Shown piece by piece: positions 1 through 64,000 of a stretch of 64,000 nt of DNA. Where the stretch lies: NCBI RefSeq assembly GCF_004217135.1, contig NZ_SHKK01000001.1:5890001-5954000 (forward strand), in the 5' to 3' direction. Source of the stretch: Micromonospora violae (lineage in GTDB: Bacteria; Actinomycetota; Actinomycetes; Mycobacteriales; Micromonosporaceae). Below the pieces are notes generated by a model. It searched no databases. It was not told the origin of the DNA and saw nothing but the letters and a program-made list of their open reading frames with translations. The translations under genes were made by a program, and so were the position numbers. Position 1 is the first letter of the stretch, and every line of letters starts with the position of its first letter.

Positions 1-1015
1 ACCGCGCTACCCGGCGTCGCCGGGGCAGCTTGATGGTGCCGTCCTGGCGCAGCAGGCGGACCAGCACGAACACCAACCCGCCGATGATGGGCAGCATGAC
101 GAGTGTGACCGCCGCGCCGGCTCCGTACTGCAATTGCAAGATCGCCTTCGAGTACGCGATGAGCACGTACGGCGCCGTCACGTCGCCCGGACCGCCCTGG
201 GTCAGCAACCAGATGAGGTCGAAGTTGTTGAACGTCCAGATCGACGACAGGGTCACCGTCACGGTGATCACATGGCGCAGTCCGGGCAGCGTCACGTTGG
301 CGAACCGTTGCCACGGCGAAGCGCCGTCGATGGTCGCCGCCTCGTAGAGGTCCGTGGGGATGGCCTTCAACCCGGCCAGGAAACACACGGTGAAGAACGG
401 CACACCCTTCCAGACGTTCACGAGGATCACCGACGGCATGGCCAGATTCGGGTCGGACAGCCAGCCCGCCGGCCAACTGTCGACCAGGTGCACGCTGGCC
501 AGCAGCGGCCCGATCCCGGTGGCGGTGAGCAGCGTGTTGACGCTGCCGAAGATCGGGTCGAGCAGCGAACGCCAGCTGAACGCCGTCACCACCGTCGGCA
601 CCACCCACGGCACCAGGAGCAGCCCGGCCAGCAGGGCCCGCCCACGAACCCGGTGGTGCAGCAGCAGGGCCGCGGCCAACCCCAGCACCACCTTGAACAC
701 CTCGGCGTACGCGGTGAAGACGAACGAATTCACCACGCCCGTGTGGAACTGGTCGTCGCCGACGAGCGCGAGGTAGTTGTCCAGGCCGACGAAGACGGTG
801 TCCTGCCCGTGCCGTTCGGTGGTGCTGGTGATCATCGACCGGCCGATCGGCACGAGCACGAGCGTGCCGACCAGCACGGCCATGGGCGTCAGGAACAGCG
901 CCGCCAGCCGCCAGTCACGACCCAGCCGCCGCTGGATCGCGGTGAGAGAGCCGGGCCCCGACGGCGGGGAGGATCTCCGCGCCGTCGGGACCCGCGCAGG
1001 ACGGACCGATCTCAC
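1..1015 (-). CDS. Sugar ABC transporter permease (MalF-like), 3' end outside window
   Basis: Integral membrane subunit of a binding-protein-dependent sugar-type importer. Reading the minus strand from a GTG at 1015 gives a continuous frame to the window edge. It has a first membrane segment near residues 35-55 and further hydrophobic segments. An EAA loop (EAATIDGASPWQRF) near residue 230 is the coupling motif that docks the ATPase. The GTG overlaps the TGA of the substrate-binding gene by four bases, so the two are co-transcribed. No ATPase gene is visible; in actinomycetes a shared MsiK-type ATPase often serves such systems (family knowledge, not seen here). The C-terminus lies left of the window. 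Confidence 0.9.
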   Translation of the reverse strand, partial: MRSVRPARVPTARRSSPPSGPGSLTAIQRRLGRDWRLAALFLTPMAVLVGTLVLVPIGRSMITSTTERHGQDTVFVGLDNYLALVGDDQFHTGVVNSFVFTAYAEVFKVVLGLAAALLLHHRVRGRALLAGLLLVPWVVPTVVTAFSWRSLLDPIFGSVNTLLTATGIGPLLASVHLVDSWPAGWLSDPNLAMPSVILVNVWKGVPFFTVCFLAGLKAIPTDLYEAATIDGASPWQRFANVTLPGLRHVITVTVTLSSIWTFNNFDLIWLLTQGGPGDVTAPYVLIAYSKAILQLQYGAGAAVTLVMLPIIGGLVFVLVRLLRQDGTIKLPRRRRVAR

Positions 1016-2445
1016 TGCCGCAGCCCCTGCTGGTTGAAGATCTGCACCATCTTCGCGTGAGCGGCTGTCACGGCCTGCGCCGGCGCCGTGCCCTGGACGA
1101 CCTGCTGCATCATGTCGGTGAGCACGTAGGCCGACCCCACCGCCTGCTGGCCCGCGCTGGCCTTCTGCGGGAAGGCCAGGCCGTTCTTCGTGTTCAGCGG
1201 CAGCGACAGCTCGGTGATCTTGCGCAGCATGGGGAACGCCGCGTCGCCGCTGGTGAAGAACGGGTCGGCGTCCCAGACCTTCTCCCAGGCGGGCATCACC
1301 AGGCCGGGGGCTTCCTTCGCCACCCCGAGCAGCGCGGGCGCGCTGACCAGGTACTGCGCGAGGAGCTTGGCGAGCGCCGGGTTCTTAGCACCCTTGAAGA
1401 CGACGAAGCCCTGCGACTGGCCGAGCAGCAGGGGAGTGTCGGTCGCCGGCCCGATGCAGTCGGAGAACACGTGGGTGTTCGCGTGCACCGGGTTCTTCTT
1501 GGTCCGGGAGTCCGCGTAGACACTGAACTGGTTGCGGGTGTAGCCCAGGACCCCGGCGAGCCAGTTCTCGTTGTTGCTGGTGTCGGTCCAACTGGCCACC
1601 CCGGGCGGCAGCATCGGCTTGTACTTGGGATTGGTGTAGATGTCGCCCAGGAACGTCACCGCCTGCACCGTCTCGGGGGAGTTGAACGTGACCTTGGTGC
1701 CATCGTTCGAGGCGATCGACCCACCGTAGGCGTTGATCAGCGCCTCGATCATGCCGTTGCCGTCACCGGACCGATTCACCGTCATGCCCCAGCCGAACCG
1801 GCGCTTGGCCGGATCGGAGATCTCCAGGCAGACGTCCCGCAGCTCTTCCCAGCTGTAGATGTCCTTGGGCGTGATGCCCTTGTCCTGCATCCAGTCCTTG
1901 CGCAGGAACGACCCGATTCCGATGAAGTGGTACGGGATCGCGAACCACCTGCCGTCGAAGACGCAGAAGTTCTTGGCCTCCGCGCAGGGTTCGCCGTACT
2001 TGGCGGTCAGCGCCTGGACGACGTCCGTCACGTCCTCCAGGTCGCCCAGCGCGTGGAACTGTGCGACGAACCGCGAGTCGGTCATGAACGCCAGATCGCG
2101 GGCCACCCCACCCTTGACCTCGGCGTCGATCTTGGCCACCACGTCACCGGCGTCGGCCTGGACCAGGCTGTTCTCGATCTTCGTGCCGGTGGTGTCGGCG
2201 AACTTCTTGATCGAACTGTCGAGGGCGTCGTTCGCCGCCGTCGAGTAGAGCTTCTGCGACAGCATCCCCATCGAGGAGCCCTTCATCGCCGCCGCGGCGT
2301 CGATGAGCTCCTGCGGAACTTCCGGCTGCACCTTGGTCGGCGGGTCGGAGTCGCCCCCGCACGCGGCCAGACTGGCCGCGCCGAGCACTCCCACCCCCAA
2401 CCCCAGAAAGCCGCGCCGTGACACCGGTTTGATCTCCATGGACAT
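1012..2445 (-). CDS. Extracellular sugar-binding lipoprotein (SBP family 1)
   Basis: Substrate-capture component of the ABC importer, predicted to be a lipoprotein outside the membrane. The 477-residue product starts with a twin-arginine-like signal (RRGFLG) followed by a hydrophobic stretch and lipobox LAAC at about residues 26-29, then an acidic linker. The remainder has the size and character of family 1 solute-binding proteins; the sugar is not identifiable from sequence alone. It is the first gene of the importer operon, followed by the permease with a 4-base overlap. An operator-like region lies upstream, next to an IclR gene in the same orientation, suggesting local induction by the substrate. 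Confidence 0.9.
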   Translation of the reverse strand: MSMEIKPVSRRGFLGLGVGVLGAASLAACGGDSDPPTKVQPEVPQELIDAAAAMKGSSMGMLSQKLYSTAANDALDSSIKKFADTTGTKIENSLVQADAGDVVAKIDAEVKGGVARDLAFMTDSRFVAQFHALGDLEDVTDVVQALTAKYGEPCAEAKNFCVFDGRWFAIPYHFIGIGSFLRKDWMQDKGITPKDIYSWEELRDVCLEISDPAKRRFGWGMTVNRSGDGNGMIEALINAYGGSIASNDGTKVTFNSPETVQAVTFLGDIYTNPKYKPMLPPGVASWTDTSNNENWLAGVLGYTRNQFSVYADSRTKKNPVHANTHVFSDCIGPATDTPLLLGQSQGFVVFKGAKNPALAKLLAQYLVSAPALLGVAKEAPGLVMPAWEKVWDADPFFTSGDAAFPMLRKITELSLPLNTKNGLAFPQKASAGQQAVGSAYVLTDMMQQVVQGTAPAQAVTAAHAKMVQIFNQQGLRQ

Positions 2446-2771
2446 TCGCCTCCTTCAAGTCCCCGTGCCACCGCACACCGAAGGCGTGCGTGTGCTTCGG
2501 GTATCCCTGTGCGGGCGACCGCCGACCTGTCGCCCGCATCGATCAGCGCGTGCGCGTACTACTCGTTGCCGAAGTGCGTGGGCTTGCCGCGGTGGCGACG
2601 GGCACGCTCGTGCCGTCGTTCACCGTCGCGCTGCCTTGGCGACCGAGTGGGTCGCGCGAGAGAATCCGCGTGCCACTCGCCGGGTAGCGCGATGAGGGGT
2701 GCGGTGATCGGCGACCGGGCCGAGGAAGCAGTGCTGACGTTCCAGTTCGGTCGGGCCACGGGACCACCACC

Positions 2772-2870
2772 GTTCGAGATTTCGAACTGAGTTCGAGATT
2801 TCGTATCGAGTGGACGCGACGCTAGGCCAGCCTCGTCAGGAATGTCAATGTTTCGATGTTGTTTCGAACC
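2772..2870. promoter_or_regulatory. Candidate IclR operators upstream of the sugar importer
   Basis: The 444-base gap 2446-2889 holds no convincing gene. It contains the dyad GTTCGAGATTTCGAAC (2772-2787, arms GTTCGA/TCGAAC), a direct partial copy GTTCGAGATTTCG at 2791-2803, and a weaker GTTTCGAAC at 2861-2869. These sit 330-430 bases before the lipoprotein start, directly after the iclR gene. Binding by the adjacent IclR protein is inferred. Confidence 0.5.
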
Positions 2871-2889
2871 GAAAACGGGAGGCGGACTA

Positions 2890-3657
2890 TCAGGGCCGCG
2901 CCCGGTAGCCCATCCGAGTCGACAGCACGGCCGCGCCCTCGCGAACCAACCCGGTCCACTCCGCCTGCGCCTGTGGCGTCCAGCGGATGATCGGCGCGGA
3001 CAGGCTCATCGCGGCGATGGTGGCACCGGAATGATCGCGGATCGCCGCGGCGACACAGCGCATGGCGCTGTCCGACTCGCCGATGTCCACCGCGACGTTC
3101 TCCGCCCGGACGCGATCGAGGTGCTCGCGCAGCCGGTCCGGGTCGGTGATGCTGTCCGGAGTCATGCCCGGCAGAGGATCCTTCAACAAGACGGCGTCCA
3201 GATCCGCCTGATCCAGGGCAGACAGCAGCACCTTGCCGACGGCCGTGCAGTGGGCGGGCAGCCGCAACCCCACACCGGAAACCATCCGAACAGGGTGGGT
3301 GCTGTCAAACTTCACCAGGTAGATGACATCGGCGCCGTCGAGCACCGCCACATGGACCGCCTCGTCACACTTGGCGGCCACGTCCCGCGCCACGCACTGC
3401 GCCTCCCGGACCAGATCAAGCCGGCCGGCGAACGCCGCGCCCAACTGGAACAACGGCATGCCCAGCCGATAGTGCACCGGCTGGCCCGGCACCGAGATCA
3501 GGTACGAGCGAGCCTCAAGCGTGACGAGCAGCTCGTGGACCGTGGTGCGGGGCAGGTCGAGCCGCTCCATCACCTGGCGGGCCGACAGCTGGGGGCAGTC
3601 CAGGAACAGTTCGAGAACGTCGAGCGCGCGGTTGACCGCCGGTACCACACGGGGCAT
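2890..3657 (-). CDS. IclR family transcriptional regulator
   Basis: DNA-binding regulator of 255 residues. Residues 5-65 form the winged helix-turn-helix (VNRALDVLELF, then ARQVMERLDLPRTTVHELL), and residues 75-250 form the IclR effector-binding domain (HCTAVGKVLLSAL and RCVAAAIRDHSG are typical segments). It lies upstream of the sugar ABC importer in the same orientation with an operator-like region between them, so it probably controls sugar uptake. The effector cannot be told. Confidence 0.93.
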   Translation of the reverse strand: MPRVVPAVNRALDVLELFLDCPQLSARQVMERLDLPRTTVHELLVTLEARSYLISVPGQPVHYRLGMPLFQLGAAFAGRLDLVREAQCVARDVAAKCDEAVHVAVLDGADVIYLVKFDSTHPVRMVSGVGLRLPAHCTAVGKVLLSALDQADLDAVLLKDPLPGMTPDSITDPDRLREHLDRVRAENVAVDIGESDSAMRCVAAAIRDHSGATIAAMSLSAPIIRWTPQAQAEWTGLVREGAAVLSTRMGYRARP

Positions 3658-3889
3658 GTCGAATAGTCCCTTCGCAGTGCCGAACCCGTGTCAACGATCT
3701 CCACACGGGCCAGCACCTGAAGAGGATATCTACGTCCGCCCGCAGCGCCAGGTGCCAGATTCATCACCGATGGGAGTTGGGTGACCGGCGGGCGGGAACG
3801 CCGGAGGCAAGAGGTACCCGAACAGCTTCGGTCACAGCCACCCCGAAATTCCGCGTAGCTCACGGCCGCTGACATGCACGAATGATCAG

Positions 3890-3920
3890 CTGGCAACCGG
3901 GTGGGGAGCCCGGCTGCCAG
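3890..3920 (-). terminator. Hairpin downstream of the mraY-like gene
   Basis: CTGGCAACCGGG (3890-3901) pairs with CCCGGCTGCCAG (3909-3920) with one mismatch. Flanking TGATCA/GGATCA can extend the stem. It lies about 40 bases after the MraY-like stop on the minus strand. There is no T-tract, so this is a GC-rich terminator candidate only. The rest of the 305-base gap 3658-3962 shows no gene. Confidence 0.4.
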
Positions 3921-3962
3921 GTGGATCACCGTCGGTGGCGCGGCAAGGCTTGTCGCGTGGTC

Positions 3963-5066
3963 TTATCCAATGACCGCCAGAAAATCCGAGTAGAACACGC
4001 CCAGTCCGATCGCCACGCAGACGCCGGCCACGATCCAGAAGCGGACCACAATGTTGACCTCGCTCCATCCGGCCAGCTCGAAGTGGTGGTGCAACGGCAC
4101 CATCCGGAAGACGCGTCTACCGGTGGTCCGGTAGGAGACGATCTGGATCACCCAGGTGACCGTGATGATGACGAAGAGGCCGCCGATCAGGATCGACAGC
4201 AGCGTGGTGCGGGTTACCACCGCGAGCCCGCCGATCAGGCCGCCGAGTCCGAGCGCGCCGACGTCACCCATGAAGATCCGCGCCGGGGACGTGTTCCACC
4301 ACAGGAAGCCCACGCAGGCGGCGGCCGCCGCCGCCGCGATTATGGCGATCTCCAGGGGATCCCGGACCTGGTAGCAGTAGTCGTTCGCGCGGCCGTACGC
4401 CTCGTCGGCGCACCAGTGCCGGTACTGCCAGAAGCCGATCAGCGCGTACGCGCCGAGCACCAGGATCGACGCGCCAGTGGCCAGGCCGTCGAGGCCGTCA
4501 GTGAGGTTCACGCCGTTCGACATCGCCGTAATCACGAAGACGATGACCATGACCGCGCCGACCTTGCCGACGTCGAGCCAGCTGATGTCGCGGATGAGCG
4601 AGATGTGCTCGCTGGCCACGGTCTGGCCGTTGGTGCTCGGCACGTAGAGCGCGGCGATGCCGAAGCCTGCGCTGACGATGGCCTGGCCGAGCAACTTGCC
4701 TTTGGCGGACAGCCCGTCGGAGTTGCGCTGGCGCACCTTGAGGAAGTCGTCGAAGAAGCCGACCGCGCCGCAGAAGACGAACAGGCCGAGTAGCACCAGG
4801 GCCGTCATTGTCGGGCCCTCCTGCGCGATCTGCCGCTCGGGCAGGGTGGTCAGGGCGATGTGCCCGGCGACGTAGGCGAAGACGGTCGCCACGATGAAGA
4901 CGACGCCACCCATCGTGGGTGTGCCCTTTTTGCCGTGATTGCTGGCGAGCCCGATGGATCGGATCGGCTGGCCTGCCTTGAGCGCGGTGAAGACGCGAAT
5001 CGCCACCGGCGTGCCGAACAGGGAGATGATGAACGCGACCGCGGCCGCGACGATGACCGCCCTCAC
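3963..5066 (-). CDS. mraY: Phospho-N-acetylmuramoyl-pentapeptide transferase (MraY)
   Basis: Membrane enzyme that moves phospho-MurNAc-pentapeptide from UDP onto undecaprenyl phosphate to make lipid I for peptidoglycan. The 367 residues show the family signatures: [10 protein letters not shown] (45-54), FFDDFLK (104-110), [10 protein letters not shown] (187-196) with catalytic Asp positions, [12 protein letters not shown] (265-276) and the HHH of PLHHHFE (326-328), among about ten membrane segments. All key residues are present. It stands alone: murF and murD, which flank mraY in the usual dcw cluster, are absent. It may therefore be a second copy, perhaps tied to a specialised wall polymer or to inhibitor tolerance (inference). 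Confidence 0.93.
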
Positions 5067-5412
5067 GGGCGAACCTCCACGCGATCCGGACTTCTCACGG
5101 CGTCCCCACCGAGCTTCCAGATCAGCGCCTGACGTCTCGACCTGAGCTGGCGGTGCAGATAGTCCGTGGCGAAGTCATGGATCATGAGGCATGAGCTTGC
5201 CATCCGACGGCGAGCGGAGCAGCCCGGGACTTCAAAGCGCCGTGCTCCGTAAGCTCGCCGACGCGCATCCGACGACGATCTTGCAGGCCAAGTCCGCTTG
5301 ACCCGCAGGAGCGCGTAGCCGCCCGGCCCGCCACGTCAGGCGGACCTTGACGCACGTTCGGACGCGGGTCGGCGGTGGTCTGCTCGGCTCACCCCGGCCA
5401 CCGCCCACCCAT
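5067..5412. other. Intergenic region, no gene seen
   Basis: 346 bases between the starts/ends of mraY and the protease-like gene. Short open frames here have no plausible start signals and read as low-complexity Arg/Ala/Pro. No tRNA, strong dyad or repeat was recognised. Confidence 0.5.
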
Positions 5413-6624
5413 TCATCCCGTGAGGTCCGTGGCGCCTTCGAGGTCAGCGGAGAGGAGATGCCCCTCACCGTCCAGGGTCAGATGCGCGCTCATCTGGACA
5501 CCCGGCCTGCGCCTGGTGCTCGACCCGATGCGCCACTGCCACCTGACCAACCCCTGGGCATCGGCCGTTGCCGCACCCAGCCCTCGGGCGTGGCTGGTGC
5601 GTCCGCTGGGATAGACGATCCGTAGGTTGCAGGGGGCATGGGCGCGGGTGGAGGCGAGCACCCGGCAGTGCCCACCGATCCACGGGGTGCCGATGGCGGC
5701 GACGTCCAACACGAAGATGTTCAACGTGTCGCAGATCCTGGACAACGACCTCCCCCAGGCGCGGACCTCCGGGCTGCTGATACTCATGAAGTGCAGTCCG
5801 ACCGCCGTGAAGGTGTTCCGGTCCAGCCACAGTGCCCCCGAGTCGCCGTGATCGCTGAGCACCCCCTGAGGCAGCTCGAAGTCGTCGGGAACGACCGAGA
5901 ACTCGACGCCGTCGGTGCCGTCGATGGTGCCGCCGGTGACTCCGGTCCGCAGCCCGGATTTGAGCACCTTGAGGCCGACCACGTGCGGTTTGCTACCGGC
6001 CGCCGGCAGTGGCAGCCCTTCGATGTCGGTGGAAACGTTTCGGCTGCGGGTGCCGTCCTGCTCGCCGATCGAGATGACGGCGGCATCCAGGCCCTGGTCC
6101 CACCGCAGCAGGCGACCGAGGAAGTTGTTCGGCGGTTCCGGGTCGGGCGCAACCGGGTCGGGTTGGATGATCGGATCCATCGGAACCGGCGGACTGGCGA
6201 CCGCTACGTGCCAGTTCGTCAACGCCATGGGCCGCAGCGTCCCCCGTTCGAACACGATGGACCCCAGCGTCCCCGGATCCCCGGTGCCGGGGCCCCCTAC
6301 CTTGAGGTTTCCGACGTTGATGCCGCCGACAACAGGATCGCGCCGGGCATGCCGGACACTCGCATTCGGCACGGGATTGCTCTCGATGACGTCGACCGGA
6401 ACCCCCTCGATCTCGTCCGGGAGTCGCTCGGACGGGGTGAGACTCCGGTCCGCCATTTTGCGGGTGACGTGAACCCGGATCGCCAGCCGGTCCGAAGGGC
6501 GCCTGCGTTTGAACTCGAAGCCGATGTCAACAGATCGGGCGTTCGGGAACGACATCAGCCGCTTTCGGTGCCGACGCATGAACCTGAGCATCTGGTCCTG
6601 TTCTCGTGAGGTGATTTCGTGCAT
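5413..6624 (-). CDS. Trypsin-like serine peptidase domain protein without signal peptide
   Basis: 403-residue protein with a chymotrypsin-fold triad: His139 in LTNWHVA, Asp180 in GLDAAVI, and Ser262 in SDHGDSGALW. The N-terminal 90 residues (DIGFEFKRRR, then IRVHVTRK and GVPVDVIES) match the lead-in seen in NAL1-like bacterial trypsin homologues. There is no signal peptide or membrane segment, so it is predicted cytoplasmic, unlike most secreted trypsins. A GAGAGGGGA ribosome site precedes the ATG. The substrate is unknown. The gene is monocistronic. Confidence 0.75.
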   Translation of the reverse strand: MHEITSREQDQMLRFMRRHRKRLMSFPNARSVDIGFEFKRRRPSDRLAIRVHVTRKMADRSLTPSERLPDEIEGVPVDVIESNPVPNASVRHARRDPVVGGINVGNLKVGGPGTGDPGTLGSIVFERGTLRPMALTNWHVAVASPPVPMDPIIQPDPVAPDPEPPNNFLGRLLRWDQGLDAAVISIGEQDGTRSRNVSTDIEGLPLPAAGSKPHVVGLKVLKSGLRTGVTGGTIDGTDGVEFSVVPDDFELPQGVLSDHGDSGALWLDRNTFTAVGLHFMSISSPEVRAWGRSLSRICDTLNIFVLDVAAIGTPWIGGHCRVLASTRAHAPCNLRIVYPSGRTSHARGLGAATADAQGLVRWQWRIGSSTRRRPGVQMSAHLTLDGEGHLLSADLEGATDLTG

Positions 6625-6875
6625 GGCGGTCCCCTCTCGCCGACCTCACCTGCTGCACCATTCCCCAGCTGGGCCGCGCCATGCCGCCGCCACGGACCGG
6701 ATGCTTGCTGGCATCCTGCTGATTGCCGACCGTCAGGGCTCAGCCCGCCGGGCACCCTCGTCCGGCCCTGCTCGCCTCGCCCGGTACGATCGCGAGCTTG
6801 TCGGCACTGCCGGGAGTCCATGTGATCCGCGTGCGGCCGCACTGGCAGCTCCCCCGCTGAGAGTAGGTTTCGCCA

Positions 6876-7256
6876 ATGGCATGCCGTATCGGTGAGCTCG
6901 TGCTCAAGTGCCGCGACCCCGAGGTGCTGGCGCGGTTCTGGTGCGAGATCCTGGACTTCGTAGTGCTCGATCGCGAAGAGGGCGTCTACATCGAGATAGG
7001 CCCGCGCGAAGGGTTCGGCGGCCCGCAGCCGACGATCTTCCTCATCCGCAGCGACGAACCGAAGAACGGGCATGCCCGGCTGCACATCGACGTCAACCCC
7101 ACCGACCGCGATCAGGACGCCGAGCTTGAGCGCCTCCTGGCCGTCGGGGCGAAGCCCGTCGACATCGGTCAGCCCGCGGATGCGTCCTGGCACGTCCTCG
7201 CCGACCCAGAAGGCAACGAGTTCTGCTTGCTCAAGCGTCGCCTCGACCCACTCTGA
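6876..7256 (+). CDS. VOC (glyoxalase-like) family protein
   Basis: 126-residue single-domain protein of the vicinal oxygen chelate fold. It opens with the usual beta strand and helix (ELVLKCRDPEVLARFWCEIL) and has the second module at ARLHIDVNP, ending with the DPEGNEFCLL strand typical of Glyoxalase_6-type members. Members of this subfamily are often annotated as glyoxalase or bleomycin-resistance-like, but no specific reaction can be assigned. It is a stand-alone gene; a weak hairpin (7326-7353) follows it. Confidence 0.85.
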   Translation: MACRIGELVLKCRDPEVLARFWCEILDFVVLDREEGVYIEIGPREGFGGPQPTIFLIRSDEPKNGHARLHIDVNPTDRDQDAELERLLAVGAKPVDIGQPADASWHVLADPEGNEFCLLKRRLDPL

Positions 7257-7538
7257 CGGCCCCTGCCGAACGATCGACGCGGCCGCCGACCCGCAGCCGC
7301 GCGAGAAGATCTAGCGACGGGTGATCTGAAAACGCTGCGCACGATGCGTTCAGAACCAGCCACGGTCATCTGGCCTGGGCGTCCCTTCGGTGGCCGCCAA
7401 GCCTTCGAGCGCTGAACTTATGGATTGCCGGCGAGCCGGTCTTCTGCGGTGTGGTTCGAGGTCATCCGGCCTGCTGGCGCGCTTCTCGGCCGGGTGCGGC
7501 TGGCACGGCTGCTGTACTTCGCTGCTGTATTGCTGGCG

Positions 7539-7712
7539 TCAGACGAGGCGCTGGATGCGGATCTTCGGGCGCTCGTTCTTGAGGTGGCCTTGCTTGTGCT
7601 GGCGGACCTGCTCGTCCCAGACCTCCTGGTCGTAGTCCGGGTCCGGCGGGATCCACTTGTGGGAGCCGTCGCTGTAGTGGAACTTCTCGTCGCCGGGTCG
7701 CAGGATGCTCAT
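7539..7712 (-). CDS. Small conserved acidic protein (57 aa)
   Basis: The product begins MSILRPGDEKFHY and is rich in Asp, Trp and Lys (DGSHKWIPPDPDYDQEVWD). The ATG at 7712 overlaps the upstream gene's TGA by four bases, which fixes the start and shows co-translation. The sequence is not Arg/Ala-biased like antisense shadows, so I regard it as real. Function unknown. It is the third gene of a trio divergent from a small GntR regulator. Confidence 0.65.
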   Translation of the reverse strand: MSILRPGDEKFHYSDGSHKWIPPDPDYDQEVWDEQVRQHKQGHLKNERPKIRIQRLV

Positions 7713-7927
7713 CGGGTCCAGCCGAGGAAGCGGTGGTGCAGGTGGCCTGCGGGGACGTGGGTCAGGTCTTGGGCGGCGTCGACGAGTTGCGCCGCCAGGT
7801 AGAGGGCCAGCGACACGGGAGCGCGGTCGTACTCGGCTCGCAGCTCCCGACGGCGGGTGTGGCAGGGCCAGTCGCCGCCGCAGCCACCGCAGGTCCAGGC
7901 CGGCGTGATCGGGAGGTGGGCGGTCAT
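7709..7927 (-). CDS. Small Cys-motif protein (often labelled flavin reductase)
   Basis: 72 residues starting MTAHLPITPAWTC. A C-x2-C-x5-C cluster in TCGGCGGDWPC suggests a metal-binding knuckle, followed by a helical region (RRELRAEYDRAPVSLALYLA). Homologues in Micromonospora-type genomes are commonly called flavin reductase, but no flavin-binding fold is visible. It overlaps both neighbours by four bases (ATGA), forming a tight operon. Function unknown. Confidence 0.65.
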   Translation of the reverse strand: MTAHLPITPAWTCGGCGGDWPCHTRRRELRAEYDRAPVSLALYLAAQLVDAAQDLTHVPAGHLHHRFLGWTR

Positions 7928-8208
7928 TGCGGGCCATCCTGATTTGGCCAGTGGCCACGGTTGATCGGGATGCGGTGGCGGCTCCGGCATGGCAGGTCGA
8001 CTCCGCAGCGGCAGACGCGTCGCCAGTGCCGCCAGGACCAGATCGGACGGTGGCGGCGAGCCAGGGTGAGCGCCACTGCGATGACGTACTCGTCGTAGGT
8101 CACGCGCCGCTGAGTACTCTCCGACCTCCGTTGCCAATGTCCGGAATCCCCGTTCGCACGGCCGGCACCTGCGGTTGAGGCAGTTGCATCGTTTGGTCTG
8201 GTCACCAT
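7924..8208 (-). CDS. Small Cys/Arg-rich protein, first gene of a trio
   Basis: About 94 residues from ATG 8208. The neighbouring GTG at codon 2 is an equally possible start, because GGAGG lies only two bases before the ATG. A helix-like centre (TYDEYVIAVALTLARRHRP) is followed by a CRCGVDLPC cluster resembling the Cys motif of the next gene, so the two may share a small metal-binding module. It is divergent from the GntR gene at 8426, which probably regulates it. Function unknown. Confidence 0.5.
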   Translation of the reverse strand: MVTRPNDATASTAGAGRANGDSGHWQRRSESTQRRVTYDEYVIAVALTLARRHRPIWSWRHWRRVCRCGVDLPCRSRHRIPINRGHWPNQDGPQ

Positions 8209-8289
8209 GCCTCCCGCCGACGCCTGGGGGTTCCGTGGGCACCCGGTCAGCCGTGTCCGGAGACAGGGCACCCACGGCGGGGTGACCCG

Positions 8290-8415
8290 GCCGCCAAGCT
8301 GGGTAACCCCACAAGCAACGTAGGACGCAATGTGCGCATAGTCAACGACTGGCAACACATAGCGTTGTAAGTCGAGCCTGGGATGTGGTCTGCTTGCACC
8401 AGCCGCCAAGCTGGG
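8290..8415. promoter_or_regulatory. Divergent control region with a 14-base direct repeat
   Basis: GCCGCCAAGCTGGG occurs at 8290-8303 and again at 8402-8415, the second copy running into the ribosome site of the GntR gene. Between them lies CAACACATAGCGTTG (arms CAAC/GTTG, about 8353-8367). The layout fits autoregulation of both divergent transcripts by the GntR protein (inference). Confidence 0.4.
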
Positions 8416-8425
8416 AGCACCACCT

Positions 8426-8650
8426 ATGTCTGAAGCTGCGTACCTACAGGTCGCCCGAGATATCCGCGAGCAGATCAGCTCCGGCCAACTGAAGCCGGGT
8501 GACAAGTTGCCCTCGTTCGCCGCCTTGTGCGAGCACTACGAAGTCAGCAACACGGTGATCCGCGCCTCCATGCTCGTGCTCAAAGCTGAGGGCTTGATCG
8601 ACGGGCGGCAAGGCAAGGGCGTCTACGTCGCCAACCCGCTTCCGCGGTAA
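8426..8650 (+). CDS. Small GntR-family winged-helix regulator (74 aa)
   Basis: Consists of little more than the GntR DNA-binding domain. YLQVARDIREQISSGQLKPG and DKLPSFAALCEHYEVSNTVI are the canonical helix-turn-helix, and GKGVYVANP ends the wing. No effector domain (UTRA, FCD) follows, so the protein must sense through a partner or by titration. GGGAG lies 8 bases before the ATG. It is divergent from the trio of small Cys-motif genes. Confidence 0.85.
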   Translation: MSEAAYLQVARDIREQISSGQLKPGDKLPSFAALCEHYEVSNTVIRASMLVLKAEGLIDGRQGKGVYVANPLPR

Positions 8651-8702
8651 GCCCGGGTCGCCCTCCGGACGAAGCGCCTGTCACGCCGAGTTGGAGGAAA
8701 CG

Positions 8703-9080
8703 ATGCACCCCGTACTGAGTGAGTATGTGAAGCGGGCCGGCTTTGACGAGGCCCGTTCGCGCCGCATGGTCAACGGATTGCGTGTCCTGCAGGAGATCGC
8801 AGCTAAGGGCGACCAGCCGATCACGTACGCAGTCTTCGCCGAGAAGTTGCAGCCCGGCCTCGCGCCGCTGGCGACCGGCGCGATCTTGGAGGACATCGGC
8901 GTTTTTTGCAATCAAGCGGGGTGGCCGAACGTCACCTGTTTCGTCGTCTCCGCTACCACTGGTGAGTGCTCGAACGGATTTACCAAGATCTCCAGTGAGA
9001 GCCCCATGGTTGCCCGCGATGCCGCCTGGTTCGCCTACGCGGTCTACAAAAGCGCGCCACACGTTGATGACGAGATCTGA
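8703..9080 (+). CDS. Hypothetical protein (125 aa)
   Basis: Start ATG 8703 is preceded by GGAGG at 8693-8697. The protein begins MHPVLSEYVKRAGFDEARSR and has a balanced composition with helical segments and VTCFVVSATTGECSNGF in the middle, unlike an antisense shadow. It resembles small proteins found in actinobacterial accessory regions, but I cannot name a family. It follows the GntR gene by 52 bases and could be co-transcribed. Confidence 0.6.
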   Translation: MHPVLSEYVKRAGFDEARSRRMVNGLRVLQEIAAKGDQPITYAVFAEKLQPGLAPLATGAILEDIGVFCNQAGWPNVTCFVVSATTGECSNGFTKISSESPMVARDAAWFAYAVYKSAPHVDDEI

Positions 9081-9398
9081 CTTGGTCCGGGCAAGTTGGC
9101 CGACGAGACCTCACGGCCACTCCCTGGACTGGCTTGACCCTTCGTCCCGAACTCGCGGCGGTTGATTCTGGTGCAGTTCCGCCGAAGGTCAAGCGGGCTG
9201 CAGCAGTCGGAAGCGGTGGGGTGTGGCCGTCCTGGTGAGGCGCTCTGGGGTCGGCATGCCCGGAGCGCGCGTCCCCTGTTGGCAGACCCCTACGACTGCG
9301 ACCGGGGCGTCGCGCATCCCCGACGGGTCAGCCACTCCGCCAACGTCTGGCGGGCGCAGGACCAGCCTGCACCTCCGCAAGGACTGCGATCATGAGGC
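9081..9398. other. Region with no supported gene
   Basis: 318 bases. The open frames here lack ribosome sites and have shadow-like composition. No repeat or RNA gene recognised. The region sits just left of the decayed AICE end. Confidence 0.45.
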
Positions 9399-9680
9399 AT
9401 GACTCTGCCCCTCCCTCATGGCTGGACCTTGGAGCGCATCCGCCATGTATCTGGGTCCAAAACTGCCGTCGTTTTACCAGCAAACCAACCTGCGGCAGTC
9501 TGGCGGCCAGGCTCGGGCTTCAACCCGATCTTGCCGGACCTCGTACTAGGCTTCAGCGGTCTTTGCCTCGCTCATGTAGCCGATGACGGCTGGTACATGG
9601 GCAGCATTAATGCTGATGGTTCTCTGTCCTGTTGGGCATACTACGGCGAGGACCTTTACGAGGCCCTGCGCGGCCTCTAG
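9399..9680 (+). CDS. Hypothetical protein (93 aa), possibly a fragment
   Basis: Reads MTLPLPHGWTLERIR and later DDGWYMGSINADGSLSCW, a plausible globular composition. AAGGA lies 15 bases upstream and GAGG directly abuts the ATG, so translation signals are poor. Its stop falls exactly where the rep relic becomes recognisable, so this may be the right-hand remainder of a gene truncated by a deletion. No family recognised. Confidence 0.4.
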   Translation: MTLPLPHGWTLERIRHVSGSKTAVVLPANQPAAVWRPGSGFNPILPDLVLGFSGLCLAHVADDGWYMGSINADGSLSCWAYYGEDLYEALRGL

Positions 9681-9942
9681 CCAGTACACGGCTCGCCTGC
9701 TATCCCGCCGCTACTCACTTATCTTCGGCCTGCTCCGCGACACCCGCACTACCCATCGACGCGAAGAGGACGACGGACCGTCAGACACGATCACCGTTGG
9801 CGCTCTCACCTACATCGGGTTCGGCTGCCTGACCGAAGGTGACGCACTGCTAGCCAACACCGCCGCGAGGCAGCGACGCGAGAGCAGGCGCGTCGGTCGA
9901 GAAGAACTTGCCCACGAGGCGTGGCTGGGGGTGGCCGCATGA
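9679..9942 (+). pseudogene. C-terminal relic of an AICE replication initiator (Rep)
   Basis: The frame ending at TGA 9940-9942 aligns to the C-terminus of the intact Rep in this window. SRRYSLIFGLLRDTR matches the intact SRAFSVTLGFLRLQR segment, and GDALLANTAA is identical in both. It ends RREELAHEAWL-like, as in other AICE Reps. Everything upstream, including the catalytic HUH part, is missing, and there is no start. It is followed by an ATGA overlap into an excisionase-like start, the usual rep-xis arrangement. Confidence 0.75.
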
Positions 9943-10001
9943 GCCGAAACCACACCCCGCGTTGGTACTTGCCCGCCGAGGTCGCCGTACTGCTCGGAAC
10001 C
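9939..10001 (+). pseudogene. N-terminal relic of an AICE excisionase
   Basis: From ATG 9939 the frame reads MSRNHTPRWYLPAEVAVLLG, the usual opening of a MerR/excisionase-type helix-turn-helix. It then loses similarity near 10,000, where the YoeB toxin gene's 3' end begins on the other strand. The truncation, together with absence of an integrase, shows this older element can no longer move. Confidence 0.65.
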
Positions 10002-10031
10002 GTCGGCGCTGCTGGCTCAGCGCCGGTCCGA

Positions 10032-10289
10032 CTACCGGTCGCCGTAGTGGTACCGGCAGGCGACGATTTCGACGTCGTCCTTGGTGATCCGATACACCAG
10101 CCGGTGTTCACGATCGATCCGGCGGGACCAGAAGCCGGCCAGCTCTCCCCGCAGGGGTTCCGGCTTGCCGATGCCCTCGTATCCGTTGCGCATCACGTCA
10201 GCGATGAGATCGTTGATGCGCTTGACCAGCTTTCGGTCGGTGTGGCTGAGGTACTGGCTCCAGGCCGTCGCGGTGAAGACGAGCCTCAC
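10032..10289 (-). CDS. yoeB: YoeB/Txe family mRNA-interferase toxin
   Basis: 85 residues with the RelE-like fold signature of YoeB: KLVKRINDLIADV helix, GKPEPLRGELAGFWSRRID, REHRLVYRI, and the C-terminal CRYHYGDR with the catalytic His-Tyr pair. Members cut mRNA at the ribosomal A site. It overlaps the antitoxin gene by four bases. All family residues appear intact, so it is probably active. It lies between the relic AICE and the tRNA-derived att repeat. Confidence 0.92.
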   Translation of the reverse strand: MRLVFTATAWSQYLSHTDRKLVKRINDLIADVMRNGYEGIGKPEPLRGELAGFWSRRIDREHRLVYRITKDDVEIVACRYHYGDR

Positions 10290-10561
10290 GCGACGTCCCG
10301 CACGGTGGCCGGGTCGATCAGGTCCCGCTCGGCCGCGTCACCGTCCTCAAGCTCGGCGATCGATCGGCGTAGGGCTGCGGCGTTGGCCGGGTTGCGCAGG
10401 AGATACTCGGTTTCCTTCATCGCCTCGTACTCGGCAAGCGGGACAATGACCACCGGTTCGTGGCCCGACCGGGTCACCACCACTTCCTCCGCGTCGTTGA
10501 TGACGCTGTCGAGTTCGGCGGCCAGGTTCTGGCGTAGTTGGGTGAAGTTCACGGTCCGCAT
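10286..10561 (-). CDS. yefM: YefM/Phd family antitoxin
   Basis: 91 residues from ATG 10561, with GGAGG six bases upstream; a longer frame start at 10636 is not supported. MRTVNFTQLRQNL and the VVVTRSGHEPVVIVPLAEYEAMKETEYLL segment are typical of the Phd/YefM DNA-binding fold. The acidic C-terminus (LEDGDAAERDL) is the expected toxin-neutralising tail. It is the upstream partner of yoeB and presumably represses the pair. Confidence 0.92.
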   Translation of the reverse strand: MRTVNFTQLRQNLAAELDSVINDAEEVVVTRSGHEPVVIVPLAEYEAMKETEYLLRNPANAAALRRSIAELEDGDAAERDLIDPATVRDVA

Positions 10562-10662
10562 GACGACCTCCAGGTCAGGTACAGAAAACTGTACCTCGGG
10601 CGGGCGCCGTTGCCCCACTCGTGACCGATGCCGCATCTCGCTGCTGTACGCGCCGTGCTGAC

Positions 10663-10689
10663 AAAAACAGCGGCCCTACAAGGGGCCGC
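10663..10689 (-). terminator. Intrinsic terminator formerly serving the tRNA-Lys gene
   Basis: Read on the minus strand, GCGGCCC (10689-10683) pairs with GGGCCGC (10676-10670) and is followed by TTTTT (10667-10663). It lies just after the displaced tRNA 3' end at 10699-10733, so it looks like the original tRNA-Lys terminator, now about 13.4 kb from the functional tRNA gene. Confidence 0.7.
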
Positions 10690-10698
10690 CGAGCTGCA

Positions 10699-10733
10699 AG
10701 AGAGTGGGCCGCCAGGGACTCGAACCCTGAACC
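10699..10733. repeat. attL: displaced 3' end of tRNA-Lys
   Basis: These 35 bases are identical to 24030-24064, which include the T-arm and acceptor 3' half of tRNA-Lys(TTT). Identity stops at both sides (10698 a versus 24029 t; 10734 c versus 24065 t). This marks the left end of the integrated element. Confidence 0.9.
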
Positions 10734-11295
10734 CCTCCCGTGCCGGATTGATCATGGCGAATCGGGCGGATCGACACTCTGACCTGGGCGAAGTCTTCCG
10801 ATGTCTGACAGCCGTTTACAGCTCTTCTCGGCCTCAGATGTGCCGGATCTGTGCCGGACGATCATGTCCTCGGACTCGTCGTTGTCCTGCCTCCAGGCTG
10901 TCCGACGGTGGCCCAAGCCCTGAACTGCGGTGCCGGTCGGCTGCGGTCGACGGAGTTCGCCTGGCTACCTGTCGAGACCAACGGTGCCAGGCACGGTCGC
11001 CGTCAGGTCCGACAGGGCTTGCCGGTTCAGGGCGCGCGCCATATGAACTAGACGATCCTCTAGCCGTGGGTGCAGCTCTCATCCATAAAGATCCGCTAGC
11101 CATCTTGTCCGATCGACTGCATCAACTAGTAGGGACACGCCTTGGCCTACTCGGCTGAGTCTTTCGGCTGTCTAGGCCATCAGCAGCATGGGGTTGGACA
11201 CTCAGCGTCTCATCGACCAAGCTGTCAGTTATGCCTCGGCCGTGGTCTAGCTCACGCCCTCAGGTCCGGTCCTGCGCCCCTCGGGAAGTTGGATC
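10734..11295. other. Left-end non-coding region of the AICE with Int arm-type repeats
   Basis: 562 bases without a supported gene; the only long frame crosses the att site. TGTGCCGGA occurs at 10839-10847 and 10850-10858, an 11-base spacing matching a similar TTGTGCCC pair beside attR. These are candidate integrase arm sites. Confidence 0.5.
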
Positions 11296-11646
11296 ATGAC
11301 CCGGAAGTGGGACTTTTACCGGGCCGCTGGAGGGGGAGACCCTGTGCGTAAGGAGATCCTCAAATCAAGACTTACGAAGGCTGAGGCTGCCAAGGTCCAA
11401 GCCATCATGGACCGAGTGGCTGAGGGGCGCACTCGCCCCGGCGATGTCAAGCCGCTGCGCGACGGTGTGCTTGAGGTGCGTATCCGGGTGGGTGACCGCC
11501 GCCTCAGGCTGGCGTTTGCGGAGGGGACGGACAGCCTCGTCCTCCTGGCGCTCCACTTCTTCCAGAAGCAGCAGCAGAACGAGAGCCGCCACGTCGAGGT
11601 CGCTGTAGATCGTTTTCGTGACTGGAAGTCACGACACGGCGGGTAG
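11296..11646 (+). CDS. higB: HigB/RelE-type toxin of a toxin-antitoxin-chaperone module
   Basis: 116 residues of the RelE superfamily, Gp49/HigB-like branch. WDFYRAAGGGDPVRKEI is the usual opening. VKPLRDGVLEVRI and DRRLRLAFAEG carry the conserved basic core, and LLALHFFQKQ precedes a C-terminal helix. Such toxins cut translated mRNA. It precedes its antitoxin, the reverse of the classic order but normal for HigBA. A dyad operator and the antitoxin start follow the stop by 7 and 54 bases. It is cargo at the left end of the AICE. Confidence 0.85.
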   Translation: MTRKWDFYRAAGGGDPVRKEILKSRLTKAEAAKVQAIMDRVAEGRTRPGDVKPLRDGVLEVRIRVGDRRLRLAFAEGTDSLVLLALHFFQKQQQNESRHVEVAVDRFRDWKSRHGG

Positions 11647-11652
11647 TGCGAT

Positions 11653-11670
11653 TATCGCTTATAGGCGATA
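11653..11670. promoter_or_regulatory. Dyad operator between toxin and antitoxin
   Basis: TATCGCTTATAGGCGATA is a near-perfect 18-base palindrome (arms TATCGC/GCGATA) located 7 bases after the toxin stop and 30 before the antitoxin ATG. It likely controls a separate antitoxin-chaperone promoter; binding by HigA is inferred. Confidence 0.6.
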
Positions 11671-11700
11671 CGCTAGCGGCCAACCAAGGGGAGCCAAGAC

Positions 11701-12093
11701 ATGGGGAACGAACTTTTCGATCTTCTCGGACTGGATCCGGACAATCCTCGCGTTCGGGCTATGCTCGAAGACGCTAAGGGTGTCGAACGCCTGGTCGACA
11801 CACTTGTTGGCCTGAGGGTTCGCCAGGGCCTCACCCAGGCCGATGTGGCCAGCGAGATGGAAACAACGCAATCAGCCGTATCGAGATTTGAACGATCGGG
11901 TGGAGATCCGCGACTTTCGACCGTCCAGCGCTATGCGAGGGCAACCGGCGGTCGACTGCGGATGATGGTGGAGGTGACCCGCCCCGCCGCGTCCTGGGAG
12001 GCGAGCTTCCACATTCCCTCTCCGGTCGACAGTGACATAGATGAAACGGACAGTCCGACGGAGCTGTGTCCCGTAATTGAACTGGCGTCATGA
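11701..12093 (+). CDS. higA: HigA-type XRE antitoxin with C-terminal extension
   Basis: 130 residues. Residues 37-90 are a Cro/C1 helix-turn-helix (RQGLTQADVASEMETTQSAV, then RFERSGGDPRLSTVQRYA). Residues 95-130 form an extra tail (SWEASFHIPSPVDSD) beyond the minimal antitoxin. In mycobacterial toxin-antitoxin-chaperone systems a comparable C-terminal chaperone-addiction segment binds a SecB-like chaperone, and the next gene here looks like one. AAGGGGAG lies upstream of the ATG. It overlaps the next gene by four bases. Confidence 0.85.
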   Translation: MGNELFDLLGLDPDNPRVRAMLEDAKGVERLVDTLVGLRVRQGLTQADVASEMETTQSAVSRFERSGGDPRLSTVQRYARATGGRLRMMVEVTRPAASWEASFHIPSPVDSDIDETDSPTELCPVIELAS

Positions 12094-12572
12094 CCTCAAA
12101 AACTGTCTCCAGTTTCGCTGAGTTCATCACTCTACTCAGCCTTAAAAACGTGCGCGTGTATGAGGTGTCGGCGCGGCGGCGTGACGGTTTCGACACGGAG
12201 GAAGTCCCCGTTGATGACGGTTTCTCGGATCTGCACGTGCAGCAGGGGATATCGGACGAGGGTTTCACGTTCCGCGCTCGAATCGAGATCCGTAGCGAGC
12301 GGGCAATAATAAGAAGTGACGTCGCAGCGATTTTCGAAGTAGCTGAGGAGATCAGCAGACCGCCTAACGAGGTTCTTGATGAGTTTGCTCACGAGGCCGG
12401 CTTGCCGGCAACAATGCCTTATCTTCGCGTTTATGTGCAGCAAGCGGCGCGACTAATTGGGGTGTCGGCTCCGTTGATCAAACACTACTGGGGCAGCGAG
12501 ATGCGGCAACTTGAGATGCGTCATGATAAGCCTCAGGACGATGAAGAGGATCCCGAGATGTTGGGTCAGTAG
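12090..12572 (+). CDS. SecB-like chaperone of a HigBA-linked TAC module
   Basis: 160 residues. The second half follows the SecB pattern. A strand pair (FTFRARIEIRSE, then IRSDVAAIFEVAEE) leads to a helix and the segment TMPYLRVYVQQAARLIGV followed by SAPLI, which parallels the FPYARECITSMVSRG region of SecB. The ATG overlaps the HigA stop by four bases, the tight coupling expected of a chaperone needed to stabilise its antitoxin. A charged tail (DEEDPE) ends the protein. The identification rests on pattern and context; a plain hypothetical remains possible. Confidence 0.65.
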   Translation: MTSKTVSSFAEFITLLSLKNVRVYEVSARRRDGFDTEEVPVDDGFSDLHVQQGISDEGFTFRARIEIRSERAIIRSDVAAIFEVAEEISRPPNEVLDEFAHEAGLPATMPYLRVYVQQAARLIGVSAPLIKHYWGSEMRQLEMRHDKPQDDEEDPEMLGQ

Positions 12573-12600
12573 GTTCACGGTGACACTGCCTGTCTTTAGT

Positions 12601-12739
12601 CATCCCGTCGGCCTTCGTCCGCACCTACGTGGAGTGGGTGGGGCCTGTCTGGCCAAGGTGGAGCACCCCACTGTCTGAACGACCTTGGCCAGACAGGCCC
12701 CAGCTGCTCGGCTTTGCCCGGACGAAGGTTGTCGGGATG
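12601..12739. repeat. Nested 139-base inverted repeat
   Basis: A perfect 21-base inverted repeat (12639-12659 with 12682-12702, loop 22) sits inside outer arms CATCCCG/CGGGATG (12601-12607, 12733-12739) and CCTTCGTCCG/CGGACGAAGG (12612-12621, 12719-12728). It lies 28 bases after the chaperone gene. It could be a strong terminator, a structured RNA or a single-strand origin; no coding frame uses it. Confidence 0.75.
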
Positions 12740-12805
12740 ACACCGCCATCCCAGAGCGTCTGAGCGCCCCGCCGGAGGCACGGCCTGGTCGCCGCCTTCG
12801 ACATT

Positions 12806-12848
12806 GAAGCCCCGGATCTGCCACTCACTCGTGGCGGCCCGGGGCTTC
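12806..12848 (+). terminator. Hairpin terminator
   Basis: GAAGCCCCGG (12806-12815) pairs with CCGGGGCTTC (12839-12848), inner TGCCAC/GTGGCG adds pairing, and TTCGTGTTT follows. It probably ends transcription from the toxin-antitoxin-chaperone module. Confidence 0.6.
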
Positions 12849-13160
12849 TTCGTGTTTCGCACCGCCGGCGGGGCTGCAACCGTTCGGGGTGCGCCCGTGC
12901 GCTTGCGCTAAGGGCGCGGGGTCCCCGATCGGCGGCCCGTTTGGGTCGGCCCCTGGTCGGCGGTGCGAGCGGCCTGCGAAGCGGGCCGCCTTGATCTCGT
13001 ACAGAAAGTTCTCACAGAGGTACCACTTGGGGCAGACCTTACCCTGTCGCCGGCTACCTCGGCACGCTGATCCGTAATAGAATACGGGTGGCCAAAAAGA
13101 AGTACGGCTAGAGTTGCGTACATGAGTCGTGACTCTCGGTTGATCAGAAAGGTTGGCTGC
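12849..13160. promoter_or_regulatory. Non-coding stretch with promoter for the ABM/XRE pair
   Basis: 312 bases, no supported gene. GTAC at 13102-13105 and 13118-13121 bracket GGCTAGAGTTGC, whose TAGAGT could be a -10. The same GTACGG(G)CTAG string recurs before the transfer operon (14779-14790), suggesting shared control. Confidence 0.4.
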
Positions 13161-13478
13161 ATGTTTGCCCTAGTGGTGCGATTCGATCTCAAAGACGAGG
13201 AGAGCGCTCAAGCGTTTGACGCGCTTGTCGCCGAGACTGGGATTCAGATCCGTGCTCAAGAACCGGGGACGCTGATCTACGCCACGCATTCTGTCGAGGG
13301 TGCGCCGCTCGCCCGAGTCTTCTACGAGTGCTACGCCGACCGAGAAGCATTCGAGGCGCACGAGGTGCAGCATCACGTGATCCGCTTCCACAAGGAGCGC
13401 GAACCGTACACGCAGGACGCGCGGGTTGAGTTCCTAACGCCCGGGCCTAGCAAGGGCCTCGGTTCACTGAATGCCTGA
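13161..13478 (+). CDS. ABM-fold (quinol monooxygenase-like) small protein
   Basis: 105 residues from ATG 13161 with AGAAAGG 8 bases upstream; an upstream ATG at 13122 is possible but lacks a site. MFALVVRFDLKDEESAQAFD, EPGTLIYATHSVEG and FYECYADREAFEAHEV give the ferredoxin-like antibiotic-biosynthesis-monooxygenase pattern. Such proteins oxidise quinone-type substrates without cofactor or merely bind small molecules. It overlaps the XRE-TPR gene by 8 bases, so the pair is one unit; an AICE-borne sensor role is possible but unproven. Confidence 0.75.
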   Translation: MFALVVRFDLKDEESAQAFDALVAETGIQIRAQEPGTLIYATHSVEGAPLARVFYECYADREAFEAHEVQHHVIRFHKEREPYTQDARVEFLTPGPSKGLGSLNA

Positions 13479-14667
13479 CAGCAACGAGCAAGGTCGACTT
13501 ATAGCTACGCGGCGGCAGAAGCGTGGGCTTTCTCAGCGTGAGTTCGCCGAGATGATCGGACGGTCTGAGGCTTGGCTTTCGCAGGTCGAGCGTGGGGTAC
13601 GTTCGATCGATCGGGTCTCCATCTTGGAGCGGATTGCGGGTGCGCTCGGCATCCCAATGGCCGAACTAGCCCCGGGCACTGCGGATCCGGAGAACGCCGA
13701 GGTCCCCTCGGCGGCTGCCGCCCTACGTTCGGTGCTAAGCACCAGCTACCTCATGGCCGCGATCCTCGGCAAGGACCGAGAGCTTCCCCTGCCCCAGACG
13801 GCCGAGCGAGCCGAGCTGTGCTGGACGTACGCACACGCCGCCCGTTACGAAGACCTAGCCGAGCTGCTGCGGGGCCTCCTGCCGGATTTGGAGAGAGCAA
13901 CACGATCCGCCACAGGCGAGGTGCGAAAGACGTACCTCACCGAGCTGGCGTCGGCATACCACGCCCTCTCAGCCGCACTATCGAAGCTTGGCCAGCATGA
14001 AGCGGCCTGGGTCGCAACCGATCGAGCGCTGCTCGTTGCCGAGCAGGTCGGAGACCCGCTATTGGTCGCCGCTGGAACGTTCCGCCTCGCCCTGGTGTTT
14101 CAGGGCGGACGGCAATTCGAACAGGTTATAAGCGCTGCATCGTCGTCCGCGGCAGCGCTTGAGCCCGAGGCATCGGCGGACAAGCCGGCGGCCGTGTCGC
14201 TGTTCGGCGCACTGAACCTGCAACTGGCTGTGGCCTCTGCACGGATGGGAGACGACCAAAGGGCTCAGGAGTATCTTGCAGTTGCGCGAGAGGCAGCCCA
14301 GCTCCTAGGGGTCGACCGCAACGATTACGAGACCGAGTTCGGCCCCACCAATGTCCAGCTACACGAGGTCGCGGTGGCAGTCGAACTCGGCGACGCCGGG
14401 TCTGCGCTCCGGACGGCGGAGCGGATCGACCCGTCCGTCCTATCGTCTGAGCGACAGGCTCGGCTCCTCATGTACGTGGCACAAGCCTGGACTCAACGCC
14501 GCAGGGTCTCGGAGGCGGTCGATGCGCTTGAGCAGGCCGAGGCGCTGACCCCGGAGCAGGTCAAGGGACACCCGGTGGTCGAGACCATGGTTTCCGACCT
14601 TCTACGGATGGAGCTCACCCCTTCTGACCGACTCGCAGCCTTGGCGCGCCGCGTAGGAGTGGCCTAG
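13471..14667 (+). CDS. XRE regulator with TPR-like sensor region
   Basis: 398 residues. Residues 8-65 are a helix-turn-helix (RQKRGLSQREFAEMIGRSEA, then WLSQVERGVRS). Residues 100-390 are helical repeats of TPR character (YHALSAALSKLGQHEAAWVA; VASARMGDDQRAQEYLAVAR; AVDALEQAEALTPEQ). This architecture resembles peptide- or ligand-responsive regulators. It is the only stand-alone DNA-binding regulator of the element apart from HigA and Xis, so it is a candidate binder of the GTAC-rich and GACACGTACGTGTC sites. Terminator at 14695-14723. Confidence 0.85.
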   Translation: MPDSNEQGRLIATRRQKRGLSQREFAEMIGRSEAWLSQVERGVRSIDRVSILERIAGALGIPMAELAPGTADPENAEVPSAAAALRSVLSTSYLMAAILGKDRELPLPQTAERAELCWTYAHAARYEDLAELLRGLLPDLERATRSATGEVRKTYLTELASAYHALSAALSKLGQHEAAWVATDRALLVAEQVGDPLLVAAGTFRLALVFQGGRQFEQVISAASSSAAALEPEASADKPAAVSLFGALNLQLAVASARMGDDQRAQEYLAVAREAAQLLGVDRNDYETEFGPTNVQLHEVAVAVELGDAGSALRTAERIDPSVLSSERQARLLMYVAQAWTQRRRVSEAVDALEQAEALTPEQVKGHPVVETMVSDLLRMELTPSDRLAALARRVGVA

Positions 14668-14694
14668 CTAGCGTCACCCGTTCCGAACTGCACC

Positions 14695-14723
14695 GAAGGG
14701 CGTCCCACAGCGGGGCGCCCTTC
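14695..14723 (+). terminator. Hairpin terminator after the XRE-TPR gene
   Basis: GAAGGGCG (14695-14702) pairs with CGCCCTTC (14716-14723), with TTCGTG following. It separates the cargo unit from the transfer/replication block. Confidence 0.7.
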
Positions 14724-14751
14724 TTCGTGCCAAGATTCTGGTCGATGGCCC

Positions 14752-14792
14752 GTACTCAAGTACTAGACACGTACTTTTGTACGGGCTAGGCT
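14752..14792 (+). promoter_or_regulatory. GTAC-repeat promoter of the transfer block
   Basis: GTAC occurs at 14752, 14760, 14771 and 14779, i.e. two GTAC-N4-GTAC dyads 19 bases apart. GACACGTAC (14766-14774) is a half copy of the element palindrome. TAGGCT (14787-14792) is a possible -10. The ATG of the first gene is at 14854. Confidence 0.5.
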
Positions 14793-14853
14793 GATCCCAT
14801 AGAACACGGGCAATCGCTCAAGGTGAGCGAGCCCCAGTCGGAAGGAGTCAGTC

Positions 14854-15186
14854 ATGGGACGTCTGCTGCTGGACACCTCGCGGGTGTCGTACGAGGTCGC
14901 GGTGAACCCGGTTCCGAAGCTGGACCAGACGGGTCAGCAGAAGTTCGACCGGGAGACGAAGCAGCCGATGTGGGCGGTGCAGCTCTACGCCCTGTCGGAG
15001 GGAAGCGCGGAGGTCATCAACGTGACGGTGGTCAGCCCGGTGATGCCGGCGGTGGCTGTTCGTCAGCCGGTGGTTCCGATGGACCTGGAGGCGCTGCCCT
15101 GGGTCAACGACCGCGACGGCAAGGTCCGCTCCGGTGTCGCGTTCCGGGCGTCGGCGCTGACCGCGATGGAGACCGCCGCCGTCTAG
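14854..15186 (+). CDS. SCO3933-family AICE regulatory protein
   Basis: 110-residue protein of the type that heads the transfer/replication block of actinomycete elements. LLLDTSRVSYEVAVNPVPK, KFDRETKQPMWAVQLYAL and a strand-rich C-terminus (RSGVAFRASALTA) match the SCO3933-like pattern. These are sometimes annotated as activator of plasmid replication, integration and excision (Pra-like). GGAAGGAG lies before the ATG. Whether it activates or represses here cannot be told from sequence. Confidence 0.75.
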   Translation: MGRLLLDTSRVSYEVAVNPVPKLDQTGQQKFDRETKQPMWAVQLYALSEGSAEVINVTVVSPVMPAVAVRQPVVPMDLEALPWVNDRDGKVRSGVAFRASALTAMETAAV

Positions 15187-15225
15187 CGGCCGGTGTTCCT
15201 GTTCGGCTCCACAGAAGCGAGAGGT

Positions 15226-15271
15226 GGACACGGGGTCGCCGTTGATTGGCGTCGTCTGCGACCCCGCGTCC
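15226..15271 (+). terminator. Long hairpin between two AICE genes
   Basis: GGACACGGGGTCGC (15226-15239) pairs with GCGACCCCGCGTCC (15258-15271) with one wobble. It lies between the SCO3933-type gene and the membrane protein gene, so it could be a terminator or attenuator that lowers expression of the transfer genes. Confidence 0.5.
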
Positions 15272-15306
15272 TGTCCAACAAGGTCCCTAGGTAGGGAGGA
15301 CTTGTC

Positions 15307-16239
15307 GTGTCCAAGTCTAGCCAGAGGTCCCCGTTCGGCTGGTCGAACCGTGGGGGTCAAGTCACTGTCATCGAAGCGCCGGTTGCCCGCTCGTACCGTC
15401 GTCGGGCCATCATCGCGTTCTGGGTCACCCTCGGTGTGGTCGGCCTTCTGGCCGCCACGGTGGCCTCTGAGTACATGCACCCGATCCTGGGTGGTCTGCT
15501 CGGCGTCGTCCTCGGCGCTGTGCTCGGAGCGGTGCTGTTCGCGCTGATCGTGGCGTGGCCGGTCCTGCGCGTGTTCTGGCACTGGCTGCCAGAGATCCTG
15601 CTCGGCCTGGCCGCCGTCTACGGCTGGACCACGCTGATGCAGTCGACCCCGCTGTGGGGTTCGCTGCTCATCGTCGCCCTGGTCGTCGGCGTCCCCGCCG
15701 CCATCAAGCCGATCCGTTCGCGGGTCATGGCCTGGGTGTGGTGCCTGATCGTGCGGCACCGGCTGCGGTTGTGCTTCGCGGCGTTCATCGCCACCAACCG
15801 GCACGGCTCGCTCCCGCTGATCCTGCTCGCCAAGCCGACCCCGGCCGGCGAACGGGTCTGGGTGTGGCTACGCCCCGGCCTGTCTCTCCGCGATCTGGAG
15901 CAGGACGGCCAGGTGCAGAAACTCGCGGTGGCGTGCTGGGCCAACGAGGTCCGCGTCATGCGCGCCGGCCGCAAGTACGCCGCGTTCATCCGGCTGGACA
16001 TCACCCGCCGCGAACCCCTGGCACACACCGTCGTGTCGCCACTGCCGGACTACGTCCCCACCGACGTGCCGTCGAACGCTCCCACCTCACCGGGCATGCC
16101 GCCTGTCGGCCTGGACCTGCCCGACGTGCCGGACCAGCCGGCCACTTCGCCGGCCGACACTCCCCGCCAGCGCAAGCCGCGCAACCCCACCACCAACACC
16201 GCGAGCCCGAACGGGTTCGACCCTTCCGACTACGCCTAA
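15307..16239 (+). CDS. AICE membrane protein, likely membrane half of the transfer pump
   Basis: 310 residues starting at GTG with GGGAGG upstream. Hydrophobic segments lie at about 35-55, 60-85, 95-112 and 118-132, then a soluble domain (ERVWVWLRPGLSLRDLEQDG) and a Pro/Thr-rich tail. In other AICEs the equivalent region forms the N-terminus of one TraSA/TraB protein; here it is a separate gene followed by a short FtsK ATPase. That split role is inferred from size and position. Confidence 0.7.
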   Translation: MSKSSQRSPFGWSNRGGQVTVIEAPVARSYRRRAIIAFWVTLGVVGLLAATVASEYMHPILGGLLGVVLGAVLGAVLFALIVAWPVLRVFWHWLPEILLGLAAVYGWTTLMQSTPLWGSLLIVALVVGVPAAIKPIRSRVMAWVWCLIVRHRLRLCFAAFIATNRHGSLPLILLAKPTPAGERVWVWLRPGLSLRDLEQDGQVQKLAVACWANEVRVMRAGRKYAAFIRLDITRREPLAHTVVSPLPDYVPTDVPSNAPTSPGMPPVGLDLPDVPDQPATSPADTPRQRKPRNPTTNTASPNGFDPSDYA

Positions 16240-16310
16240 GCACCGGGACGGCGCGGACCACGCACCCCTGACGGGTCAAGCGTCCGCGCCCCTCCCATCC
16301 CCCACCCGCT

Positions 16311-16328
16311 TTGACACGTACGTGTCAA
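16311..16328. promoter_or_regulatory. Element palindrome copy 1, before the FtsK gene
   Basis: TTGACACGTACGTGTCAA, a perfect 18-base palindrome, lies 20 bases before the ATG of the FtsK-type gene. Identical cores occur at 18465-18480 and 22231-22248. Position fits an operator overlapping the promoter or leader. Confidence 0.75.
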
Positions 16329-16347
16329 CCGACCCCGGGAGCCATCC

Positions 16348-17232
16348 ATGGACCTCACGGACACCATCGAACTGCCCCCGCAGCCCAACGCGCCGCAGAC
16401 GGTGCCGGTCGGCGCGGGCCTGTCCATCTTCGACCCGGTCTTCCTCGGCATCGACGAGTTCGGCCACCCGGCCTACCTGCCGATGATCTACCGCAACATC
16501 CTCATCGGCGGCGAGCCCGGCGCGGGCAAGTCCAGCCTGTTGAACACCATCGTCGGTCACGCGGCGCTGTGCCCGGACGTCCGGTTGTGCCTGCTTGACG
16601 GGAAGCAGGTCGAGCTGGGTTTGTGGAAGGACGCCGCCGACGTGTTCGTCGGCCCGGACATGGACCACGCCATCCGCACCCTGCGCCGGGTGCAGACGGT
16701 GATGGACAACCGGTACTCGTTCCTGCTGGCCCGGCGTCGCCGGAAGATCGGCCCCAACGACCTGTTCGGTCAGATCCTCGTGGCCTGCGACGAGATCGCC
16801 TACTTCTCCGCCACCGCCGGGGACAAGAAGGACCAGGATCTGTTCGCCGCGCTGCTGCGCGACATCGTCGCCCGTGGCCGCGCTGTCGGCATCATCGTCG
16901 CCGCCGCGACTCAGCGCCCGTCGTCGGACATCATCCCGCCGTCGCTGCGGGACCTGTTCGCGTGGCGCTTCGCCGGCCGCTGCACCAACGACGTGTCCTC
17001 GGACATCGTGCTCGGACACGGCTGGTACGCCCGCGGCTTCTCCTCCAACAGCATCGACCCGAACAACCAGGGCGAGGGCTACCTCATCGCCGAAGGCGGC
17101 ATCCCCAACCGCGTGAAGGCCGCCTACATGACCGACGCCGACATCATCCGCGTTGCCGACTACGCCACCTGGACCCGCCGCCGCAGCGGCCTCGCCGCCC
17201 CCGCCGAGTCCGCCTCGAAGGTCGCGGCATGA
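16348..17232 (+). CDS. FtsK/SpoIIIE-type DNA translocase (TraB-like)
   Basis: Hexameric DNA pump for conjugal transfer of double-stranded DNA between mycelia. The 294-residue protein has Walker A GEPGAGKSS (55-63, Lys61), Walker B VACDEIAYF near residue 148, and the DIVARGRAVGIIVAAATQRP segment shared with FtsK ATPases. There is no membrane segment, and it is much shorter than pSAM2 TraSA, consistent with the membrane part being the upstream gene. No clear gamma/wHTH DNA-recognition domain is seen. It overlaps the next small gene by four bases. Confidence 0.88.
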   Translation: MDLTDTIELPPQPNAPQTVPVGAGLSIFDPVFLGIDEFGHPAYLPMIYRNILIGGEPGAGKSSLLNTIVGHAALCPDVRLCLLDGKQVELGLWKDAADVFVGPDMDHAIRTLRRVQTVMDNRYSFLLARRRRKIGPNDLFGQILVACDEIAYFSATAGDKKDQDLFAALLRDIVARGRAVGIIVAAATQRPSSDIIPPSLRDLFAWRFAGRCTNDVSSDIVLGHGWYARGFSSNSIDPNNQGEGYLIAEGGIPNRVKAAYMTDADIIRVADYATWTRRRSGLAAPAESASKVAA

Positions 17233-17414
17233 AGACCCGGACCGCTGTGACGACTCGGGTCCTGGACCTCGTGCTCATCGGTGACGGCGAAGACATCGCC
17301 GCACTCACCGCCATCGCCCGCCACGCTGGCGCGCTCGTCTTCCGCTCCGCACCCACCGCCGCCAGCGACGGCCGGCAACGGGTGACTCTTCGGCTCCACC
17401 TGCACCACCGATAG
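17229..17414 (+). CDS. Small AICE protein (61 aa)
   Basis: Begins MKTRTAVTTRVLDLVLIGDG with the ATG overlapping the FtsK stop. DIAALTAIARHAGALVFRSA forms a helix-strand pattern. Short proteins of this kind commonly follow the translocase gene in AICEs. Function unknown; the overlap and sensible composition support its reality. Confidence 0.6.
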   Translation: MKTRTAVTTRVLDLVLIGDGEDIAALTAIARHAGALVFRSAPTAASDGRQRVTLRLHLHHR

Positions 17415-17502
17415 AGGAACGGCCGACAGACCGGGATCTGCCCTAGGAAAGCTGCCCGATCTGCCGGCCACCAACCAACGCCCACGAAAGGACGTGGCCG
17501 CC

Positions 17503-18021
17503 ATGAACCCTACCCAAAATCAGCCCACCATCCCTGGCGCGCTGGCCGACCTGACTCCGGCCGACATCCTGCGCTGCGCCGCCCGCTACCTCGAAATCCG
17601 AGGCTGGACCCAGGGCAGCTACTACGACTGCACCACCGAAACCGCCTTCCCGCCGGCCTGCGTGACCGGCGCTATCGGGATGGCTGTCTACGGCGACCGC
17701 ATGGCCGTACTGCTCGGCGAAACCGCCGAATGCGACAGCACCTTCCGGCACCTGGCCGACTACCTATGGCGCGACGGTCGCACCCCTGAGCACAACTACT
17801 ACGGCGCGCTGTGCTCCTCCGACCGGGAGATCGTCGCCGACTTCAACGACCACGCCGGCCACACCCTGGCCGATGTCCTCGACATCGTCCGCGATGCCGC
17901 CGACGACTACGACTGGACCCACGCCACCGAGGACGACCTCGAAACCTACGCCGACGCCTGCGTGTGGGCTGAGAAGCACCCCACCCGCGCTGGGTTCCTC
18001 GCCTGGCGGGCCGCCCGATGA
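17503..18021 (+). CDS. DUF6197-like AICE protein, copy A
   Basis: 172 residues from ATG 17503 (GAAAGGA 13 bases upstream fits this better than GTG 17494). TPADILRCAARYLEIRGWTQ and an Ala/Cys region (ACVTGAIGMAVYG) match the DUF6197 pattern seen on actinobacterial plasmids and AICEs. The acidic second half includes DIVRDAADDYDW. The next gene is a shorter paralogue joined by an ATGA overlap. Function unknown. Confidence 0.65.
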   Translation: MNPTQNQPTIPGALADLTPADILRCAARYLEIRGWTQGSYYDCTTETAFPPACVTGAIGMAVYGDRMAVLLGETAECDSTFRHLADYLWRDGRTPEHNYYGALCSSDREIVADFNDHAGHTLADVLDIVRDAADDYDWTHATEDDLETYADACVWAEKHPTRAGFLAWRAAR

Positions 18022-18440
18022 GCACCGTCTCCGCTCTGCCGACCGGCAACGTTCACGCCGTCCTCGACCGCGCCGCCCTCTACCTGGGCCGCTACGGCTG
18101 GACCCCCACCAACCTGTACGACACCCACGACGCCTGCCCCGCCAAGTGCGCCTGTCACCGCACCGGCACCTACCCGGCGTCGATCCTCGGCGCGATCCGG
18201 GCCGCCGTGTTCGGCCGCCCCCGCTGGTACCTGACCGGCATCACCGACGCCGACCAGCACGCCTACAGCGCCGCCGTCGAGTGGTTCAACACCTACCTCA
18301 TCGCGGTCGGCCACGCCGGCCTGCACGCCCCGGTCTTCGACTGGGAAACCCTGCCCGGCCGCAAACCGGCCGACGTCATCGAGGCGCTGTGCGCCGCCGC
18401 CATCGCCTACCGCCGACACACCATCCGGAGGGCCGCATGA
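18018..18440 (+). CDS. DUF6197-like AICE protein, copy B
   Basis: 140 residues. VLDRAALYLGRYGWTPTNLYD parallels the opening helix of the preceding gene, and SILGAIRAAVFG parallels its TGAIGMAVYG segment, so the two are probably ancient duplicates. Three Cys near residues 38-45 (CPAKCAC) could bind metal. Overlaps both neighbours by four bases. Function unknown. Confidence 0.65.
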   Translation: MSTVSALPTGNVHAVLDRAALYLGRYGWTPTNLYDTHDACPAKCACHRTGTYPASILGAIRAAVFGRPRWYLTGITDADQHAYSAAVEWFNTYLIAVGHAGLHAPVFDWETLPGRKPADVIEALCAAAIAYRRHTIRRAA

Positions 18441-19537
18441 GCACCGCCGCCCAGATCACCGACATGACACGTACGTGTCAAGACTCCGTCTCCACCGCCG
18501 CCCTCGTCGGCGCGCTTGAAGCCGCCTGGTCGGCCATCCGCGCCCAGCACACCGAAGTTCCGGCCGCTGTTCTCGTGGTCGGCTCCGGCTCACCCACCAA
18601 GCCCAGTCAGGGCATGAAGTGGGGCCACTTCGCCGCCCTTCGCTGGCAAGCCGGCGAGCAGCAGCTACCCGAAATCCTCATCTCCGGTGAAGGGCTCTCC
18701 CGCGAACCGGAAGCCGTGTTCACCACGCTCCTGCACGAAGCAACCCACGCCCTCGCTGATGTGCGAGGCGTCCAAGACACCTCTCGGCAGGGTCGCTGGC
18801 ACAACAAGAAGTTCGCCACCCTCGCGGCCGAACTCGGCCTGTCCACGACCAAGGACGACAAGCTCGGCTACTCGCCCTGCACCCTGACCGACCTCACCCG
18901 CGCCCGCTATAAGGCCACCATCGCCGGCCTCTCCGTGGCGCTGCGGTTCTACCGCCACCCCGAACCGACCGGGGAAGGCAAAACCCGCACGAACAACAAC
19001 AACGGCGTCTCCTGCGAATGCGAGTGCCCCCGCAAGCTGCGCATCTCCAAGGCCGCCTTCGAGGAAGGCCCGATCGTCTGCGCGGTCTGCTCGGCGGCGT
19101 TCCTGCCCGAGGACATCGACCGCGACACCTACGAACACCCCACCTTCGCCACCGGCACCCCTGCCGGTGACGACGGCCAGGCCGACGACGACTCGGAGGA
19201 CCCGATGGTGTTCTACGACCCGACCGGCGAGCGCTACGGCCTGCCGACCTACCCGTTCAAGTTCGCCCCCGACGGGCTGCTGACCCGCCGTCAGCTTCGC
19301 GCCCGACAGCTGCGCCCTGGCGGCCAAGACCCCGCCGCGCAAATCATGTGGCGTCGCGGTAAGCGCGTCGCCTACCTGTTCCGCCTCGACCTGGCGATGC
19401 CCAAGCGCACCGCCACCGCCGCCCAACGCGCGGCCATCGACAAGGCGCTTACCGCGCGGCGTACCTGCCCCGATTGCGGCCAGGTCAAGCCCTACTACAT
19501 CCCCCGCCGTACCGGCACCTGCCTCGACTGCGGCTAA
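18437..19537 (+). CDS. SprT-like metallopeptidase fused to RRQRL zinc-binding domain
   Basis: 366 residues in one open frame. Residues 85-140 hold a zinc peptidase site, LLHEATHALAD (HExxH at 100-104), with a likely third ligand His122 in GRWHNKKF, the SprT/Spartan arrangement. A Cys-rich segment (CECECPRKL then CAVCSAAF) follows. From residue 257 (MVFYDPTGERYG) it matches the stand-alone RRQRL-motif AICE protein, ending in CPDCG and CLDCG. GGAGG at 19195-19199 precedes that internal ATG (19205), so the C-terminal part may also be made alone. Substrate unknown. Confidence 0.8.
   Translation: MSTAAQITDMTRTCQDSVSTAALVGALEAAWSAIRAQHTEVPAAVLVVGSGSPTKPSQGMKWGHFAALRWQAGEQQLPEILISGEGLSREPEAVFTTLLHEATHALADVRGVQDTSRQGRWHNKKFATLAAELGLSTTKDDKLGYSPCTLTDLTRARYKATIAGLSVALRFYRHPEPTGEGKTRTNNNNGVSCECECPRKLRISKAAFEEGPIVCAVCSAAFLPEDIDRDTYEHPTFATGTPAGDDGQADDDSEDPMVFYDPTGERYGLPTYPFKFAPDGLLTRRQLRARQLRPGGQDPAAQIMWRRGKRVAYLFRLDLAMPKRTATAAQRAAIDKALTARRTCPDCGQVKPYYIPRRTGTCLDCG
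18465..18480. promoter_or_regulatory. Element palindrome copy 2, inside a coding start
   Basis: TGACACGTACGTGTCA lies 28 bases inside the SprT/RRQRL gene, encoding residues near MTRTCQ. A protein-coding location for a perfect copy of the operator suggests either repression by roadblock or a promoter for downstream genes. Confidence 0.65.
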
Positions 19538-19554
19538 CCCGAAAGGACACGCCC

Positions 19555-19761
19555 ATGCGCTACTACGTCACCTTCACCCACACCACCGCCAACGGCGACA
19601 CCCTCGAATTCTTCGAGTACCAGCCCGCCGACCCCATCGCCGGCTACGACGACATCGACAAGCTCACCACGATGATTCGCGGCTGGGGCCGCACCAACGT
19701 CACCGTCATCGCCTTCTCTCCCCTCGCTGACCCCGCCCCCACCTCGCAGGCGGCGTCATGA
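19555..19761 (+). CDS. Small AICE protein (68 aa)
   Basis: Starts MRYYVTFTHTTANGDTLEFF with GAAAGGA 7 bases upstream and ends overlapping the DUF2637 gene. Strand-rich first half, acidic middle. Real by translation signals and operon fit; no known function. Confidence 0.65.
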   Translation: MRYYVTFTHTTANGDTLEFFEYQPADPIAGYDDIDKLTTMIRGWGRTNVTVIAFSPLADPAPTSQAAS

Positions 19762-20648
19762 CCACCTCGAAGAACGGCCGCGTCTACGCCTACATCGGCG
19801 CACTGTCCGGCGGCACCGTCTCCGTCGCCGCAAACATCGCTCACTCGTTCATCGCCCCGAAAGACGCTCCGCAGAACTGGAGCCCGGAACCTGGCGCGGT
19901 CATCTCCGCGATCGTGTGGCCACTGTTCCTGTTCATCGCCATCGAGATCCTTGCCCGCACGCCCTGGCCGACCGGCTGGGGTTGGAACGTGCTGCGCTGG
20001 GTCGGGCTCCCGCCCGTCGCCCTGGTCGCCGCGTTCGTGTCCTACCGGCACCTGTCCGGACTACTCGACCACTACAACGAGGAAACCCTCGTCGTCTGGT
20101 TCGGTCCCCTCGCCGTCGATGGCCTGATGCTCATGGCCACCGCCGCGCTACTCGCCACCGGAAACCGCAAAATCCGGCCCACCGAAACTGTCACGGCACC
20201 TGCGTCGGCCACCCTCGCCGAGGCGTCGTCACTCGACATCCCCGCCTCGCCGACGGTCCGCCCGGCCGCCGCGACCCCGGCCACCAACCCCGCACCCGAA
20301 GCGATCCCCGCACCTGCCCACGAACCCACAACCCTGCCCACCTCTGGCGAGGACACCGACACCCCGACGACGGTCGAGCCCACCCCGGCCACCACCGACA
20401 AGGACCCGACCCCGGCACCCGCCGCGCCTGCGGTAGCTGCTGGCCCTGCGCCCGCGCTGCTCTCCGGAGCCCGGATCGTCGCCAGCGCCCACGAGAAAGC
20501 CCACGGTGAACCCATCACCCCCGGCCAGCTCGCTGTGCGACTGCGCATTCCCACCGCCACGGCCGCCGACATCCTGACGGCCCTCAACACCCAATCGAGC
20601 ACCAACGACAAGGCACACAACGGCACCCCTGTGGGAGCCACCGCGTGA
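19758..20648 (+). CDS. DUF2637 membrane protein (Spd-like)
   Basis: 296 residues. Four hydrophobic segments in the first 135 residues (around 12-30, 47-65, 78-97, 112-132, e.g. PLAVDGLMLMATAALLA) fit DUF2637, common in AICEs next to rep and thought to help plasmid spread within mycelium. A Pro/Thr-rich linker leads to a C-terminal helical segment (GQLAVRLRIPTATAADILTA) resembling a small winged helix. GTGA overlap with rep. Confidence 0.8.
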   Translation: MTTSKNGRVYAYIGALSGGTVSVAANIAHSFIAPKDAPQNWSPEPGAVISAIVWPLFLFIAIEILARTPWPTGWGWNVLRWVGLPPVALVAAFVSYRHLSGLLDHYNEETLVVWFGPLAVDGLMLMATAALLATGNRKIRPTETVTAPASATLAEASSLDIPASPTVRPAAATPATNPAPEAIPAPAHEPTTLPTSGEDTDTPTTVEPTPATTDKDPTPAPAAPAVAAGPAPALLSGARIVASAHEKAHGEPITPGQLAVRLRIPTATAADILTALNTQSSTNDKAHNGTPVGATA

Positions 20649-22234
20649 CGTCCTCGACGTTGCCTCTCGTGCCCGAAACCACCACGGTTTCGGGCACGGG
20701 AGCCTGCGCTGAGTCCGCCGACTACTGGCCCTGGGCCACCCCCACCACCGGCCCGCGCAACCCCGCCGCCGACGGGTGGGTACGCGGCCACGACCCGCGC
20801 ACCGTCGCGTCCGGCCGCGCCCGCGCCCAAGACCCCGACTACCCGGAATGGCTCGGCCACGTCCGCGCCGCGTCGGCCTGCAAGCACCCCATCCGCCTCG
20901 CCGGGCAGATCCACGTCAACGACGCCGACGGCAACCGCATGGCCACCGTCGACACCGAGGACATGCCCGACGGCGCGATCTACACCCCCTGCGGCAACCG
21001 CCGCGCCGCCGTCTGCCCGTCCTGCGCCGAGCTGTACCGCCGCGACACCTACCACCTCATCAAAGCCGGCCTCCAAGGCGACCGATGGGGACTACCCCCG
21101 CTCAACGAACACATCGCCATCTTCCTGACCGCCACCGCACCATCGTTCGGCCCGGTGCACCACCGGGTGGTGAAAGTTCACGCGGCGGACTGCCGCAAGA
21201 AGGACGGCTGCACCTGCCGGCCCTCGGTCTGCCACCCCTTCGGCCGCACCTGCCCGCACGGCGTCGAGCTGCGCTGCGGGCAACGCCACAAGGCAGCAGA
21301 CACCCACCTCGGCCAGCCGCTATGCCTGGACTGCTACAACCACACCGGCCAAGTCGTCTGGAACCACGAAGCACCCGAACTGTGGCGCCGCACCATCCAA
21401 CAAGCCGACCGGGAACTACGCCGCCTCGGCCGCACCCACGGCGTGGACCTACGCCGTCGCTACATCAAGGTCTACGAATTCCAGGTACGCGGCGTCATCC
21501 ACTACCACGCTCTGATCCGCCTCGACGGGTACAACCCCGACTGCCCCGAGGCCATCGTCCCGCCGCCCCGCGCCATCACCCGGGACATGTTCGAGCAAGC
21601 CGTCCGGGCTGCGTTCGTCAAGACCGCCTACACCTCCGCCCCGCACCCCGCCAACGGGCGGCAGGGCTGGCACATCGCGTGGGGCGACAAGGGCCTGGAC
21701 CTCAAGCACGTCAACGCCCCCGGCACCGAGGTCAACCTCGCCCAGATCACCGGCTACATCGCCAAGTACGTCACCAAGAGCACCGAGGTAACCGGCCTGA
21801 GCCTGCGCCGCGTCGACGACCTCTCCGTCCAGATCCACGGCGACCCCGGCACCCACCTCGGCCGGCTCATCCGCGCCTGCTGGGACCTCGGGGAGCACCC
21901 CCACTACGACCGGCTTCGCCGGTGGGCGCACCAGTTCGGCTACGGCGGACACATCGCCACCAAGAGCCGCGCCTTCTCCGTCACCCTCGGCTTCCTGCGC
22001 CTCCAACGCACCATCTGGCGACGCACCGAAGGCCACCCCCACACCTGGGACGACGAACAGACCGAACGGGTCATCTACGAACTCGGCTACCAAGCCACCG
22101 GGTGGATCACCACCGGAGACGCCCTACTCGCCAACACCGCCGCCGCCATGGCCCGCGCACAACACCTCGCCGGCATCGACGCCCTGGCCGACGAACTCAC
22201 CGCCGCTCACGCGGTCCAACCCCTGGCCGCTTGA
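20645..22234 (+). CDS. Replication initiator protein of the AICE (RepSA type)
   Basis: 529-residue initiator for autonomous rolling-circle-type replication of the excised element. A Cys cluster (CGNRRAAVCPSC, 116-127) and further Cys/His pairs precede the HUH metal motif GVIHYHALIRL (His286, His288). YIAKYVTK (371-378) supplies candidate nicking tyrosines. The C-terminus has GDALLANTAA, shared with the relic at 9.7-9.9 kb. The GTG start overlaps the DUF2637 stop. The stop codon lies inside a copy of the element palindrome. Confidence 0.9.
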   Translation: MTSSTLPLVPETTTVSGTGACAESADYWPWATPTTGPRNPAADGWVRGHDPRTVASGRARAQDPDYPEWLGHVRAASACKHPIRLAGQIHVNDADGNRMATVDTEDMPDGAIYTPCGNRRAAVCPSCAELYRRDTYHLIKAGLQGDRWGLPPLNEHIAIFLTATAPSFGPVHHRVVKVHAADCRKKDGCTCRPSVCHPFGRTCPHGVELRCGQRHKAADTHLGQPLCLDCYNHTGQVVWNHEAPELWRRTIQQADRELRRLGRTHGVDLRRRYIKVYEFQVRGVIHYHALIRLDGYNPDCPEAIVPPPRAITRDMFEQAVRAAFVKTAYTSAPHPANGRQGWHIAWGDKGLDLKHVNAPGTEVNLAQITGYIAKYVTKSTEVTGLSLRRVDDLSVQIHGDPGTHLGRLIRACWDLGEHPHYDRLRRWAHQFGYGGHIATKSRAFSVTLGFLRLQRTIWRRTEGHPHTWDDEQTERVIYELGYQATGWITTGDALLANTAAAMARAQHLAGIDALADELTAAHAVQPLAA

Positions 22235-22248
22235 CACGTACGTGTCAA
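22231..22248. promoter_or_regulatory. Element palindrome copy 3, between rep and xis-int
   Basis: TTGACACGTACGTGTCAA overlaps the rep stop codon and lies 85 bases before the small gene that leads xis and int. It probably controls the excision/integration unit. Confidence 0.75.
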
Positions 22249-22332
22249 CACCAGTGAAGCCGTTCCTTGACAACTCCACAGCGCACGCAACAACCCACCC
22301 ACCCACCCAACCGACACCGGAAGGAGCACGCC

Positions 22333-22536
22333 GTGCCCACACGTCCCCGCCCCCTGGTGGCGGTCCGACTCATCGGCCCGACCGCCACCGTCACCGCCCA
22401 CGCCGCCACCATCGCCGCTCAGCTCACCGCCCACTACGGCCGCGACCGGGTCACCTGCCGCACCAGCACCCGACCCGCCGGCTACAGCGGCGAAAGCCGC
22501 ACCTACATCACCATCACCCGAAAGGAGCCACGATGA
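22333..22536 (+). CDS. Small AICE protein (67 aa) before xis
   Basis: GTG start with GGAAGGAG just upstream; reads PTRPRPLVAVRLIGPTATV and ends overlapping xis by four bases. Helix AATIAAQLTAHYG and a strand-rich tail. Position matches small genes seen between rep and xis in AICEs. Function unknown. Confidence 0.6.
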   Translation: MPTRPRPLVAVRLIGPTATVTAHAATIAAQLTAHYGRDRVTCRTSTRPAGYSGESRTYITITRKEPR

Positions 22537-22727
22537 CCGCACCCACCCCTACCTCGCCGCCGGAACTGTGGTCGATCACAGAGACGGCCGCGTTCCTCCG
22601 CATCCCCGTCGGCACCCTCTACCAATGGCGGCACCGCCGAACCGGACCACGTGCCTCCAAAGTCGGCCGACACCTGCGCTACAACCCGGCCGACGTCCGG
22701 GCCTGGCTGGAAGACCAGGCGGCCTGA
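22533..22727 (+). CDS. xis: Excisionase (MerR-like helix-turn-helix)
   Basis: 64 residues: ELWSITETAAFLRIPVGTLY then QWRHRRTGPRASKVGRHLRY, the excisionase/MerR-type winged helix that bends attachment-site DNA and steers the integrase towards excision. AAAGGAG precedes the ATG. It ends one base before the int ATG. Confidence 0.92.
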   Translation: MTAPTPTSPPELWSITETAAFLRIPVGTLYQWRHRRTGPRASKVGRHLRYNPADVRAWLEDQAA

Positions 22728-22728
22728 C

Positions 22729-23970
22729 ATGGCAATCGACGACCTGTGGTACCTGAAAAAACGCAACCCGGACACCAAGAAGTTCATCCCCTCGAAGCGG
22801 CACGGCCGAGGCAAGCGCTGGCGGGTTCGCTACACCGACGCCGACAACGAAGACCGCGAGAAGCTATTCCATCTCAAGCGCGACGCGGACACCTTCGACC
22901 TGGAGTGCCGTTCAGGGGCAGCGCCCGAGGTTCGGGTGAAGCGGGAAGCAGCTCGACTGACCTTCGCCGAGTACGCGCAGCGGTGGAGGGAAGCCCGGGA
23001 ATCCGGTTGGGCAACCGAGACGCGGCGGCGCATTCCGCAGAACCTGCGAAAGCATCTCCTGCCCGTCTTCGGCGAGAAGGCCATCCGCTCTATCAACTTG
23101 ACTGACGTGCTGGCGTGGCTGAGCCGGCTACTCGATGACGGCACGCCGAAGTCGTCGGTCAGTCTGTACTTCGGCCTGTTCAAGACCATCATGAACGCCG
23201 CCGTTATCGACAAGGTGATTCCGGACAACCCCTGCAACGGGGTGAAGCTCGCGCAGATCCTGCGTGGTTTGTCGCGGGCACCGAAGTGGGTTCCCACCGG
23301 CGACCAGGTGCTCAAGCTCGCCGAGGTGGTGCCGCGCCGATTCCGGGCCGCTGTGTGGTTGGGGGCAGGGGAGGGGCTTCGCCTCGGTGAGGTTTTGGGC
23401 ATGGAGGCCGGGTCGCGCTGCGCCGATTATGAACGTGGAGAGCTGCACGTCGTCCAGCAGCTACGGCACTCGCCGGAGCACTTCGGCGGCTTCTACCTCT
23501 CGACGCCCAAGAGCGGTTCCACTGGCACCGTGGACCTGGACGCGGTGGTCGCCGAGGAACTGACCGCACATCTCAGCGAAGTCGGCCCGGTCGAGTTCGA
23601 CCTTCCCGACATCACCACCGGGGAGCGGCTGACTCGTCCGGTGGCCGTCCTGTTCACCTCGGCCCGGGGGAAGCTACTGACCGACACCTACTGGTCGGAG
23701 TTGTGGGCGGACTGGCGCGAGGCGGCCGGATGGCCGAAGGAAGGCACGTTCCATTCCCTGCGCCACTTCTTCGCCACCACGCTGATGAGCAACGGCGTCG
23801 AGCCGCAAGAGGTGCAGAAGGCGCTACGGCACGCGAACCTGCGGATCACGCTGGAGACCTACGTTCATTGGCTGCCGAAAAAGGACCGCCCGCGCGGCTT
23901 GGTGGGCAACCTCCTGCGGCAGGCAGACGGCCAGCGGCGGGAACCCTCCACCGGCCAAGATCGGATCTAG
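22729..23970 (+). CDS. int: Tyrosine site-specific integrase
   Basis: 413 residues. The N-terminal arm-binding part is residues 1-70, the SAM-like core-binding part 78-175, and the catalytic domain 185-385, with Arg218 (GLRLGE), Lys261, His342 and Arg345 (HSLRHFF), His368 (LRHANL) and nucleophile Tyr378 (ETYVHW). The full RKHRHY set is present, so it should be active. It ends 60 bases from attR in the tRNA-Lys gene, the usual placement for AICE integrases targeting a tRNA. Confidence 0.95.
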   Translation: MAIDDLWYLKKRNPDTKKFIPSKRHGRGKRWRVRYTDADNEDREKLFHLKRDADTFDLECRSGAAPEVRVKREAARLTFAEYAQRWREARESGWATETRRRIPQNLRKHLLPVFGEKAIRSINLTDVLAWLSRLLDDGTPKSSVSLYFGLFKTIMNAAVIDKVIPDNPCNGVKLAQILRGLSRAPKWVPTGDQVLKLAEVVPRRFRAAVWLGAGEGLRLGEVLGMEAGSRCADYERGELHVVQQLRHSPEHFGGFYLSTPKSGSTGTVDLDAVVAEELTAHLSEVGPVEFDLPDITTGERLTRPVAVLFTSARGKLLTDTYWSELWADWREAAGWPKEGTFHSLRHFFATTLMSNGVEPQEVQKALRHANLRITLETYVHWLPKKDRPRGLVGNLLRQADGQRREPSTGQDRI

Positions 23971-23971
23971 G

Positions 23972-23990
23972 TTGTGCCCTGGTTGTGCCC
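23972..23990. promoter_or_regulatory. Candidate Int arm-type sites near attR
   Basis: TTGTGCCC at 23972-23979 and 23983-23990, an 11-base spacing. The left end carries a similar TGTGCC pair (10839, 10850) with the same spacing. In the excised circle these would flank the att core on both sides. Confidence 0.5.
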
Positions 23991-24029
23991 GATGATCTTT
24001 GCCTGGCGTTTTTGCAGCTCAGGCGGGCT

Positions 24030-24064
24030 AGAGAGTGGGCCGCCAGGGACTCGAACCCTGAACC
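24030..24064. repeat. attR: element copy of the tRNA-Lys 3' end
   Basis: Identical over 35 bases to 10699-10733. It supplies the acceptor 3' strand, T-arm and variable loop of the intact tRNA-Lys(TTT), so integration preserves the tRNA. Confidence 0.9.
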
Positions 24065-24107
24065 TATGGATTAAAAGTCCACAGCTCTGCCATTGAGCTA
24101 GCGGCCC
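24036..24107 (-). tRNA. tRNA-Lys(TTT)
   Basis: 72 bases on the minus strand fold fully: acceptor GGGCCGC/GCGGCCC, D-stem GCTC/GAGC, anticodon stem GTGGA/TCCAT with loop CTTTTAA (anticodon TTT), T-arm with TTCGAGT, discriminator A; CCA is not encoded. The 3' 29 bases come from the integrated element. The original downstream terminator now lies at 10663-10689. Confidence 0.95.
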
Positions 24108-24251
24108 GCGCGCTCAGGTTACCCGACCGTCCGCACAGCGGCTGATGTCCGCCCCCGGTCTGGCGGAGCGATGCCGATCTACGCCCCGCCGCTGCAAAAC
24201 TTCTGCACCGCTTTGCCACCGGTATAGCTTCATCACCGATATATTGAGGCC

Positions 24252-24674
24252 ATGGCCACACCCACGCCACTGCGGGAACCCACCTTTCTGATCCTCACCG
24301 CTCTCGCCCGGGAGCCCATGCACGGCTACGGCATCATCAGCGACGTCGCGGCCCTCTCCGGTGGGCGGCTGGCGCTGCGGCCCGGCACCCTCTACGGCGC
24401 ACTCGACCGCCTCACCGACGAGGGCTTGGTCGAGCGGGACCACGAGGAGGTCGTCGAGGGGCGGCTGCGCCGCTACTACCGGCTCACCGAAACGGGCCGG
24501 TCCGTGCTCACCGCCGAGACCGAACGGCTGCGCCGCAACGTCGAGGCGGCCACGCAGCGGTTACAAGCGCGACCTGCGGGCACCCGCACCGCCGGCGGCA
24601 CCGCGCGCGGCCCTCTCACCATCCCGGGTACGGCCGCCCACCCCGTCCTTCGACTGACCGGAGGCCTGGCATGA
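24252..24674 (+). CDS. PadR family transcriptional regulator
   Basis: 140 residues. The winged helix at 5-85 shows the PadR pattern (EPTFLILTALAREPMHGYGI, LRPGTLYGALDRLTDEGLVE, RRYYRLTETG). A Pro/Thr-rich tail replaces the usual C-terminal helix bundle. GATATATTGAGG just upstream holds the likely -10 and ribosome site. It precedes a membrane-protein gene by 19 bases and probably controls it. Confidence 0.9.
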   Translation: MATPTPLREPTFLILTALAREPMHGYGIISDVAALSGGRLALRPGTLYGALDRLTDEGLVERDHEEVVEGRLRRYYRLTETGRSVLTAETERLRRNVEAATQRLQARPAGTRTAGGTARGPLTIPGTAAHPVLRLTGGLA

Positions 24675-24693
24675 AACCGACCGGAGATCTGGC

Positions 24694-25743
24694 ATGAACC
24701 AGCCCAACCCCGCGCAGCATCAGGCCGGGTCACCGTTGGAGTCCCGCTACCGGCGGCTGCTGTGGGCCTACCCGGGCGACTATCAGGCCGAGCGGGGCGA
24801 CGAGATCGTCGGGACGTACCTCGACACCGTCGGCCCGGGGCGGCGCTGGCCGTCCCCACACGACGCCGTCGACCTGCTCGGCGCCGGGCTTCGGGAGCGA
24901 CTGCGTGGGTACGGCGCCCTTGGGCTGGTCGCGGCCCTCCCGCTGGCCGCGACCGCCGCGTTGAGCGCCCTCGTCGCGGTCTCCGTTTTCCTGCTCTTGC
25001 AGGTCGAGTTCGAAGACCCGCGCTTCGCGGGGCTGGACCCGGTCGGTCCGTTCCAGACCCTCGGCGCGGTGATCTGGTTGGGCTGGCTGGTCGTCGGTCT
25101 CGCCGCCACGACGCTGCCGGGGTCCTGGGCCCGGACCGCCGCGGCCGGTGGTCTGCTGCTGACTGTCGCCGTGCCGCCTGTGGCCGCCGTTCTCGGGCAA
25201 CCGGGGCCGCCGTTGTTCGTGCTGGTCCCCGCTGTCGCGCTCGGCCTGGCCACGCTCGCGCTGCCGTCGCATCCCGGTTGGGTCGCGCGTGGCCTGCCGC
25301 TGCTCACGGCCGGCTGTGTGACGGCCGCATCCGTGGCATTCAGCGCCGCCGAGAACGGCGGAAACATGTTCACCACGTACGGCTCGACCCCCGAACTGCT
25401 GGCGATGGCCGGGGGTTTGCTGTTCGCGCTGGTCCTGCTCGTCGGGCTCGGCGGGGCGCTGCGAGCCGACGACGCCGGCCTCTGGGCGACCCTGCTGCTC
25501 GCCACGCCGGCCGGCCTGTTCGGCGCCGACCAGCTCAGCCAGGGGATCTGGGGCAGCCAGGGAGGCGGACCAACCCCGATGGCGTACGCCACCACGACCG
25601 CGTCGATCCTGCTGGTCGGCGCGGCCCTGCTGGCAGCGGCCCTCGCCGGCCAGGCCGCACGGCACCAGACCGTACGTCGACGGGTGCTCGACGACGCGTG
25701 CCCGACCTGCGGACACCGCTCAACGGCACCGACACGGACCTGA
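24694..25743 (+). CDS. Multi-pass membrane protein, PadR partner
   Basis: 349 residues. The N-terminal cytoplasmic segment SRYRRLLWAYPGDYQAERG resembles the short domain at the start of many PadR-associated membrane proteins. About eight hydrophobic segments follow between residues 75 and 325, and a Cys pair (CPTCG) lies near the end. No transporter or enzyme motif is visible. Likely co-transcribed with padR; function unknown. Confidence 0.75.
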   Translation: MNQPNPAQHQAGSPLESRYRRLLWAYPGDYQAERGDEIVGTYLDTVGPGRRWPSPHDAVDLLGAGLRERLRGYGALGLVAALPLAATAALSALVAVSVFLLLQVEFEDPRFAGLDPVGPFQTLGAVIWLGWLVVGLAATTLPGSWARTAAAGGLLLTVAVPPVAAVLGQPGPPLFVLVPAVALGLATLALPSHPGWVARGLPLLTAGCVTAASVAFSAAENGGNMFTTYGSTPELLAMAGGLLFALVLLVGLGGALRADDAGLWATLLLATPAGLFGADQLSQGIWGSQGGGPTPMAYATTTASILLVGAALLAAALAGQAARHQTVRRRVLDDACPTCGHRSTAPTRT

Positions 25744-25756
25744 CGAAACTCCTCCT

Positions 25757-25834
25757 TGATCGACTCGGGGTTCTGAAAGTCGGGCGGTCCGGCGCGCTCG
25801 GAGGCCCCGACTTTCAGGAACCCGAGTCGATCAA
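25757..25834. repeat. Palindromic intergenic element (GATCGACTCGGG type)
   Basis: TTGATCGACTCGGG at the left pairs with CCCGAGTCGATCAA (25821-25834), and inner GAAAGTCGGG pairs with CCCGACTTTC. A related palindrome with the same outer arms is at 34256-34330. It may act as a terminator of the preceding gene. Confidence 0.75.
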
Positions 25835-25921
25835 CGCCGCGCGCGCCCCGCCCCCGCCCCGGCCCGCGCCCCCGCGCGGCGGGGGCGGTTGACGGGCCGC
25901 TGGGCGGGTACGGGGTCGGGC

Positions 25922-27004
25922 ATGCGGATCGTGGTGGTGGGGGCGAGTGGCAACGTCGGTACGGCGCTGCTGCGGCGGCTGCGCCGGGAGCGGGGCGTGG
26001 AGTTGGCCGGGGTGGTCCGACGGTTGCCGGGTCCGGCGGCCGGCGAGCCGTACGACCAGGTGGAGTGGCACTCGTGCGACATTGGCGCGCCGGGCGCGAC
26101 AGGGCAGCTCGCGGAGGTGTTCGCGGGTGCGGACGCGGTGGTGCACCTGGCCTGGCAGATCCAGCCCAGCCACGACCAGCGGGTGTTGCGCCGGACCAAC
26201 GTCGACGGCAGCCGGGCGGTGATCAACGCGGTGCTCCAGGCCGGGGTGCCGGCCCTGGTGTACGCCTCGTCGGTCGGCACCTACGCGCCCGGCCCGAAGG
26301 ACCACCCGATCAGTGAGCGGTGGCCGGCCACCGGGGTGCCCGGTTCGTCGTACAGCGAACACAAGGCGGAGGTGGAGGCGCTGCTGGACAGCGTCGAACG
26401 GGACCATCCGACGCTGCGGGTGGTACGGATGCGACCCGGGTTGATCTTCCAGCGGGTCGCCGGTACGGAGATCACCCGTTACTTCCTCGGCCCGCTCGCG
26501 CCGGTGCGGCTGCTGCGTTTCGGACGGATCCCGCTGGTGCCCACGAACCGCCGGTTGCGTATGCAGGCGGTGCACGCCGATGACGTGGCTGACGCGTACA
26601 CCCGGGCGGTGTTGGGTGACGTGCGCGGCGCCTTCAATGTCGCCGCGGACCCGGTGCTCACTCCGGAGCTGGTGGCCCGGCACTTCCATGGTTGGACGGT
26701 GCCGGTCGCCGCGCCGGTGCTACGGGCGGCGGCGGCGCTGACCTGGCGGGCGCGGCTGCAACCGGTCGACCCGGGCTGGGTGCAGCTGGGTCTGCACGCT
26801 CCGCTGATGTCCAGCGAGCGCGCGGAGACCGAGCTGGGCTGGCAGCCCAAGATCAGCGCGCTGACGGCGCTGCGGGAACTCTTCGCCGGAATGGCCGACG
26901 GCGCCCACACGGCCAGCCCACCGATGTCCGGTGCGCGGGACCTGCCGGGCCGCCCCGCCGCCCTCCTGCACGCCCGAGCGCCGGGCAAGGGAAACCCCTA
27001 CTGA
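25922..27004 (+). CDS. NAD-dependent epimerase/dehydratase (extended SDR-like)
   Basis: 360 residues from ATG 25922. The Rossmann dinucleotide motif GASGNVG lies at 7-13, the conserved Ser in VYASSVG, and the catalytic Tyr-Lys in SYSEHKAEVE, with a downstream VRMRPGLIF segment. These are all features of nucleotide-sugar epimerase-like SDRs. Substrate unknown. An extended Pro-rich C-terminus follows. It is a single gene between a palindromic element and a convergent lipoprotein gene. Confidence 0.85.
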   Translation: MRIVVVGASGNVGTALLRRLRRERGVELAGVVRRLPGPAAGEPYDQVEWHSCDIGAPGATGQLAEVFAGADAVVHLAWQIQPSHDQRVLRRTNVDGSRAVINAVLQAGVPALVYASSVGTYAPGPKDHPISERWPATGVPGSSYSEHKAEVEALLDSVERDHPTLRVVRMRPGLIFQRVAGTEITRYFLGPLAPVRLLRFGRIPLVPTNRRLRMQAVHADDVADAYTRAVLGDVRGAFNVAADPVLTPELVARHFHGWTVPVAAPVLRAAAALTWRARLQPVDPGWVQLGLHAPLMSSERAETELGWQPKISALTALRELFAGMADGAHTASPPMSGARDLPGRPAALLHARAPGKGNPY

Positions 27005-27015
27005 GGTACGCGGCC

Positions 27016-28206
27016 TCAGCTCAGCTTGGAGCCCGTCACCGTGGGGTTGCGGGCGCCCAGGAAGAAGATGCCGGGGAAGCCACGCGTCTCGAACTTGCCG
27101 CTGGGGTTGCGGCGCAGGGTCGAGTTCTCGATCCGCATCGTGCCGGTGCGGTTGTTGCTCACGAAGAAGATCGCGCCGCCACCCTCGTTGGCCTTGTTGT
27201 TCTCGATGATCGTGCCGGCGAGCCGTACGGTGAACTCGTTGCCGTCGCAGTAGATCGCGCCGCCGCTGCCGCCGCCGGGCGTGCCGGACTTGGCCGGGTT
27301 GGCCCCGTTGCCGATCGCCTCGTTGTTCCTGAGCACGCTGTTCAGCACCACCCACGACACGCCGATGCTGCTCAGCGCACCCCCGTTGGAGCAGGAACCG
27401 CCGTCGAAGGTGCTGCCCACCACGTACACCGGCTTGTTCTCGTACTGGCTGAGCACCCGGATGGCCGCGCCACCCAGGTCCGGGCCGGTGCGGTCGCAGC
27501 GGTTGCGGACGAAGCGCGAGTTGACCACCTTCAGCCGCCCGCCGCGTACGAAGATCGCTCCACCGCCGCCACCCTCGACCTTCTGGGCGGTGGAGTTGCC
27601 GTCGGCGAAGGTCAGGTTCTGCACGGTGAGCTGCGGGTGGTCCTGGTTCTGGCAGTGCGAGGTGGTGAAGCCCTGGGCCTCGTCGCAGGTGTTCATGTAG
27701 AGGATGCGGCGCTGCCCCTGGCCGCTCAACGTGACGGTGCCGCCGCCGTCCAGCACGATCTTCGGCCCGTTGGCGTTGCGGACCTTCGCGGTGGCGGTCA
27801 TCTTGATCGTCACCGGGGCCGGTCCACAGTTGAACGTGATGACGCCGCCGGCCGCGACGGCCTTCACGACCGCCGCGGAGGTGCAGCTCGCCGGGGTGCC
27901 GGTGCCGATGGTCCGGGTCGGCTTCGAGGTGTCCACCGCCCGCGCCTCGGCCGGCACGGTGGCCTTGCCGTTCGGGTTGCCGGCCGCCAGCACCTTGTTG
28001 GCGGGCTTCGGGCTCGCGCTGGCCCCTGGGCCACCGAGGCCGTCGCGCGCCCCCGGCGTCTCCGCCGCACCGGCGGCCGGTGGCGGCGTCGGCGACGCGG
28101 ACGTGCCGACCTCGAAGGCGGGGTCCGGGTCGTCGGGCGCGCAGGCGGGCAGAGCCGCGGTGGCGACACCGAGGACGAGGAGAGCGGCAAGCGACGTCAT
28201 GCGCAC
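27016..28206 (-). CDS. Secreted lipoprotein with right-handed beta-helix
   Basis: 396 residues. Signal peptide with lipobox LPAC (19-22), then an 80-residue Pro/Ala/Gly-rich linker suited to crossing the wall. Residues 100-396 show repeating strand patterns typical of pectate-lyase-like beta helices (LTVQNLTFADGN, VVNSRFVRNRC, VVLNSVLRNNEA, IENNKANEGGGAIFF). Four or more Cys may form disulfides. No catalytic lyase residues can be pinned down, so a surface polysaccharide-binding role is equally possible. Confidence 0.8.
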   Translation of the reverse strand: MRMTSLAALLVLGVATAALPACAPDDPDPAFEVGTSASPTPPPAAGAAETPGARDGLGGPGASASPKPANKVLAAGNPNGKATVPAEARAVDTSKPTRTIGTGTPASCTSAAVVKAVAAGGVITFNCGPAPVTIKMTATAKVRNANGPKIVLDGGGTVTLSGQGQRRILYMNTCDEAQGFTTSHCQNQDHPQLTVQNLTFADGNSTAQKVEGGGGGAIFVRGGRLKVVNSRFVRNRCDRTGPDLGGAAIRVLSQYENKPVYVVGSTFDGGSCSNGGALSSIGVSWVVLNSVLRNNEAIGNGANPAKSGTPGGGSGGAIYCDGNEFTVRLAGTIIENNKANEGGGAIFFVSNNRTGTMRIENSTLRRNPSGKFETRGFPGIFFLGARNPTVTGSKLS

Positions 28207-28292
28207 CCCGTGATGCTAGGAGCCGCGAGGGCGCCACGACGAATCCGCCGAGCCGGTTTAATGCAGTGCTAAGACGCCATCCCGAGTCGGGC

Positions 28293-29483
28293 TCAGAAGT
28301 CGGCGAAGAGGTACGGCACCCGGCGGGGGAAGAGGCCGCGCAGCTCGGTGGCGGCGTCCACCGGCACCTCACCCAGACCGCGTAGCGGCAGCTCGGCCGG
28401 GTCGAGCACCCCGTACGCGAGGGCGGAGAGCCCGGCGGCGGTGAGCGTGGCGGTCGGCACGCGGCCGGTGCTGTCGTCGACCAGTTCCAGCGCGCCGGTC
28501 GTGCCGTCGAGCAGGTGGGTGCCGGTCAGCCAACGGTCCCCGGTCAGTTCGATCCGCACCCGCCCCGGGCCGGCGGGCAGCCCACGCAACGCGTCCAGGG
28601 ACAGCAGCCGGGCCATCGGCGCGGACGAACCCGGCACGGCCGTGCGGGCCTCGACGTGCACGTCCAGGTCGGTCAGCCACAGCTCGGGCAATTCGTCCGG
28701 CGGAACCTGGACGGTGATCCGCTCGATCTGGTCGACGTGCCGGGCGAAGAACTGCAACAGCAGCGTCCGCGAGAGCGGATCGTTGACCAGAAGTTCGTTG
28801 CCGTGCAGGGTGCCCCCGTGCTCGTCGATCCGGTACGTCACCGCGCCGGTGACCTCCCCGCCCACCCGGGCGGTGAGCAGCCAGAACTCGTCTCGGTCGC
28901 GCATGCCGACCGCCCGGTGCTCCGGGAAGATCGAGAAGCCGTGCCGTTCCTGGAGGTTACGCTCGGTGAACGCCCGCCACGCCGGATAGCCGGCGGCGAT
29001 GCGTTCCCAGCCCACCTCACCGGGCAGGTCCACCCGAAGCAGCGCGCCCAGGTTGGCCGGAGTGAAGGTGACCCGTCGTGGCTTGGGCAGCCCGACGTAA
29101 CCGAACCGGGCGTAGAAGCTGGGCCGGAACGGATAGAGCGCGCTGAGCGAATGACCCTCGTCGCGCATCTCGTCGAGGAGTTGGTGCAGCAACGTCCGGA
29201 CGTGCCCCTGCCGGCGGGCCAGCGGATGGGTCGCCACCCCGGCGACACCGGCCATCGGCAGCACCGTCCCGCGCAGGTTCTGTCGCATCGGAATGGCCGT
29301 GACGGCGGCCAACGTGGTGCCGCCCTCCTCGGCGATCAGCGTCCGGTTGCCCTGGTTGTAGGGCAGGTAGTCGCGGAACTCCGCAGCCCGGGTTGCGCTG
29401 ATCGGCGAGGACTCGAAGGCGTACGCGGCCAGCGGGAAGCTGGTGGTGAGACGGTCGTCGTCGGTCACCCGGCGGATGGTCAT
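28293..29483 (-). CDS. Eis-like GNAT family N-acetyltransferase
   Basis: 396 residues with Eis architecture: an N-terminal GNAT domain with acetyl-CoA loop (VATHPLARRQGHVRTLLHQL), a second GNAT-like domain, and a C-terminal SCP2-like domain ending in YLFADF. The free C-terminal Phe is a family feature that points into the active site. Eis relatives acetylate aminoglycosides or protein lysines; which applies here is not visible. Monocistronic. Confidence 0.88.
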   Translation of the reverse strand: MTIRRVTDDDRLTTSFPLAAYAFESSPISATRAAEFRDYLPYNQGNRTLIAEEGGTTLAAVTAIPMRQNLRGTVLPMAGVAGVATHPLARRQGHVRTLLHQLLDEMRDEGHSLSALYPFRPSFYARFGYVGLPKPRRVTFTPANLGALLRVDLPGEVGWERIAAGYPAWRAFTERNLQERHGFSIFPEHRAVGMRDRDEFWLLTARVGGEVTGAVTYRIDEHGGTLHGNELLVNDPLSRTLLLQFFARHVDQIERITVQVPPDELPELWLTDLDVHVEARTAVPGSSAPMARLLSLDALRGLPAGPGRVRIELTGDRWLTGTHLLDGTTGALELVDDSTGRVPTATLTAAGLSALAYGVLDPAELPLRGLGEVPVDAATELRGLFPRRVPYLFADF

Positions 29484-29557
29484 TCGCCCATCTCAACCCG
29501 CCGCGAGGGTTGCAGCAACCGGATTCGCCCGATCCGCGGCACCGGTTGGTGCGGCGG

Positions 29558-30250
29558 TCAGCCGACCGGCAGGTGCCGCAGGTGCCGGCGGCGGCGCAGG
29601 CGGACGCTGGACACCGCGGCCACGCCCAGGGCCAGCAGGACGGTGACGACGAGCCCGTGCACCAGGCCACGGGAGAGGTAGCCCTGGTCGGTGTGGTCCA
29701 CCGTCCAGGTGGCGATCTCCCGGCTCGACCAGAACGGCGTCAACCTCGCCCCGGACCCGGCCGGGTCGATCAGCATCTGCACCGTCACCACGGTGAGCAG
29801 CAGCAGCGTGCCCTCCAACTCGCGGGGCAGCAGCGCACCGATCAGCATCCCGAACGGTGCCGCCACCGCGACGGAACAGAGCATCGCCGCCGCCAGGCCG
29901 CCGTACCGCAGGTCCGCGTCGTCGACCATCGGGAGCAGGAAGAACGGTACGGAGATGACCACCCCCACCGTCCACAGGCCGAGCATCCGACCGAGATAGA
30001 GGTGGTGCGGCCGGTAGCCGGCCAGCCGCAGCCTCGGCTCCAACTCCCGCGCCGCGGTCGTGGCGAACAGCGCGGCGGTGCTCACCGCCCAACCCACGCC
30101 GAGCAGCAGCGAACGCACCGACTGCCCGAGGTAGGCGTCCCGCCGGATCAGGTAGAAGGTCAACGGCATCAACAACAACAGCAGGAGTACGCCCCGACGC
30201 CGCAGCAACTCCCGCACTGTCATCTCGGCGACGGTGACGAGCCGGTTCAC
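29558..30250 (-). CDS. ABC transporter permease (exporter type)
   Basis: 230 residues from GTG 30250, overlapping the ATPase stop by four bases. Six hydrophobic segments (e.g. GVLLLLLLMPLTFYLI, ALFATTAARE, VAAPFGMLIGALL, LVHGLVVTVLLALGVAAV) fit an ABC-2-like permease. It is the third gene of a PadR-ATPase-permease operon; substrate unknown. Confidence 0.8.
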   Translation of the reverse strand: MNRLVTVAEMTVRELLRRRGVLLLLLLMPLTFYLIRRDAYLGQSVRSLLLGVGWAVSTAALFATTAARELEPRLRLAGYRPHHLYLGRMLGLWTVGVVISVPFFLLPMVDDADLRYGGLAAAMLCSVAVAAPFGMLIGALLPRELEGTLLLLTVVTVQMLIDPAGSGARLTPFWSSREIATWTVDHTDQGYLSRGLVHGLVVTVLLALGVAAVSSVRLRRRRHLRHLPVG

Positions 30251-31092
30251 CGGCGACCTCCCTGGTTGTCGGGCGCGCGCCACCCGGTCTCTCCGGCCGG
30301 GGTCAGGTCGAGCACGATGTCCACCCGGTCGAGGTGGTTGAGCAGGTGGGTGACCACGACGATGGCGGTGCCCGCATCGCGCAACCTGCTCAGCTGATCC
30401 CAGAAGTTGACGTACGTGCCCTGGTCGAAGCCCTGGTACGGCTCGTCGAGCAGCAGCACGTCCGGGGCGCTGAGGGTGGACATGGTCAGGTTGAGCTTCT
30501 GCCGGGTGCCGCCGGACAGGTGGCGGGCCTGCACGTCCCCGCCCGCTTCCCAACCGAGCTGACGGGCCGCCGCCCGACCGGCGCGGCGGGCCGGCCCACG
30601 GGCCACGCCCTGACCGGCGCCGACCAGCACGAAGTGCTCGTCGGCGAGCAGGAAGTCGGCAGTGCCGCCGGACTGCGGGCAGTAGCCGAGCCGCCCGGAG
30701 ACGGTCACCTCGCCGGCGTCCGGTGACATCAGCCCGGCGCAGATGCGCAGGAAGGTGCTCTTGCCGCAGCCGTTCGCGCCGACGACGGCGGCGATCTGTC
30801 CGGCCCGGACGGTCAGCGTGGCGTCGCGCAGCACGGTGCGCCGGCCGTACCTCTTGGTGAGGCCCGACGCGTGCAGCCGGACCGGCCCGGGGCGCGGCCC
30901 GGGCGCGGTGCCGATGCTCTCCACGACCGCACCCGCGTACTGCTGGGGTGGACCGAAGACGACCCAGGGGTCGCCACCGCCCTCCCGCAGGTGGGTGGCG
31001 GCCTCGGCGACCACGTGCCGGGCGGCGTCCGCCGCGACCCGGCGCTGGTGCAGCTCGACCGTGAGCGTCCGCAGCCAATCGTCGGCGTTCAC
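30247..31092 (-). CDS. ABC transporter ATPase with N-terminal HAAS-like domain
   Basis: 281 residues. Residues 1-60 (DDWLRTLTVELHQRRVAADA, then HLREGGGDPWVVFGPPQQYA) resemble the short HAAS/DUF1700-type helical domain normally found on membrane proteins paired with PadR. Residues 71-281 are an ABC ATPase with Walker A GANGCGKST (105-113), signature LSGGTRQ, and Walker B VLLLDEP. The GTG start overlaps the PadR stop by four bases. The fusion is unusual and may link the pump to PadR control. Confidence 0.88.
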   Translation of the reverse strand: MNADDWLRTLTVELHQRRVAADAARHVVAEAATHLREGGGDPWVVFGPPQQYAGAVVESIGTAPGPRPGPVRLHASGLTKRYGRRTVLRDATLTVRAGQIAAVVGANGCGKSTFLRICAGLMSPDAGEVTVSGRLGYCPQSGGTADFLLADEHFVLVGAGQGVARGPARRAGRAAARQLGWEAGGDVQARHLSGGTRQKLNLTMSTLSAPDVLLLDEPYQGFDQGTYVNFWDQLSRLRDAGTAIVVVTHLLNHLDRVDIVLDLTPAGETGWRAPDNQGGRR

Positions 31093-31427
31093 CGGGTGAC
31101 CCCCTTCGTGACGATGTCGTTCACCGGCTGGACGAAGGTGAGCCAGGCGCTGCCGTCGGTGCCGAGCGCGGCGTGCCCGTCGTCGGTGAGCCGGTAGTAC
31201 TTGCGGGCCGGGCCGGCGCTGCCCTCCCGCCACTGCGCGGTCACCAGGCCGGTCTTCTGTAGACGCAGCAGCACGGGATAGAGCGTGCCGCCCTGGATCG
31301 GCCCGACGCCCGCCGCGTCGAGCGCCTGGGCCAGCTGGTAGCCGTAGGACTCGCCTTCGGACAGCAGGGCCAGGACGCAGATGTCGAGCACCCCCCGCAG
31401 CCACTGCCCACGTCGGTCGGAATCCAC
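31089..31427 (-). CDS. PadR family transcriptional regulator
   Basis: 112 residues: GQWLRGVLDICVLALLSEGE, YGYQLAQALDAAGVGP, QGGTLYPVLLRLQKTGLV and RKYYRLTDDGH form the PadR winged helix. It is the first gene of the operon with an ABC ATPase and permease, which it presumably represses. Confidence 0.92.
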   Translation of the reverse strand: MDSDRRGQWLRGVLDICVLALLSEGESYGYQLAQALDAAGVGPIQGGTLYPVLLRLQKTGLVTAQWREGSAGPARKYYRLTDDGHAALGTDGSAWLTFVQPVNDIVTKGVTR

Positions 31428-31439
31428 AGGGTCGGACAG

Positions 31440-31454
31440 TAGCGGTGCAAGCTA
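31440..31454. promoter_or_regulatory. Dyad upstream of the PadR-ABC operon
   Basis: TAGCGGTGCAAGCTA has arms TAGC/GCTA and lies 12 bases before the padR ATG on the minus strand. Its size and place fit an autoregulatory PadR operator. Confidence 0.35.
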
Positions 31455-31534
31455 GATGGCACAACCACCTACTGAGGCGGCAGCGCCCGAACCGGCCGGT
31501 CCGGGCGAGCCTTACGGGTGGCCGTACGGGTGGG

Positions 31535-32254
31535 TCAGCGGGTGACGACGTCGGAGACCACGACGGTGACGTTGTCCGGTGCGCCGGCGTGGTGGGCCAG
31601 CTTCACCAACTGCTCACCGCACTGCTGACGGTCGGCGTACATGCCCAGGGCGGCGGCGATGGCCTCGTCCTCGACGTAGTCGGAGAGCCCGTCGCTGCAC
31701 AGCAGCAGCCGGTCGCCGGGGACCACGGTGAGCACACCGACCGCGGGTGGGGTGTCGGCACCCTGCACGGCCCGGGTCACCAGGGACCGCTGCGGGTGGT
31801 GGCGGGCCTGCTCGGGAGAGAGCGTGCCCTGATCGACCAGCGCCTGCACGAACGTGTCGTCCCGGGTGAGCTGGGTCAGCTCCCCGTCGCGCAGCAGGTA
31901 GCAGCGGGAGTCGCCCACCTGGGCCAGCACCAGCGTCTCCCCGGCCAGCAGCGCGGCGGTGAGCGTCGTACCCATGCCGTCCCGGCTCGGGTCGACGGTG
32001 ATCGCGGCGTGGATGCGCTGGTTGGCGGTGCTGACCACCGCCCGCAGAGCGTCGGCGGCGCCGTCGGGGTCGGTCGGCGGAGCCAGCTCGTCCAGAATCC
32101 GGATCACGATCTCGCTCGCCACCTCGCCCGCAGGCAGCCCGCCCATACCGTCGGCGACCGCGATCAGGCGGTCACCGGCGAGGGCGGAGTCCTCGTTGTT
32201 GGTGCGCACCAAGCCGATGTCGTTGAGGATGACCGAGCGGAGGATCAGCGTCAT
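31535..32254 (-). CDS. PP2C-family Ser/Thr protein phosphatase
   Basis: 239 residues from ATG 32254. An alternative ATG at 32284, with GGAGG 11 bases upstream, adds ten residues. Metal-binding motifs RTNNEDS and VADGMGG lie near the start, DSRCYLLRDG in the middle, LLCSDGLSDYV and DNVTVVV towards the end: the complete PPM set. It is predicted to be cytosolic with no membrane anchor, and would dephosphorylate Ser/Thr proteins. No kinase gene is adjacent. Confidence 0.9.
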   Translation of the reverse strand: MTLILRSVILNDIGLVRTNNEDSALAGDRLIAVADGMGGLPAGEVASEIVIRILDELAPPTDPDGAADALRAVVSTANQRIHAAITVDPSRDGMGTTLTAALLAGETLVLAQVGDSRCYLLRDGELTQLTRDDTFVQALVDQGTLSPEQARHHPQRSLVTRAVQGADTPPAVGVLTVVPGDRLLLCSDGLSDYVEDEAIAAALGMYADRQQCGEQLVKLAHHAGAPDNVTVVVSDVVTR

Positions 32255-32368
32255 GGGGTCAAGCTTGCCAAGAACAACCCGCATTCGTCTCTACGCCTCC
32301 TACCTCGGTCGAGAAATGATTGCGATTTTCGTCGCCGGGCCGGCGATCCGGGCCCGATCGGGCGGGGC

Positions 32369-32929
32369 TCAGCGGCGCGGATAGCGCAGCAGCAGGCTGG
32401 CCGCGACCTCCTCGTCACCCACCGCGGCGTAGCTGTGTGAGACGTCCGACACCCAGCGGAGGTGACCACCGGCCGAGGCGGTCAGCGGCGCGTCGGCCGG
32501 CCCGGCGCGCAGCACCCCGGCGAAGACGGTGATGTGTTCGGTGACTCCCGACGCGTGAGCGGGGGAGAGCTGCACGACGCCGGGCGCGACCCGCATCCGG
32601 TACAGCTCGTAGGTCGCGTCGGTGTCGGTGAACACCTCCAGCAGGGTGGCGGTGACCGCGGTGCCGTGCACGGTGGGCTCGGCCGTCGGTTCGGCCAGCA
32701 GGGCGGTGAACGGTACGCCGAGCTGGGCGGTGACCGACCAGAGTGTCTCCAGGGTCGGGTTGCGCGTGCCGTTCTCCAGGCCGGAGAGGGTGGCCTTCCC
32801 GACGCCGGCGAGTCGGGCGAGTGTGGACAGCGAGATCCCCTGTTCCTCGCGCAGGGCGCGGACCCGGCGTCCGACGACGGCGGGATCCACATCGAGGCCC
32901 GGGCGTGGTGCTGGTGGTGGATGCGGCAC
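32369..32929 (-). CDS. XRE regulator with C-terminal cupin
   Basis: 186 residues. The helix-turn-helix is at 18-75 (VRALREEQGISLSTLARLAG, VGKATLSGLENGTRNPTLET) and the small cupin at 105-186 (VAPGVVQLSPAHASGVTEHI, then VFAGVLRAG). This family typically sits beside BenE- or EamA-type transporters, and here it is divergent from a BenE gene across a palindromic operator. Confidence 0.9.
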   Translation of the reverse strand: MPHPPPAPRPGLDVDPAVVGRRVRALREEQGISLSTLARLAGVGKATLSGLENGTRNPTLETLWSVTAQLGVPFTALLAEPTAEPTVHGTAVTATLLEVFTDTDATYELYRMRVAPGVVQLSPAHASGVTEHITVFAGVLRAGPADAPLTASAGGHLRWVSDVSHSYAAVGDEEVAASLLLRYPRR

Positions 32930-32953
32930 CCAGCTATCGTGCTACACGCTTCC

Positions 32954-32969
32954 GTTCCGTAAACGGAAC
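32954..32969. promoter_or_regulatory. Palindromic operator between XRE-cupin and benE genes
   Basis: GTTCCGTAAACGGAAC has perfect 7-base arms. It lies 24 bases before the XRE ATG and 16 before the BenE GTG, so one bound dimer could repress both genes. Confidence 0.7.
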
Positions 32970-32985
32970 AGTTGGGAGGGGTGGC

Positions 32986-34275
32986 GTGGCCGGACGCGTG
33001 CAACCAGTGCTGGCGGGTGTGGTGACCGCGCTGGTGGGCTTCGCCAGTTCGTTCACCGTCGTACTGGCCGGGCTCCGAGCGGCGGGCGCGTCGGACGCGC
33101 AGGCCGCCTCCGGTCTGCTCGCCCTCTGCGTGGCGAGCGGGCTCGTCGCCGCCTGGCTGGGCTGGCGGTACCGGATACCGATGAGCGCGGCCTGGTCCAC
33201 CCCGGGCGCGGCGCTGCTGGTGGCCACCGGACCGCCACCGGGCGGATGGCGGGTGGCGGTGGGCGCGTTCCTCATCTCCGGACTGCTGATCGTCGCGGCC
33301 GGGCTGTTCCCGCCACTCGCCCGTGCGGTGGCCGCCATCCCCAAGCCGGTGGCCGGCGCGATGCTCGCCGGGGTCCTGCTGCCGCTGTGCACCGCCCCGG
33401 TCCGCGCGCTCGTCGAACTGCCGGTGGTGGCCGGGCCGGTGGTGATCGGCTGGTTGCTGCTGCACCGGTTCGCCCGCCGCTGGGCGGTGCCCGGTGCGCT
33501 GGTGGTGGCGGTCGCGGCGATCGCGCTGACCGCGCCGCCGGCCGGCCTGACCGGGGCCGCACTGATCCCGTCGGTCACGGTGACCGTGCCGGCCTGGAAC
33601 GTGTCCGCCCTGGTCGGGCTGGCCCTGCCACTGTTCCTGGTCACCATGGCCGCGCAGAACGTGCCCGGCATGGCGGTGCTGGTCGGCTACGGCTACCGGC
33701 CGCCGTTCGGCGCCGCGCTGCGAACCACCGGCCTGGCCAGCCTGCTCGCCGCCCCGGCCGGCGGGCACGCGGTGAACCTCGCGGCGATCACCGCCGCACT
33801 GGCCGCCGGCCCCGACGCGCACCCGGACCCGGAGCGCCGGTGGATCGCCTCGGTCACCGCCGGCGCTGGGCTGGCCGTGCTCGGCCTGGGGGCCGGGGTG
33901 GCCACCACACTGGTCGCGGTCGCCCCACCGATCCTCATCGAGGCGGTCGCCGGGCTGGCCCTACTGGGTGCCCTCGCCACCGCCCTCGCCTCAGCGGTGA
34001 CCGACCCGGCGACCCGCGAGGCGGCCGTGGTCACCTTCGTGGTGACCGCGTCCGGGGTGACGTTGATCGGCGTGGGCGGCGCGTTCTGGGGCCTGGTCGC
34101 CGGGTGCCTGATGCTGCTGCTCTTCCACCGCCGCCAGCCCGCCCCCGCGCCGGCTGCGCCGGCCCAGCCCGCCCCCGCGCCGGACCAGCCCGAGCGGGCC
34201 GCCTCGGACCAGCCCGCCCCCGCGTCGGACCAGCCCGCGCCGGCCGGGTTGGGGAGATCCACTCGGGTTTCATGA
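32986..34275 (+). CDS. benE: BenE-family benzoate/proton symporter-like transporter
   Basis: 429 residues from GTG 32986 (GGGAGG six bases upstream). Eleven or twelve hydrophobic segments, with RYRIPMSAAWSTPGAALL and PLFLVTMAAQNVPGMAVL being BenE landmarks. The natural substrate may differ from benzoate. The C-terminus is an unusual Pro/Ala/Gln-rich tail with PAPA/DQPAPA repeats. It stops inside a palindromic element, so the last residues (STRVS) are encoded by it. Confidence 0.88.
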   Translation: MAGRVQPVLAGVVTALVGFASSFTVVLAGLRAAGASDAQAASGLLALCVASGLVAAWLGWRYRIPMSAAWSTPGAALLVATGPPPGGWRVAVGAFLISGLLIVAAGLFPPLARAVAAIPKPVAGAMLAGVLLPLCTAPVRALVELPVVAGPVVIGWLLLHRFARRWAVPGALVVAVAAIALTAPPAGLTGAALIPSVTVTVPAWNVSALVGLALPLFLVTMAAQNVPGMAVLVGYGYRPPFGAALRTTGLASLLAAPAGGHAVNLAAITAALAAGPDAHPDPERRWIASVTAGAGLAVLGLGAGVATTLVAVAPPILIEAVAGLALLGALATALASAVTDPATREAAVVTFVVTASGVTLIGVGGAFWGLVAGCLMLLLFHRRQPAPAPAAPAQPAPAPDQPERAASDQPAPASDQPAPAGLGRSTRVS

Positions 34276-34330
34276 AGTCGGGCTGTCCCGGAGCCCCGGA
34301 CGCCCCGATTTTCATGAACCCGAGTCGATC
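34256..34330. repeat. Palindromic element (GATCGACTCGGG type), second copy
   Basis: Left arm GATCCACTCGGGTTTCATGA pairs with the right arm ending ACCCGAGTCGATC, with an inner CGGG/CCCG stem. It shares outer arms with 25757-25834. It includes the benE stop codon and probably serves as terminator. Confidence 0.75.
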
Positions 34331-34333
34331 ACT

Positions 34334-34384
34334 ACGGGAGGCCGGTGGGACGGGAGGCCGGGGACGGGAGGCCGGGGACGGGAG
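34334..34384. repeat. Short tandem repeat of ACGGGAGGCCGGGG
   Basis: One imperfect 16-base unit (34334-34349), two perfect 14-base units (34350-34377) and a partial unit. It lies directly after the palindromic element. No function evident. Confidence 0.7.
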
Positions 34385-34393
34385 TGCGTGGGG

Positions 34394-34753
34394 CTACTCC
34401 TCGGGCGGCAGGTCGGCCACCCCGACGGCCAGCAGGACCCGGCCGTCGGCCACCGACCCGATCTGGTCGGCCGGTACGTAGACCGCGCCGGTGCGGGTCA
34501 GCTCGGTCGAGACCTTCAGGTAGCCGGTGTGCAGCAACCGTGCCGCCAGATCGGCCGGGACGTCCGGCTCCTCGACAGCGGTCGCCTCGATCAGCTCGTC
34601 CAGACTGCTGCCCGGGTCGGCGGTCGGTGTCTGGACGGTCACCGCGTTCGGGTCGCCCCGCTGGACGAGGTCCACCGTCCCGACCTCGGTGCCGGCCGAG
34701 TCGATCACCGGCATCCCGGTGGTGATCCGCGAAATGGTCGCCTGCTGCTCCAT
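34394..34753 (-). CDS. PRC-barrel-like (DUF2171-type) protein
   Basis: 119 residues from ATG 34753; a longer frame start is not supported. The core RITTGMPVIDSAGTEVGTVD, then DLVQRGDPNAVTVQT and TGAVYVPADQIGSV, matches the beta-barrel pattern of PRC-barrel proteins of unknown role. Soluble; the middle is acidic and helical. Single gene. Confidence 0.7.
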   Translation of the reverse strand: MEQQATISRITTGMPVIDSAGTEVGTVDLVQRGDPNAVTVQTPTADPGSSLDELIEATAVEEPDVPADLAARLLHTGYLKVSTELTRTGAVYVPADQIGSVADGRVLLAVGVADLPPEE

Positions 34754-34875
34754 CCCGCTGCGGTTCCCAGGGCGGTATGCCACTAAACGCCGCCGCCCAC
34801 CCATCCGTCCGATGCTCAGCAACTACGGCAGCGACCTGGAGGCGATGGGCCGGGAGGCAATGGGCCTGAAGAGCC

Positions 34876-34913
34876 TGATGACTCTGCGGCATCAATATGC
34901 CTCAGAGTCATCA
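34876..34913 (-). terminator. Palindrome after the 83-aa gene
   Basis: TGATGACTCTGCGGCAT (34876-34892) pairs with ATGCCTCAGAGTCATCA (34897-34913) with one mismatch and a 4-base loop. It lies 80 bases after the stop of the minus-strand gene at 34993. Likely a terminator or a dispersed palindrome. Confidence 0.6.
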
Positions 34914-34992
34914 CTGTCGAAAGCAATACCGCCTCCACGGCCCGCGTAAGGTGGCGGGCGACGTGCCGCCACGCCAGCGGCACGCAGCCCAT

Positions 34993-35244
34993 TCAGGTGT
35001 TCGGAAGGGTCCAGCCGCTGGGCGGGCGGGGGGACAGTTCCCGCCAGGTGTCCGGCCCGTCGAGGAGAGCCCGGACGGTCTCCTCGGCCTCGTCCGCACT
35101 GCCGTACTCGTAGAAACGAGAGATGCCCTCGGCGCCGCCGGCCCGCTGCTCGACGTGCCACCGGTCGGCGTCCACGCGCAGGAAAACATCCCGCCGGGCC
35201 AGCCGCCCCCACTTCCCGTTCCACCAGTGCTTTCGCTGCTCCAT
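34993..35244 (-). CDS. Conserved small protein (83 aa), possibly SOS-regulated
   Basis: Starts MEQRKHWWNGKWGRLARRDV with strand-rich FLRVDADRWHVEQRAG, then a helix (SADEAEETVRALLDG). The ATG is 12 bases downstream of a LexA-like box (35257-35272). The composition is natural and the frame well bounded. Function not recognised; the box hints at a role in DNA damage response. Confidence 0.7.
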   Translation of the reverse strand: MEQRKHWWNGKWGRLARRDVFLRVDADRWHVEQRAGGAEGISRFYEYGSADEAEETVRALLDGPDTWRELSPRPPSGWTLPNT

Positions 35245-35256
35245 GGCGGGACTCTA

Positions 35257-35272
35257 TCGAACACACGTACGA
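35257..35272. promoter_or_regulatory. LexA/SOS-like box
   Basis: TCGAACACACGTACGA matches the Gram-positive/actinobacterial SOS palindrome TCGAAC-N4-GTTCGA with one mismatch. It lies 12 bases before the ATG of the minus-strand 83-residue gene. A near-identical box lies at 50738-50753. Confidence 0.5.
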
Positions 35273-35279
35273 GAAGGTG

Positions 35280-35308
35280 CGGCCCCTGCGGGAATCCCAC
35301 AGGGGCCG
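35280..35308 (-). terminator. Hairpin terminator of mscL
   Basis: CGGCCCCTG (35280-35288) pairs with CAGGGGCCG (35300-35308), 19 bases after the mscL stop on the minus strand. Confidence 0.6.
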
Positions 35309-35326
35309 ATGTGCATTCCGTTCGGG

Positions 35327-35800
35327 TCAGCGCTGCGTCGGCGGCTCGGTACGGCGGCCCAACACGTCGTCCAGCGCTCCGCGCTGCTGGCCCGGGGTGG
35401 TGTGGCCGGCGGAGACCAGCGCGTCGCGGATCTCGGTGAGCAGCTTGACCTCCTCGCTCGGCGCGGCCGGCGGCGGCTCCTCGCCCCGCTTGCGCCGCTC
35501 GGCGAGCCGGTTCATCGGGTAGACGACCAGGAAGTAGAGCGCCGCCGCGGTGAGCAGGAAGGTGATCACCGCGTTGACGAAGGCGATCCAGTCGAACGCG
35601 ATGCCACGGAACTTCGGTGCCGTGCCGGCCAGGCCCTTGTCGCTGCCGGTGATGAGCAGCACGAAGACCCGGATCAGCGGGTCGAGGAACGACTTGGTGA
35701 GCTGGGTGACCACGCCCGTGAACGCGGCGCCGATGACGACACCGACCGCCAGGTCGACGACGTTGCCGCGCATGATGAAGTCTTTGAAGCCCTTGAGCAT
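35327..35800 (-). CDS. mscL: Large-conductance mechanosensitive channel MscL
   Basis: 157 residues. MLKGFKDFIMRGNVVDLAVG, followed by VVIGAAFTGVV, is the diagnostic N-terminal helix and first membrane span, ITFLLTAAALYFLVV the second, and a charged tail (RLAERRKRGEE, then a helix EVKLLTEIRDALVSA) forms the cytoplasmic bundle. It releases solutes on osmotic downshock. Slightly long C-terminus; otherwise standard. Confidence 0.96.
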   Translation of the reverse strand: MLKGFKDFIMRGNVVDLAVGVVIGAAFTGVVTQLTKSFLDPLIRVFVLLITGSDKGLAGTAPKFRGIAFDWIAFVNAVITFLLTAAALYFLVVYPMNRLAERRKRGEEPPPAAPSEEVKLLTEIRDALVSAGHTTPGQQRGALDDVLGRRTEPPTQR

Positions 35801-35839
35801 TCGTACTCCCGAGGTGTCCGCTTTTCCGTCGGGGACAAC

Positions 35840-36556
35840 CTATGCCCCTTCGGCGGGCTCCAGAAATGCGCCAGCTTCGATCGCCGCCCGGCCCGGATCG
35901 CCGGCCCGGATCGCCTCGACCAGCCGGGTGTGGTCGACGTAACGCTCGGGGGTGAGCGACCCGCCCATGGCCTGGGCGACCGTGTTGCGCAGGGCGGTGC
36001 CGACCGAGGCGTACAGCTCGGCGAGCATGCTGTTGTGCGCGGCGGCGACCACCGCCGTGTGCAGTGCCGCGTCGGCCTCGACGAACGCGTCGACCCGGCC
36101 CCCGTGCCAGGCGGCCTCGCGCCGGGCGAGCGCGCCGTCGAGCGCCGCCAGGTCCTCCGGTGTACGCCGCAGCGCGGCGAGCCGGGCGGCCTCCACCTCG
36201 AAGGCGCGGCGTACCTCGATGACCTCGGTCATCCGGTCGTCGCCGAGGCGGCGGGCGACCACCGGTGCCAGTTCGTCGGTGGACACCACGTAGGTGCCGG
36301 AGCCCTGCCGGCACTCCAGAACCCCGGCGTGCACCAGGGCGCGGACCGCCTCGCGGACCGTGTTGCGTCCGACGCCCAGCGCGGCGACCAGTTGTGGCTC
36401 GGTGGGGATGCGCCCGCCGACGGGCCATTCGCCGCCGAGGATCCGGGCGCGGAGCTGCTCGGTGGTCTGCCGAACCCGGTGGCCGCGCGGCGGCACGGCC
36501 GGCTGGTCGCCGGGCGGCACTGGCGGCGCGGACGGGAATTCAACCGACGGTGGCAC
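35840..36556 (-). CDS. FadR-subfamily GntR regulator (FCD domain)
   Basis: 238 residues. Winged helix 28-95 (RVRQTTEQLRARILGGEWPV, RIPTEPQLVAALGVGRNTVR) and an FCD helical domain 105-230 (EVIEVRRAFEVEAARLAALR, HTAVVAAAHNSMLAELY). FCD proteins usually bind small carboxylates. Divergent from an MFS transporter gene, which it probably controls. Confidence 0.92.
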   Translation of the reverse strand: MPPSVEFPSAPPVPPGDQPAVPPRGHRVRQTTEQLRARILGGEWPVGGRIPTEPQLVAALGVGRNTVREAVRALVHAGVLECRQGSGTYVVSTDELAPVVARRLGDDRMTEVIEVRRAFEVEAARLAALRRTPEDLAALDGALARREAAWHGGRVDAFVEADAALHTAVVAAAHNSMLAELYASVGTALRNTVAQAMGGSLTPERYVDHTRLVEAIRAGDPGRAAIEAGAFLEPAEGA

Positions 36557-36606
36557 TGGTTACATCACCGGTCCCGAATTCATCCCATGATTGTAGGTTA
36601 GCGGTC

Positions 36607-37887
36607 ATGACCCCGCCACCAACCGCCGCTCCGGCGTCGCCCGCCCCCGTCGCCGCCGACCCCCGCCCGACGCGGGACCCCGGCGCCGGCCGGCGGACGC
36701 CCCCGGTGACCGGTGGCGCACTGGTGCTGGTCGGGATGCTGCTGGTCGCACTCAACCTGCGTGCCGTGGTGACGAGCCTCGGCGCGCTGCTCGACGAGGT
36801 CCGCGACGGGCTCGGCCTCTCCGGCGTCACCGCCGGACTGGTCACCACCCTGCCGACCATCGCGTTCGCCGGCCTCGGCGCGCTCACCCCGTGGCTGGTC
36901 CGCCGGGTAGCGCCGGCCCGGGTGCTGGTGGTCGCCATGATCGCCCTCGCCGTCGGCCAGGTGCTCCGGGTCGCCACCGACTCGGCCTGGATCTTCGTGC
37001 TCACCAGCGCGCTGGCGCTGTCCGGCATCGCGGTCGCCAACATTCTGCTGCCGATGCTCGTCAAGCAGCACTTCCCGCACCGCACCGGCCTGGTCACCGG
37101 GGCGTACACGATGGCGTTGACAGTGGGCACGACGGTGGCCGCCGCCACCGCGGTGCCGATCGCCCACGCCTTCGGGTCGTGGCGGGCCGGGCTCGGCATC
37201 TGGGCCGCGATGGCCGCGGTGGCCGTACTCCCGTGGGTGCCGCTGGCGCTGCGGACCCGCGCCGCGGCACGGCGGGCGACCCCGACGGCGGTCGCCGCCG
37301 CGCCGCCCCGGGTCCGGCCGGCGCGGACCCGGCTCGGCTGGGCGATGGCCATCTACTTCGGGGCGCAGTCGCTCAGCGGGTACGCGATCATGGGTTGGCT
37401 GGCCCAGTTGTTCCGTGACGCCGGTTACCAGCCGGAGTCGGCCGGGCTGCTGCTCGCCGGGGTGACCGCGCTCGGCGTGCCGATCGCGCTGCTGATGCCC
37501 ACCCTGGCCGGTCGGCTGCGCAGCCTGCGTCCGCTGGTGCTCGGGCTGACCACCGCGTCGACGCTGGCCTACCTGGGGTTGGCGCTCGCACCGCACGGTG
37601 CCGCGCTGCTCTGGGTCGCCCTGTTGGCGATCGGTCAGGGCGCTTTCCCGATGATCCTGACCGCCATCGGCCTGCGCGCCCGTACCGCGGAGGGGACGGT
37701 CGCGCTCTCCGCGTTCGCGCAGAGCACCGGGTACGTGATTGCCGCCCTCGGCCCGCTGATGGTCGGCATCCTCTACGAGGCCACCGGCGGCTGGACCGCA
37801 CCGCTCGGGTTCCTGCTGGGCGCCCTCGCCGTGCAGACGACCGCAGGCATGGCGATCGCTCGTCCCCGTTACGTCGAGGACGAGTGA
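36607..37887 (+). CDS. CynX/NimT-family MFS transporter
   Basis: 426 residues from ATG 36607. A Pro/Ala-rich cytoplasmic leader (1-40) and twelve hydrophobic segments follow; LLVALNLRAVVTSLGALLDE is the CynX/NimT opening, and later AIYFGAQSLSGYAIMGWLAQ is a family hallmark. Relatives export cyanate, nitroimidazole or other small drugs. The substrate is probably related to the ligand of the divergent FCD regulator. Confidence 0.88.
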   Translation: MTPPPTAAPASPAPVAADPRPTRDPGAGRRTPPVTGGALVLVGMLLVALNLRAVVTSLGALLDEVRDGLGLSGVTAGLVTTLPTIAFAGLGALTPWLVRRVAPARVLVVAMIALAVGQVLRVATDSAWIFVLTSALALSGIAVANILLPMLVKQHFPHRTGLVTGAYTMALTVGTTVAAATAVPIAHAFGSWRAGLGIWAAMAAVAVLPWVPLALRTRAAARRATPTAVAAAPPRVRPARTRLGWAMAIYFGAQSLSGYAIMGWLAQLFRDAGYQPESAGLLLAGVTALGVPIALLMPTLAGRLRSLRPLVLGLTTASTLAYLGLALAPHGAALLWVALLAIGQGAFPMILTAIGLRARTAEGTVALSAFAQSTGYVIAALGPLMVGILYEATGGWTAPLGFLLGALAVQTTAGMAIARPRYVEDE

Positions 37888-37900
37888 CGAACCGCAGCGG

Positions 37901-38257
37901 TCAGGAGGAAGCCGGCGTCGACTCGCCGGCGACTGCCTCATCCACCGTCGGGTAGGTGTGCAGCACCTCGACCAGCCCGCTCACCTCAAGGATGCGCAAC
38001 ACGCCGCGCTGCGGGGCGGCCAACCGGACCACACCGCCGGAATCGTCGCAGCTGTTCTTGGCGCGGACGAAGACCGACAGGCCGGTCGAGTCGCAGAACG
38101 AGACCTCCGCCAGGTCGAACACCAGCCGGTTGCGGCCCTTGTCGAGCAGGTCGGTGATCTGGTCCTGTAGCTGCGGCGCGGTGGCCATGTCCAGCTCGCC
38201 CGCGACCGACACGACGACCACGTCACCGCGTTGTTCCGTGTGCACCGTCAACGACAT
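37901..38257 (-). CDS. STAS-domain anti-sigma factor antagonist
   Basis: 118 residues of the SpoIIAA/RsbV family: VVVVSVAGELDMATAPQLQD, LVFDLAEVSFCDSTGLSVFV with the phosphorylatable Ser in CDSTGL. It would bind an RsbW-type anti-sigma kinase when unphosphorylated. It is divergent from the rsbRST operon, a natural output partner for it. Confidence 0.93.
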   Translation of the reverse strand: MSLTVHTEQRGDVVVVSVAGELDMATAPQLQDQITDLLDKGRNRLVFDLAEVSFCDSTGLSVFVRAKNSCDDSGGVVRLAAPQRGVLRILEVSGLVEVLHTYPTVDEAVAGESTPASS

Positions 38258-38420
38258 TCGCCAGACCTCCTGTTATCGGGGGAACGGTATCCCACGACCA
38301 TGCTCGAACGCAGAACGGGAGCCGTGATCCGGTGGCCCTCGTCATTCCGTTGCTACGGGGCAAGTAGTTGATCAGACCCCGGTGATAGAGTCCGCCCGGT
38401 CCAGGTCAAGGGGGTTCGAA

Positions 38421-39281
38421 ATGGCGTTGAGCACCGAAGAAAGTGGTCGGCTCGCCGCGCTGCTCAGCGGGCAGGACGAACGGGTCACGACTCGGTGGAC
38501 CGAGATCGTCACCAGTTCGTTGCGGGGCCGACTGAGCCAGGCAGAGCTGCGCCGACAGGTCCAGGACCTGCACCGCGCCATCGTCACCACCAGCGAGCAG
38601 GGCGTCATCGACCTGTCCGCCGACAGCGCCGCCGAACTGCGCGCCGCGCTCTCCGAACTGTCCCGGGGTCGGGCCCGACAGGGCTTCTCCGCCACCGAGA
38701 CCACGATCAGCATCTTCGCGCTCAAGGACGTGCTGGCCGAGCTGATGCAGGAGGCCGGCGGCGCGGACGCGCTGCACGACTACGTCGCCTTCTCGAAGCT
38801 CGTCGACGAGCTGGGCCTGTTCACCTTCGAGACCTTCGTCCGTACCCGGGAGAGCCTGATCGCCGACCAGGCCGAGCAGCTGCTGGAACTCTCCACGCCG
38901 GTGGTCAAGCTCTGGGAGGGCGTCGTCGCCGTGCCGCTGGTCGGCACCCTGGACTCGGCCCGGGCCCAGGTCGTCATGGAGCGGCTGCTGCAGACCCTGG
39001 TCGACACCAGCTCGCCGTACGCGATCATCGACATCACCGGCGTGCCGGCGGTGGACACCCAGGTCGCCCAGCACATCCTGAAGACCGTGGTGGCCGCCCG
39101 GCTGATGGGCGCCGACTGCATCATCTCCGGCATCCGCCCGCAGATCGCGCAGACCATCGTGGCGCTCGGCATCGAGTTCGGCGACATCGCCACCAAGGCG
39201 AGCCTCGCCGACGCGCTGCGCCACGTGCTCCGGCTCACCGGGGTGGAGACCGCCCGCCGCCAGCCGCGCAGGGACGCCTGA
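38421..39281 (+). CDS. rsbR: RsbR-type stressosome co-antagonist
   Basis: 286 residues from ATG 38421, with a GGGGG ribosome site. The N-terminal 150 residues are helical, like the globin-fold sensor of RsbR paralogues. The STAS domain spans 165-275 (VAVPLVGTLDSARAQVVMER, IIDITGVPAVDTQVAQHILK, SGIRPQIAQTIVALG), with Thr positions equivalent to the RsbT targets (DITG, DTQVA). It forms the stressosome shell with RsbS. First gene of a six-gene operon. Confidence 0.92.
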   Translation: MALSTEESGRLAALLSGQDERVTTRWTEIVTSSLRGRLSQAELRRQVQDLHRAIVTTSEQGVIDLSADSAAELRAALSELSRGRARQGFSATETTISIFALKDVLAELMQEAGGADALHDYVAFSKLVDELGLFTFETFVRTRESLIADQAEQLLELSTPVVKLWEGVVAVPLVGTLDSARAQVVMERLLQTLVDTSSPYAIIDITGVPAVDTQVAQHILKTVVAARLMGADCIISGIRPQIAQTIVALGIEFGDIATKASLADALRHVLRLTGVETARRQPRRDA

Positions 39282-39691
39282 TGGAACGCGTGCCGATCCT
39301 CAAGATCGGTGACATCCTGCTCGTCTCCATCCAACTGGACATGTCCGACCAGACGGCGGTCCAGCTCCAGGAGGATCTCGCCGAGCGGATCGTGGCAACC
39401 GGTTGCCACGGCGTCATCATCGACATCACGGCGCTGGACATCGTCGACTCCTTCGTGGGGCGGATGCTCTCCACCATCGCGTCGATCTCCAAGGTGCTCG
39501 ACGCGGAGACGGTGGTCGTCGGGATGCGCCCGGCCGTCGCCATCACCCTTGTCGAACTGGGGCTGTCGCTCAACGGCATCCGTACCGCGCTGAACGTCGA
39601 GCGCGGCATGGAGCTGATCGCGGCGGCCCGCGCCGACGAGCTCGATCTCCAGCTCGACGACGATCCGGACGCCGAGACGGCCACGCCGTGA
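39281..39691 (+). CDS. rsbS: RsbS-type stressosome scaffold
   Basis: 136 residues, one STAS domain: VPILKIGDILLVSIQLDMSD, IIDITALDIVDSFVGRMLST with the Ser phosphosite in VDSFVG, then a short acidic tail. It overlaps rsbR by one base (TGATG) and rsbT by four. It holds RsbT in the stressosome until phosphorylated. Confidence 0.93.
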   Translation: MERVPILKIGDILLVSIQLDMSDQTAVQLQEDLAERIVATGCHGVIIDITALDIVDSFVGRMLSTIASISKVLDAETVVVGMRPAVAITLVELGLSLNGIRTALNVERGMELIAAARADELDLQLDDDPDAETATP

Positions 39692-40107
39692 CCGCGGGCA
39701 TCGACCTGGGCCACCCGCAGGCGCAGGCGATCCGGAGCGACGAGGACGTGGTGCGCGTCCGGCAACTGGTCCGTGCCGTGGCGGTGGCCGTCAAGCTGTC
39801 CCTCGTCGACCAGACCAAGGTGGTCACCGCGGCGAGCGAGTTGGCCCGCAACACCCTGGTGTACGGCGGCGGCGGTGCGGTCGAGGTGACGACCGTGGAC
39901 AACGGCCGACGCAAGGGCGTGCAGATCGTGTTCGCCGACTCCGGGCCGGGCATCCCCGACCTGGAGCTGGCCCTCACCGACGGTTACACCACCGGCGGCG
40001 GCCTCGGCCTCGGGCTCAGTGGTGCCCGACGCCTGGTCGACGAGTTCCAGATCGAGACGTCAGCGGAGAGCGGCACGCGCGTCACGGTCACCAAGTGGTC
40101 GCGGTGA
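39688..40107 (+). CDS. rsbT: RsbT-type switch serine/threonine kinase
   Basis: 139 residues of the GHKL fold: KVVTAASELARNTLVYGGGG (N-box), FADSGPGIPDLELAL (G1), GGGLGLGLSGARRLVDEF (G2). It phosphorylates RsbR/RsbS and then activates a downstream partner. In Bacillus that partner is the RsbU phosphatase; here two SpoIIE-type phosphatases lie in the same operon. GTG start overlaps rsbS. Confidence 0.93.
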   Translation: MTAGIDLGHPQAQAIRSDEDVVRVRQLVRAVAVAVKLSLVDQTKVVTAASELARNTLVYGGGGAVEVTTVDNGRRKGVQIVFADSGPGIPDLELALTDGYTTGGGLGLGLSGARRLVDEFQIETSAESGTRVTVTKWSR

Positions 40108-41117
40108 GCGCCGAGCCGGTCACTGACAGTGGCATCTGGTTTCGGGTCGAGGCCAGCAGCGCGGCGAGCGCCGTCCGGCGCGCCGCCGAGCGTCTCGGCG
40201 CGCAGCTGGAGATGGGCGAGGCGCGCATCGCCGACCTCGCCATCGTCGCCGCCGAGCTGACCAGCAACCTGGTCAAGCACGCCGACGACGGCGTCCTGCT
40301 GCTCCGGCCGGTACGCCGCGCCGGGCAGGCCGGGGTGGAGCTGGTGGCCATCGACTCCGGGCCCGGCATGGCCGACCTGACCGTCTCGTCCCAGGACGGG
40401 CACTCCACCACCGGCACCCTCGGCATCGGTCTGGGTGCCATCGTCCGGCAGGCCAGCTGGTTCGACGGATACTCGCTGCCCGGCCGGGGCACCGTCCTCG
40501 CCGTGCAGGTCTGGCCGGCGGAGACAGCACGGCCGTCCTGGGCCGGGGCCCTCACCCGACCGCTGACCGGCGAGACGGTCAGCGGCGACGGGTACGCCGT
40601 CCGGGTCGCCGACGGCCGGCACCAGGTGCTGGTCAGCGACGGGTTGGGGCACGGGCCGCTGGCCGGGGCCGCCACCGACGCGGCGCTGGCCGCGTTCCGC
40701 GACGCCCCCGCCGGCCCGCCGGCGACGGTCGTCGGCCACCTGCACCGGAGCATGTCGCACACCCGTGGCGCCGCGCTCGCGGTCGCCGAGCTGGCGCCGA
40801 CGGCCGGCGTGCTGCACTACGCCGGTTTGGGCAACATCTCCGGCTTGGTCGTCGAGGGCGACGGCCACCGCCGAGGGCTGGTGTCGCTGCCCGGCATCGC
40901 CGGCCACCAGCGGCCGACGATCCGGGAGTACGACTACCCGTTCCGCCCCGGCGCCCGGCTGGTGATGCACAGCGACGGGGTGGCCGACCGATGGCGGTTG
41001 GCCGACTACCCCGGTCTGGAGGAGCGATCCCCGCTGGTCATGGCGGCGACCCTCCTGCGCGACGCCGGGGTGCGACGGGACGACGCCTGCGTGCTGGTCG
41101 CGAGGTCCTGGGAATGA
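40104..41117 (+). CDS. RsbT-like ATPase fused to SpoIIE-type phosphatase (RsbX-like)
   Basis: 337 residues from GTG 40104. Residues 10-130 are a GHKL domain (AAELTSNLVKHADDG, DSGPGMADL, TGTLGIGLGAIVRQ), and residues 150-337 a compact PP2C/SpoIIE domain (VLVSDGLGHGPLAGAATDAA, HYAGLGNISG, MHSDGVADRW, DACVLVARSW). Similar fusions follow RsbT in actinobacteria and are thought to reset RsbS/RsbR phosphorylation or act as output. Overlaps rsbT and the kinase gene. Confidence 0.88.
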   Translation: MSAEPVTDSGIWFRVEASSAASAVRRAAERLGAQLEMGEARIADLAIVAAELTSNLVKHADDGVLLLRPVRRAGQAGVELVAIDSGPGMADLTVSSQDGHSTTGTLGIGLGAIVRQASWFDGYSLPGRGTVLAVQVWPAETARPSWAGALTRPLTGETVSGDGYAVRVADGRHQVLVSDGLGHGPLAGAATDAALAAFRDAPAGPPATVVGHLHRSMSHTRGAALAVAELAPTAGVLHYAGLGNISGLVVEGDGHRRGLVSLPGIAGHQRPTIREYDYPFRPGARLVMHSDGVADRWRLADYPGLEERSPLVMAATLLRDAGVRRDDACVLVARSWE

Positions 41118-42475
41118 CCGACGAGGCGGCCGGGCTGCCGCTGCTGCAGATGGCGCTCCGGGTCGAGCAGGACATCTTCGTGATCCGTCAGCGGGGGCGT
41201 GAGGTGGCCGCGGTGGTCGGCCTCGAACACCAGGACCAGGTGCGGATCGCCACCGCGCTCAGCGAGGTCGCCCGGGACCTGCTGCGGACGGTCGGTGGTG
41301 CCGACGTCTCCTTCCACGTCGACACCGGCGTCGACGGCCGGTTCCACCTGCGCGCCGACCTGGCCCCGGTGTCCCCGCTCCCGGACGGCCGCTACCAGCC
41401 GCAGTCCGGCGCGGTCTCGCGACTGGTCGACACACTGAGCGTGACGACCGTCGAGGGGGTTACGGTCGTGAGGATGTCCCGACGAGTCCCGGCCAGCGCG
41501 CCGACGCCGACCCCGCAGCGGCTCGCCGAGTTCCGTACGGAACTCGGCGGTACCGCGCCGGCCAGTGCGCTGGACGAGCTGACCGTGCAGAACGGGCAGC
41601 TCATCGCCGCGCTCGACGAGGTACGCAGTCAACGCGACGAGCTGGCCGTGCTGAACGAGGAACTGGCCGAGACGAACCGCGGTGTGATGGCGCTCTACAA
41701 CCAGCTCACCGAGGAGTTGGAGGAGACCAACCGGGGTGTCGTCGCCCTCTACGCCGAGTTGGACGAGAAGTCCGCCCAGCTCCGCGCGGCGAGTGAGTCG
41801 AAGAGCCGGTTCCTGGCCAACGTGAGCCACGAGCTGCGCGCCCCGGTCACCGCGATCATCGGCCTGGGACGGCTGCTCACCGACTCCGCCTCCGACCCGC
41901 TCACCGACGAACAGGGCCGTCAGGTCGACCTGATCCGCTCGTCCGCCGCGGACCTGCTCAACCTCGTCAACGAACTACTCGACCTGGCCAAGGCGGAATC
42001 CGGCCGGATCGAGCTGGACCTGACCGACGTCGACCTGCGCCCGGTCTTCGGCCAACTGCGCGGCACCCTGCGCGCCCTGGCCACCCGCCCGGACGTGGAG
42101 CTGGTCGTGGAGGAGCCGGCCGCGCCGGCCCTGCTGCGCACCGACGAGGTGCTGCTCGGCCAGGTGCTCCGCAACCTGCTGCACAACGGCTTGAAGTTCA
42201 CCGAGCACGGCAAGGTGCGACTGCGCGCCGGCCAGCACGGCGACCGTTGGCAGTTCGAGGTCAGCGACACCGGGCCGGGCATCGCGCCCGAGCTGCAAGA
42301 CCGGATCTTCGAGGAGTTCTACCAGGTGCCGGGCGCCACCCGGGTCGGTGGCACCGGCCTCGGTCTGCCGTACGCCCGGCGGTTGGTGACGCTGCTCGGC
42401 GGCACGCTGGAGCTGACCAGCGCGCCCGGTCAGGGCAGCACATTCACCGTCTCCCTGCCCGCCGGCAGGGCGTGA
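41114..42475 (+). CDS. Sensor histidine kinase with RsbT-like N-terminal region
   Basis: 453 residues, no membrane segment. Residues 10-130 (QDIFVIRQRGREVAAVVGLE, VRIATALSEVARDLLRTVGG) resemble the first half of an RsbT domain. A coiled coil at 150-235 contains duplicated EETNRGVVALY/AETNRGVMALY units. HisKA has His239 in NVSHELRAP, and the HATPase spans 330-450 (NLLHNGLKFTEHG, DTGPGIAPE, GGTGLGLPYA). It lies in the stressosome operon directly before a REC-phosphatase gene, its probable partner. Confidence 0.9.
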   Translation: MTDEAAGLPLLQMALRVEQDIFVIRQRGREVAAVVGLEHQDQVRIATALSEVARDLLRTVGGADVSFHVDTGVDGRFHLRADLAPVSPLPDGRYQPQSGAVSRLVDTLSVTTVEGVTVVRMSRRVPASAPTPTPQRLAEFRTELGGTAPASALDELTVQNGQLIAALDEVRSQRDELAVLNEELAETNRGVMALYNQLTEELEETNRGVVALYAELDEKSAQLRAASESKSRFLANVSHELRAPVTAIIGLGRLLTDSASDPLTDEQGRQVDLIRSSAADLLNLVNELLDLAKAESGRIELDLTDVDLRPVFGQLRGTLRALATRPDVELVVEEPAAPALLRTDEVLLGQVLRNLLHNGLKFTEHGKVRLRAGQHGDRWQFEVSDTGPGIAPELQDRIFEEFYQVPGATRVGGTGLGLPYARRLVTLLGGTLELTSAPGQGSTFTVSLPAGRA

Positions 42476-42479
42476 CGGC

Positions 42480-44018
42480 GTGGACGGCATGCCGGCGACC
42501 ATCCTGGTGGTCGATGACAGTCGTACCAAGCGCTACCTGCTGGTCAGCTGGCTGACCCGGGCCGGGTTCAGCGTGCTGGAGGCCGAGAACGGCGCCGAGG
42601 CGCTGACGCGGGTCGAGGCGGACCGGATCGACCTGGTGGTCCTCGACGTCCGCCTGCCCGACGTCAGCGGCTACGAGGTCTGTGAACAGATCAAGGCGCG
42701 GCACCCGGCGATGCCGGTGATCCACGTGTCGGCGCACGCGGTGGACGTCGCCGACCGCGCCCAAGGGCTGACCCGGGGTGCGGACGCCTACCTGACCGAG
42801 CCCATCGAACCGGAAGAGTTGATCGCCACCACCCGGGCGGTGCTGCGCTACTACCAGGCCCGGCAGCGCGCCGAACTGCTCGCCGAGCGGCTGCTCGGGC
42901 TGGCCGACACGACGGTGGCCGTACACGCCGCGCCGACCTTCGCGCGCCTGCTGGAGGCCGCCGCCGAGGGCGCCGCGCAGATCTTCAAGAGCCCGGCCGC
43001 AGTGATCGCCGAGACCTTCGACGGTGACTGTCTCGCGGGAATCTGCGCCGGTCCCGGCGCGGTGGCCGCCGTGGTGCCGTGGGTCGTCGACGACGCCGGG
43101 GTGCCGACCGGCGCCACGGTCCGGGTGGAGCCCCCGGCGAACTGGGCGCTCGTCGACTGGCCGACGGACGACACGGTGACCGTCGCCGCCGCCCGGCTGC
43201 GCGAGGACCGGGCCCCGCTGTACGTGGTGGTCCCGACCGCCACCCAGACCGCCCGGACCCCGGTACTCAAGCAGTTGGCCCAGGCCGTGGCGGCGGCCGT
43301 CGAGGCGCAACGCTCGTTCGACGAGGAACACCGGATCGCCGTCACCCTCCAACGCAGCCTGCTCCCGCGCGGGCTGCCCACCGTCGCCGGCCTCGACCTC
43401 GCGGTGCGCTACGAGCCGGCCAGCGCGCAGACCGAGGTGGGTGGCGACTTCTACGAGCTGGTGATGCTCGACGGGCACCTGCTGCTGGCGATCGGCGACG
43501 TCGCCGGCCACTCGCTGCACGCGGCGACCGTGATGGCCGAGCTGCGGCACGCGGTGCGGGCGTACGCGGTCGAGGGGCATCAGCCCGGCGAGATCCTGCA
43601 CCGGGTCAACGAGCTGATGCGGACCCTGCTGCCGAACGAGTTGGCGACGCTCTGCGTCCTGCTGCTGCACCCGCCGACCGGACGGGTCCGGCTGGCCAGT
43701 GCCGGGCACCTTCCGCCGCTGCTGATCAGGGGCGGTGAGGTCGAGTTCGTACAGCACTCCGCGCCGCTGCTCGGCGTCCGCGCCCCCCGCCCGGCCGACC
43801 TGGAGTTCGTGGTGCCGGCCGGGGGCACGCTGGTCTTCTACACCGACGGGCTGATCGAACGACGGGACGCCACCATCGACGAGGGGTTGGCCGCGCTGGC
43901 CGCGGCCGCCGCGACGGTCGACGGTGACCTGGACCAGTTCTGCGCCCGGCTGCTGGTGGAACTGGCCCCACCGGAGATCCAGGACGACGTCGCCGTGGTC
44001 GTGCTGCGTCGCCGCTGA
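42480..44018 (+). CDS. Response regulator with SpoIIE/PP2C phosphatase output
   Basis: 512 residues. REC domain 8-125 (ILVVDDSRTKRYLL, Asp56 in VLDVRLPD), linker with GAF-like character 150-285, and PP2C/SpoIIE 300-512 (LQRSLLPRGLPTVAGLDLAV, GGDFYELVMLDGHLLLAIGD, LVFYTDGLIERRD, DDVAVVVLRR). It dephosphorylates STAS antagonists once activated by phosphorelay. GTG 42480 or ATG 42489 may be the start. Last gene of the stressosome operon. Confidence 0.9.
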   Translation: MDGMPATILVVDDSRTKRYLLVSWLTRAGFSVLEAENGAEALTRVEADRIDLVVLDVRLPDVSGYEVCEQIKARHPAMPVIHVSAHAVDVADRAQGLTRGADAYLTEPIEPEELIATTRAVLRYYQARQRAELLAERLLGLADTTVAVHAAPTFARLLEAAAEGAAQIFKSPAAVIAETFDGDCLAGICAGPGAVAAVVPWVVDDAGVPTGATVRVEPPANWALVDWPTDDTVTVAAARLREDRAPLYVVVPTATQTARTPVLKQLAQAVAAAVEAQRSFDEEHRIAVTLQRSLLPRGLPTVAGLDLAVRYEPASAQTEVGGDFYELVMLDGHLLLAIGDVAGHSLHAATVMAELRHAVRAYAVEGHQPGEILHRVNELMRTLLPNELATLCVLLLHPPTGRVRLASAGHLPPLLIRGGEVEFVQHSAPLLGVRAPRPADLEFVVPAGGTLVFYTDGLIERRDATIDEGLAALAAAAATVDGDLDQFCARLLVELAPPEIQDDVAVVVLRRR

Positions 44019-44037
44019 CCGAGCGCTGTCGGCTTGC

Positions 44038-44835
44038 TCAGCGCACCGAGCGGGCGTACGCGGCGGGGGACACCCCGGCCACGGCGGTGAAGTCACGAAC
44101 CAGGTGGGCCTGGTCGCTGTAGCCGAGGTCGGCGGCGAGGTCGGCCCAGCTCAACGGGCCACCGGCGGCCTGTTCGACAGCCTCCTGGAGCCGGTAGCGG
44201 CGAATCACCCACTTCGGCCCGACCCCCACGTACTCCAGGAAGAGCCGCTGCAACCGGCGGACCGAGACGTCGTGCCGCGCGGCGAAGTCGTCGACGCGCC
44301 GCACGGTCCGGTCGGTACGGATCGCCTCGGCCAGCCGGACGGCCTCCTCGGCCGCCGGCTCCGGTTCCGGCCGCCAGGCGGTGAGCAGGGTGTCCAGCGC
44401 CCTGCAGCGCTCATCGTCGTCGCTCGCGCACACCATCCTGTCCGGCACCGCCAGTCGGCCGGCGGGCAGCGGCACCCGACGTCCGGTCAGCTCGTTGACC
44501 GGGCGCTGCCAGAAGGGGTGGAAGCCGCCGGGGCGGAACTGCACCCCGCAGACCCGGCCGGTGCCGTTGATCGTGATCCGAAACAGATCGTTGCCGACCC
44601 CGGCCACCTCGCCGGACTCGGGCCCGTCGCCGTTGCGTTGGAACACCACGTTCACCGCCGGGTGTGGCACGACCCGCTGCTCGAACGGCGTACGCACCGC
44701 CCAGTCGATCAACCAGTAGTGCTCGACCCACGGGCGCAGCGACTCCGCCGGCAGGTGTCGCCGGAAGCGCACCTCGCGCAGCAGGTGCCCGGGATCGAGA
44801 ATTCCCCGGCTGTCGCCCCGCGGTCGCTGTCGCAT
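44038..44835 (-). CDS. AraC family transcriptional regulator
   Basis: 265 residues from ATG 44835, chosen because the ATG at 44874 would overlap the divergent gene. The N-terminal 170 residues are the DUF6597-like ligand part (RPWVEHYWLIDWAVR, GVQFRPGGFHPFW), and the C-terminal double helix-turn-helix is at 185-262 (FAARHDVSVRRLQRLFLEYV, WADLAADLGYSDQAHLVRDF). Divergent from the TIGR03086 gene by 31 bases, its likely target. Confidence 0.9.
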   Translation of the reverse strand: MRQRPRGDSRGILDPGHLLREVRFRRHLPAESLRPWVEHYWLIDWAVRTPFEQRVVPHPAVNVVFQRNGDGPESGEVAGVGNDLFRITINGTGRVCGVQFRPGGFHPFWQRPVNELTGRRVPLPAGRLAVPDRMVCASDDDERCRALDTLLTAWRPEPEPAAEEAVRLAEAIRTDRTVRRVDDFAARHDVSVRRLQRLFLEYVGVGPKWVIRRYRLQEAVEQAAGGPLSWADLAADLGYSDQAHLVRDFTAVAGVSPAAYARSVR

Positions 44836-44866
44836 TTGTTCAAGACCACCCTCATACGCTGGCCCT

Positions 44867-45445
44867 ATGTCCACTCAGACTAGCGATCTGCTGGCCGCCG
44901 CCGCGCCGCGAACCGTCGCCGTGGTGCGTGGCATCTCCGACGACCAGCTCGACCTGCCCACGCCGTGCGACGACTACCTGGTCCGTGATCTGCTCAACCA
45001 CCTCTTCCAGGTGGTGGTCAACTTTCAGGGGCTGGCCGACAAGCGACAGGTGGAGTGGGTCGACAAGCCCGACCACCTGGGCGACGGCTGGCGGGACCGG
45101 TTCGAGGTGGAGACCGACCGGTTGGTCGTTGCCTGGTCGGACCCGTCCACCCTGGACGGCGTGTCACCGGGGATGGGCCTGCCGCAGCCCGTCGTCGGCG
45201 GGATGGCCCTGCTGGACCTGACCGTGCACGGCTGGGATCTCGCGGTCGCCACCGGCCAGCCGTACCACCCGGCCCCGGAGGCGGTGGCCGAGCTGCACGG
45301 GCTGGTGGAGCGATTGGGCCCGACCGCCCGCAAGATGGGCGTCTTCGCCGACCCACCACCCACCCCCACCGAGGCACCCGTCCCCGACCTGGCCCACCTG
45401 CTAACCCAAACCGGCCGAACCCCCACCTGGCCCCAAACCCCCTAA
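44867..45445 (+). CDS. TIGR03086 / maleylpyruvate isomerase-like metal-binding protein
   Basis: 192 residues of the DinB/MDMPI-like four-helix fold: DQLDLPTPCDDYLVRDLLNH (with metal-ligand His) and LTVHGWDLAVATGQPYH are TIGR03086 signatures. Enzymes of the wider family use mycothiol, but most TIGR03086 proteins are uncharacterised. It ends in a Pro/Thr-rich tail that merges into a C-rich tract. Confidence 0.85.
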   Translation: MSTQTSDLLAAAAPRTVAVVRGISDDQLDLPTPCDDYLVRDLLNHLFQVVVNFQGLADKRQVEWVDKPDHLGDGWRDRFEVETDRLVVAWSDPSTLDGVSPGMGLPQPVVGGMALLDLTVHGWDLAVATGQPYHPAPEAVAELHGLVERLGPTARKMGVFADPPPTPTEAPVPDLAHLLTQTGRTPTWPQTP

Positions 45446-45497
45446 CCCCACCCCCACCCCCACCCACCCCCACCCACCCACCCCCACCCACCCCCTG
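45446..45497. repeat. C-rich CCCCACCCA tract
   Basis: Some 50 bases of CCCCA/CCCA repeats after the TIGR03086 stop. The complementary strand has many G4 runs and could form a quadruplex. No gene. Confidence 0.75.
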
Positions 45498-45508
45498 CCT
45501 GCGCCCTC

Positions 45509-45568
45509 GGTGATCAAGAAGTTTGCGTCAAGTTTCGGCGCGCTGGTGACGCAAACTTCTTGATCACC
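45509..45568. repeat. Perfect 22-base inverted repeat (TGATCAAGAAGTTTGCGTCA type)
   Basis: Arms 45509-45530 and 45547-45568 are exact complements around a 16-base loop. It lies between the TIGR03086 gene and a padR gene, and may terminate the former or belong to a dispersed palindrome family. Confidence 0.8.
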
Positions 45569-45605
45569 AGGGGGAGGGGGTCTGGGGTGGGGGTGTTGAC
45601 TTGGG

Positions 45606-45622
45606 TATTCGCTGGGTGAATA
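45606..45622. promoter_or_regulatory. Dyad before the padR-MacB operon
   Basis: TATTCGCTGGGTGAATA has arms TATTC/GAATA and ends 9 bases before the padR GTG at 45632. Likely promoter -10 plus PadR operator. Confidence 0.45.
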
Positions 45623-45631
45623 GTGGGCGGG

Positions 45632-46168
45632 GTGTCCACGCCGCATGTTCTGCTCGGGTTGCTCGCTAGGGGCAGCCGGCACGGGTATGAGCTGAAGCGT
45701 GCGCACGATGAGCGGCTGCCGCGGGCGCGACCGCTGGCCTTCGGGCAGGTCTACGCCACTCTCGGTCGCCTCGAACGAGACGGGCTGGTGGAGACCGCCG
45801 GGCAGGACCGCGTCGCCGGGCCGGATCGCACGGCGTACGCGCTGACCGACCAGGGGCGCAACGCGCTGGACCAGTGGCTTTCCACGGTGGAGCCACCCAT
45901 GCCGTACGTGGCGAGCACGCTCTTCGCCAAGGTCGTGGTGGCGTTGCTGGTCGCCGACGTCGATCGGGCCCGGTCCTACCTGGTCGCCCAGCGGGCCGCG
46001 CATACCGCACGGCTGCGTGAGCTGACCACGGTCAAGGCCGACCCGGACGCCACCCTCAGTGATGTGGTCGCGGCCGATTTCGCGATCGCCCACCTCGACG
46101 CGGATCTGCGGTGGCTGCACGCCACCCTGGGCCGGGTCGCCGACTGGCACCGGGAGGTGCATCCGTGA
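45632..46168 (+). CDS. PadR family transcriptional regulator
   Basis: 178 residues from GTG 45632 (GTG 45623 also possible). TPHVLLGLLARGSRHGYELK, FGQVYATLGRLERDGLVETA and TAYALTDQGRNALDQWL form the PadR winged helix, and a C-terminal helical bundle (115-178) completes a two-domain PadR. Overlaps the ABC ATPase gene by four bases and should control the export operon. Confidence 0.92.
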   Translation: MSTPHVLLGLLARGSRHGYELKRAHDERLPRARPLAFGQVYATLGRLERDGLVETAGQDRVAGPDRTAYALTDQGRNALDQWLSTVEPPMPYVASTLFAKVVVALLVADVDRARSYLVAQRAAHTARLRELTTVKADPDATLSDVVAADFAIAHLDADLRWLHATLGRVADWHREVHP

Positions 46169-46866
46169 CGCAACTCCAGGCTCGCGGCGTGGTTCGGGCG
46201 TACGGTCCGACGCCCGCGCTGCGCGGCGTGACGCTCGAGGTGGGCGAGGGTGAGATCGTCGCCGTCACCGGGCCGAGTGGCTGCGGCAAGTCGACCCTGC
46301 TGCACTGTCTGGCCGGGATCCTCCGGCCGGATGCCGGCGAGGTCACCTGGCGCGGGCACCGCATCGACACCTGGTCGGAGGCGGCCCGGTCCCGGTTGCG
46401 GCGCACCGAGTTCGGGGTGCTGTTCCAGTTCGGGCAACTGGTGGCGGAGCTGACCGCCGCCGAGAACGTCGCCCTGCCCCTGCTCCTCGCCGGCACGGGG
46501 CGGCGAGAGGCACGGACGGCGGCGCTCACCTGGCTGGACCGGTTCGGTGTGGCCGAGGTGGCCGACGTCCGGCCGGGTGAGATGTCCGGCGGGCAGCAGC
46601 AACGATGCGCCACCGCTCGGGCGCTGGTGACCGAACCTCGGGTGCTCTTCGCCGACGAGCCGACCGGCGCGCTGGACACGCTCACCGGTGAGCAGGTCCT
46701 CACCCAACTGGTCCGGCTCGCCCGTGAGCAGCGCACCGCCGTCGTGCTGGTCACCCACGAGCCGCGGATCGCCGCGTACGCCGATCGGGAGGTCGTGCTG
46801 CGCGACGGCCTGGTGGACCACACCGGCCTGGGGCTCGACGTGCCGCTGGCCGGCGGTGCCCGGTGA
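46165..46866 (+). CDS. ABC transporter ATPase (MacB/LolD type)
   Basis: 233 residues. Walker A GPSGCGKST, Q-loop FQFGQLV, signature MSGGQQQRCATARAL, Walker B VLFADEPTGALD and H-loop VTHEPR are all present. MacB/LolD-type ATPases couple to FtsX-like permeases without transmembrane transport of sugars. GTGA overlaps with both neighbours. Confidence 0.93.
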   Translation: MTQLQARGVVRAYGPTPALRGVTLEVGEGEIVAVTGPSGCGKSTLLHCLAGILRPDAGEVTWRGHRIDTWSEAARSRLRRTEFGVLFQFGQLVAELTAAENVALPLLLAGTGRREARTAALTWLDRFGVAEVADVRPGEMSGGQQQRCATARALVTEPRVLFADEPTGALDTLTGEQVLTQLVRLAREQRTAVVLVTHEPRIAAYADREVVLRDGLVDHTGLGLDVPLAGGAR

Positions 46867-48386
46867 GACCGGCGACGCTGGTCCGCCTCGCGCTCGCCGG
46901 CACCCGCACCGACACCGCCCGGGTGGTGCTCACCGCGCTCAGCGCCCTGCTGGCGACGCTGGCCGGGCTCGCGGCGCTCACCGTGCTGGCCATCGAGAAG
47001 CCCGCCGGTGACGCCTGGGCGCAGTCCGAGCAGTACCGCAACGCGTTGCTGCGGGAGCCCGGCCTGCGCGGCGGTACGGCGTTCGCGTTGCTGATGCTGA
47101 TGGTCCCGGTGCTGGCGTTGGCCGGTCAGTGTGCTCGGCTCGGCGCGCCGGCCCGGGACCGTCGGTTGGCCGCGCTCCGGTTGGCCGGCGCGACTCCGGG
47201 GCAGGTCACCCGGTTGGTGGTGCTGGAGACCGGCGTGGCCGCTCTGTTGGGCACGCTCGCCGGGCTGGGTGTCTACCTGGTCGGCCGCGATCTGCTGCAC
47301 CGCCCGGACGCGCGAGGTCAACTGGCCCTGCCCACCGACGTGCTGCCGTCGACCGGCGCGCTGGCCGGCGTGGTGCTCGGTCTGCCGGTCGTCGCGGCGC
47401 TGGCCACCGCCCTGATGCTGCGTACGGTCACCACCAGCCCGCTCGGGGTGACCCGCAAGGCGGCCCGTGAACGTGGTCCAGGCCCGTGGGCCGGGCTCCT
47501 GATCGGGTTCGGCGTGGTGTCGTTCGCGATGGTCCGCTCGGTGGCGTTTCGGTTGGACAGCAACGGAGAGCTGGCGTGGCTGCTGCCGATGCTGTTCGTG
47601 GTGGGCGCGTTGGTGGCGATGGTCGGGGTGGTGATCGGCACCGGCTGGATTTCGTACCACTGTGGGCGGTTGTTGCGCCGGTATGCCCGCCGTCCGGCGG
47701 CCCTGCTCGCGGCGGGCCGGCTGATGGCCGACCCGTGGGCGGGCAGTCGCACCTTCGCCGCGCTGCTCGCCGCCCTGATCTTCGGCGGGGGCGCAGCCGC
47801 ACAGCGCGCCTACTTCGCCACCAAGGACGAGATCGAACGGGAGCAGAGCCGACTCCTCGGTGCGGACTTCGGCGGCAACCCCTTCTACCTGTCCACGATG
47901 GATCTGGTCGACGGCGCGGTGGCGGTGGCCATCCTGATCGCGGCGGGCGGGCTGATCGTCGCGCTGGTCGAGGGGATCGTCGCCCGTCGGCGTGCCTACG
48001 CCGCGTTGGTCGCCACCGGGGTGCCCCGCGCCACGCTGGGCCGTTCGGTGGCCTGGCAGGCGTTGGCACCGGCCGTGCCGGCGATCCTGCTGGCGCTCAG
48101 CGTGGGCACGGTGCTCGGCCGAGGGCTCGGCGGTGAGACGGTGTCGACGGGGGTCTCGTCGACTGGTGTCTGCGAGGCCACAGCGGCGCTCTGCGACGAC
48201 CCGGCCACCCGTGACCAGTACACCCGGATCGTGTACAGCCCCGACGTGCAGCGCGCCGTTCCGGTGCCTCTGGAGCACCTGGCCTGGCTCGGTGCTGGCG
48301 CGGTGGTCGCGGTGCTCCTGACGATCGGCGTCGGTCTGCTCTTCCTGCGCGCCAGCACCGCCATGGACGAGCTGCGGACGACCTGA
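46863..48386 (+). CDS. FtsX-like ABC permease
   Basis: 507 residues with about ten hydrophobic segments and an FtsX-like segment (LMLMVPVLALAGQCARLGAP, RRLAALRLAGATPGQVTRLV) repeated in the second half (ARRRAYAALVATGVPRATLG). A short extracellular Cys pair (GVCEATAALCDD) lies near residue 440. Partner of the preceding ATPase; the exported compound is unknown. Confidence 0.88.
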   Translation: MRPATLVRLALAGTRTDTARVVLTALSALLATLAGLAALTVLAIEKPAGDAWAQSEQYRNALLREPGLRGGTAFALLMLMVPVLALAGQCARLGAPARDRRLAALRLAGATPGQVTRLVVLETGVAALLGTLAGLGVYLVGRDLLHRPDARGQLALPTDVLPSTGALAGVVLGLPVVAALATALMLRTVTTSPLGVTRKAARERGPGPWAGLLIGFGVVSFAMVRSVAFRLDSNGELAWLLPMLFVVGALVAMVGVVIGTGWISYHCGRLLRRYARRPAALLAAGRLMADPWAGSRTFAALLAALIFGGGAAAQRAYFATKDEIEREQSRLLGADFGGNPFYLSTMDLVDGAVAVAILIAAGGLIVALVEGIVARRRAYAALVATGVPRATLGRSVAWQALAPAVPAILLALSVGTVLGRGLGGETVSTGVSSTGVCEATAALCDDPATRDQYTRIVYSPDVQRAVPVPLEHLAWLGAGAVVAVLLTIGVGLLFLRASTAMDELRTT

Positions 48387-48425
48387 GCCCGGGGGCCACC
48401 CCCGGCCCAGGTCGACCCGGCGCGT

Positions 48426-48572
48426 TCAGGCGGTGAGCAGGCCGGACGAGAGCGCGATGAGCGCGCCGACCACCGCCGAACAGCAGCAGACCAGGAGGCC
48501 GGCGACGAGCGCGAGGATCAGCCAGACCCGGCGATCCCGCGCCACCGCCGCCATGCTCGGTCGGTGGCTCAC
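48426..48572 (-). CDS. Small single-span membrane protein (48 aa)
   Basis: Reads SHRPSMAAVARDRRVWLILA followed by a membrane span VAGLLVCCCSAVVGALIALS with three consecutive Cys. The GTG overlaps the stop of the upstream oligopeptidase gene by four bases. Function unknown. Confidence 0.55.
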   Translation of the reverse strand: MSHRPSMAAVARDRRVWLILALVAGLLVCCCSAVVGALIALSSGLLTA

Positions 48573-50674
48573 GCGCGACCGAGGCGGTCCAGGATCCAGG
48601 CGTTGATGAACGCCTCCTCGCGCCAGGAGTCGTAGCGACCGCTCGGGCCGCCGTGCCCGGCACCCATCTCGGTCTTCAGCAGGTAGTCGCCGCCCGGGGC
48701 GACCGCCCGCAGCCGGGCGATCCACTTCGCCGGCTCCGAGTAGAGCACCCGGGTGTCGTTGAGGCTGGTCACCGCGAGGATCGCCGGATAGTCCACGGCC
48801 GCCACGTTCTCGTACGGCGTGTAGGACTTCATGTACGCGTACACCTCGGGGTCGTCGAGCGGGTTGCCCCACTCCTCCCACTCGGTGACGGTCAGCGGCA
48901 GCGACGGGTCGAGGATCGACGTGAGCGCGTCCACGAACGGGACCTGAGCCACGATGCCGGTGAATGCGTCCGGCGCGAGGTTGGCCACCGCACCCATCAG
49001 CAGGCCACCGGCCGAGGCGCCCCGGGCGACCAGTCGGTCGTTGGCCGTCCAGCCGGCCTTGACCAGGTGCCGGGCGCACGCCACGAAGTCGGTGAAGGTG
49101 TTCTTCTTGGCCAGCAGCTTGCCCTGGTCGTACCACCGTCGGCCCAGTTCACCGCCGCCCCGGATGTGCGCCACCGCGAAGACCACGCCCCGGTCCAGCA
49201 GGGACAGCCGGGCCACCGAGAACCACGGGTCCATGCTGGCCTCGTACGAGCCGTAGCCGTACAGCTCGCAGGGTGCCGAGCCGTCCCGGGGGGTGCCGAC
49301 GCGGCAGACCAGCGAGATCGGCACGCGGGTGCCGTCGTCGGCGAGCGCCCAGTCGCGGTGCTGCTCGTACTCGGCCGGGTCGTACGGTCGGCCGTCCGGC
49401 CCGGGCAGCACCGGCTTCTGCTTGAGCAGCACCATCTGCCGGGTGACCAGGTCGTAGTCGTACACCGAGTCGGGGGTGATCAGGGAGGAGTAGCGCAGCC
49501 GGACCCGGCCGGTGCGGTATTCCGGGTTGGCGTCCAACCCGACGCTGTACAGCGGCTCGGGGAAGTCGATGTCGTACCCGTCGTCGCTGCCCACCGGCAG
49601 CACCCGCAGCCCGGTGAGCCCGTCGGTGCGCAGCGACACCACCAGGTGGTTGGCGAAGGCGTCGACGGCCTCCAGCCGGGTGCCGGGGGTGTGCTCGATC
49701 AGCGGCACCCAGTCGCCCGGTACGTCCGCCGAGGTGAACGCCAGTGCGAAGTCCTCGGCGTTTTCGTTGTGCAGGATCAGGAAGCGGTGCCCGTGGTGCT
49801 CCACCGTGTATTCGACGCCCTGCCGGCGGGGCGCGATCACGGCCGGCGCGCCGGTCGGGTTGCCGGCGGGGATCACCAGCACCTCGCTGGTGATCTTGCT
49901 GTGCACGTCGATGAGGATGAACTTCTCCGACCGGGTGAGCTCCACCCCCACCCAGAACCGCTCGTCGTCCTCCTGGTGGACCACCACGTCGTCGGCGGCG
50001 GGGGAGCCGATGGTGTGCCGCCAGACCCGGTTCGGTCGCCAGGCGTCGTCGACCGTCACGTAGAACAGCACCGAGGCGTCGGTTGACCAGGCGGTGCCGT
50101 AGAAGGTGTCCGGCACCTCGTCGGGCAGCAGCTCGCCGGTGGTCAGGTCCTTCACGCGCAGGGTGAATCGCTCGTCACCGGAGAAGTCGGTGGAGTAGGC
50201 CAGCCAGCGGCCGTCCGGACTGACGTCGAACGCGCCGAGCGAGAAGAAGTCGTGCCCTTCGGCCAGCAGGTTGCCGTCGAGCAGCACCTCCTCGCCGTCG
50301 AGCGGAGCACCGTCCGCGCTGACCGGAGGCTTGGTCTCGCCGTCGCGGACCGCCCGGCGGCAGTGCACCCCGTACTGCTGCCCCTCGACCGTCCGGGTGT
50401 AGTACCAGTGCCCGCCCTTGCGGGTCGGCACGGACAGGTCGGTCTCCTGGGTGCGTCGGCGAGTCTCCTCGAACAGGTCGGCGCGCAGCTCGGCCAGGTG
50501 GGCCGTACGCGCCTCGGTGTACGCGTTCTCGGCGGTCAGGTAGGCGATCGTCTCCGGGTCGTCCTTGGCGGCGAGCCAGGCGTACTCGTCGATGACGGTG
50601 TCGCCGTGGTGGGTGCGTTCGCTGGGCACCCGCTTCGCCGCGGGCGGGGCAGTCTCGGTGGTCACGGCGGCCAC
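48569..50674 (-). CDS. ptrB: S9 prolyl oligopeptidase / oligopeptidase B
   Basis: 701 residues, cytosolic. N-terminal helix and beta-propeller (75-430), then the alpha/beta hydrolase domain with Ser554 (RGASAGGLLMG), Asp640 (SLNDTRV) and His674 (GAGHGG). EWGNPLDDPEVYAYMKSYTP is typical of oligopeptidase B, which cuts short peptides after basic residues. GTG start. Stop overlaps a 48-residue membrane protein gene. Confidence 0.93.
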   Translation of the reverse strand: MAAVTTETAPPAAKRVPSERTHHGDTVIDEYAWLAAKDDPETIAYLTAENAYTEARTAHLAELRADLFEETRRRTQETDLSVPTRKGGHWYYTRTVEGQQYGVHCRRAVRDGETKPPVSADGAPLDGEEVLLDGNLLAEGHDFFSLGAFDVSPDGRWLAYSTDFSGDERFTLRVKDLTTGELLPDEVPDTFYGTAWSTDASVLFYVTVDDAWRPNRVWRHTIGSPAADDVVVHQEDDERFWVGVELTRSEKFILIDVHSKITSEVLVIPAGNPTGAPAVIAPRRQGVEYTVEHHGHRFLILHNENAEDFALAFTSADVPGDWVPLIEHTPGTRLEAVDAFANHLVVSLRTDGLTGLRVLPVGSDDGYDIDFPEPLYSVGLDANPEYRTGRVRLRYSSLITPDSVYDYDLVTRQMVLLKQKPVLPGPDGRPYDPAEYEQHRDWALADDGTRVPISLVCRVGTPRDGSAPCELYGYGSYEASMDPWFSVARLSLLDRGVVFAVAHIRGGGELGRRWYDQGKLLAKKNTFTDFVACARHLVKAGWTANDRLVARGASAGGLLMGAVANLAPDAFTGIVAQVPFVDALTSILDPSLPLTVTEWEEWGNPLDDPEVYAYMKSYTPYENVAAVDYPAILAVTSLNDTRVLYSEPAKWIARLRAVAPGGDYLLKTEMGAGHGGPSGRYDSWREEAFINAWILDRLGRA

Positions 50675-50737
50675 GTTACCGGCCGGCAGCCGCGGTGCGC
50701 CGGACCAGCGGCATCCCGATAGTCGCCACCACCTCTT

Positions 50738-50753
50738 TCGAACACATGTACGA
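50738..50753. promoter_or_regulatory. LexA/SOS-like box
   Basis: TCGAACACATGTACGA resembles the SOS palindrome TCGAAC-N4-GTTCGA with one mismatch, and differs from the box at 35257-35272 at only one base. It ends at the first base of the FAD oxidoreductase ATG, and could also act on the divergent oligopeptidase gene. Confidence 0.5.
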
Positions 50754-52120
50754 TGGCCGACATGGCGGCAGCAGCGAGTTCCCTCGGTCGGTCCGGCGCC
50801 CTTGAGATCACCCGGCGGTTGTCGGCGATCTGCGGTTCACCCTTCTCGCGGCTGGCCGGTCCCGCCGATGAGGTGGCGGGGCGGCCGGCGCGTTGGGTGG
50901 CCGTTCCGGGTGGTCCGCACGCCGCCGCCGAGGTGCTGCGGTTGGCCGCCCGACACGACCTGGCGGTGGTGCCCCGAGGGGCGGGCACGAAGATCGACTG
51001 GGGTGCCACGCCCGTTCAGGTCGACATCCTGCTCGACACCGGCCGGCTGGCCGGCATCGGTCACGAGCCGGCCGGCGCGCTGGTGGCCGACGTGGGGGCC
51101 GGCACTCCACTGCGGGCGGTGCAGGCCACCCTGGAACGCGCCGGGCAGCGGCTCGCGATGGACGCCCCGTCACCCGGGGCGACCCTGGGTGGCGTGCTCG
51201 CCGCCGGCGAGGCCGGGCCGCTGCGGCACCGTCACGGCAGCCCCTGCGACCAACTGCTCGGCGTGCGTTACCTCGCCGCCGACGGCGAGCTGATCAGCGT
51301 CGGCGGCGGCGCGCCCGGGCTCGACCTGGCCCGCCTGCTCTGCGGTTCCCAGGGCGCGCTCGGCGTGCTGGTGTCGGCGAGCCTGAGGGTGCAGCCGGTG
51401 CCGGCGAGCAGGCTCTGGGTGTCCCGCCCGGTGTGGACCCCGTTGGAGGTGCACGACCTGGTCCGGACGATCCTCGCCGCTCGGCTGGAGCCGGCGGCCA
51501 TCGAGCTGGACCTGCCCGGAGGCACCCCCCGCCCCCGTACGCCGTACCCGCCCGGCCACCCGGCGGCCACCGCCCGGGAACGCCACCCGTCGATGTCCGG
51601 CCGGGCTGGTGCCCCGTCCCGGGCCGGCAGCCTGGTGGTGCTGCTGGAGGGCGGCCCCGCCGAGGTCACCGAGCGGGCCGAGCGGCTGGTCGGCCTGCTG
51701 CACGGGGAGGCGACAATCGCCCACTCCGCGCCGACCTGGTGGCGCCGCTACCCGTTCGCGCCCGGCGACACGGCCCTGCGCCTGGAAGTGCCGATCAGTG
51801 ACCTGCACGCCGCCGTCTACGCGCTGCGCGACGCCGCCGGCGCGCCGGTGCCGGTGCGCGGGTCCGCCGGGCTGGGCATGGTGCACGCGGCACTGCCCGG
51901 AGCGTTGGCACCCGACCGGGTGGCGTCCATCCTGGCCGCCGTCCGAGGGGTGCTGCTGGCCCGGCAGGGCCGCTGCGTGGTGGTCTCCGCTCCGGCGGCG
52001 GTCCGCCAGGCGGTCGACCTCTGGGGTGAGCTGGCCGGCCTGGCCCAGCTGCGAGCCGCGAAGCGGCACCTGGACCCGGAGCACCGGCTCGCGCCCGGCC
52101 GGCTCCCCGGCGGCCTGTGA
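50753..52120 (+). CDS. FAD-binding oxidoreductase (GlcE/FAD_binding_4 type)
   Basis: 455 residues; ATG 50753 or 50762. The PCMH-type FAD domain covers 45-225: AARHDLAVVPRGAGTKIDWG, IGHEPAGALVADVGAGTPLR, DAPSPGATLGGVLAAGEAGP and LCGSQGALGVL. The C-terminal half is the variable substrate domain. It resembles the glycolate oxidase GlcE subunit, but no GlcD or GlcF gene is adjacent. The start lies on an SOS-like box. Confidence 0.85.
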   Translation: MADMAAAASSLGRSGALEITRRLSAICGSPFSRLAGPADEVAGRPARWVAVPGGPHAAAEVLRLAARHDLAVVPRGAGTKIDWGATPVQVDILLDTGRLAGIGHEPAGALVADVGAGTPLRAVQATLERAGQRLAMDAPSPGATLGGVLAAGEAGPLRHRHGSPCDQLLGVRYLAADGELISVGGGAPGLDLARLLCGSQGALGVLVSASLRVQPVPASRLWVSRPVWTPLEVHDLVRTILAARLEPAAIELDLPGGTPRPRTPYPPGHPAATARERHPSMSGRAGAPSRAGSLVVLLEGGPAEVTERAERLVGLLHGEATIAHSAPTWWRRYPFAPGDTALRLEVPISDLHAAVYALRDAAGAPVPVRGSAGLGMVHAALPGALAPDRVASILAAVRGVLLARQGRCVVVSAPAAVRQAVDLWGELAGLAQLRAAKRHLDPEHRLAPGRLPGGL

Positions 52121-52133
52121 GGCCGGGTCGCGG

Positions 52134-52541
52134 TCAGTCCATCCACCACCGGTGCATGTCCAGCAGCGGCGGGGTGAAACGGGCCACCAGCACCAGCAGG
52201 CCGCCAACCGCCCCGCCCAGCAGCAGTGTCCTCGTCGCCCGCGGCAGGGCCTCGCGCTCCCGGGCGGCCACCGCCGCCGCGACGATCGCCAACGGCAGCC
52301 CGAGCACCGCACCCGCCAGGTAGAGGACCGCCACCACGGGGTGCAGCACCCCGAAGACGGCAATGTCCTTCGGGTCGTACGCGCCGGTCAGCATCTCGGC
52401 CGGGCCGACGCCGGCGGTCGCCATCCGACCCAGGTAGAGCAGAAGCACGGCGAGGAACCCGCCGATGGCCGCGAGCTGCGCGACGACCAGGGCGCGGACA
52501 AACGGCCGGGAGTACGACGAGACCTGCGCGACGCTCGACAT
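52134..52541 (-). CDS. Small integral membrane protein (135 aa)
   Basis: From ATG 52541. Three hydrophobic segments (FVRALVVAQLAAIGGFLAVL; VLHPVVAVLYLAGAVLGLPL; LLLGGAVGGLLVLVARF) and a C-terminal MHRWWMD. No motif recognised. Convergent with the FAD oxidoreductase gene. Confidence 0.7.
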   Translation of the reverse strand: MSSVAQVSSYSRPFVRALVVAQLAAIGGFLAVLLLYLGRMATAGVGPAEMLTGAYDPKDIAVFGVLHPVVAVLYLAGAVLGLPLAIVAAAVAAREREALPRATRTLLLGGAVGGLLVLVARFTPPLLDMHRWWMD

Positions 52542-52589
52542 GGCCGTCAATCTACTCAGCTGCCCCGAGATGCGGGTGCCGCGCGGCGG

Positions 52590-54662
52590 TCAGGTCGCGT
52601 CGTTGCGGAGCACCAGGACGGCGATGTCGTCCCGGGGCGGCTCGACCGAGAAGTTGATCGCCGCGGCGCGCAGCCGGGCGGCCACCACGTCGGCGGAGTA
52701 GCCCGCCAGCGGTGCGGCGGCGTCCCGAAGCCGGTCGGTGCCGAACAACTCCCGGCCGCGTCGGCGTTCGGTGACGCCATCGGTGTAGAAGATCAGCGAA
52801 TCGCCACGGGCGAGCGTGATCTCCGCAGTCGGCGACGTGATCGTGTCGAGCAGACCGAGCGCGGTGCCGCCGGTGCCGACGAACTCGGCGCCGCCCGCCC
52901 CGGCCAGCAGCACCGGCCGGTCGTGCCCGGCAAGGTGCAGCGAGACGTGCAACTGGTCGCCCTCGCCCGGATCCACCGCCGCCAGCGCCAGCGTGCAGTA
53001 CCGGCCGCCGCCGCGCTCGACAAGTGTCTCGTTGAGCCGCGCCAACGCCTCCGGCAACGGCTTGCCGTCGCCGACCAGCACCCGGATCACGTCCCGGACC
53101 AGCCCGGTCACCGCTGCCGCCTGGACACCCTTGCCGGAGACATCACCGATCACCACCAGCCAGCGCCCGTCGGGCAGCGGCACCACGTCGTAGAAGTCGC
53201 CCCCCACCTCGGCGTCGTCGCCGGTCGGGACGTACTCGGCGGCGAAGCCGATCCCGTCCACCAGCGGCAGCACCGGCGGCAGCAGAGACTGCTGGAGCGT
53301 CTGCGCGACGCGGCGGCGTTCGGCGTGGATGCGGGCGTTCTCGATGGCCAGGGCGGCCCGCCGGGCCACGTCCTCCAGCACGGCCACCTCGTCCGGGTCG
53401 TGCCGGTGGCGCTGGTGGCGCCCCACCGCCAAGGTTCCGAGCCGCTGCCCACGGGCGATCAGCGGGACCGCGAAACCCTCCATCGGCCCGCCCAGCGGGA
53501 TCTGCGCCGCGCTGCGCGACGCCTCGCGCAGGCGGGCCTGGATCGAATCCGGGCCGGTCTCCGCCAGCACCTTGTGCAACTGCGGAAGCATCGACTCGTC
53601 GGCGTGGCTGGCCGCCGCCAGCCGGAGCCGGCCCCACTCGTCGGTGGTGTGCACCGCGCACCACTGACCGAGTCGCGGCACCACCAACTGCGGCACCAGC
53701 GCCATGGTCAGGTCGACGTCCAACGACTGGGCCAGCAGCTCGCTCGCCTCGGCCAGGAACGTCAGCCACACCTGTCGACGGACGTCCGCCCGGCGCAACC
53801 GGTCGTTCTCCAGGTGCAGCGACAGCCGCTCGGCGGTGAGCACCGCCAACGGTCGGGCGTACGCCGACGGCGCGGCGTCCAACTCCAACTCCCCGGCGTA
53901 CGGGCGGTGCACCGTCAGCGGCACCCGGAGGAGTTCGCTGCCGGGGCGAGGTGGGCGACCGAAGCGGGCCAGCACCTGGGGGCCCTGGCCGTCGCCCCGG
54001 TCCAGGCGGATCGCGCCGCCGGCCGCGCCCACCATCTCGGCGACCCGGCTGAGCAGGCTGGTGGCGAAGTCGGGCAGCGGGTCGTCCCCGTACAGGTCGG
54101 GGGCGGTCTGCATGAGTTCGCTCATCGCGCTGGCGCTCGGCGCGGACCGGTCGGTGCCGGGTTGCGGGCCGGCGCTGGCCGGTGTCGACTCGCCGACGGT
54201 GCCTGCGGAGGGCGGGTCGACGCCGGGGCGGTCGAGCCGGAACCAGACGCCCTTCCCGGTGGGCAGGTACGTCGTGCCCCAGCGGCTGGCGAAGTGGTCG
54301 ACCAGCAGCAGGCCCCGGCCGCGCACGGAGATCTCGTTGATCTCGGTGGAGTCGTTGCGGTCGCCGACGGTCAGCTCGTCGCCCGAGCCGGGGGCGAAGT
54401 CGGAGACGGTGACGGTCAGCCCGATTTCGTCGGCGACGACCTCGATGTCCAACTCGGTGCCGGCGTGTTCGACGGCGTTGGTGGTCAGCTCGGTGGTGAG
54501 CAGCAGCGCCTCGTTGGCCAGTTCGTCCAGGTGTGACTCGGTCAACACCGAGCGGACCACGGCGCGGGCGGCGGCCGGCGTGCGGCGGTCGGCGGGCAGC
54601 CGGACACGCCGGACGGCCCCGTCCCGGGCCCCGGCCGTCGCGGGCCCCGCCTCGGCTGACAC
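52590..54662 (-). CDS. RsbW-like kinase / GAF / SpoIIE phosphatase
   Basis: 690 residues from GTG 54662 (GGAGG 7 bases upstream); the frame stays open far upstream but without a start. GHKL domain 20-150 (LLLTTELTTNAVEHAGTELD, RGRGLLLVDHFASRWG), GAF domain about 250-430 (VWLTFLAEASELLAQSLDVD, GFAVPLIARGQRLGTLAVG), and PP2C/SpoIIE 450-690 (TLQQSLLPPVLPLVDGIGFA, GGDFYDVVPLPDGRWLVVIG, LIFYTDGVTERRR, DDIAVLVLRN). It would act on STAS antagonists such as the protein at 59878. Divergent from the poly-HAMP kinase. Confidence 0.9.
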   Translation of the reverse strand: MSAEAGPATAGARDGAVRRVRLPADRRTPAAARAVVRSVLTESHLDELANEALLLTTELTTNAVEHAGTELDIEVVADEIGLTVTVSDFAPGSGDELTVGDRNDSTEINEISVRGRGLLLVDHFASRWGTTYLPTGKGVWFRLDRPGVDPPSAGTVGESTPASAGPQPGTDRSAPSASAMSELMQTAPDLYGDDPLPDFATSLLSRVAEMVGAAGGAIRLDRGDGQGPQVLARFGRPPRPGSELLRVPLTVHRPYAGELELDAAPSAYARPLAVLTAERLSLHLENDRLRRADVRRQVWLTFLAEASELLAQSLDVDLTMALVPQLVVPRLGQWCAVHTTDEWGRLRLAAASHADESMLPQLHKVLAETGPDSIQARLREASRSAAQIPLGGPMEGFAVPLIARGQRLGTLAVGRHQRHRHDPDEVAVLEDVARRAALAIENARIHAERRRVAQTLQQSLLPPVLPLVDGIGFAAEYVPTGDDAEVGGDFYDVVPLPDGRWLVVIGDVSGKGVQAAAVTGLVRDVIRVLVGDGKPLPEALARLNETLVERGGGRYCTLALAAVDPGEGDQLHVSLHLAGHDRPVLLAGAGGAEFVGTGGTALGLLDTITSPTAEITLARGDSLIFYTDGVTERRRGRELFGTDRLRDAAAPLAGYSADVVAARLRAAAINFSVEPPRDDIAVLVLRNDAT

Positions 54663-54941
54663 CCCCGTATCCTCCACCGTCCCCCTGCCGGGTGCCAAGC
54701 CGATCACGCATCGCAAGCTGTCGCGTCGCTCAGGCAGCGCGCGGGCCGACGTGGCGAAACGACCGGTCCGGGAGCCGAGGCGAGGTTTGCGATGCGCCGT
54801 GCCGGCCGGGGCCGATCGGGCGGGTCGGCGGGCGATCGATGCAAGCTGGCGGGTCGCGCACCCTGGCACTACGGCGCGCGCGGGCACAATATGGGGTGCC
54901 GGTGTGTCCGTACGGACCGTCGCCCCCGAGTTGAGCGAGGA

Positions 54942-59308
<4,367 letters not shown>

Positions 59309-59312
<4 letters not shown>

Positions 59313-59863
59313 CCCAGATGGCCAAAGCGCTGCTCGTGGACGACCGACGGCAGAACCTGACGGCCCTGGAGGCGATCCTCCAGGGCCTGCCGGTCCAGTC
59401 CGTGGCGGTGGAGAGCGGCGAGGCGGCGCTCAAGCAGCTGCTGGTGGACGACTTCGCGGTGATCCTGTTGGACGCGCAGATGCCGGACATGGACGGCTTC
59501 GAGACGGCGAGTCACATCAAGCGCCGCGAGCGGACCCGGCACGTGCCGATCATCTTCCTCACCGCCGCCGACCGGGACGCCCAGCTCGCGCTGCGGGGAT
59601 ACCAGGTGGGCGCGGTGGACTACCTCACCAAGCCGTTCGACCCGTGGGTGCTGCGGGCGAAGGTGTCCGTCTTCGTCGAGCTGTGGGTGAAGACGCGGCA
59701 ACTGGCCACCCAGTCGGACCTGGTCCGGGAGCGCGACACGCAGTGGCGGCGGCTCACCGACGCGGTCGACGAGGCGACGGCTCTGCTCCGCTCGGACGAC
59801 CCGGAGGTCCGCGACCGGGCGGTACGCATGCTCGAACAGGCCCGCTGGGGCAACACCGACTGA
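59309..59863 (+). CDS. Response regulator (REC) with short helical tail
   Basis: 184 residues. REC domain 5-125 with Asp55 (ILLDAQMPDMDGFE), Thr/Lys switch residues (IIFLTAADR, YLTKPFDP), then a helical tail (VETRQ-like coiled region, 130-184) without DNA-binding domain. The GTG overlaps the hybrid kinase stop, so it is the probable phosphorelay target and may pass the signal to the neighbouring phosphatase/STAS proteins. Confidence 0.92.
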
Positions 59864-59877
59864 CGCGGTGGGGTGGC

Positions 59878-60213
59878 TCAGCCGGTGGGCTGGTCGTTGC
59901 GGATCATCAGGGCGCTGCGGAGACCGGTGATGTCCAGCACGCGGATCAGGAAGTCACCCACGTGGGTCAGCATCAGCAGGCTCTGCGCGTGGCTGGCCTT
60001 GCGGCTGAGCACGACCAGGGTGCCCAGACCCTGCGAGTCGCAGAAGGTGACGCCGCCGAGGTCGAGCACGATCCGCGGGGGCGGGTCGGCCAGTACCTCG
60101 TTGACGACGGTGGAGAGCTGCGCCGCCGTGAGCATGTCGATCTCACCGGCCAGGCGCAAGACTGCTTCGTCGCCCGTCCGGTGTAGCGTGATGGACAGTT
60201 CGGCACGATCCAC
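59878..60213 (-). CDS. STAS-domain anti-sigma factor antagonist
   Basis: 111 residues: VLRLAGEIDMLTAAQLSTVV, IVLDLGGVTFCDSQGLGTLV with phosphosite Ser in CDSQGL. RsbV/SpoIIAA type. Convergent with the response regulator; a natural substrate for the SpoIIE phosphatases in this window. Confidence 0.93.
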   Translation of the reverse strand: MDRAELSITLHRTGDEAVLRLAGEIDMLTAAQLSTVVNEVLADPPPRIVLDLGGVTFCDSQGLGTLVVLSRKASHAQSLLMLTHVGDFLIRVLDITGLRSALMIRNDQPTG

Positions 60214-60397
60214 CCGGTCAGCCTAGCGCGATCCGACCGACGCGGCCTGTCGAGGCCACGGGCCGCGGCCGGGGCCGGCGTCCAGGCCACAAGCCCGGGT
60301 TGGCGCTGCTCACGGGCCCAGGTCCTGGGTGAGCCGGGTAACCCAGCCACGGGGTGGCTGCTGGTTGACCGTCCGGCGCTGTCACAATGGCGGCATC

Positions 60398-61735
60398 GTG
60401 ACCGACATCTTTTCCGCCGGATCCGGCCGCTACCCAGCCGACGCGCCGGCCTCCGAGGCCCTGTTCGACCGCGCCCGCGCCATCGTGCCGGGCGGGGTGA
60501 ACTCCCCTGTGCGCGCCTTCCAGGCGGTCGGCGGCACCCCGCGTTTCATGGTCCGTGGTGAGGGCCCGTGGCTGTACGACGCCGACGGTCGCCGCTACGT
60601 CGACCTGGTCTGCTCGTGGGGCCCGCTGATCCTCGGGCACGCCCACCCGGAGGTGGTGGAGGCCGTCCAGGCCGCCGCGGCCCGGGGCACCAGCTTCGGT
60701 ACGCCCACCCCCGGTGAGGTGGAGCTGGCGGCCGAGATCGTCGCCCGGACCCCGGTCGAGCAGGTCCGCCTGGTCAACTCCGGCACCGAGGCGACCATGT
60801 CGGCGATCCGGCTGGCCCGCGGCTTCACCGGCCGCTCGAAGATCGTCAAGTTCGCCGGTTGCTACCACGGCCACGTCGACGCTCTGCTCGCCGCCGCCGG
60901 CTCCGGCGTGGCCACCCTGGGCCTGCCCGACTCGCCCGGTGTGACCGGCGCGGCGGCCAGCGAGACGATCGTCCTCCCGTACAACGACATCCGGGCCGTC
61001 GAGGAGGTCTTCGCCGCCGAGGGCCCGCACATCGCCGCGGTGATCACCGAGGCCGCCGCCGGCAACATGGGCGTGGTGGCCCCCCGCGACGGCTTCAACC
61101 AGCAGCTCGCCCGGATCGCGCACGCCCACGGCGCCCTGCTCGTGGTGGACGAGGTGATGACCGGGTTCCGGGTCTCCCGCGCCGGATGGCACGGCCTCGA
61201 CGCCTCCGACGCCGACCTGTGGACGTACGGCAAGGTCATGGGTGGTGGCCTGCCCGCGGCGGCGTTCGGCGGGCGGGCGGACATCATGGCCCGGCTCGCG
61301 CCGGCCGGCCCCGTCTACCAGGCCGGCACCCTCTCCGGTAACCCGCTCGCCTGCGCCGCCGGTCTGGCGACGCTGCGGCTCGCCGACGACGCGCTGTACC
61401 AGCGCCTCGACGAGACGGCCGCCGTGGTGGGCAAGCTGGCGTCCGACGCGTTGGCCGCCGCCGGGGTCCCGCACCGACTGTCGTACGCGGGCAGCATGTT
61501 CTCGATCTTCTTCACCGACGCCGACGTGGTCGACTACGACAGCGCGCGCACCCAGCAGGTGCCGGCGTTCAAGGCGTTCTTCCACTCGATGCTCGCCGAC
61601 GGCGTCTACCTGCCGCCGAGCGCGTTCGAGTCGTGGTTCGTGTCGGCGGCGATCGACGATGCCGCTCTGGAGCACATCGCGGCCGCGCTGCCGACGGCGG
61701 CGAATGCAGCGGCAGCGGCCGGTCACGGGGGGTAA
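60398..61735 (+). CDS. hemL: Glutamate-1-semialdehyde 2,1-aminomutase
   Basis: 445 residues from GTG 60398. PLP enzyme making 5-aminolevulinate from glutamate-1-semialdehyde in the C5 haem pathway. [20 protein letters not shown] is the family opening, [20 protein letters not shown] binds PLP phosphate, [12 protein letters not shown] carries the cofactor Asp, and Lys279 in [11 protein letters not shown] forms the Schiff base. Followed by cytochrome c assembly genes, a haem-linked context. Confidence 0.96.
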
Positions 61736-61741
61736 CAGACA

Positions 61742-62389
61742 GTGGCGAAGACGGTGGTTCACGTGCTGCGGCACGGTGAGGTGCACAACCCCGACCAGAT
61801 CCTCTACGGCCGGCTGCCCGGTTTCCGCCTCTCCGAGCTGGGCGTGCAGATGGCCAAGGCCGCCGCGCAGGGCCTGGCCGAGCGGGAGATCGTGCACGTG
61901 GTGGCCAGCCCGCTGGAGCGCGCCCAGCAGACCGCCGAGCCGATCGCCGCCCAGTTCGGGCTGCCGGTCGGGGTGGACGAGCGGCTGATCGAGAGCGCCA
62001 ACTGGTTCGAGGGCAAGAAGGTCTCCCCGGGTGACGGGTCGTTCCGCGACCCGCGCAACTGGTGGGTGCTGCGCGACCCGGTGACCCCGTCCTGGGGCGA
62101 GGCGTACCGGGTGATCGCCGAGCGGATGTTCGCCGCCGTGCACGCCGCCCGGGTCGCCGCCGAGGGCCGCGAGGCGGTGCTGGTGTCGCACCAGCTCCCG
62201 ATCTGGACGCTGCGCCGCTACGTCGAGCGCAAGCGGCTCTGGCACGACCCGCGCAAGCGGCAGTGCGGGCTGGCCAGCCTCACCTCGTTCCACTTCGACG
62301 GCGCGAAGGTGGAGGGCATCGGCTACAGCGAGCCGGCCGCGCACCTGATCGCTCTCTCCGCGACCGCCCGGACGGCCAAGGGGGCCTGA
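61742..62389 (+). CDS. Histidine phosphatase superfamily protein
   Basis: 215 residues, GTG start six bases after hemL. The LRHGE motif (His11) is the phosphohistidine site, VVASPLERAQQTAEPIAA holds the second Arg, and VLVSHQLPIW the second His. Branch 1 phosphoglycerate-mutase-like; the substrate is unknown. Conserved between hemL and the ResA-type gene in actinobacteria. Overlaps the next gene by one base (TGATG). Confidence 0.88.
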   Translation: MAKTVVHVLRHGEVHNPDQILYGRLPGFRLSELGVQMAKAAAQGLAEREIVHVVASPLERAQQTAEPIAAQFGLPVGVDERLIESANWFEGKKVSPGDGSFRDPRNWWVLRDPVTPSWGEAYRVIAERMFAAVHAARVAAEGREAVLVSHQLPIWTLRRYVERKRLWHDPRKRQCGLASLTSFHFDGAKVEGIGYSEPAAHLIALSATARTAKGA

Positions 62390-62958
62390 TGAACGCCCGG
62401 AGGTGGACCGCCGGACTGCTCGCCACCGTCGCCGCGGTGGCGCTGGTCGGCTGCACGTCGTCGAAGGCGCAGGAGAAGACCTGCACGACCACCACCGACG
62501 GGATCTTCGAGTGCGCCCCGGACCAGCGCTCCGCACCACCGAAACTCGCCGGTGAGCTGCTTCTCGGCGGCACCTACGACGTCACCGAGGCTCGCGGTCA
62601 GGTGGTGGTGGTCAACTTCTGGGGTTCCTGGTGCGCGCCGTGCCGCGCCGAGGCGGACGACCTGGAAGCCGTCTACCAGGCCACCAAGGGTTCCGGGGTG
62701 AGCTTCCTCGGCATCAACGTGCAGGATTCGCGGGACAAGGCCAAGGCGTTCGAGAAGGGCCGGGTCACCTACCCGAGCATCTTCGACCCGTCGAGCAAGA
62801 CGGCGCTCGCGCTGGACATCCCGCCGAACAGCGTGCCGGCGACGGTGATCCTCGACCGGGAGGGTCGGATCGCGGCGGTGATCCGGGCCGCCGTCAAGCA
62901 GGAGGGCCTGCAACCGATCGTCGAGCGGATCGCCGCCGAGAAGCCGGCGTCGAACTGA
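62389..62958 (+). CDS. resA: ResA/TlpA-type thioredoxin lipoprotein
   Basis: 189 residues. Lipoprotein signal with LVGC (Cys22), then a thioredoxin fold with active-site WCAPC (Cys82-Cys85) and cis-Pro region NSVPATVILD. It keeps apocytochrome c haem-binding cysteines reduced outside the membrane, fed with electrons by CcdA, the next gene (1-base overlap). An extra Cys pair (Cys32, Cys42) in the linker is notable. Confidence 0.92.
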   Translation: MNARRWTAGLLATVAAVALVGCTSSKAQEKTCTTTTDGIFECAPDQRSAPPKLAGELLLGGTYDVTEARGQVVVVNFWGSWCAPCRAEADDLEAVYQATKGSGVSFLGINVQDSRDKAKAFEKGRVTYPSIFDPSSKTALALDIPPNSVPATVILDREGRIAAVIRAAVKQEGLQPIVERIAAEKPASN

Positions 62959-63773
62959 TGGGCGAGACCTTCCGGCAGTTGGCCCTCAACGGGCCGCTGC
63001 TGCTCGCCATGGGCGCGGCGGCGCTGGCCGGCCTGGTCAGCTTCCTGTCCCCGTGCGTGCTCCCGCTCGTCCCCGGTTACCTGTCGTACGTGACCGGCCT
63101 GGCCGGGGCCGACCTGGAGGGCCGCCGGCCGACCGCCGATCCCGCACCGGGCAGCGGGGGTGTCGCGGTCAAGGAGCGGGCCACGACCGTGGCCGTCAAG
63201 GGTCGGGTGCTCGCCGGGACGCTGCTCTTCATCGGCGGCTTCACCGTCGTCTTCGTAGCCACCGCGATCCTCTTCGCCAGCATCGGCCGGGTGTTCTTCG
63301 ACTACAAGCGCGAGTTGCAGATCGGCGTCGGCGTGCTGATCATCGTGCTCGGCTTGAGCTACCTCGGGATGATCCCCGCCCTGCAACGGGAGTTCCGGAT
63401 CTCCCGGCTGCCGTCGGCCGGGCTGCTCGGCGCACCGGTCTTCGGTGCGGTCTTCGCGCTCAGCTGGGTGCCCTGCACCGGCCCCACCCTCGGCGCGGTG
63501 ATGGGCATGGCCGCCACCAGCGGGCAGAGCGACCGCGCGGTGGTGCTGGCCGTGGCGTACTGCCTCGGGTTGGGGATACCGTTCGTCGTCTTCGGGCTGG
63601 GCTTCGAACGCCTGCTCGGGGTCTTCCGCGCCGTCCGGCGCAACAGCCGCTGGGTCACCCGGGTCGGCGGCGCCCTGCTCATCCTGATCGGCCTGGCCCT
63701 GGTCACCGGCGGATGGCAGAGCTTCGTGATCTGGCTGCAGACCACCGTCGGGGTGGGCGAGGTGAGCATCTGA
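62958..63773 (+). CDS. ccdA: Cytochrome c biogenesis protein CcdA
   Basis: 271 residues, six or seven membrane spans. LVSFLSPCVLPLVPGYLSYV and FALSWVPCTGPTLGAVMG carry the two redox cysteines that pass electrons from cytosolic thioredoxin to the extracellular ResA-type protein. A 35-residue hydrophilic insertion (GRRPTADPAPGSGG) follows the first half. Overlaps the ResA-type and ResB genes by one base each. Confidence 0.95.
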   Translation: MGETFRQLALNGPLLLAMGAAALAGLVSFLSPCVLPLVPGYLSYVTGLAGADLEGRRPTADPAPGSGGVAVKERATTVAVKGRVLAGTLLFIGGFTVVFVATAILFASIGRVFFDYKRELQIGVGVLIIVLGLSYLGMIPALQREFRISRLPSAGLLGAPVFGAVFALSWVPCTGPTLGAVMGMAATSGQSDRAVVLAVAYCLGLGIPFVVFGLGFERLLGVFRAVRRNSRWVTRVGGALLILIGLALVTGGWQSFVIWLQTTVGVGEVSI

Positions 63774-64000
63774 TGACGGTCGTCGACGACCGACCGGAGA
63801 CCGTGGCGCCCGCGCCCCGCCGCCGGCCGAACCGGCTGCTGGCCCTGCTGCGCAACTCGTGGCGGCAGCTCACCAGCATGCGTACGGCGCTGATCCTGCT
63901 CTTCCTGCTCGCCATCGCCGCCATCCCCGGCTCGGTGCTGCCGCAGCGCGGAATCAGCCCGGAGAAGGTCAACGAGTACTTCGTCGACCACCCGGACTGG
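63773..64000 (+). CDS. resB: ResB/Ccs1 cytochrome c assembly protein, N-terminus only
   Basis: 76 residues before the window ends. A Pro/Arg-rich leader, NSWRQLTSMRTALILLFLLA as first membrane span, then IPGSVLPQRGISPEKVNEYF, a strongly conserved ResB extracellular loop. With the CcsA-type partner it carries haem to apocytochrome c. The remainder lies right of the window. Confidence 0.93.
   Translation, partial: MTVVDDRPETVAPAPRRRPNRLLALLRNSWRQLTSMRTALILLFLLAIAAIPGSVLPQRGISPEKVNEYFVDHPDW

What the first reader, a model, noticed from the sequence alone, without database searches (positions are those of the whole stretch)
11296..12572. HigB-HigA-SecB-like toxin-antitoxin-chaperone module carried by an AICE
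Seen: a RelE/HigB toxin, an XRE antitoxin with a 30-40 residue C-terminal extension, and a protein with a SecB-like second half whose ATG overlaps the antitoxin stop. Known: in mycobacterial TAC modules a SecB-like chaperone stabilises HigA through a C-terminal addiction segment. Inferred: this is a TAC module serving as addiction cargo at the attL end of a conjugative element, which would tie element maintenance to chaperone supply. The sequence is far from the mycobacterial chaperone by eye, so it may be a new branch.
Basis: partly seen in the sequence, partly recalled or inferred. Interest (0 to 1): 0.8.

Follow-up and report, generated by a model that had tools for sequence, protein, structure and literature searches.

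The report
Toxin-antitoxin-chaperone module on mobile element
A mobile element in an actinobacterium carries a three-gene module in which a growth-stopping toxin is very probably held in check by an antitoxin that needs its own SecB-like chaperone; it is a rare, separate branch of a known kind, with its probable control site in an unusual place.

The parts
10696..10733 (.). left att repeat (piece of the tRNA-Lys 3' end)
   Evidence: direct repeat of 24027-24064, 97% over 38 nt
11296..11646 (+). HigB/RelE-type toxin, 116 aa
   Evidence: PF05973 1.2e-6; PDB HigB1 9.1e-11 over residues 4-115
11653..11670 (.). perfect palindrome TATCGC-N6-GCGATA, probable antitoxin operator
   Evidence: 7 of 7 loci; only place in the 7.14-Mb genome; binding by the antitoxin is inferred
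11669..11674 (+). TACGCT, -10-like hexamer (TAYGMT in 7 of 7 loci) overlapping the palindrome's right end; probable internal promoter
   Evidence: that it is a promoter is inferred
11701..12093 (+). XRE/HTH antitoxin, 130 aa
   Evidence: HTH_3 1.7e-9; body helical, 106-125 and 127-130 pLDDT under 50
11995..12018 (+). tail core W99-E-A-S-F-H-I-P106, probable chaperone-binding (ChAD-like) stretch
   Evidence: W-x(2-4)-[YF]-x-[IV] in 7 of 32 loci, the seven that carry the chaperone; pN/pS 0.22
12082..12090 (+). C-terminal L-A-S, possible ClpX-type degron
   Evidence: LAS in 6 of 7 loci, LSS in one
12090..12572 (+). SecB-like chaperone, 160 aa; fold over residues 7-136
13471..14667 (+). XRE/TPR regulator of the element
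   Evidence: HTH_31 2.1e-11; NsdA-family-like 1.3e-5, below cut-off
14854..15186 (+). SCO3933-family-like regulatory protein (just under the cut-off)
   Evidence: 9.4e-22, 77.2 bits against a cut-off of 80
16348..17232 (+). FtsK/SpoIIIE translocase (probable conjugation pump)
   Evidence: PF01580 8.2e-15
20645..22234 (+). RepSA-like replication initiator
   Evidence: NF041486 3.9e-87, 293 bits, below the cut-off of 700
22242..22727 (+). excisionase-like HTH_17 protein
   Evidence: 6.6e-12
22651..23970 (+). tyrosine integrase
   Evidence: PF00589 1.8e-15; phrog_1 1.7e-47
24027..24064 (.). right att repeat in the tRNA-Lys 3' end (tRNA 24035-24107, - strand)

Best explanation
It is a toxin-antitoxin-chaperone (TAC) module of a separate Micromonosporaceae branch. 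Shown by sequence and prediction: a HigB-type toxin; an HTH antitoxin with a disordered tail that has two conserved islands (a W..[YF].I core and a C-terminal L-A-S) joined by a variable linker; and a SecB-fold protein whose start codon overlaps the antitoxin stop. Inferred: the antitoxin binds and neutralises the toxin, a ribosome-dependent mRNase by homology; its tail recruits the chaperone through the W..[YF] core; without chaperone the C-terminal L-A-S is fed to ClpXP and the toxin is freed; anything that draws the chaperone away (misfolded or phage proteins) or stops its supply (loss of the element) therefore arrests growth. Inferred: the antitoxin represses an internal promoter at the palindrome between toxin and antitoxin, so loss of antitoxin raises antitoxin and chaperone but not toxin, which would reset the system.
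Against: No direct Pfam SecB match for any of 7 members, and the A2 profile alone finds no SecB chain in PDB. The structural match is moderate (rmsd 4.3-5.2 A). The spacing W-x3/4-[YF] differs from mycobacterial W-x5-Y, and the key R110 has no evident counterpart. In the alignment printed the toxin keeps 6 of 9 HigB1 pocket residues: N73 aligns with D, K95 with Q (a Lys follows), K99 with Q, so RNase activity is not assured. The C-terminus LAS is not the classical LAA, and one tail (L051) ends LSS. P0018 and P0020, antitoxins 61% and 56% identical over 84 and 89% of the query, lack the core; their neighbours were not seen.
Confidence: 0.83

Rival explanations
1. Same machinery, but its purpose is phage defence: the chaperone is the sensor, phage proteins titrate it, the antitoxin is degraded and the freed toxin aborts infection, as reported for CmdTAC. 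(A rival about purpose, not about mechanism.)
For: CmdTAC of E. coli works so: capsid protein displaces CmdC, CmdA (ending LAA) is degraded by ClpP (passages of PMC11618068). One of four loci whose neighbours were scanned (L015) has an N6 DNA methylase gene next to the trio. The other six copies have no tyrosine integrase nearby, so selection there is probably not element upkeep.
Against: No PADLOC model hits the toxin or the third protein; the antitoxin matches only HTH parts of models.
Confidence: 0.35
2. Same machinery, serving as addiction module of the AICE: loss of the element stops chaperone and antitoxin supply and the toxin kills or stalls cured cells. (Also a rival about purpose.)
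For: The trio lies 562 bases inside the left att repeat of a RepSA/FtsK/integrase element. A TA system that maintains an ICE has been reported (Wozniak and Waldor 2009, seen only as a reference entry in PMC8190616).
Against: In 6 of 7 genomes the nearest tyrosine integrase is at least about 49 kb away or absent from the contig; of 10 flanking proteins scanned at four loci none matches a mobility family (two have no match at all).
Confidence: 0.3
3. A plain two-gene HigBA pair with a SecB-fold neighbour that does something else (for example export) and is not needed for neutralisation.
For: The chaperone's own role is untested; no canonical SecB was found in the host (PF02556: no match at E 0.01 in G000), so a general role is conceivable.
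Against: Overlapping start codon 7 of 7; the tail core occurs only with the chaperone; SecB-like genes also follow HTH genes directly in phage and plasmid relatives.
Confidence: 0.08
4. A degenerate or repurposed module: the toxin has lost RNase activity and the trio acts as a regulator.
For: The K95 and K99 positions of HigB1 align with Gln in this toxin.
Against: The toxin is constrained (pN/pS 0.21 in the four closest, 0.38 in all seven); a Lys directly follows the K95 position in all seven (alignment).
Confidence: 0.09

Closest known systems
Mycobacterial TAC (HigB1-HigA1-Rv1957)
   Same: Gene order toxin-antitoxin-chaperone; HigB toxin (9.1e-11); SecB fold closest to Rv1957; antitoxin C-terminal extension with an aromatic core and a hydrophobic C-terminus (HigA1 ends Val-Ala, PMC8165232 passages)
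   Different: Core W-x3/4-[YF]-x-[IV] instead of 108-WHRLSSYR-115; probable operator between toxin and antitoxin instead of overlapping the -35 of a promoter upstream (PMC3968373 passages); chaperone 20-22% identical in the Foldseek alignments; some catalytic positions differ
CmdTAC (E. coli anti-phage TAC)
   Same: SecB-like chaperone guards an antitoxin with a ClpP degron at its C-terminus (passages of PMC11618068)
   Different: Toxin is an ADP-ribosyltransferase, not a HigB RNase
SecB-like genes next to HTH genes in Gordonia phages and Rhodococcus plasmids
   Same: In three of four stretches read the SecB-like start overlaps the HTH gene by 4 bases (in the fourth it follows one base after the stop), and in the same three the HTH product ends LAA or LAV
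   Different: Outside the Micromonosporaceae clade; the three upstream proteins scanned have no Pfam match
Canonical SecB (PF02556)
   Different: Not recognised by the Pfam model; coupled to a TA pair

Membership tests
TAC (toxin-antitoxin-chaperone) systems | type II toxin gene | tested here: met
   PF05973 and PDB HigB1; activity not testable
TAC (toxin-antitoxin-chaperone) systems | antitoxin of a known family (HigA/XRE) with a C-terminal extension not found in homologues that lack the chaperone | tested here: met
   core motif in 7 of 32 loci, those seven having the chaperone; L048 and L049 were misread by the script and count as misses; the pattern was written after seeing the seven tails
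TAC (toxin-antitoxin-chaperone) systems | SecB-family chaperone encoded in the same operon | tested here: met
   fold and profile; overlap 7 of 7
TAC (toxin-antitoxin-chaperone) systems | chaperone binds the tail and is needed for toxin neutralisation | not testable with these tools
   needs expression and pull-down
TAC (toxin-antitoxin-chaperone) systems | ClpXP degron in the tail | tested here: inconclusive
   LAS in 6 of 7, LSS in one; resembles but is not LAA or VA
Pfam SecB PF02556 | match above the gathering score | tested here: not met
   no PF02556 match listed for any of 7 members. [quoted passage not shown]
   the RepSA match is below the NCBIfam cut-off
[quoted passage not shown]
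   needs mating and curing assays

The most novel reading that the evidence does not exclude
A self-resetting TAC: because operator and promoter lie between toxin and antitoxin, degradation of the antitoxin switches on only antitoxin and chaperone, so every activation pulse is followed by selective resupply of the two protectors. This would differ from the mycobacterial TAC, whose antitoxin represses a promoter upstream of toxin, antitoxin and chaperone together, and it would sit on an AICE whose host has no other SecB that our searches see.
Probability: 0.45. Interest if true: 0.62.

Novelty: new variant of a known kind. Interest (0 to 1): 0.52.

Why it matters
TAC systems are known in detail from few examples. 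This branch is only distantly related and mostly annotated as hypothetical, yet appears to keep the same logic with a different tail motif and a different control layout. It allows direct tests of how a chaperone-tail pair changes specificity, whether an antitoxin-chaperone pair can have its own feedback loop, and what a chaperone-guarded toxin does on an actinomycete conjugative element (upkeep or phage defence).

Tried and rejected
Tried without result: P0003 alone against Pfam, NCBIfam, PHROGs, PADLOC and PDB sequences; A2 against PDB (only a chance endonuclease match); P0003 in genome contigs and viral contigs, no relatives confirmed; Blueberry gp42 against PDB, nothing. A look for the empty integration site with the tRNA-Lys side of the element in 31 genomes was not followed to an answer. 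Of the five non-own rows, L007 and L008 were read: each has an HTH gene before the SecB-like gene; the gene before that is Gp49-like below the cut-off in L007 (5.4e-4) and without a Pfam match in L008. L009-L011 (1.6e-4 to 3.8e-4) were not followed and are not counted.

Rejected: that only the second half is SecB-like (the fold spans residues 7-136); that the TetR/MerR/IF2-like matches mean DNA binding (best E-value 0.037, none significant); that the nucleotide overlap alone forces the C-terminal LAS (the L, A and S codons vary synonymously among loci). In one search the rows from rank 8 down, mostly beta-lactamases, are unrelated background.

Limits: the family sample was 300 genomes 'drawn evenly from a larger group' and the genus sample 160. 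Of 46 antitoxin matches, 30 loci were read; two more came. pN/pS are raw proportions without correction for multiple hits, on short stretches (8 and 4 codons for the islands). The toxin of L005 was read two codons early (its start is the GTG behind them). Serine integrases were not searched; the contig of G810 ends about 6 kb behind the trio.

Full report
WHAT IS THERE. On the + strand of the window, 11296-11646, 11701-12093 and 12090-12572 are open reading frames of 116, 130 and 160 residues. The window lies in a 7,139,733-base single-contig genome whose nearest relatives of the module are Micromonosporaceae (Salinispora, Micromonospora, Winogradskya). The third protein has one copy there, and no PF02556 (SecB) match at E 0.01 was found in the genome.

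TOXIN. Pfam Gp49 PF05973 at 1.2e-6, over its cut-off. The best solved relative is HigB1, the TAC toxin of M. tuberculosis, 9.1e-11 over residues 4-115. Of nine pocket residues named in PMC9098466 (passages read) six are kept in the printed alignment (K58, E66, R68, R77, F93, Q98) and three are not (N73 to D, K95 to Q with a Lys next to it, K99 to Q). Alanine in place of K95 is reported there to abolish toxicity, so activity of the window's toxin must be shown, not assumed.

ANTITOXIN. HTH_3 at 1.7e-9. AlphaFold2 on 22 aligned sequences gives five helices between residues 4 and 81; 106-125 and 127-130 are below pLDDT 50. The tail (91-130) has two constrained islands: W99-P106 (pN/pS 0.22 over seven loci) and the last four codons (0.28), against 0.66 for the linker between them and 0.32 for the body. 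The last three residues are LAS in six of seven and LSS in one, with varying synonymous codons.

THE TRIO IN OTHER GENOMES. The third protein was found in 5 of 300 family genomes, own included; an antitoxin search of 160 genus genomes added two. All seven loci hold toxin, antitoxin and chaperone in this order, with the chaperone start overlapping the antitoxin stop by 4 bases. In genome contigs (84,980 species) the A2 patterns found five loci: Salinispora oceanensis, S. vitiensis, S. fenicalii, Winogradskya humida and a Micromonosporaceae MAG; the scan is pattern-based and did not list the Micromonospora sp. NBC_01699 locus, so this is a lower bound. Among 5.8 billion proteins the A2 profile found 13, the window's own included. 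In a tree of 20 sequences the 13 Micromonosporaceae-type chaperones are one clade (100/99); the place of the two long rows is unsure.

TAIL AND CHAPERONE GO TOGETHER. Of 46 antitoxin matches in 44 of 300 family genomes 30 loci were read: five have a toxin and a chaperone relative, 25 have neither within the flanks held, by tblastn at E 0.01. Adding L050 and L051 (both complete), the core W-x(2-4)-[YF]-x-[IV] occurs in 7 of 32, exactly those with the chaperone; the C-terminal pattern occurs in 8 of 32. In L048 and L049 the script's match was not the intended one, and they count as misses. Among the 33 protein hits the core occurs in 12. P0018 and P0020 are close homologues without the core; what lies beside them was not seen.

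CONTROL SITE. TATCGC-N6-GCGATA is present once in the 1.7 kb read at each of seven loci, always in the toxin-antitoxin gap, with inner bases that vary, and at one place only in the whole genome (control pattern 0). TAYGMT follows at its right end in 7 of 7; no half-site lies within 330 bases upstream of the toxin in 7 of 7. In the four closest loci a separate conserved block lies about 55-105 bases before the toxin (window about 11190-11240), perhaps the toxin's own promoter. In the mycobacterial TAC HigA1 represses at a palindrome overlapping the -35 of an upstream promoter (PMC3968373, passages). If the palindrome is the operator, the layout here separates control of the toxin from that of its two protectors. 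That it is bound by the antitoxin is inference.

ELEMENT. A 38-base repeat, one copy in the tRNA-Lys 3' end, bounds about 13.3 kb with a tyrosine integrase, an excisionase-like protein, a RepSA-like initiator (3.9e-87, below cut-off), an FtsK/SpoIIIE protein, an SCO3933-like regulator (below cut-off) and an XRE/TPR regulator. The trio starts 562 bases inside the left repeat. In the other six genomes no tyrosine-integrase match lies on the same contig (G074, 12.4 kb; G216, 117.8 kb) or within about 49 kb (nearest: G810) of the trio; RepSA-like genes occur elsewhere in four of these six. No tRNA was found in the 12-20 kb around four of the six loci (G810 and G818 were not scanned). Of ten flanking proteins scanned at four loci none matches a mobility family, and one is an N6 DNA methylase.

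HOW IT MOST LIKELY WORKS. By the mechanism reported for TAC systems (PMC5105189: abstract and two result sections; PMC6377645: passages and one section; PMC8165232: passages): the tail recruits the chaperone, the chaperone protects the antitoxin from aggregation and ClpXP, the antitoxin blocks the toxin. The tail's two islands match the two reported duties, a chaperone-binding aromatic core and a C-terminal ClpX signal. ChAD sequences are reported to be variable in length and sequence, so a different core is expected of another TAC. What the module is for is open: phage defence (as CmdTAC) and element upkeep are about equally likely, a general stress response (no evidence here either way) less so.

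NOVELTY. Full-text searches of the held open-access library for TAC with Micromonospora, Salinispora or integrative elements, for AICE with toxin-antitoxin (15 of 18 listed), for SecB with prophage and phage defence since 2020, for SecB with mycobacteriophage (10 of 12 listed) and for TAC with HigA and ChAD listed no paper that, by title and start of abstract, treats this branch; subscription journals and preprints are not held, and the 2013 census of TAC systems could not be read. The kind is known; the branch, tail motif and operator position appear to be new.

Noticed in passing
L054:3023-4420 (Gordonia phage Blueberry, KU998236.1) and L055:3039-4444 (Horus): SecB-like genes sit in the lysogeny region of Gordonia phages, overlapping by 4 bases an HTH gene (annotated 'immunity repressor' in Blueberry) whose product ends in LAA. 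The SecB-like match touches a neighbouring gene named HTH protein, regulator or repressor in 11 of 12 phage records, and a 'hypothetical protein' in the twelfth. This suggests chaperone-guarded phage repressors or phage TACs. A SecB-like protein in Gordonia phage Wrigley is already in print (PMC9670969, passages).
   Followed up: partly
L057:3069-4432 and L056:3334-4468 (Rhodococcus plasmids): SecB-like gene directly behind an HTH gene; in L057 the HTH protein ends in ALAV and a small protein of 88 aa precedes it; L057 lies beside Tni-type transposition genes. In L056 the HTH protein does not end so.
   Followed up: partly
window 10032-10636, - strand: A YoeB-YefM pair (PF06769 9.2e-33; PF02604 5.2e-23) lies just outside the left att repeat, beside the TA system inside the element.
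   Followed up: no
L007:503-1916 (G447): A SecB-like domain appears fused to a C-terminal region in a 335-residue protein behind an XRE gene; a protein with a weak Gp49 match (5.4e-4, below cut-off) lies before that.
   Followed up: no
L012:1447-2739 (G781): Three genes in the same layout in a genome of the same order; the SecB-like protein matches Rv1957 directly at 1.4e-6, so more than one TAC-like branch probably exists in the order. The first gene was not tested as a toxin.
   Followed up: partly
L015:2999-5050: An N6 DNA methylase gene directly beside the trio in a Micromonosporaceae MAG, perhaps part of a defence island.
   Followed up: no
window 11190-11240: A conserved block GTTGGACACT...TCGAC.AAGCT.TC about 55-105 bases upstream of the toxin in the four closest loci; perhaps the toxin's own promoter.
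   Followed up: no
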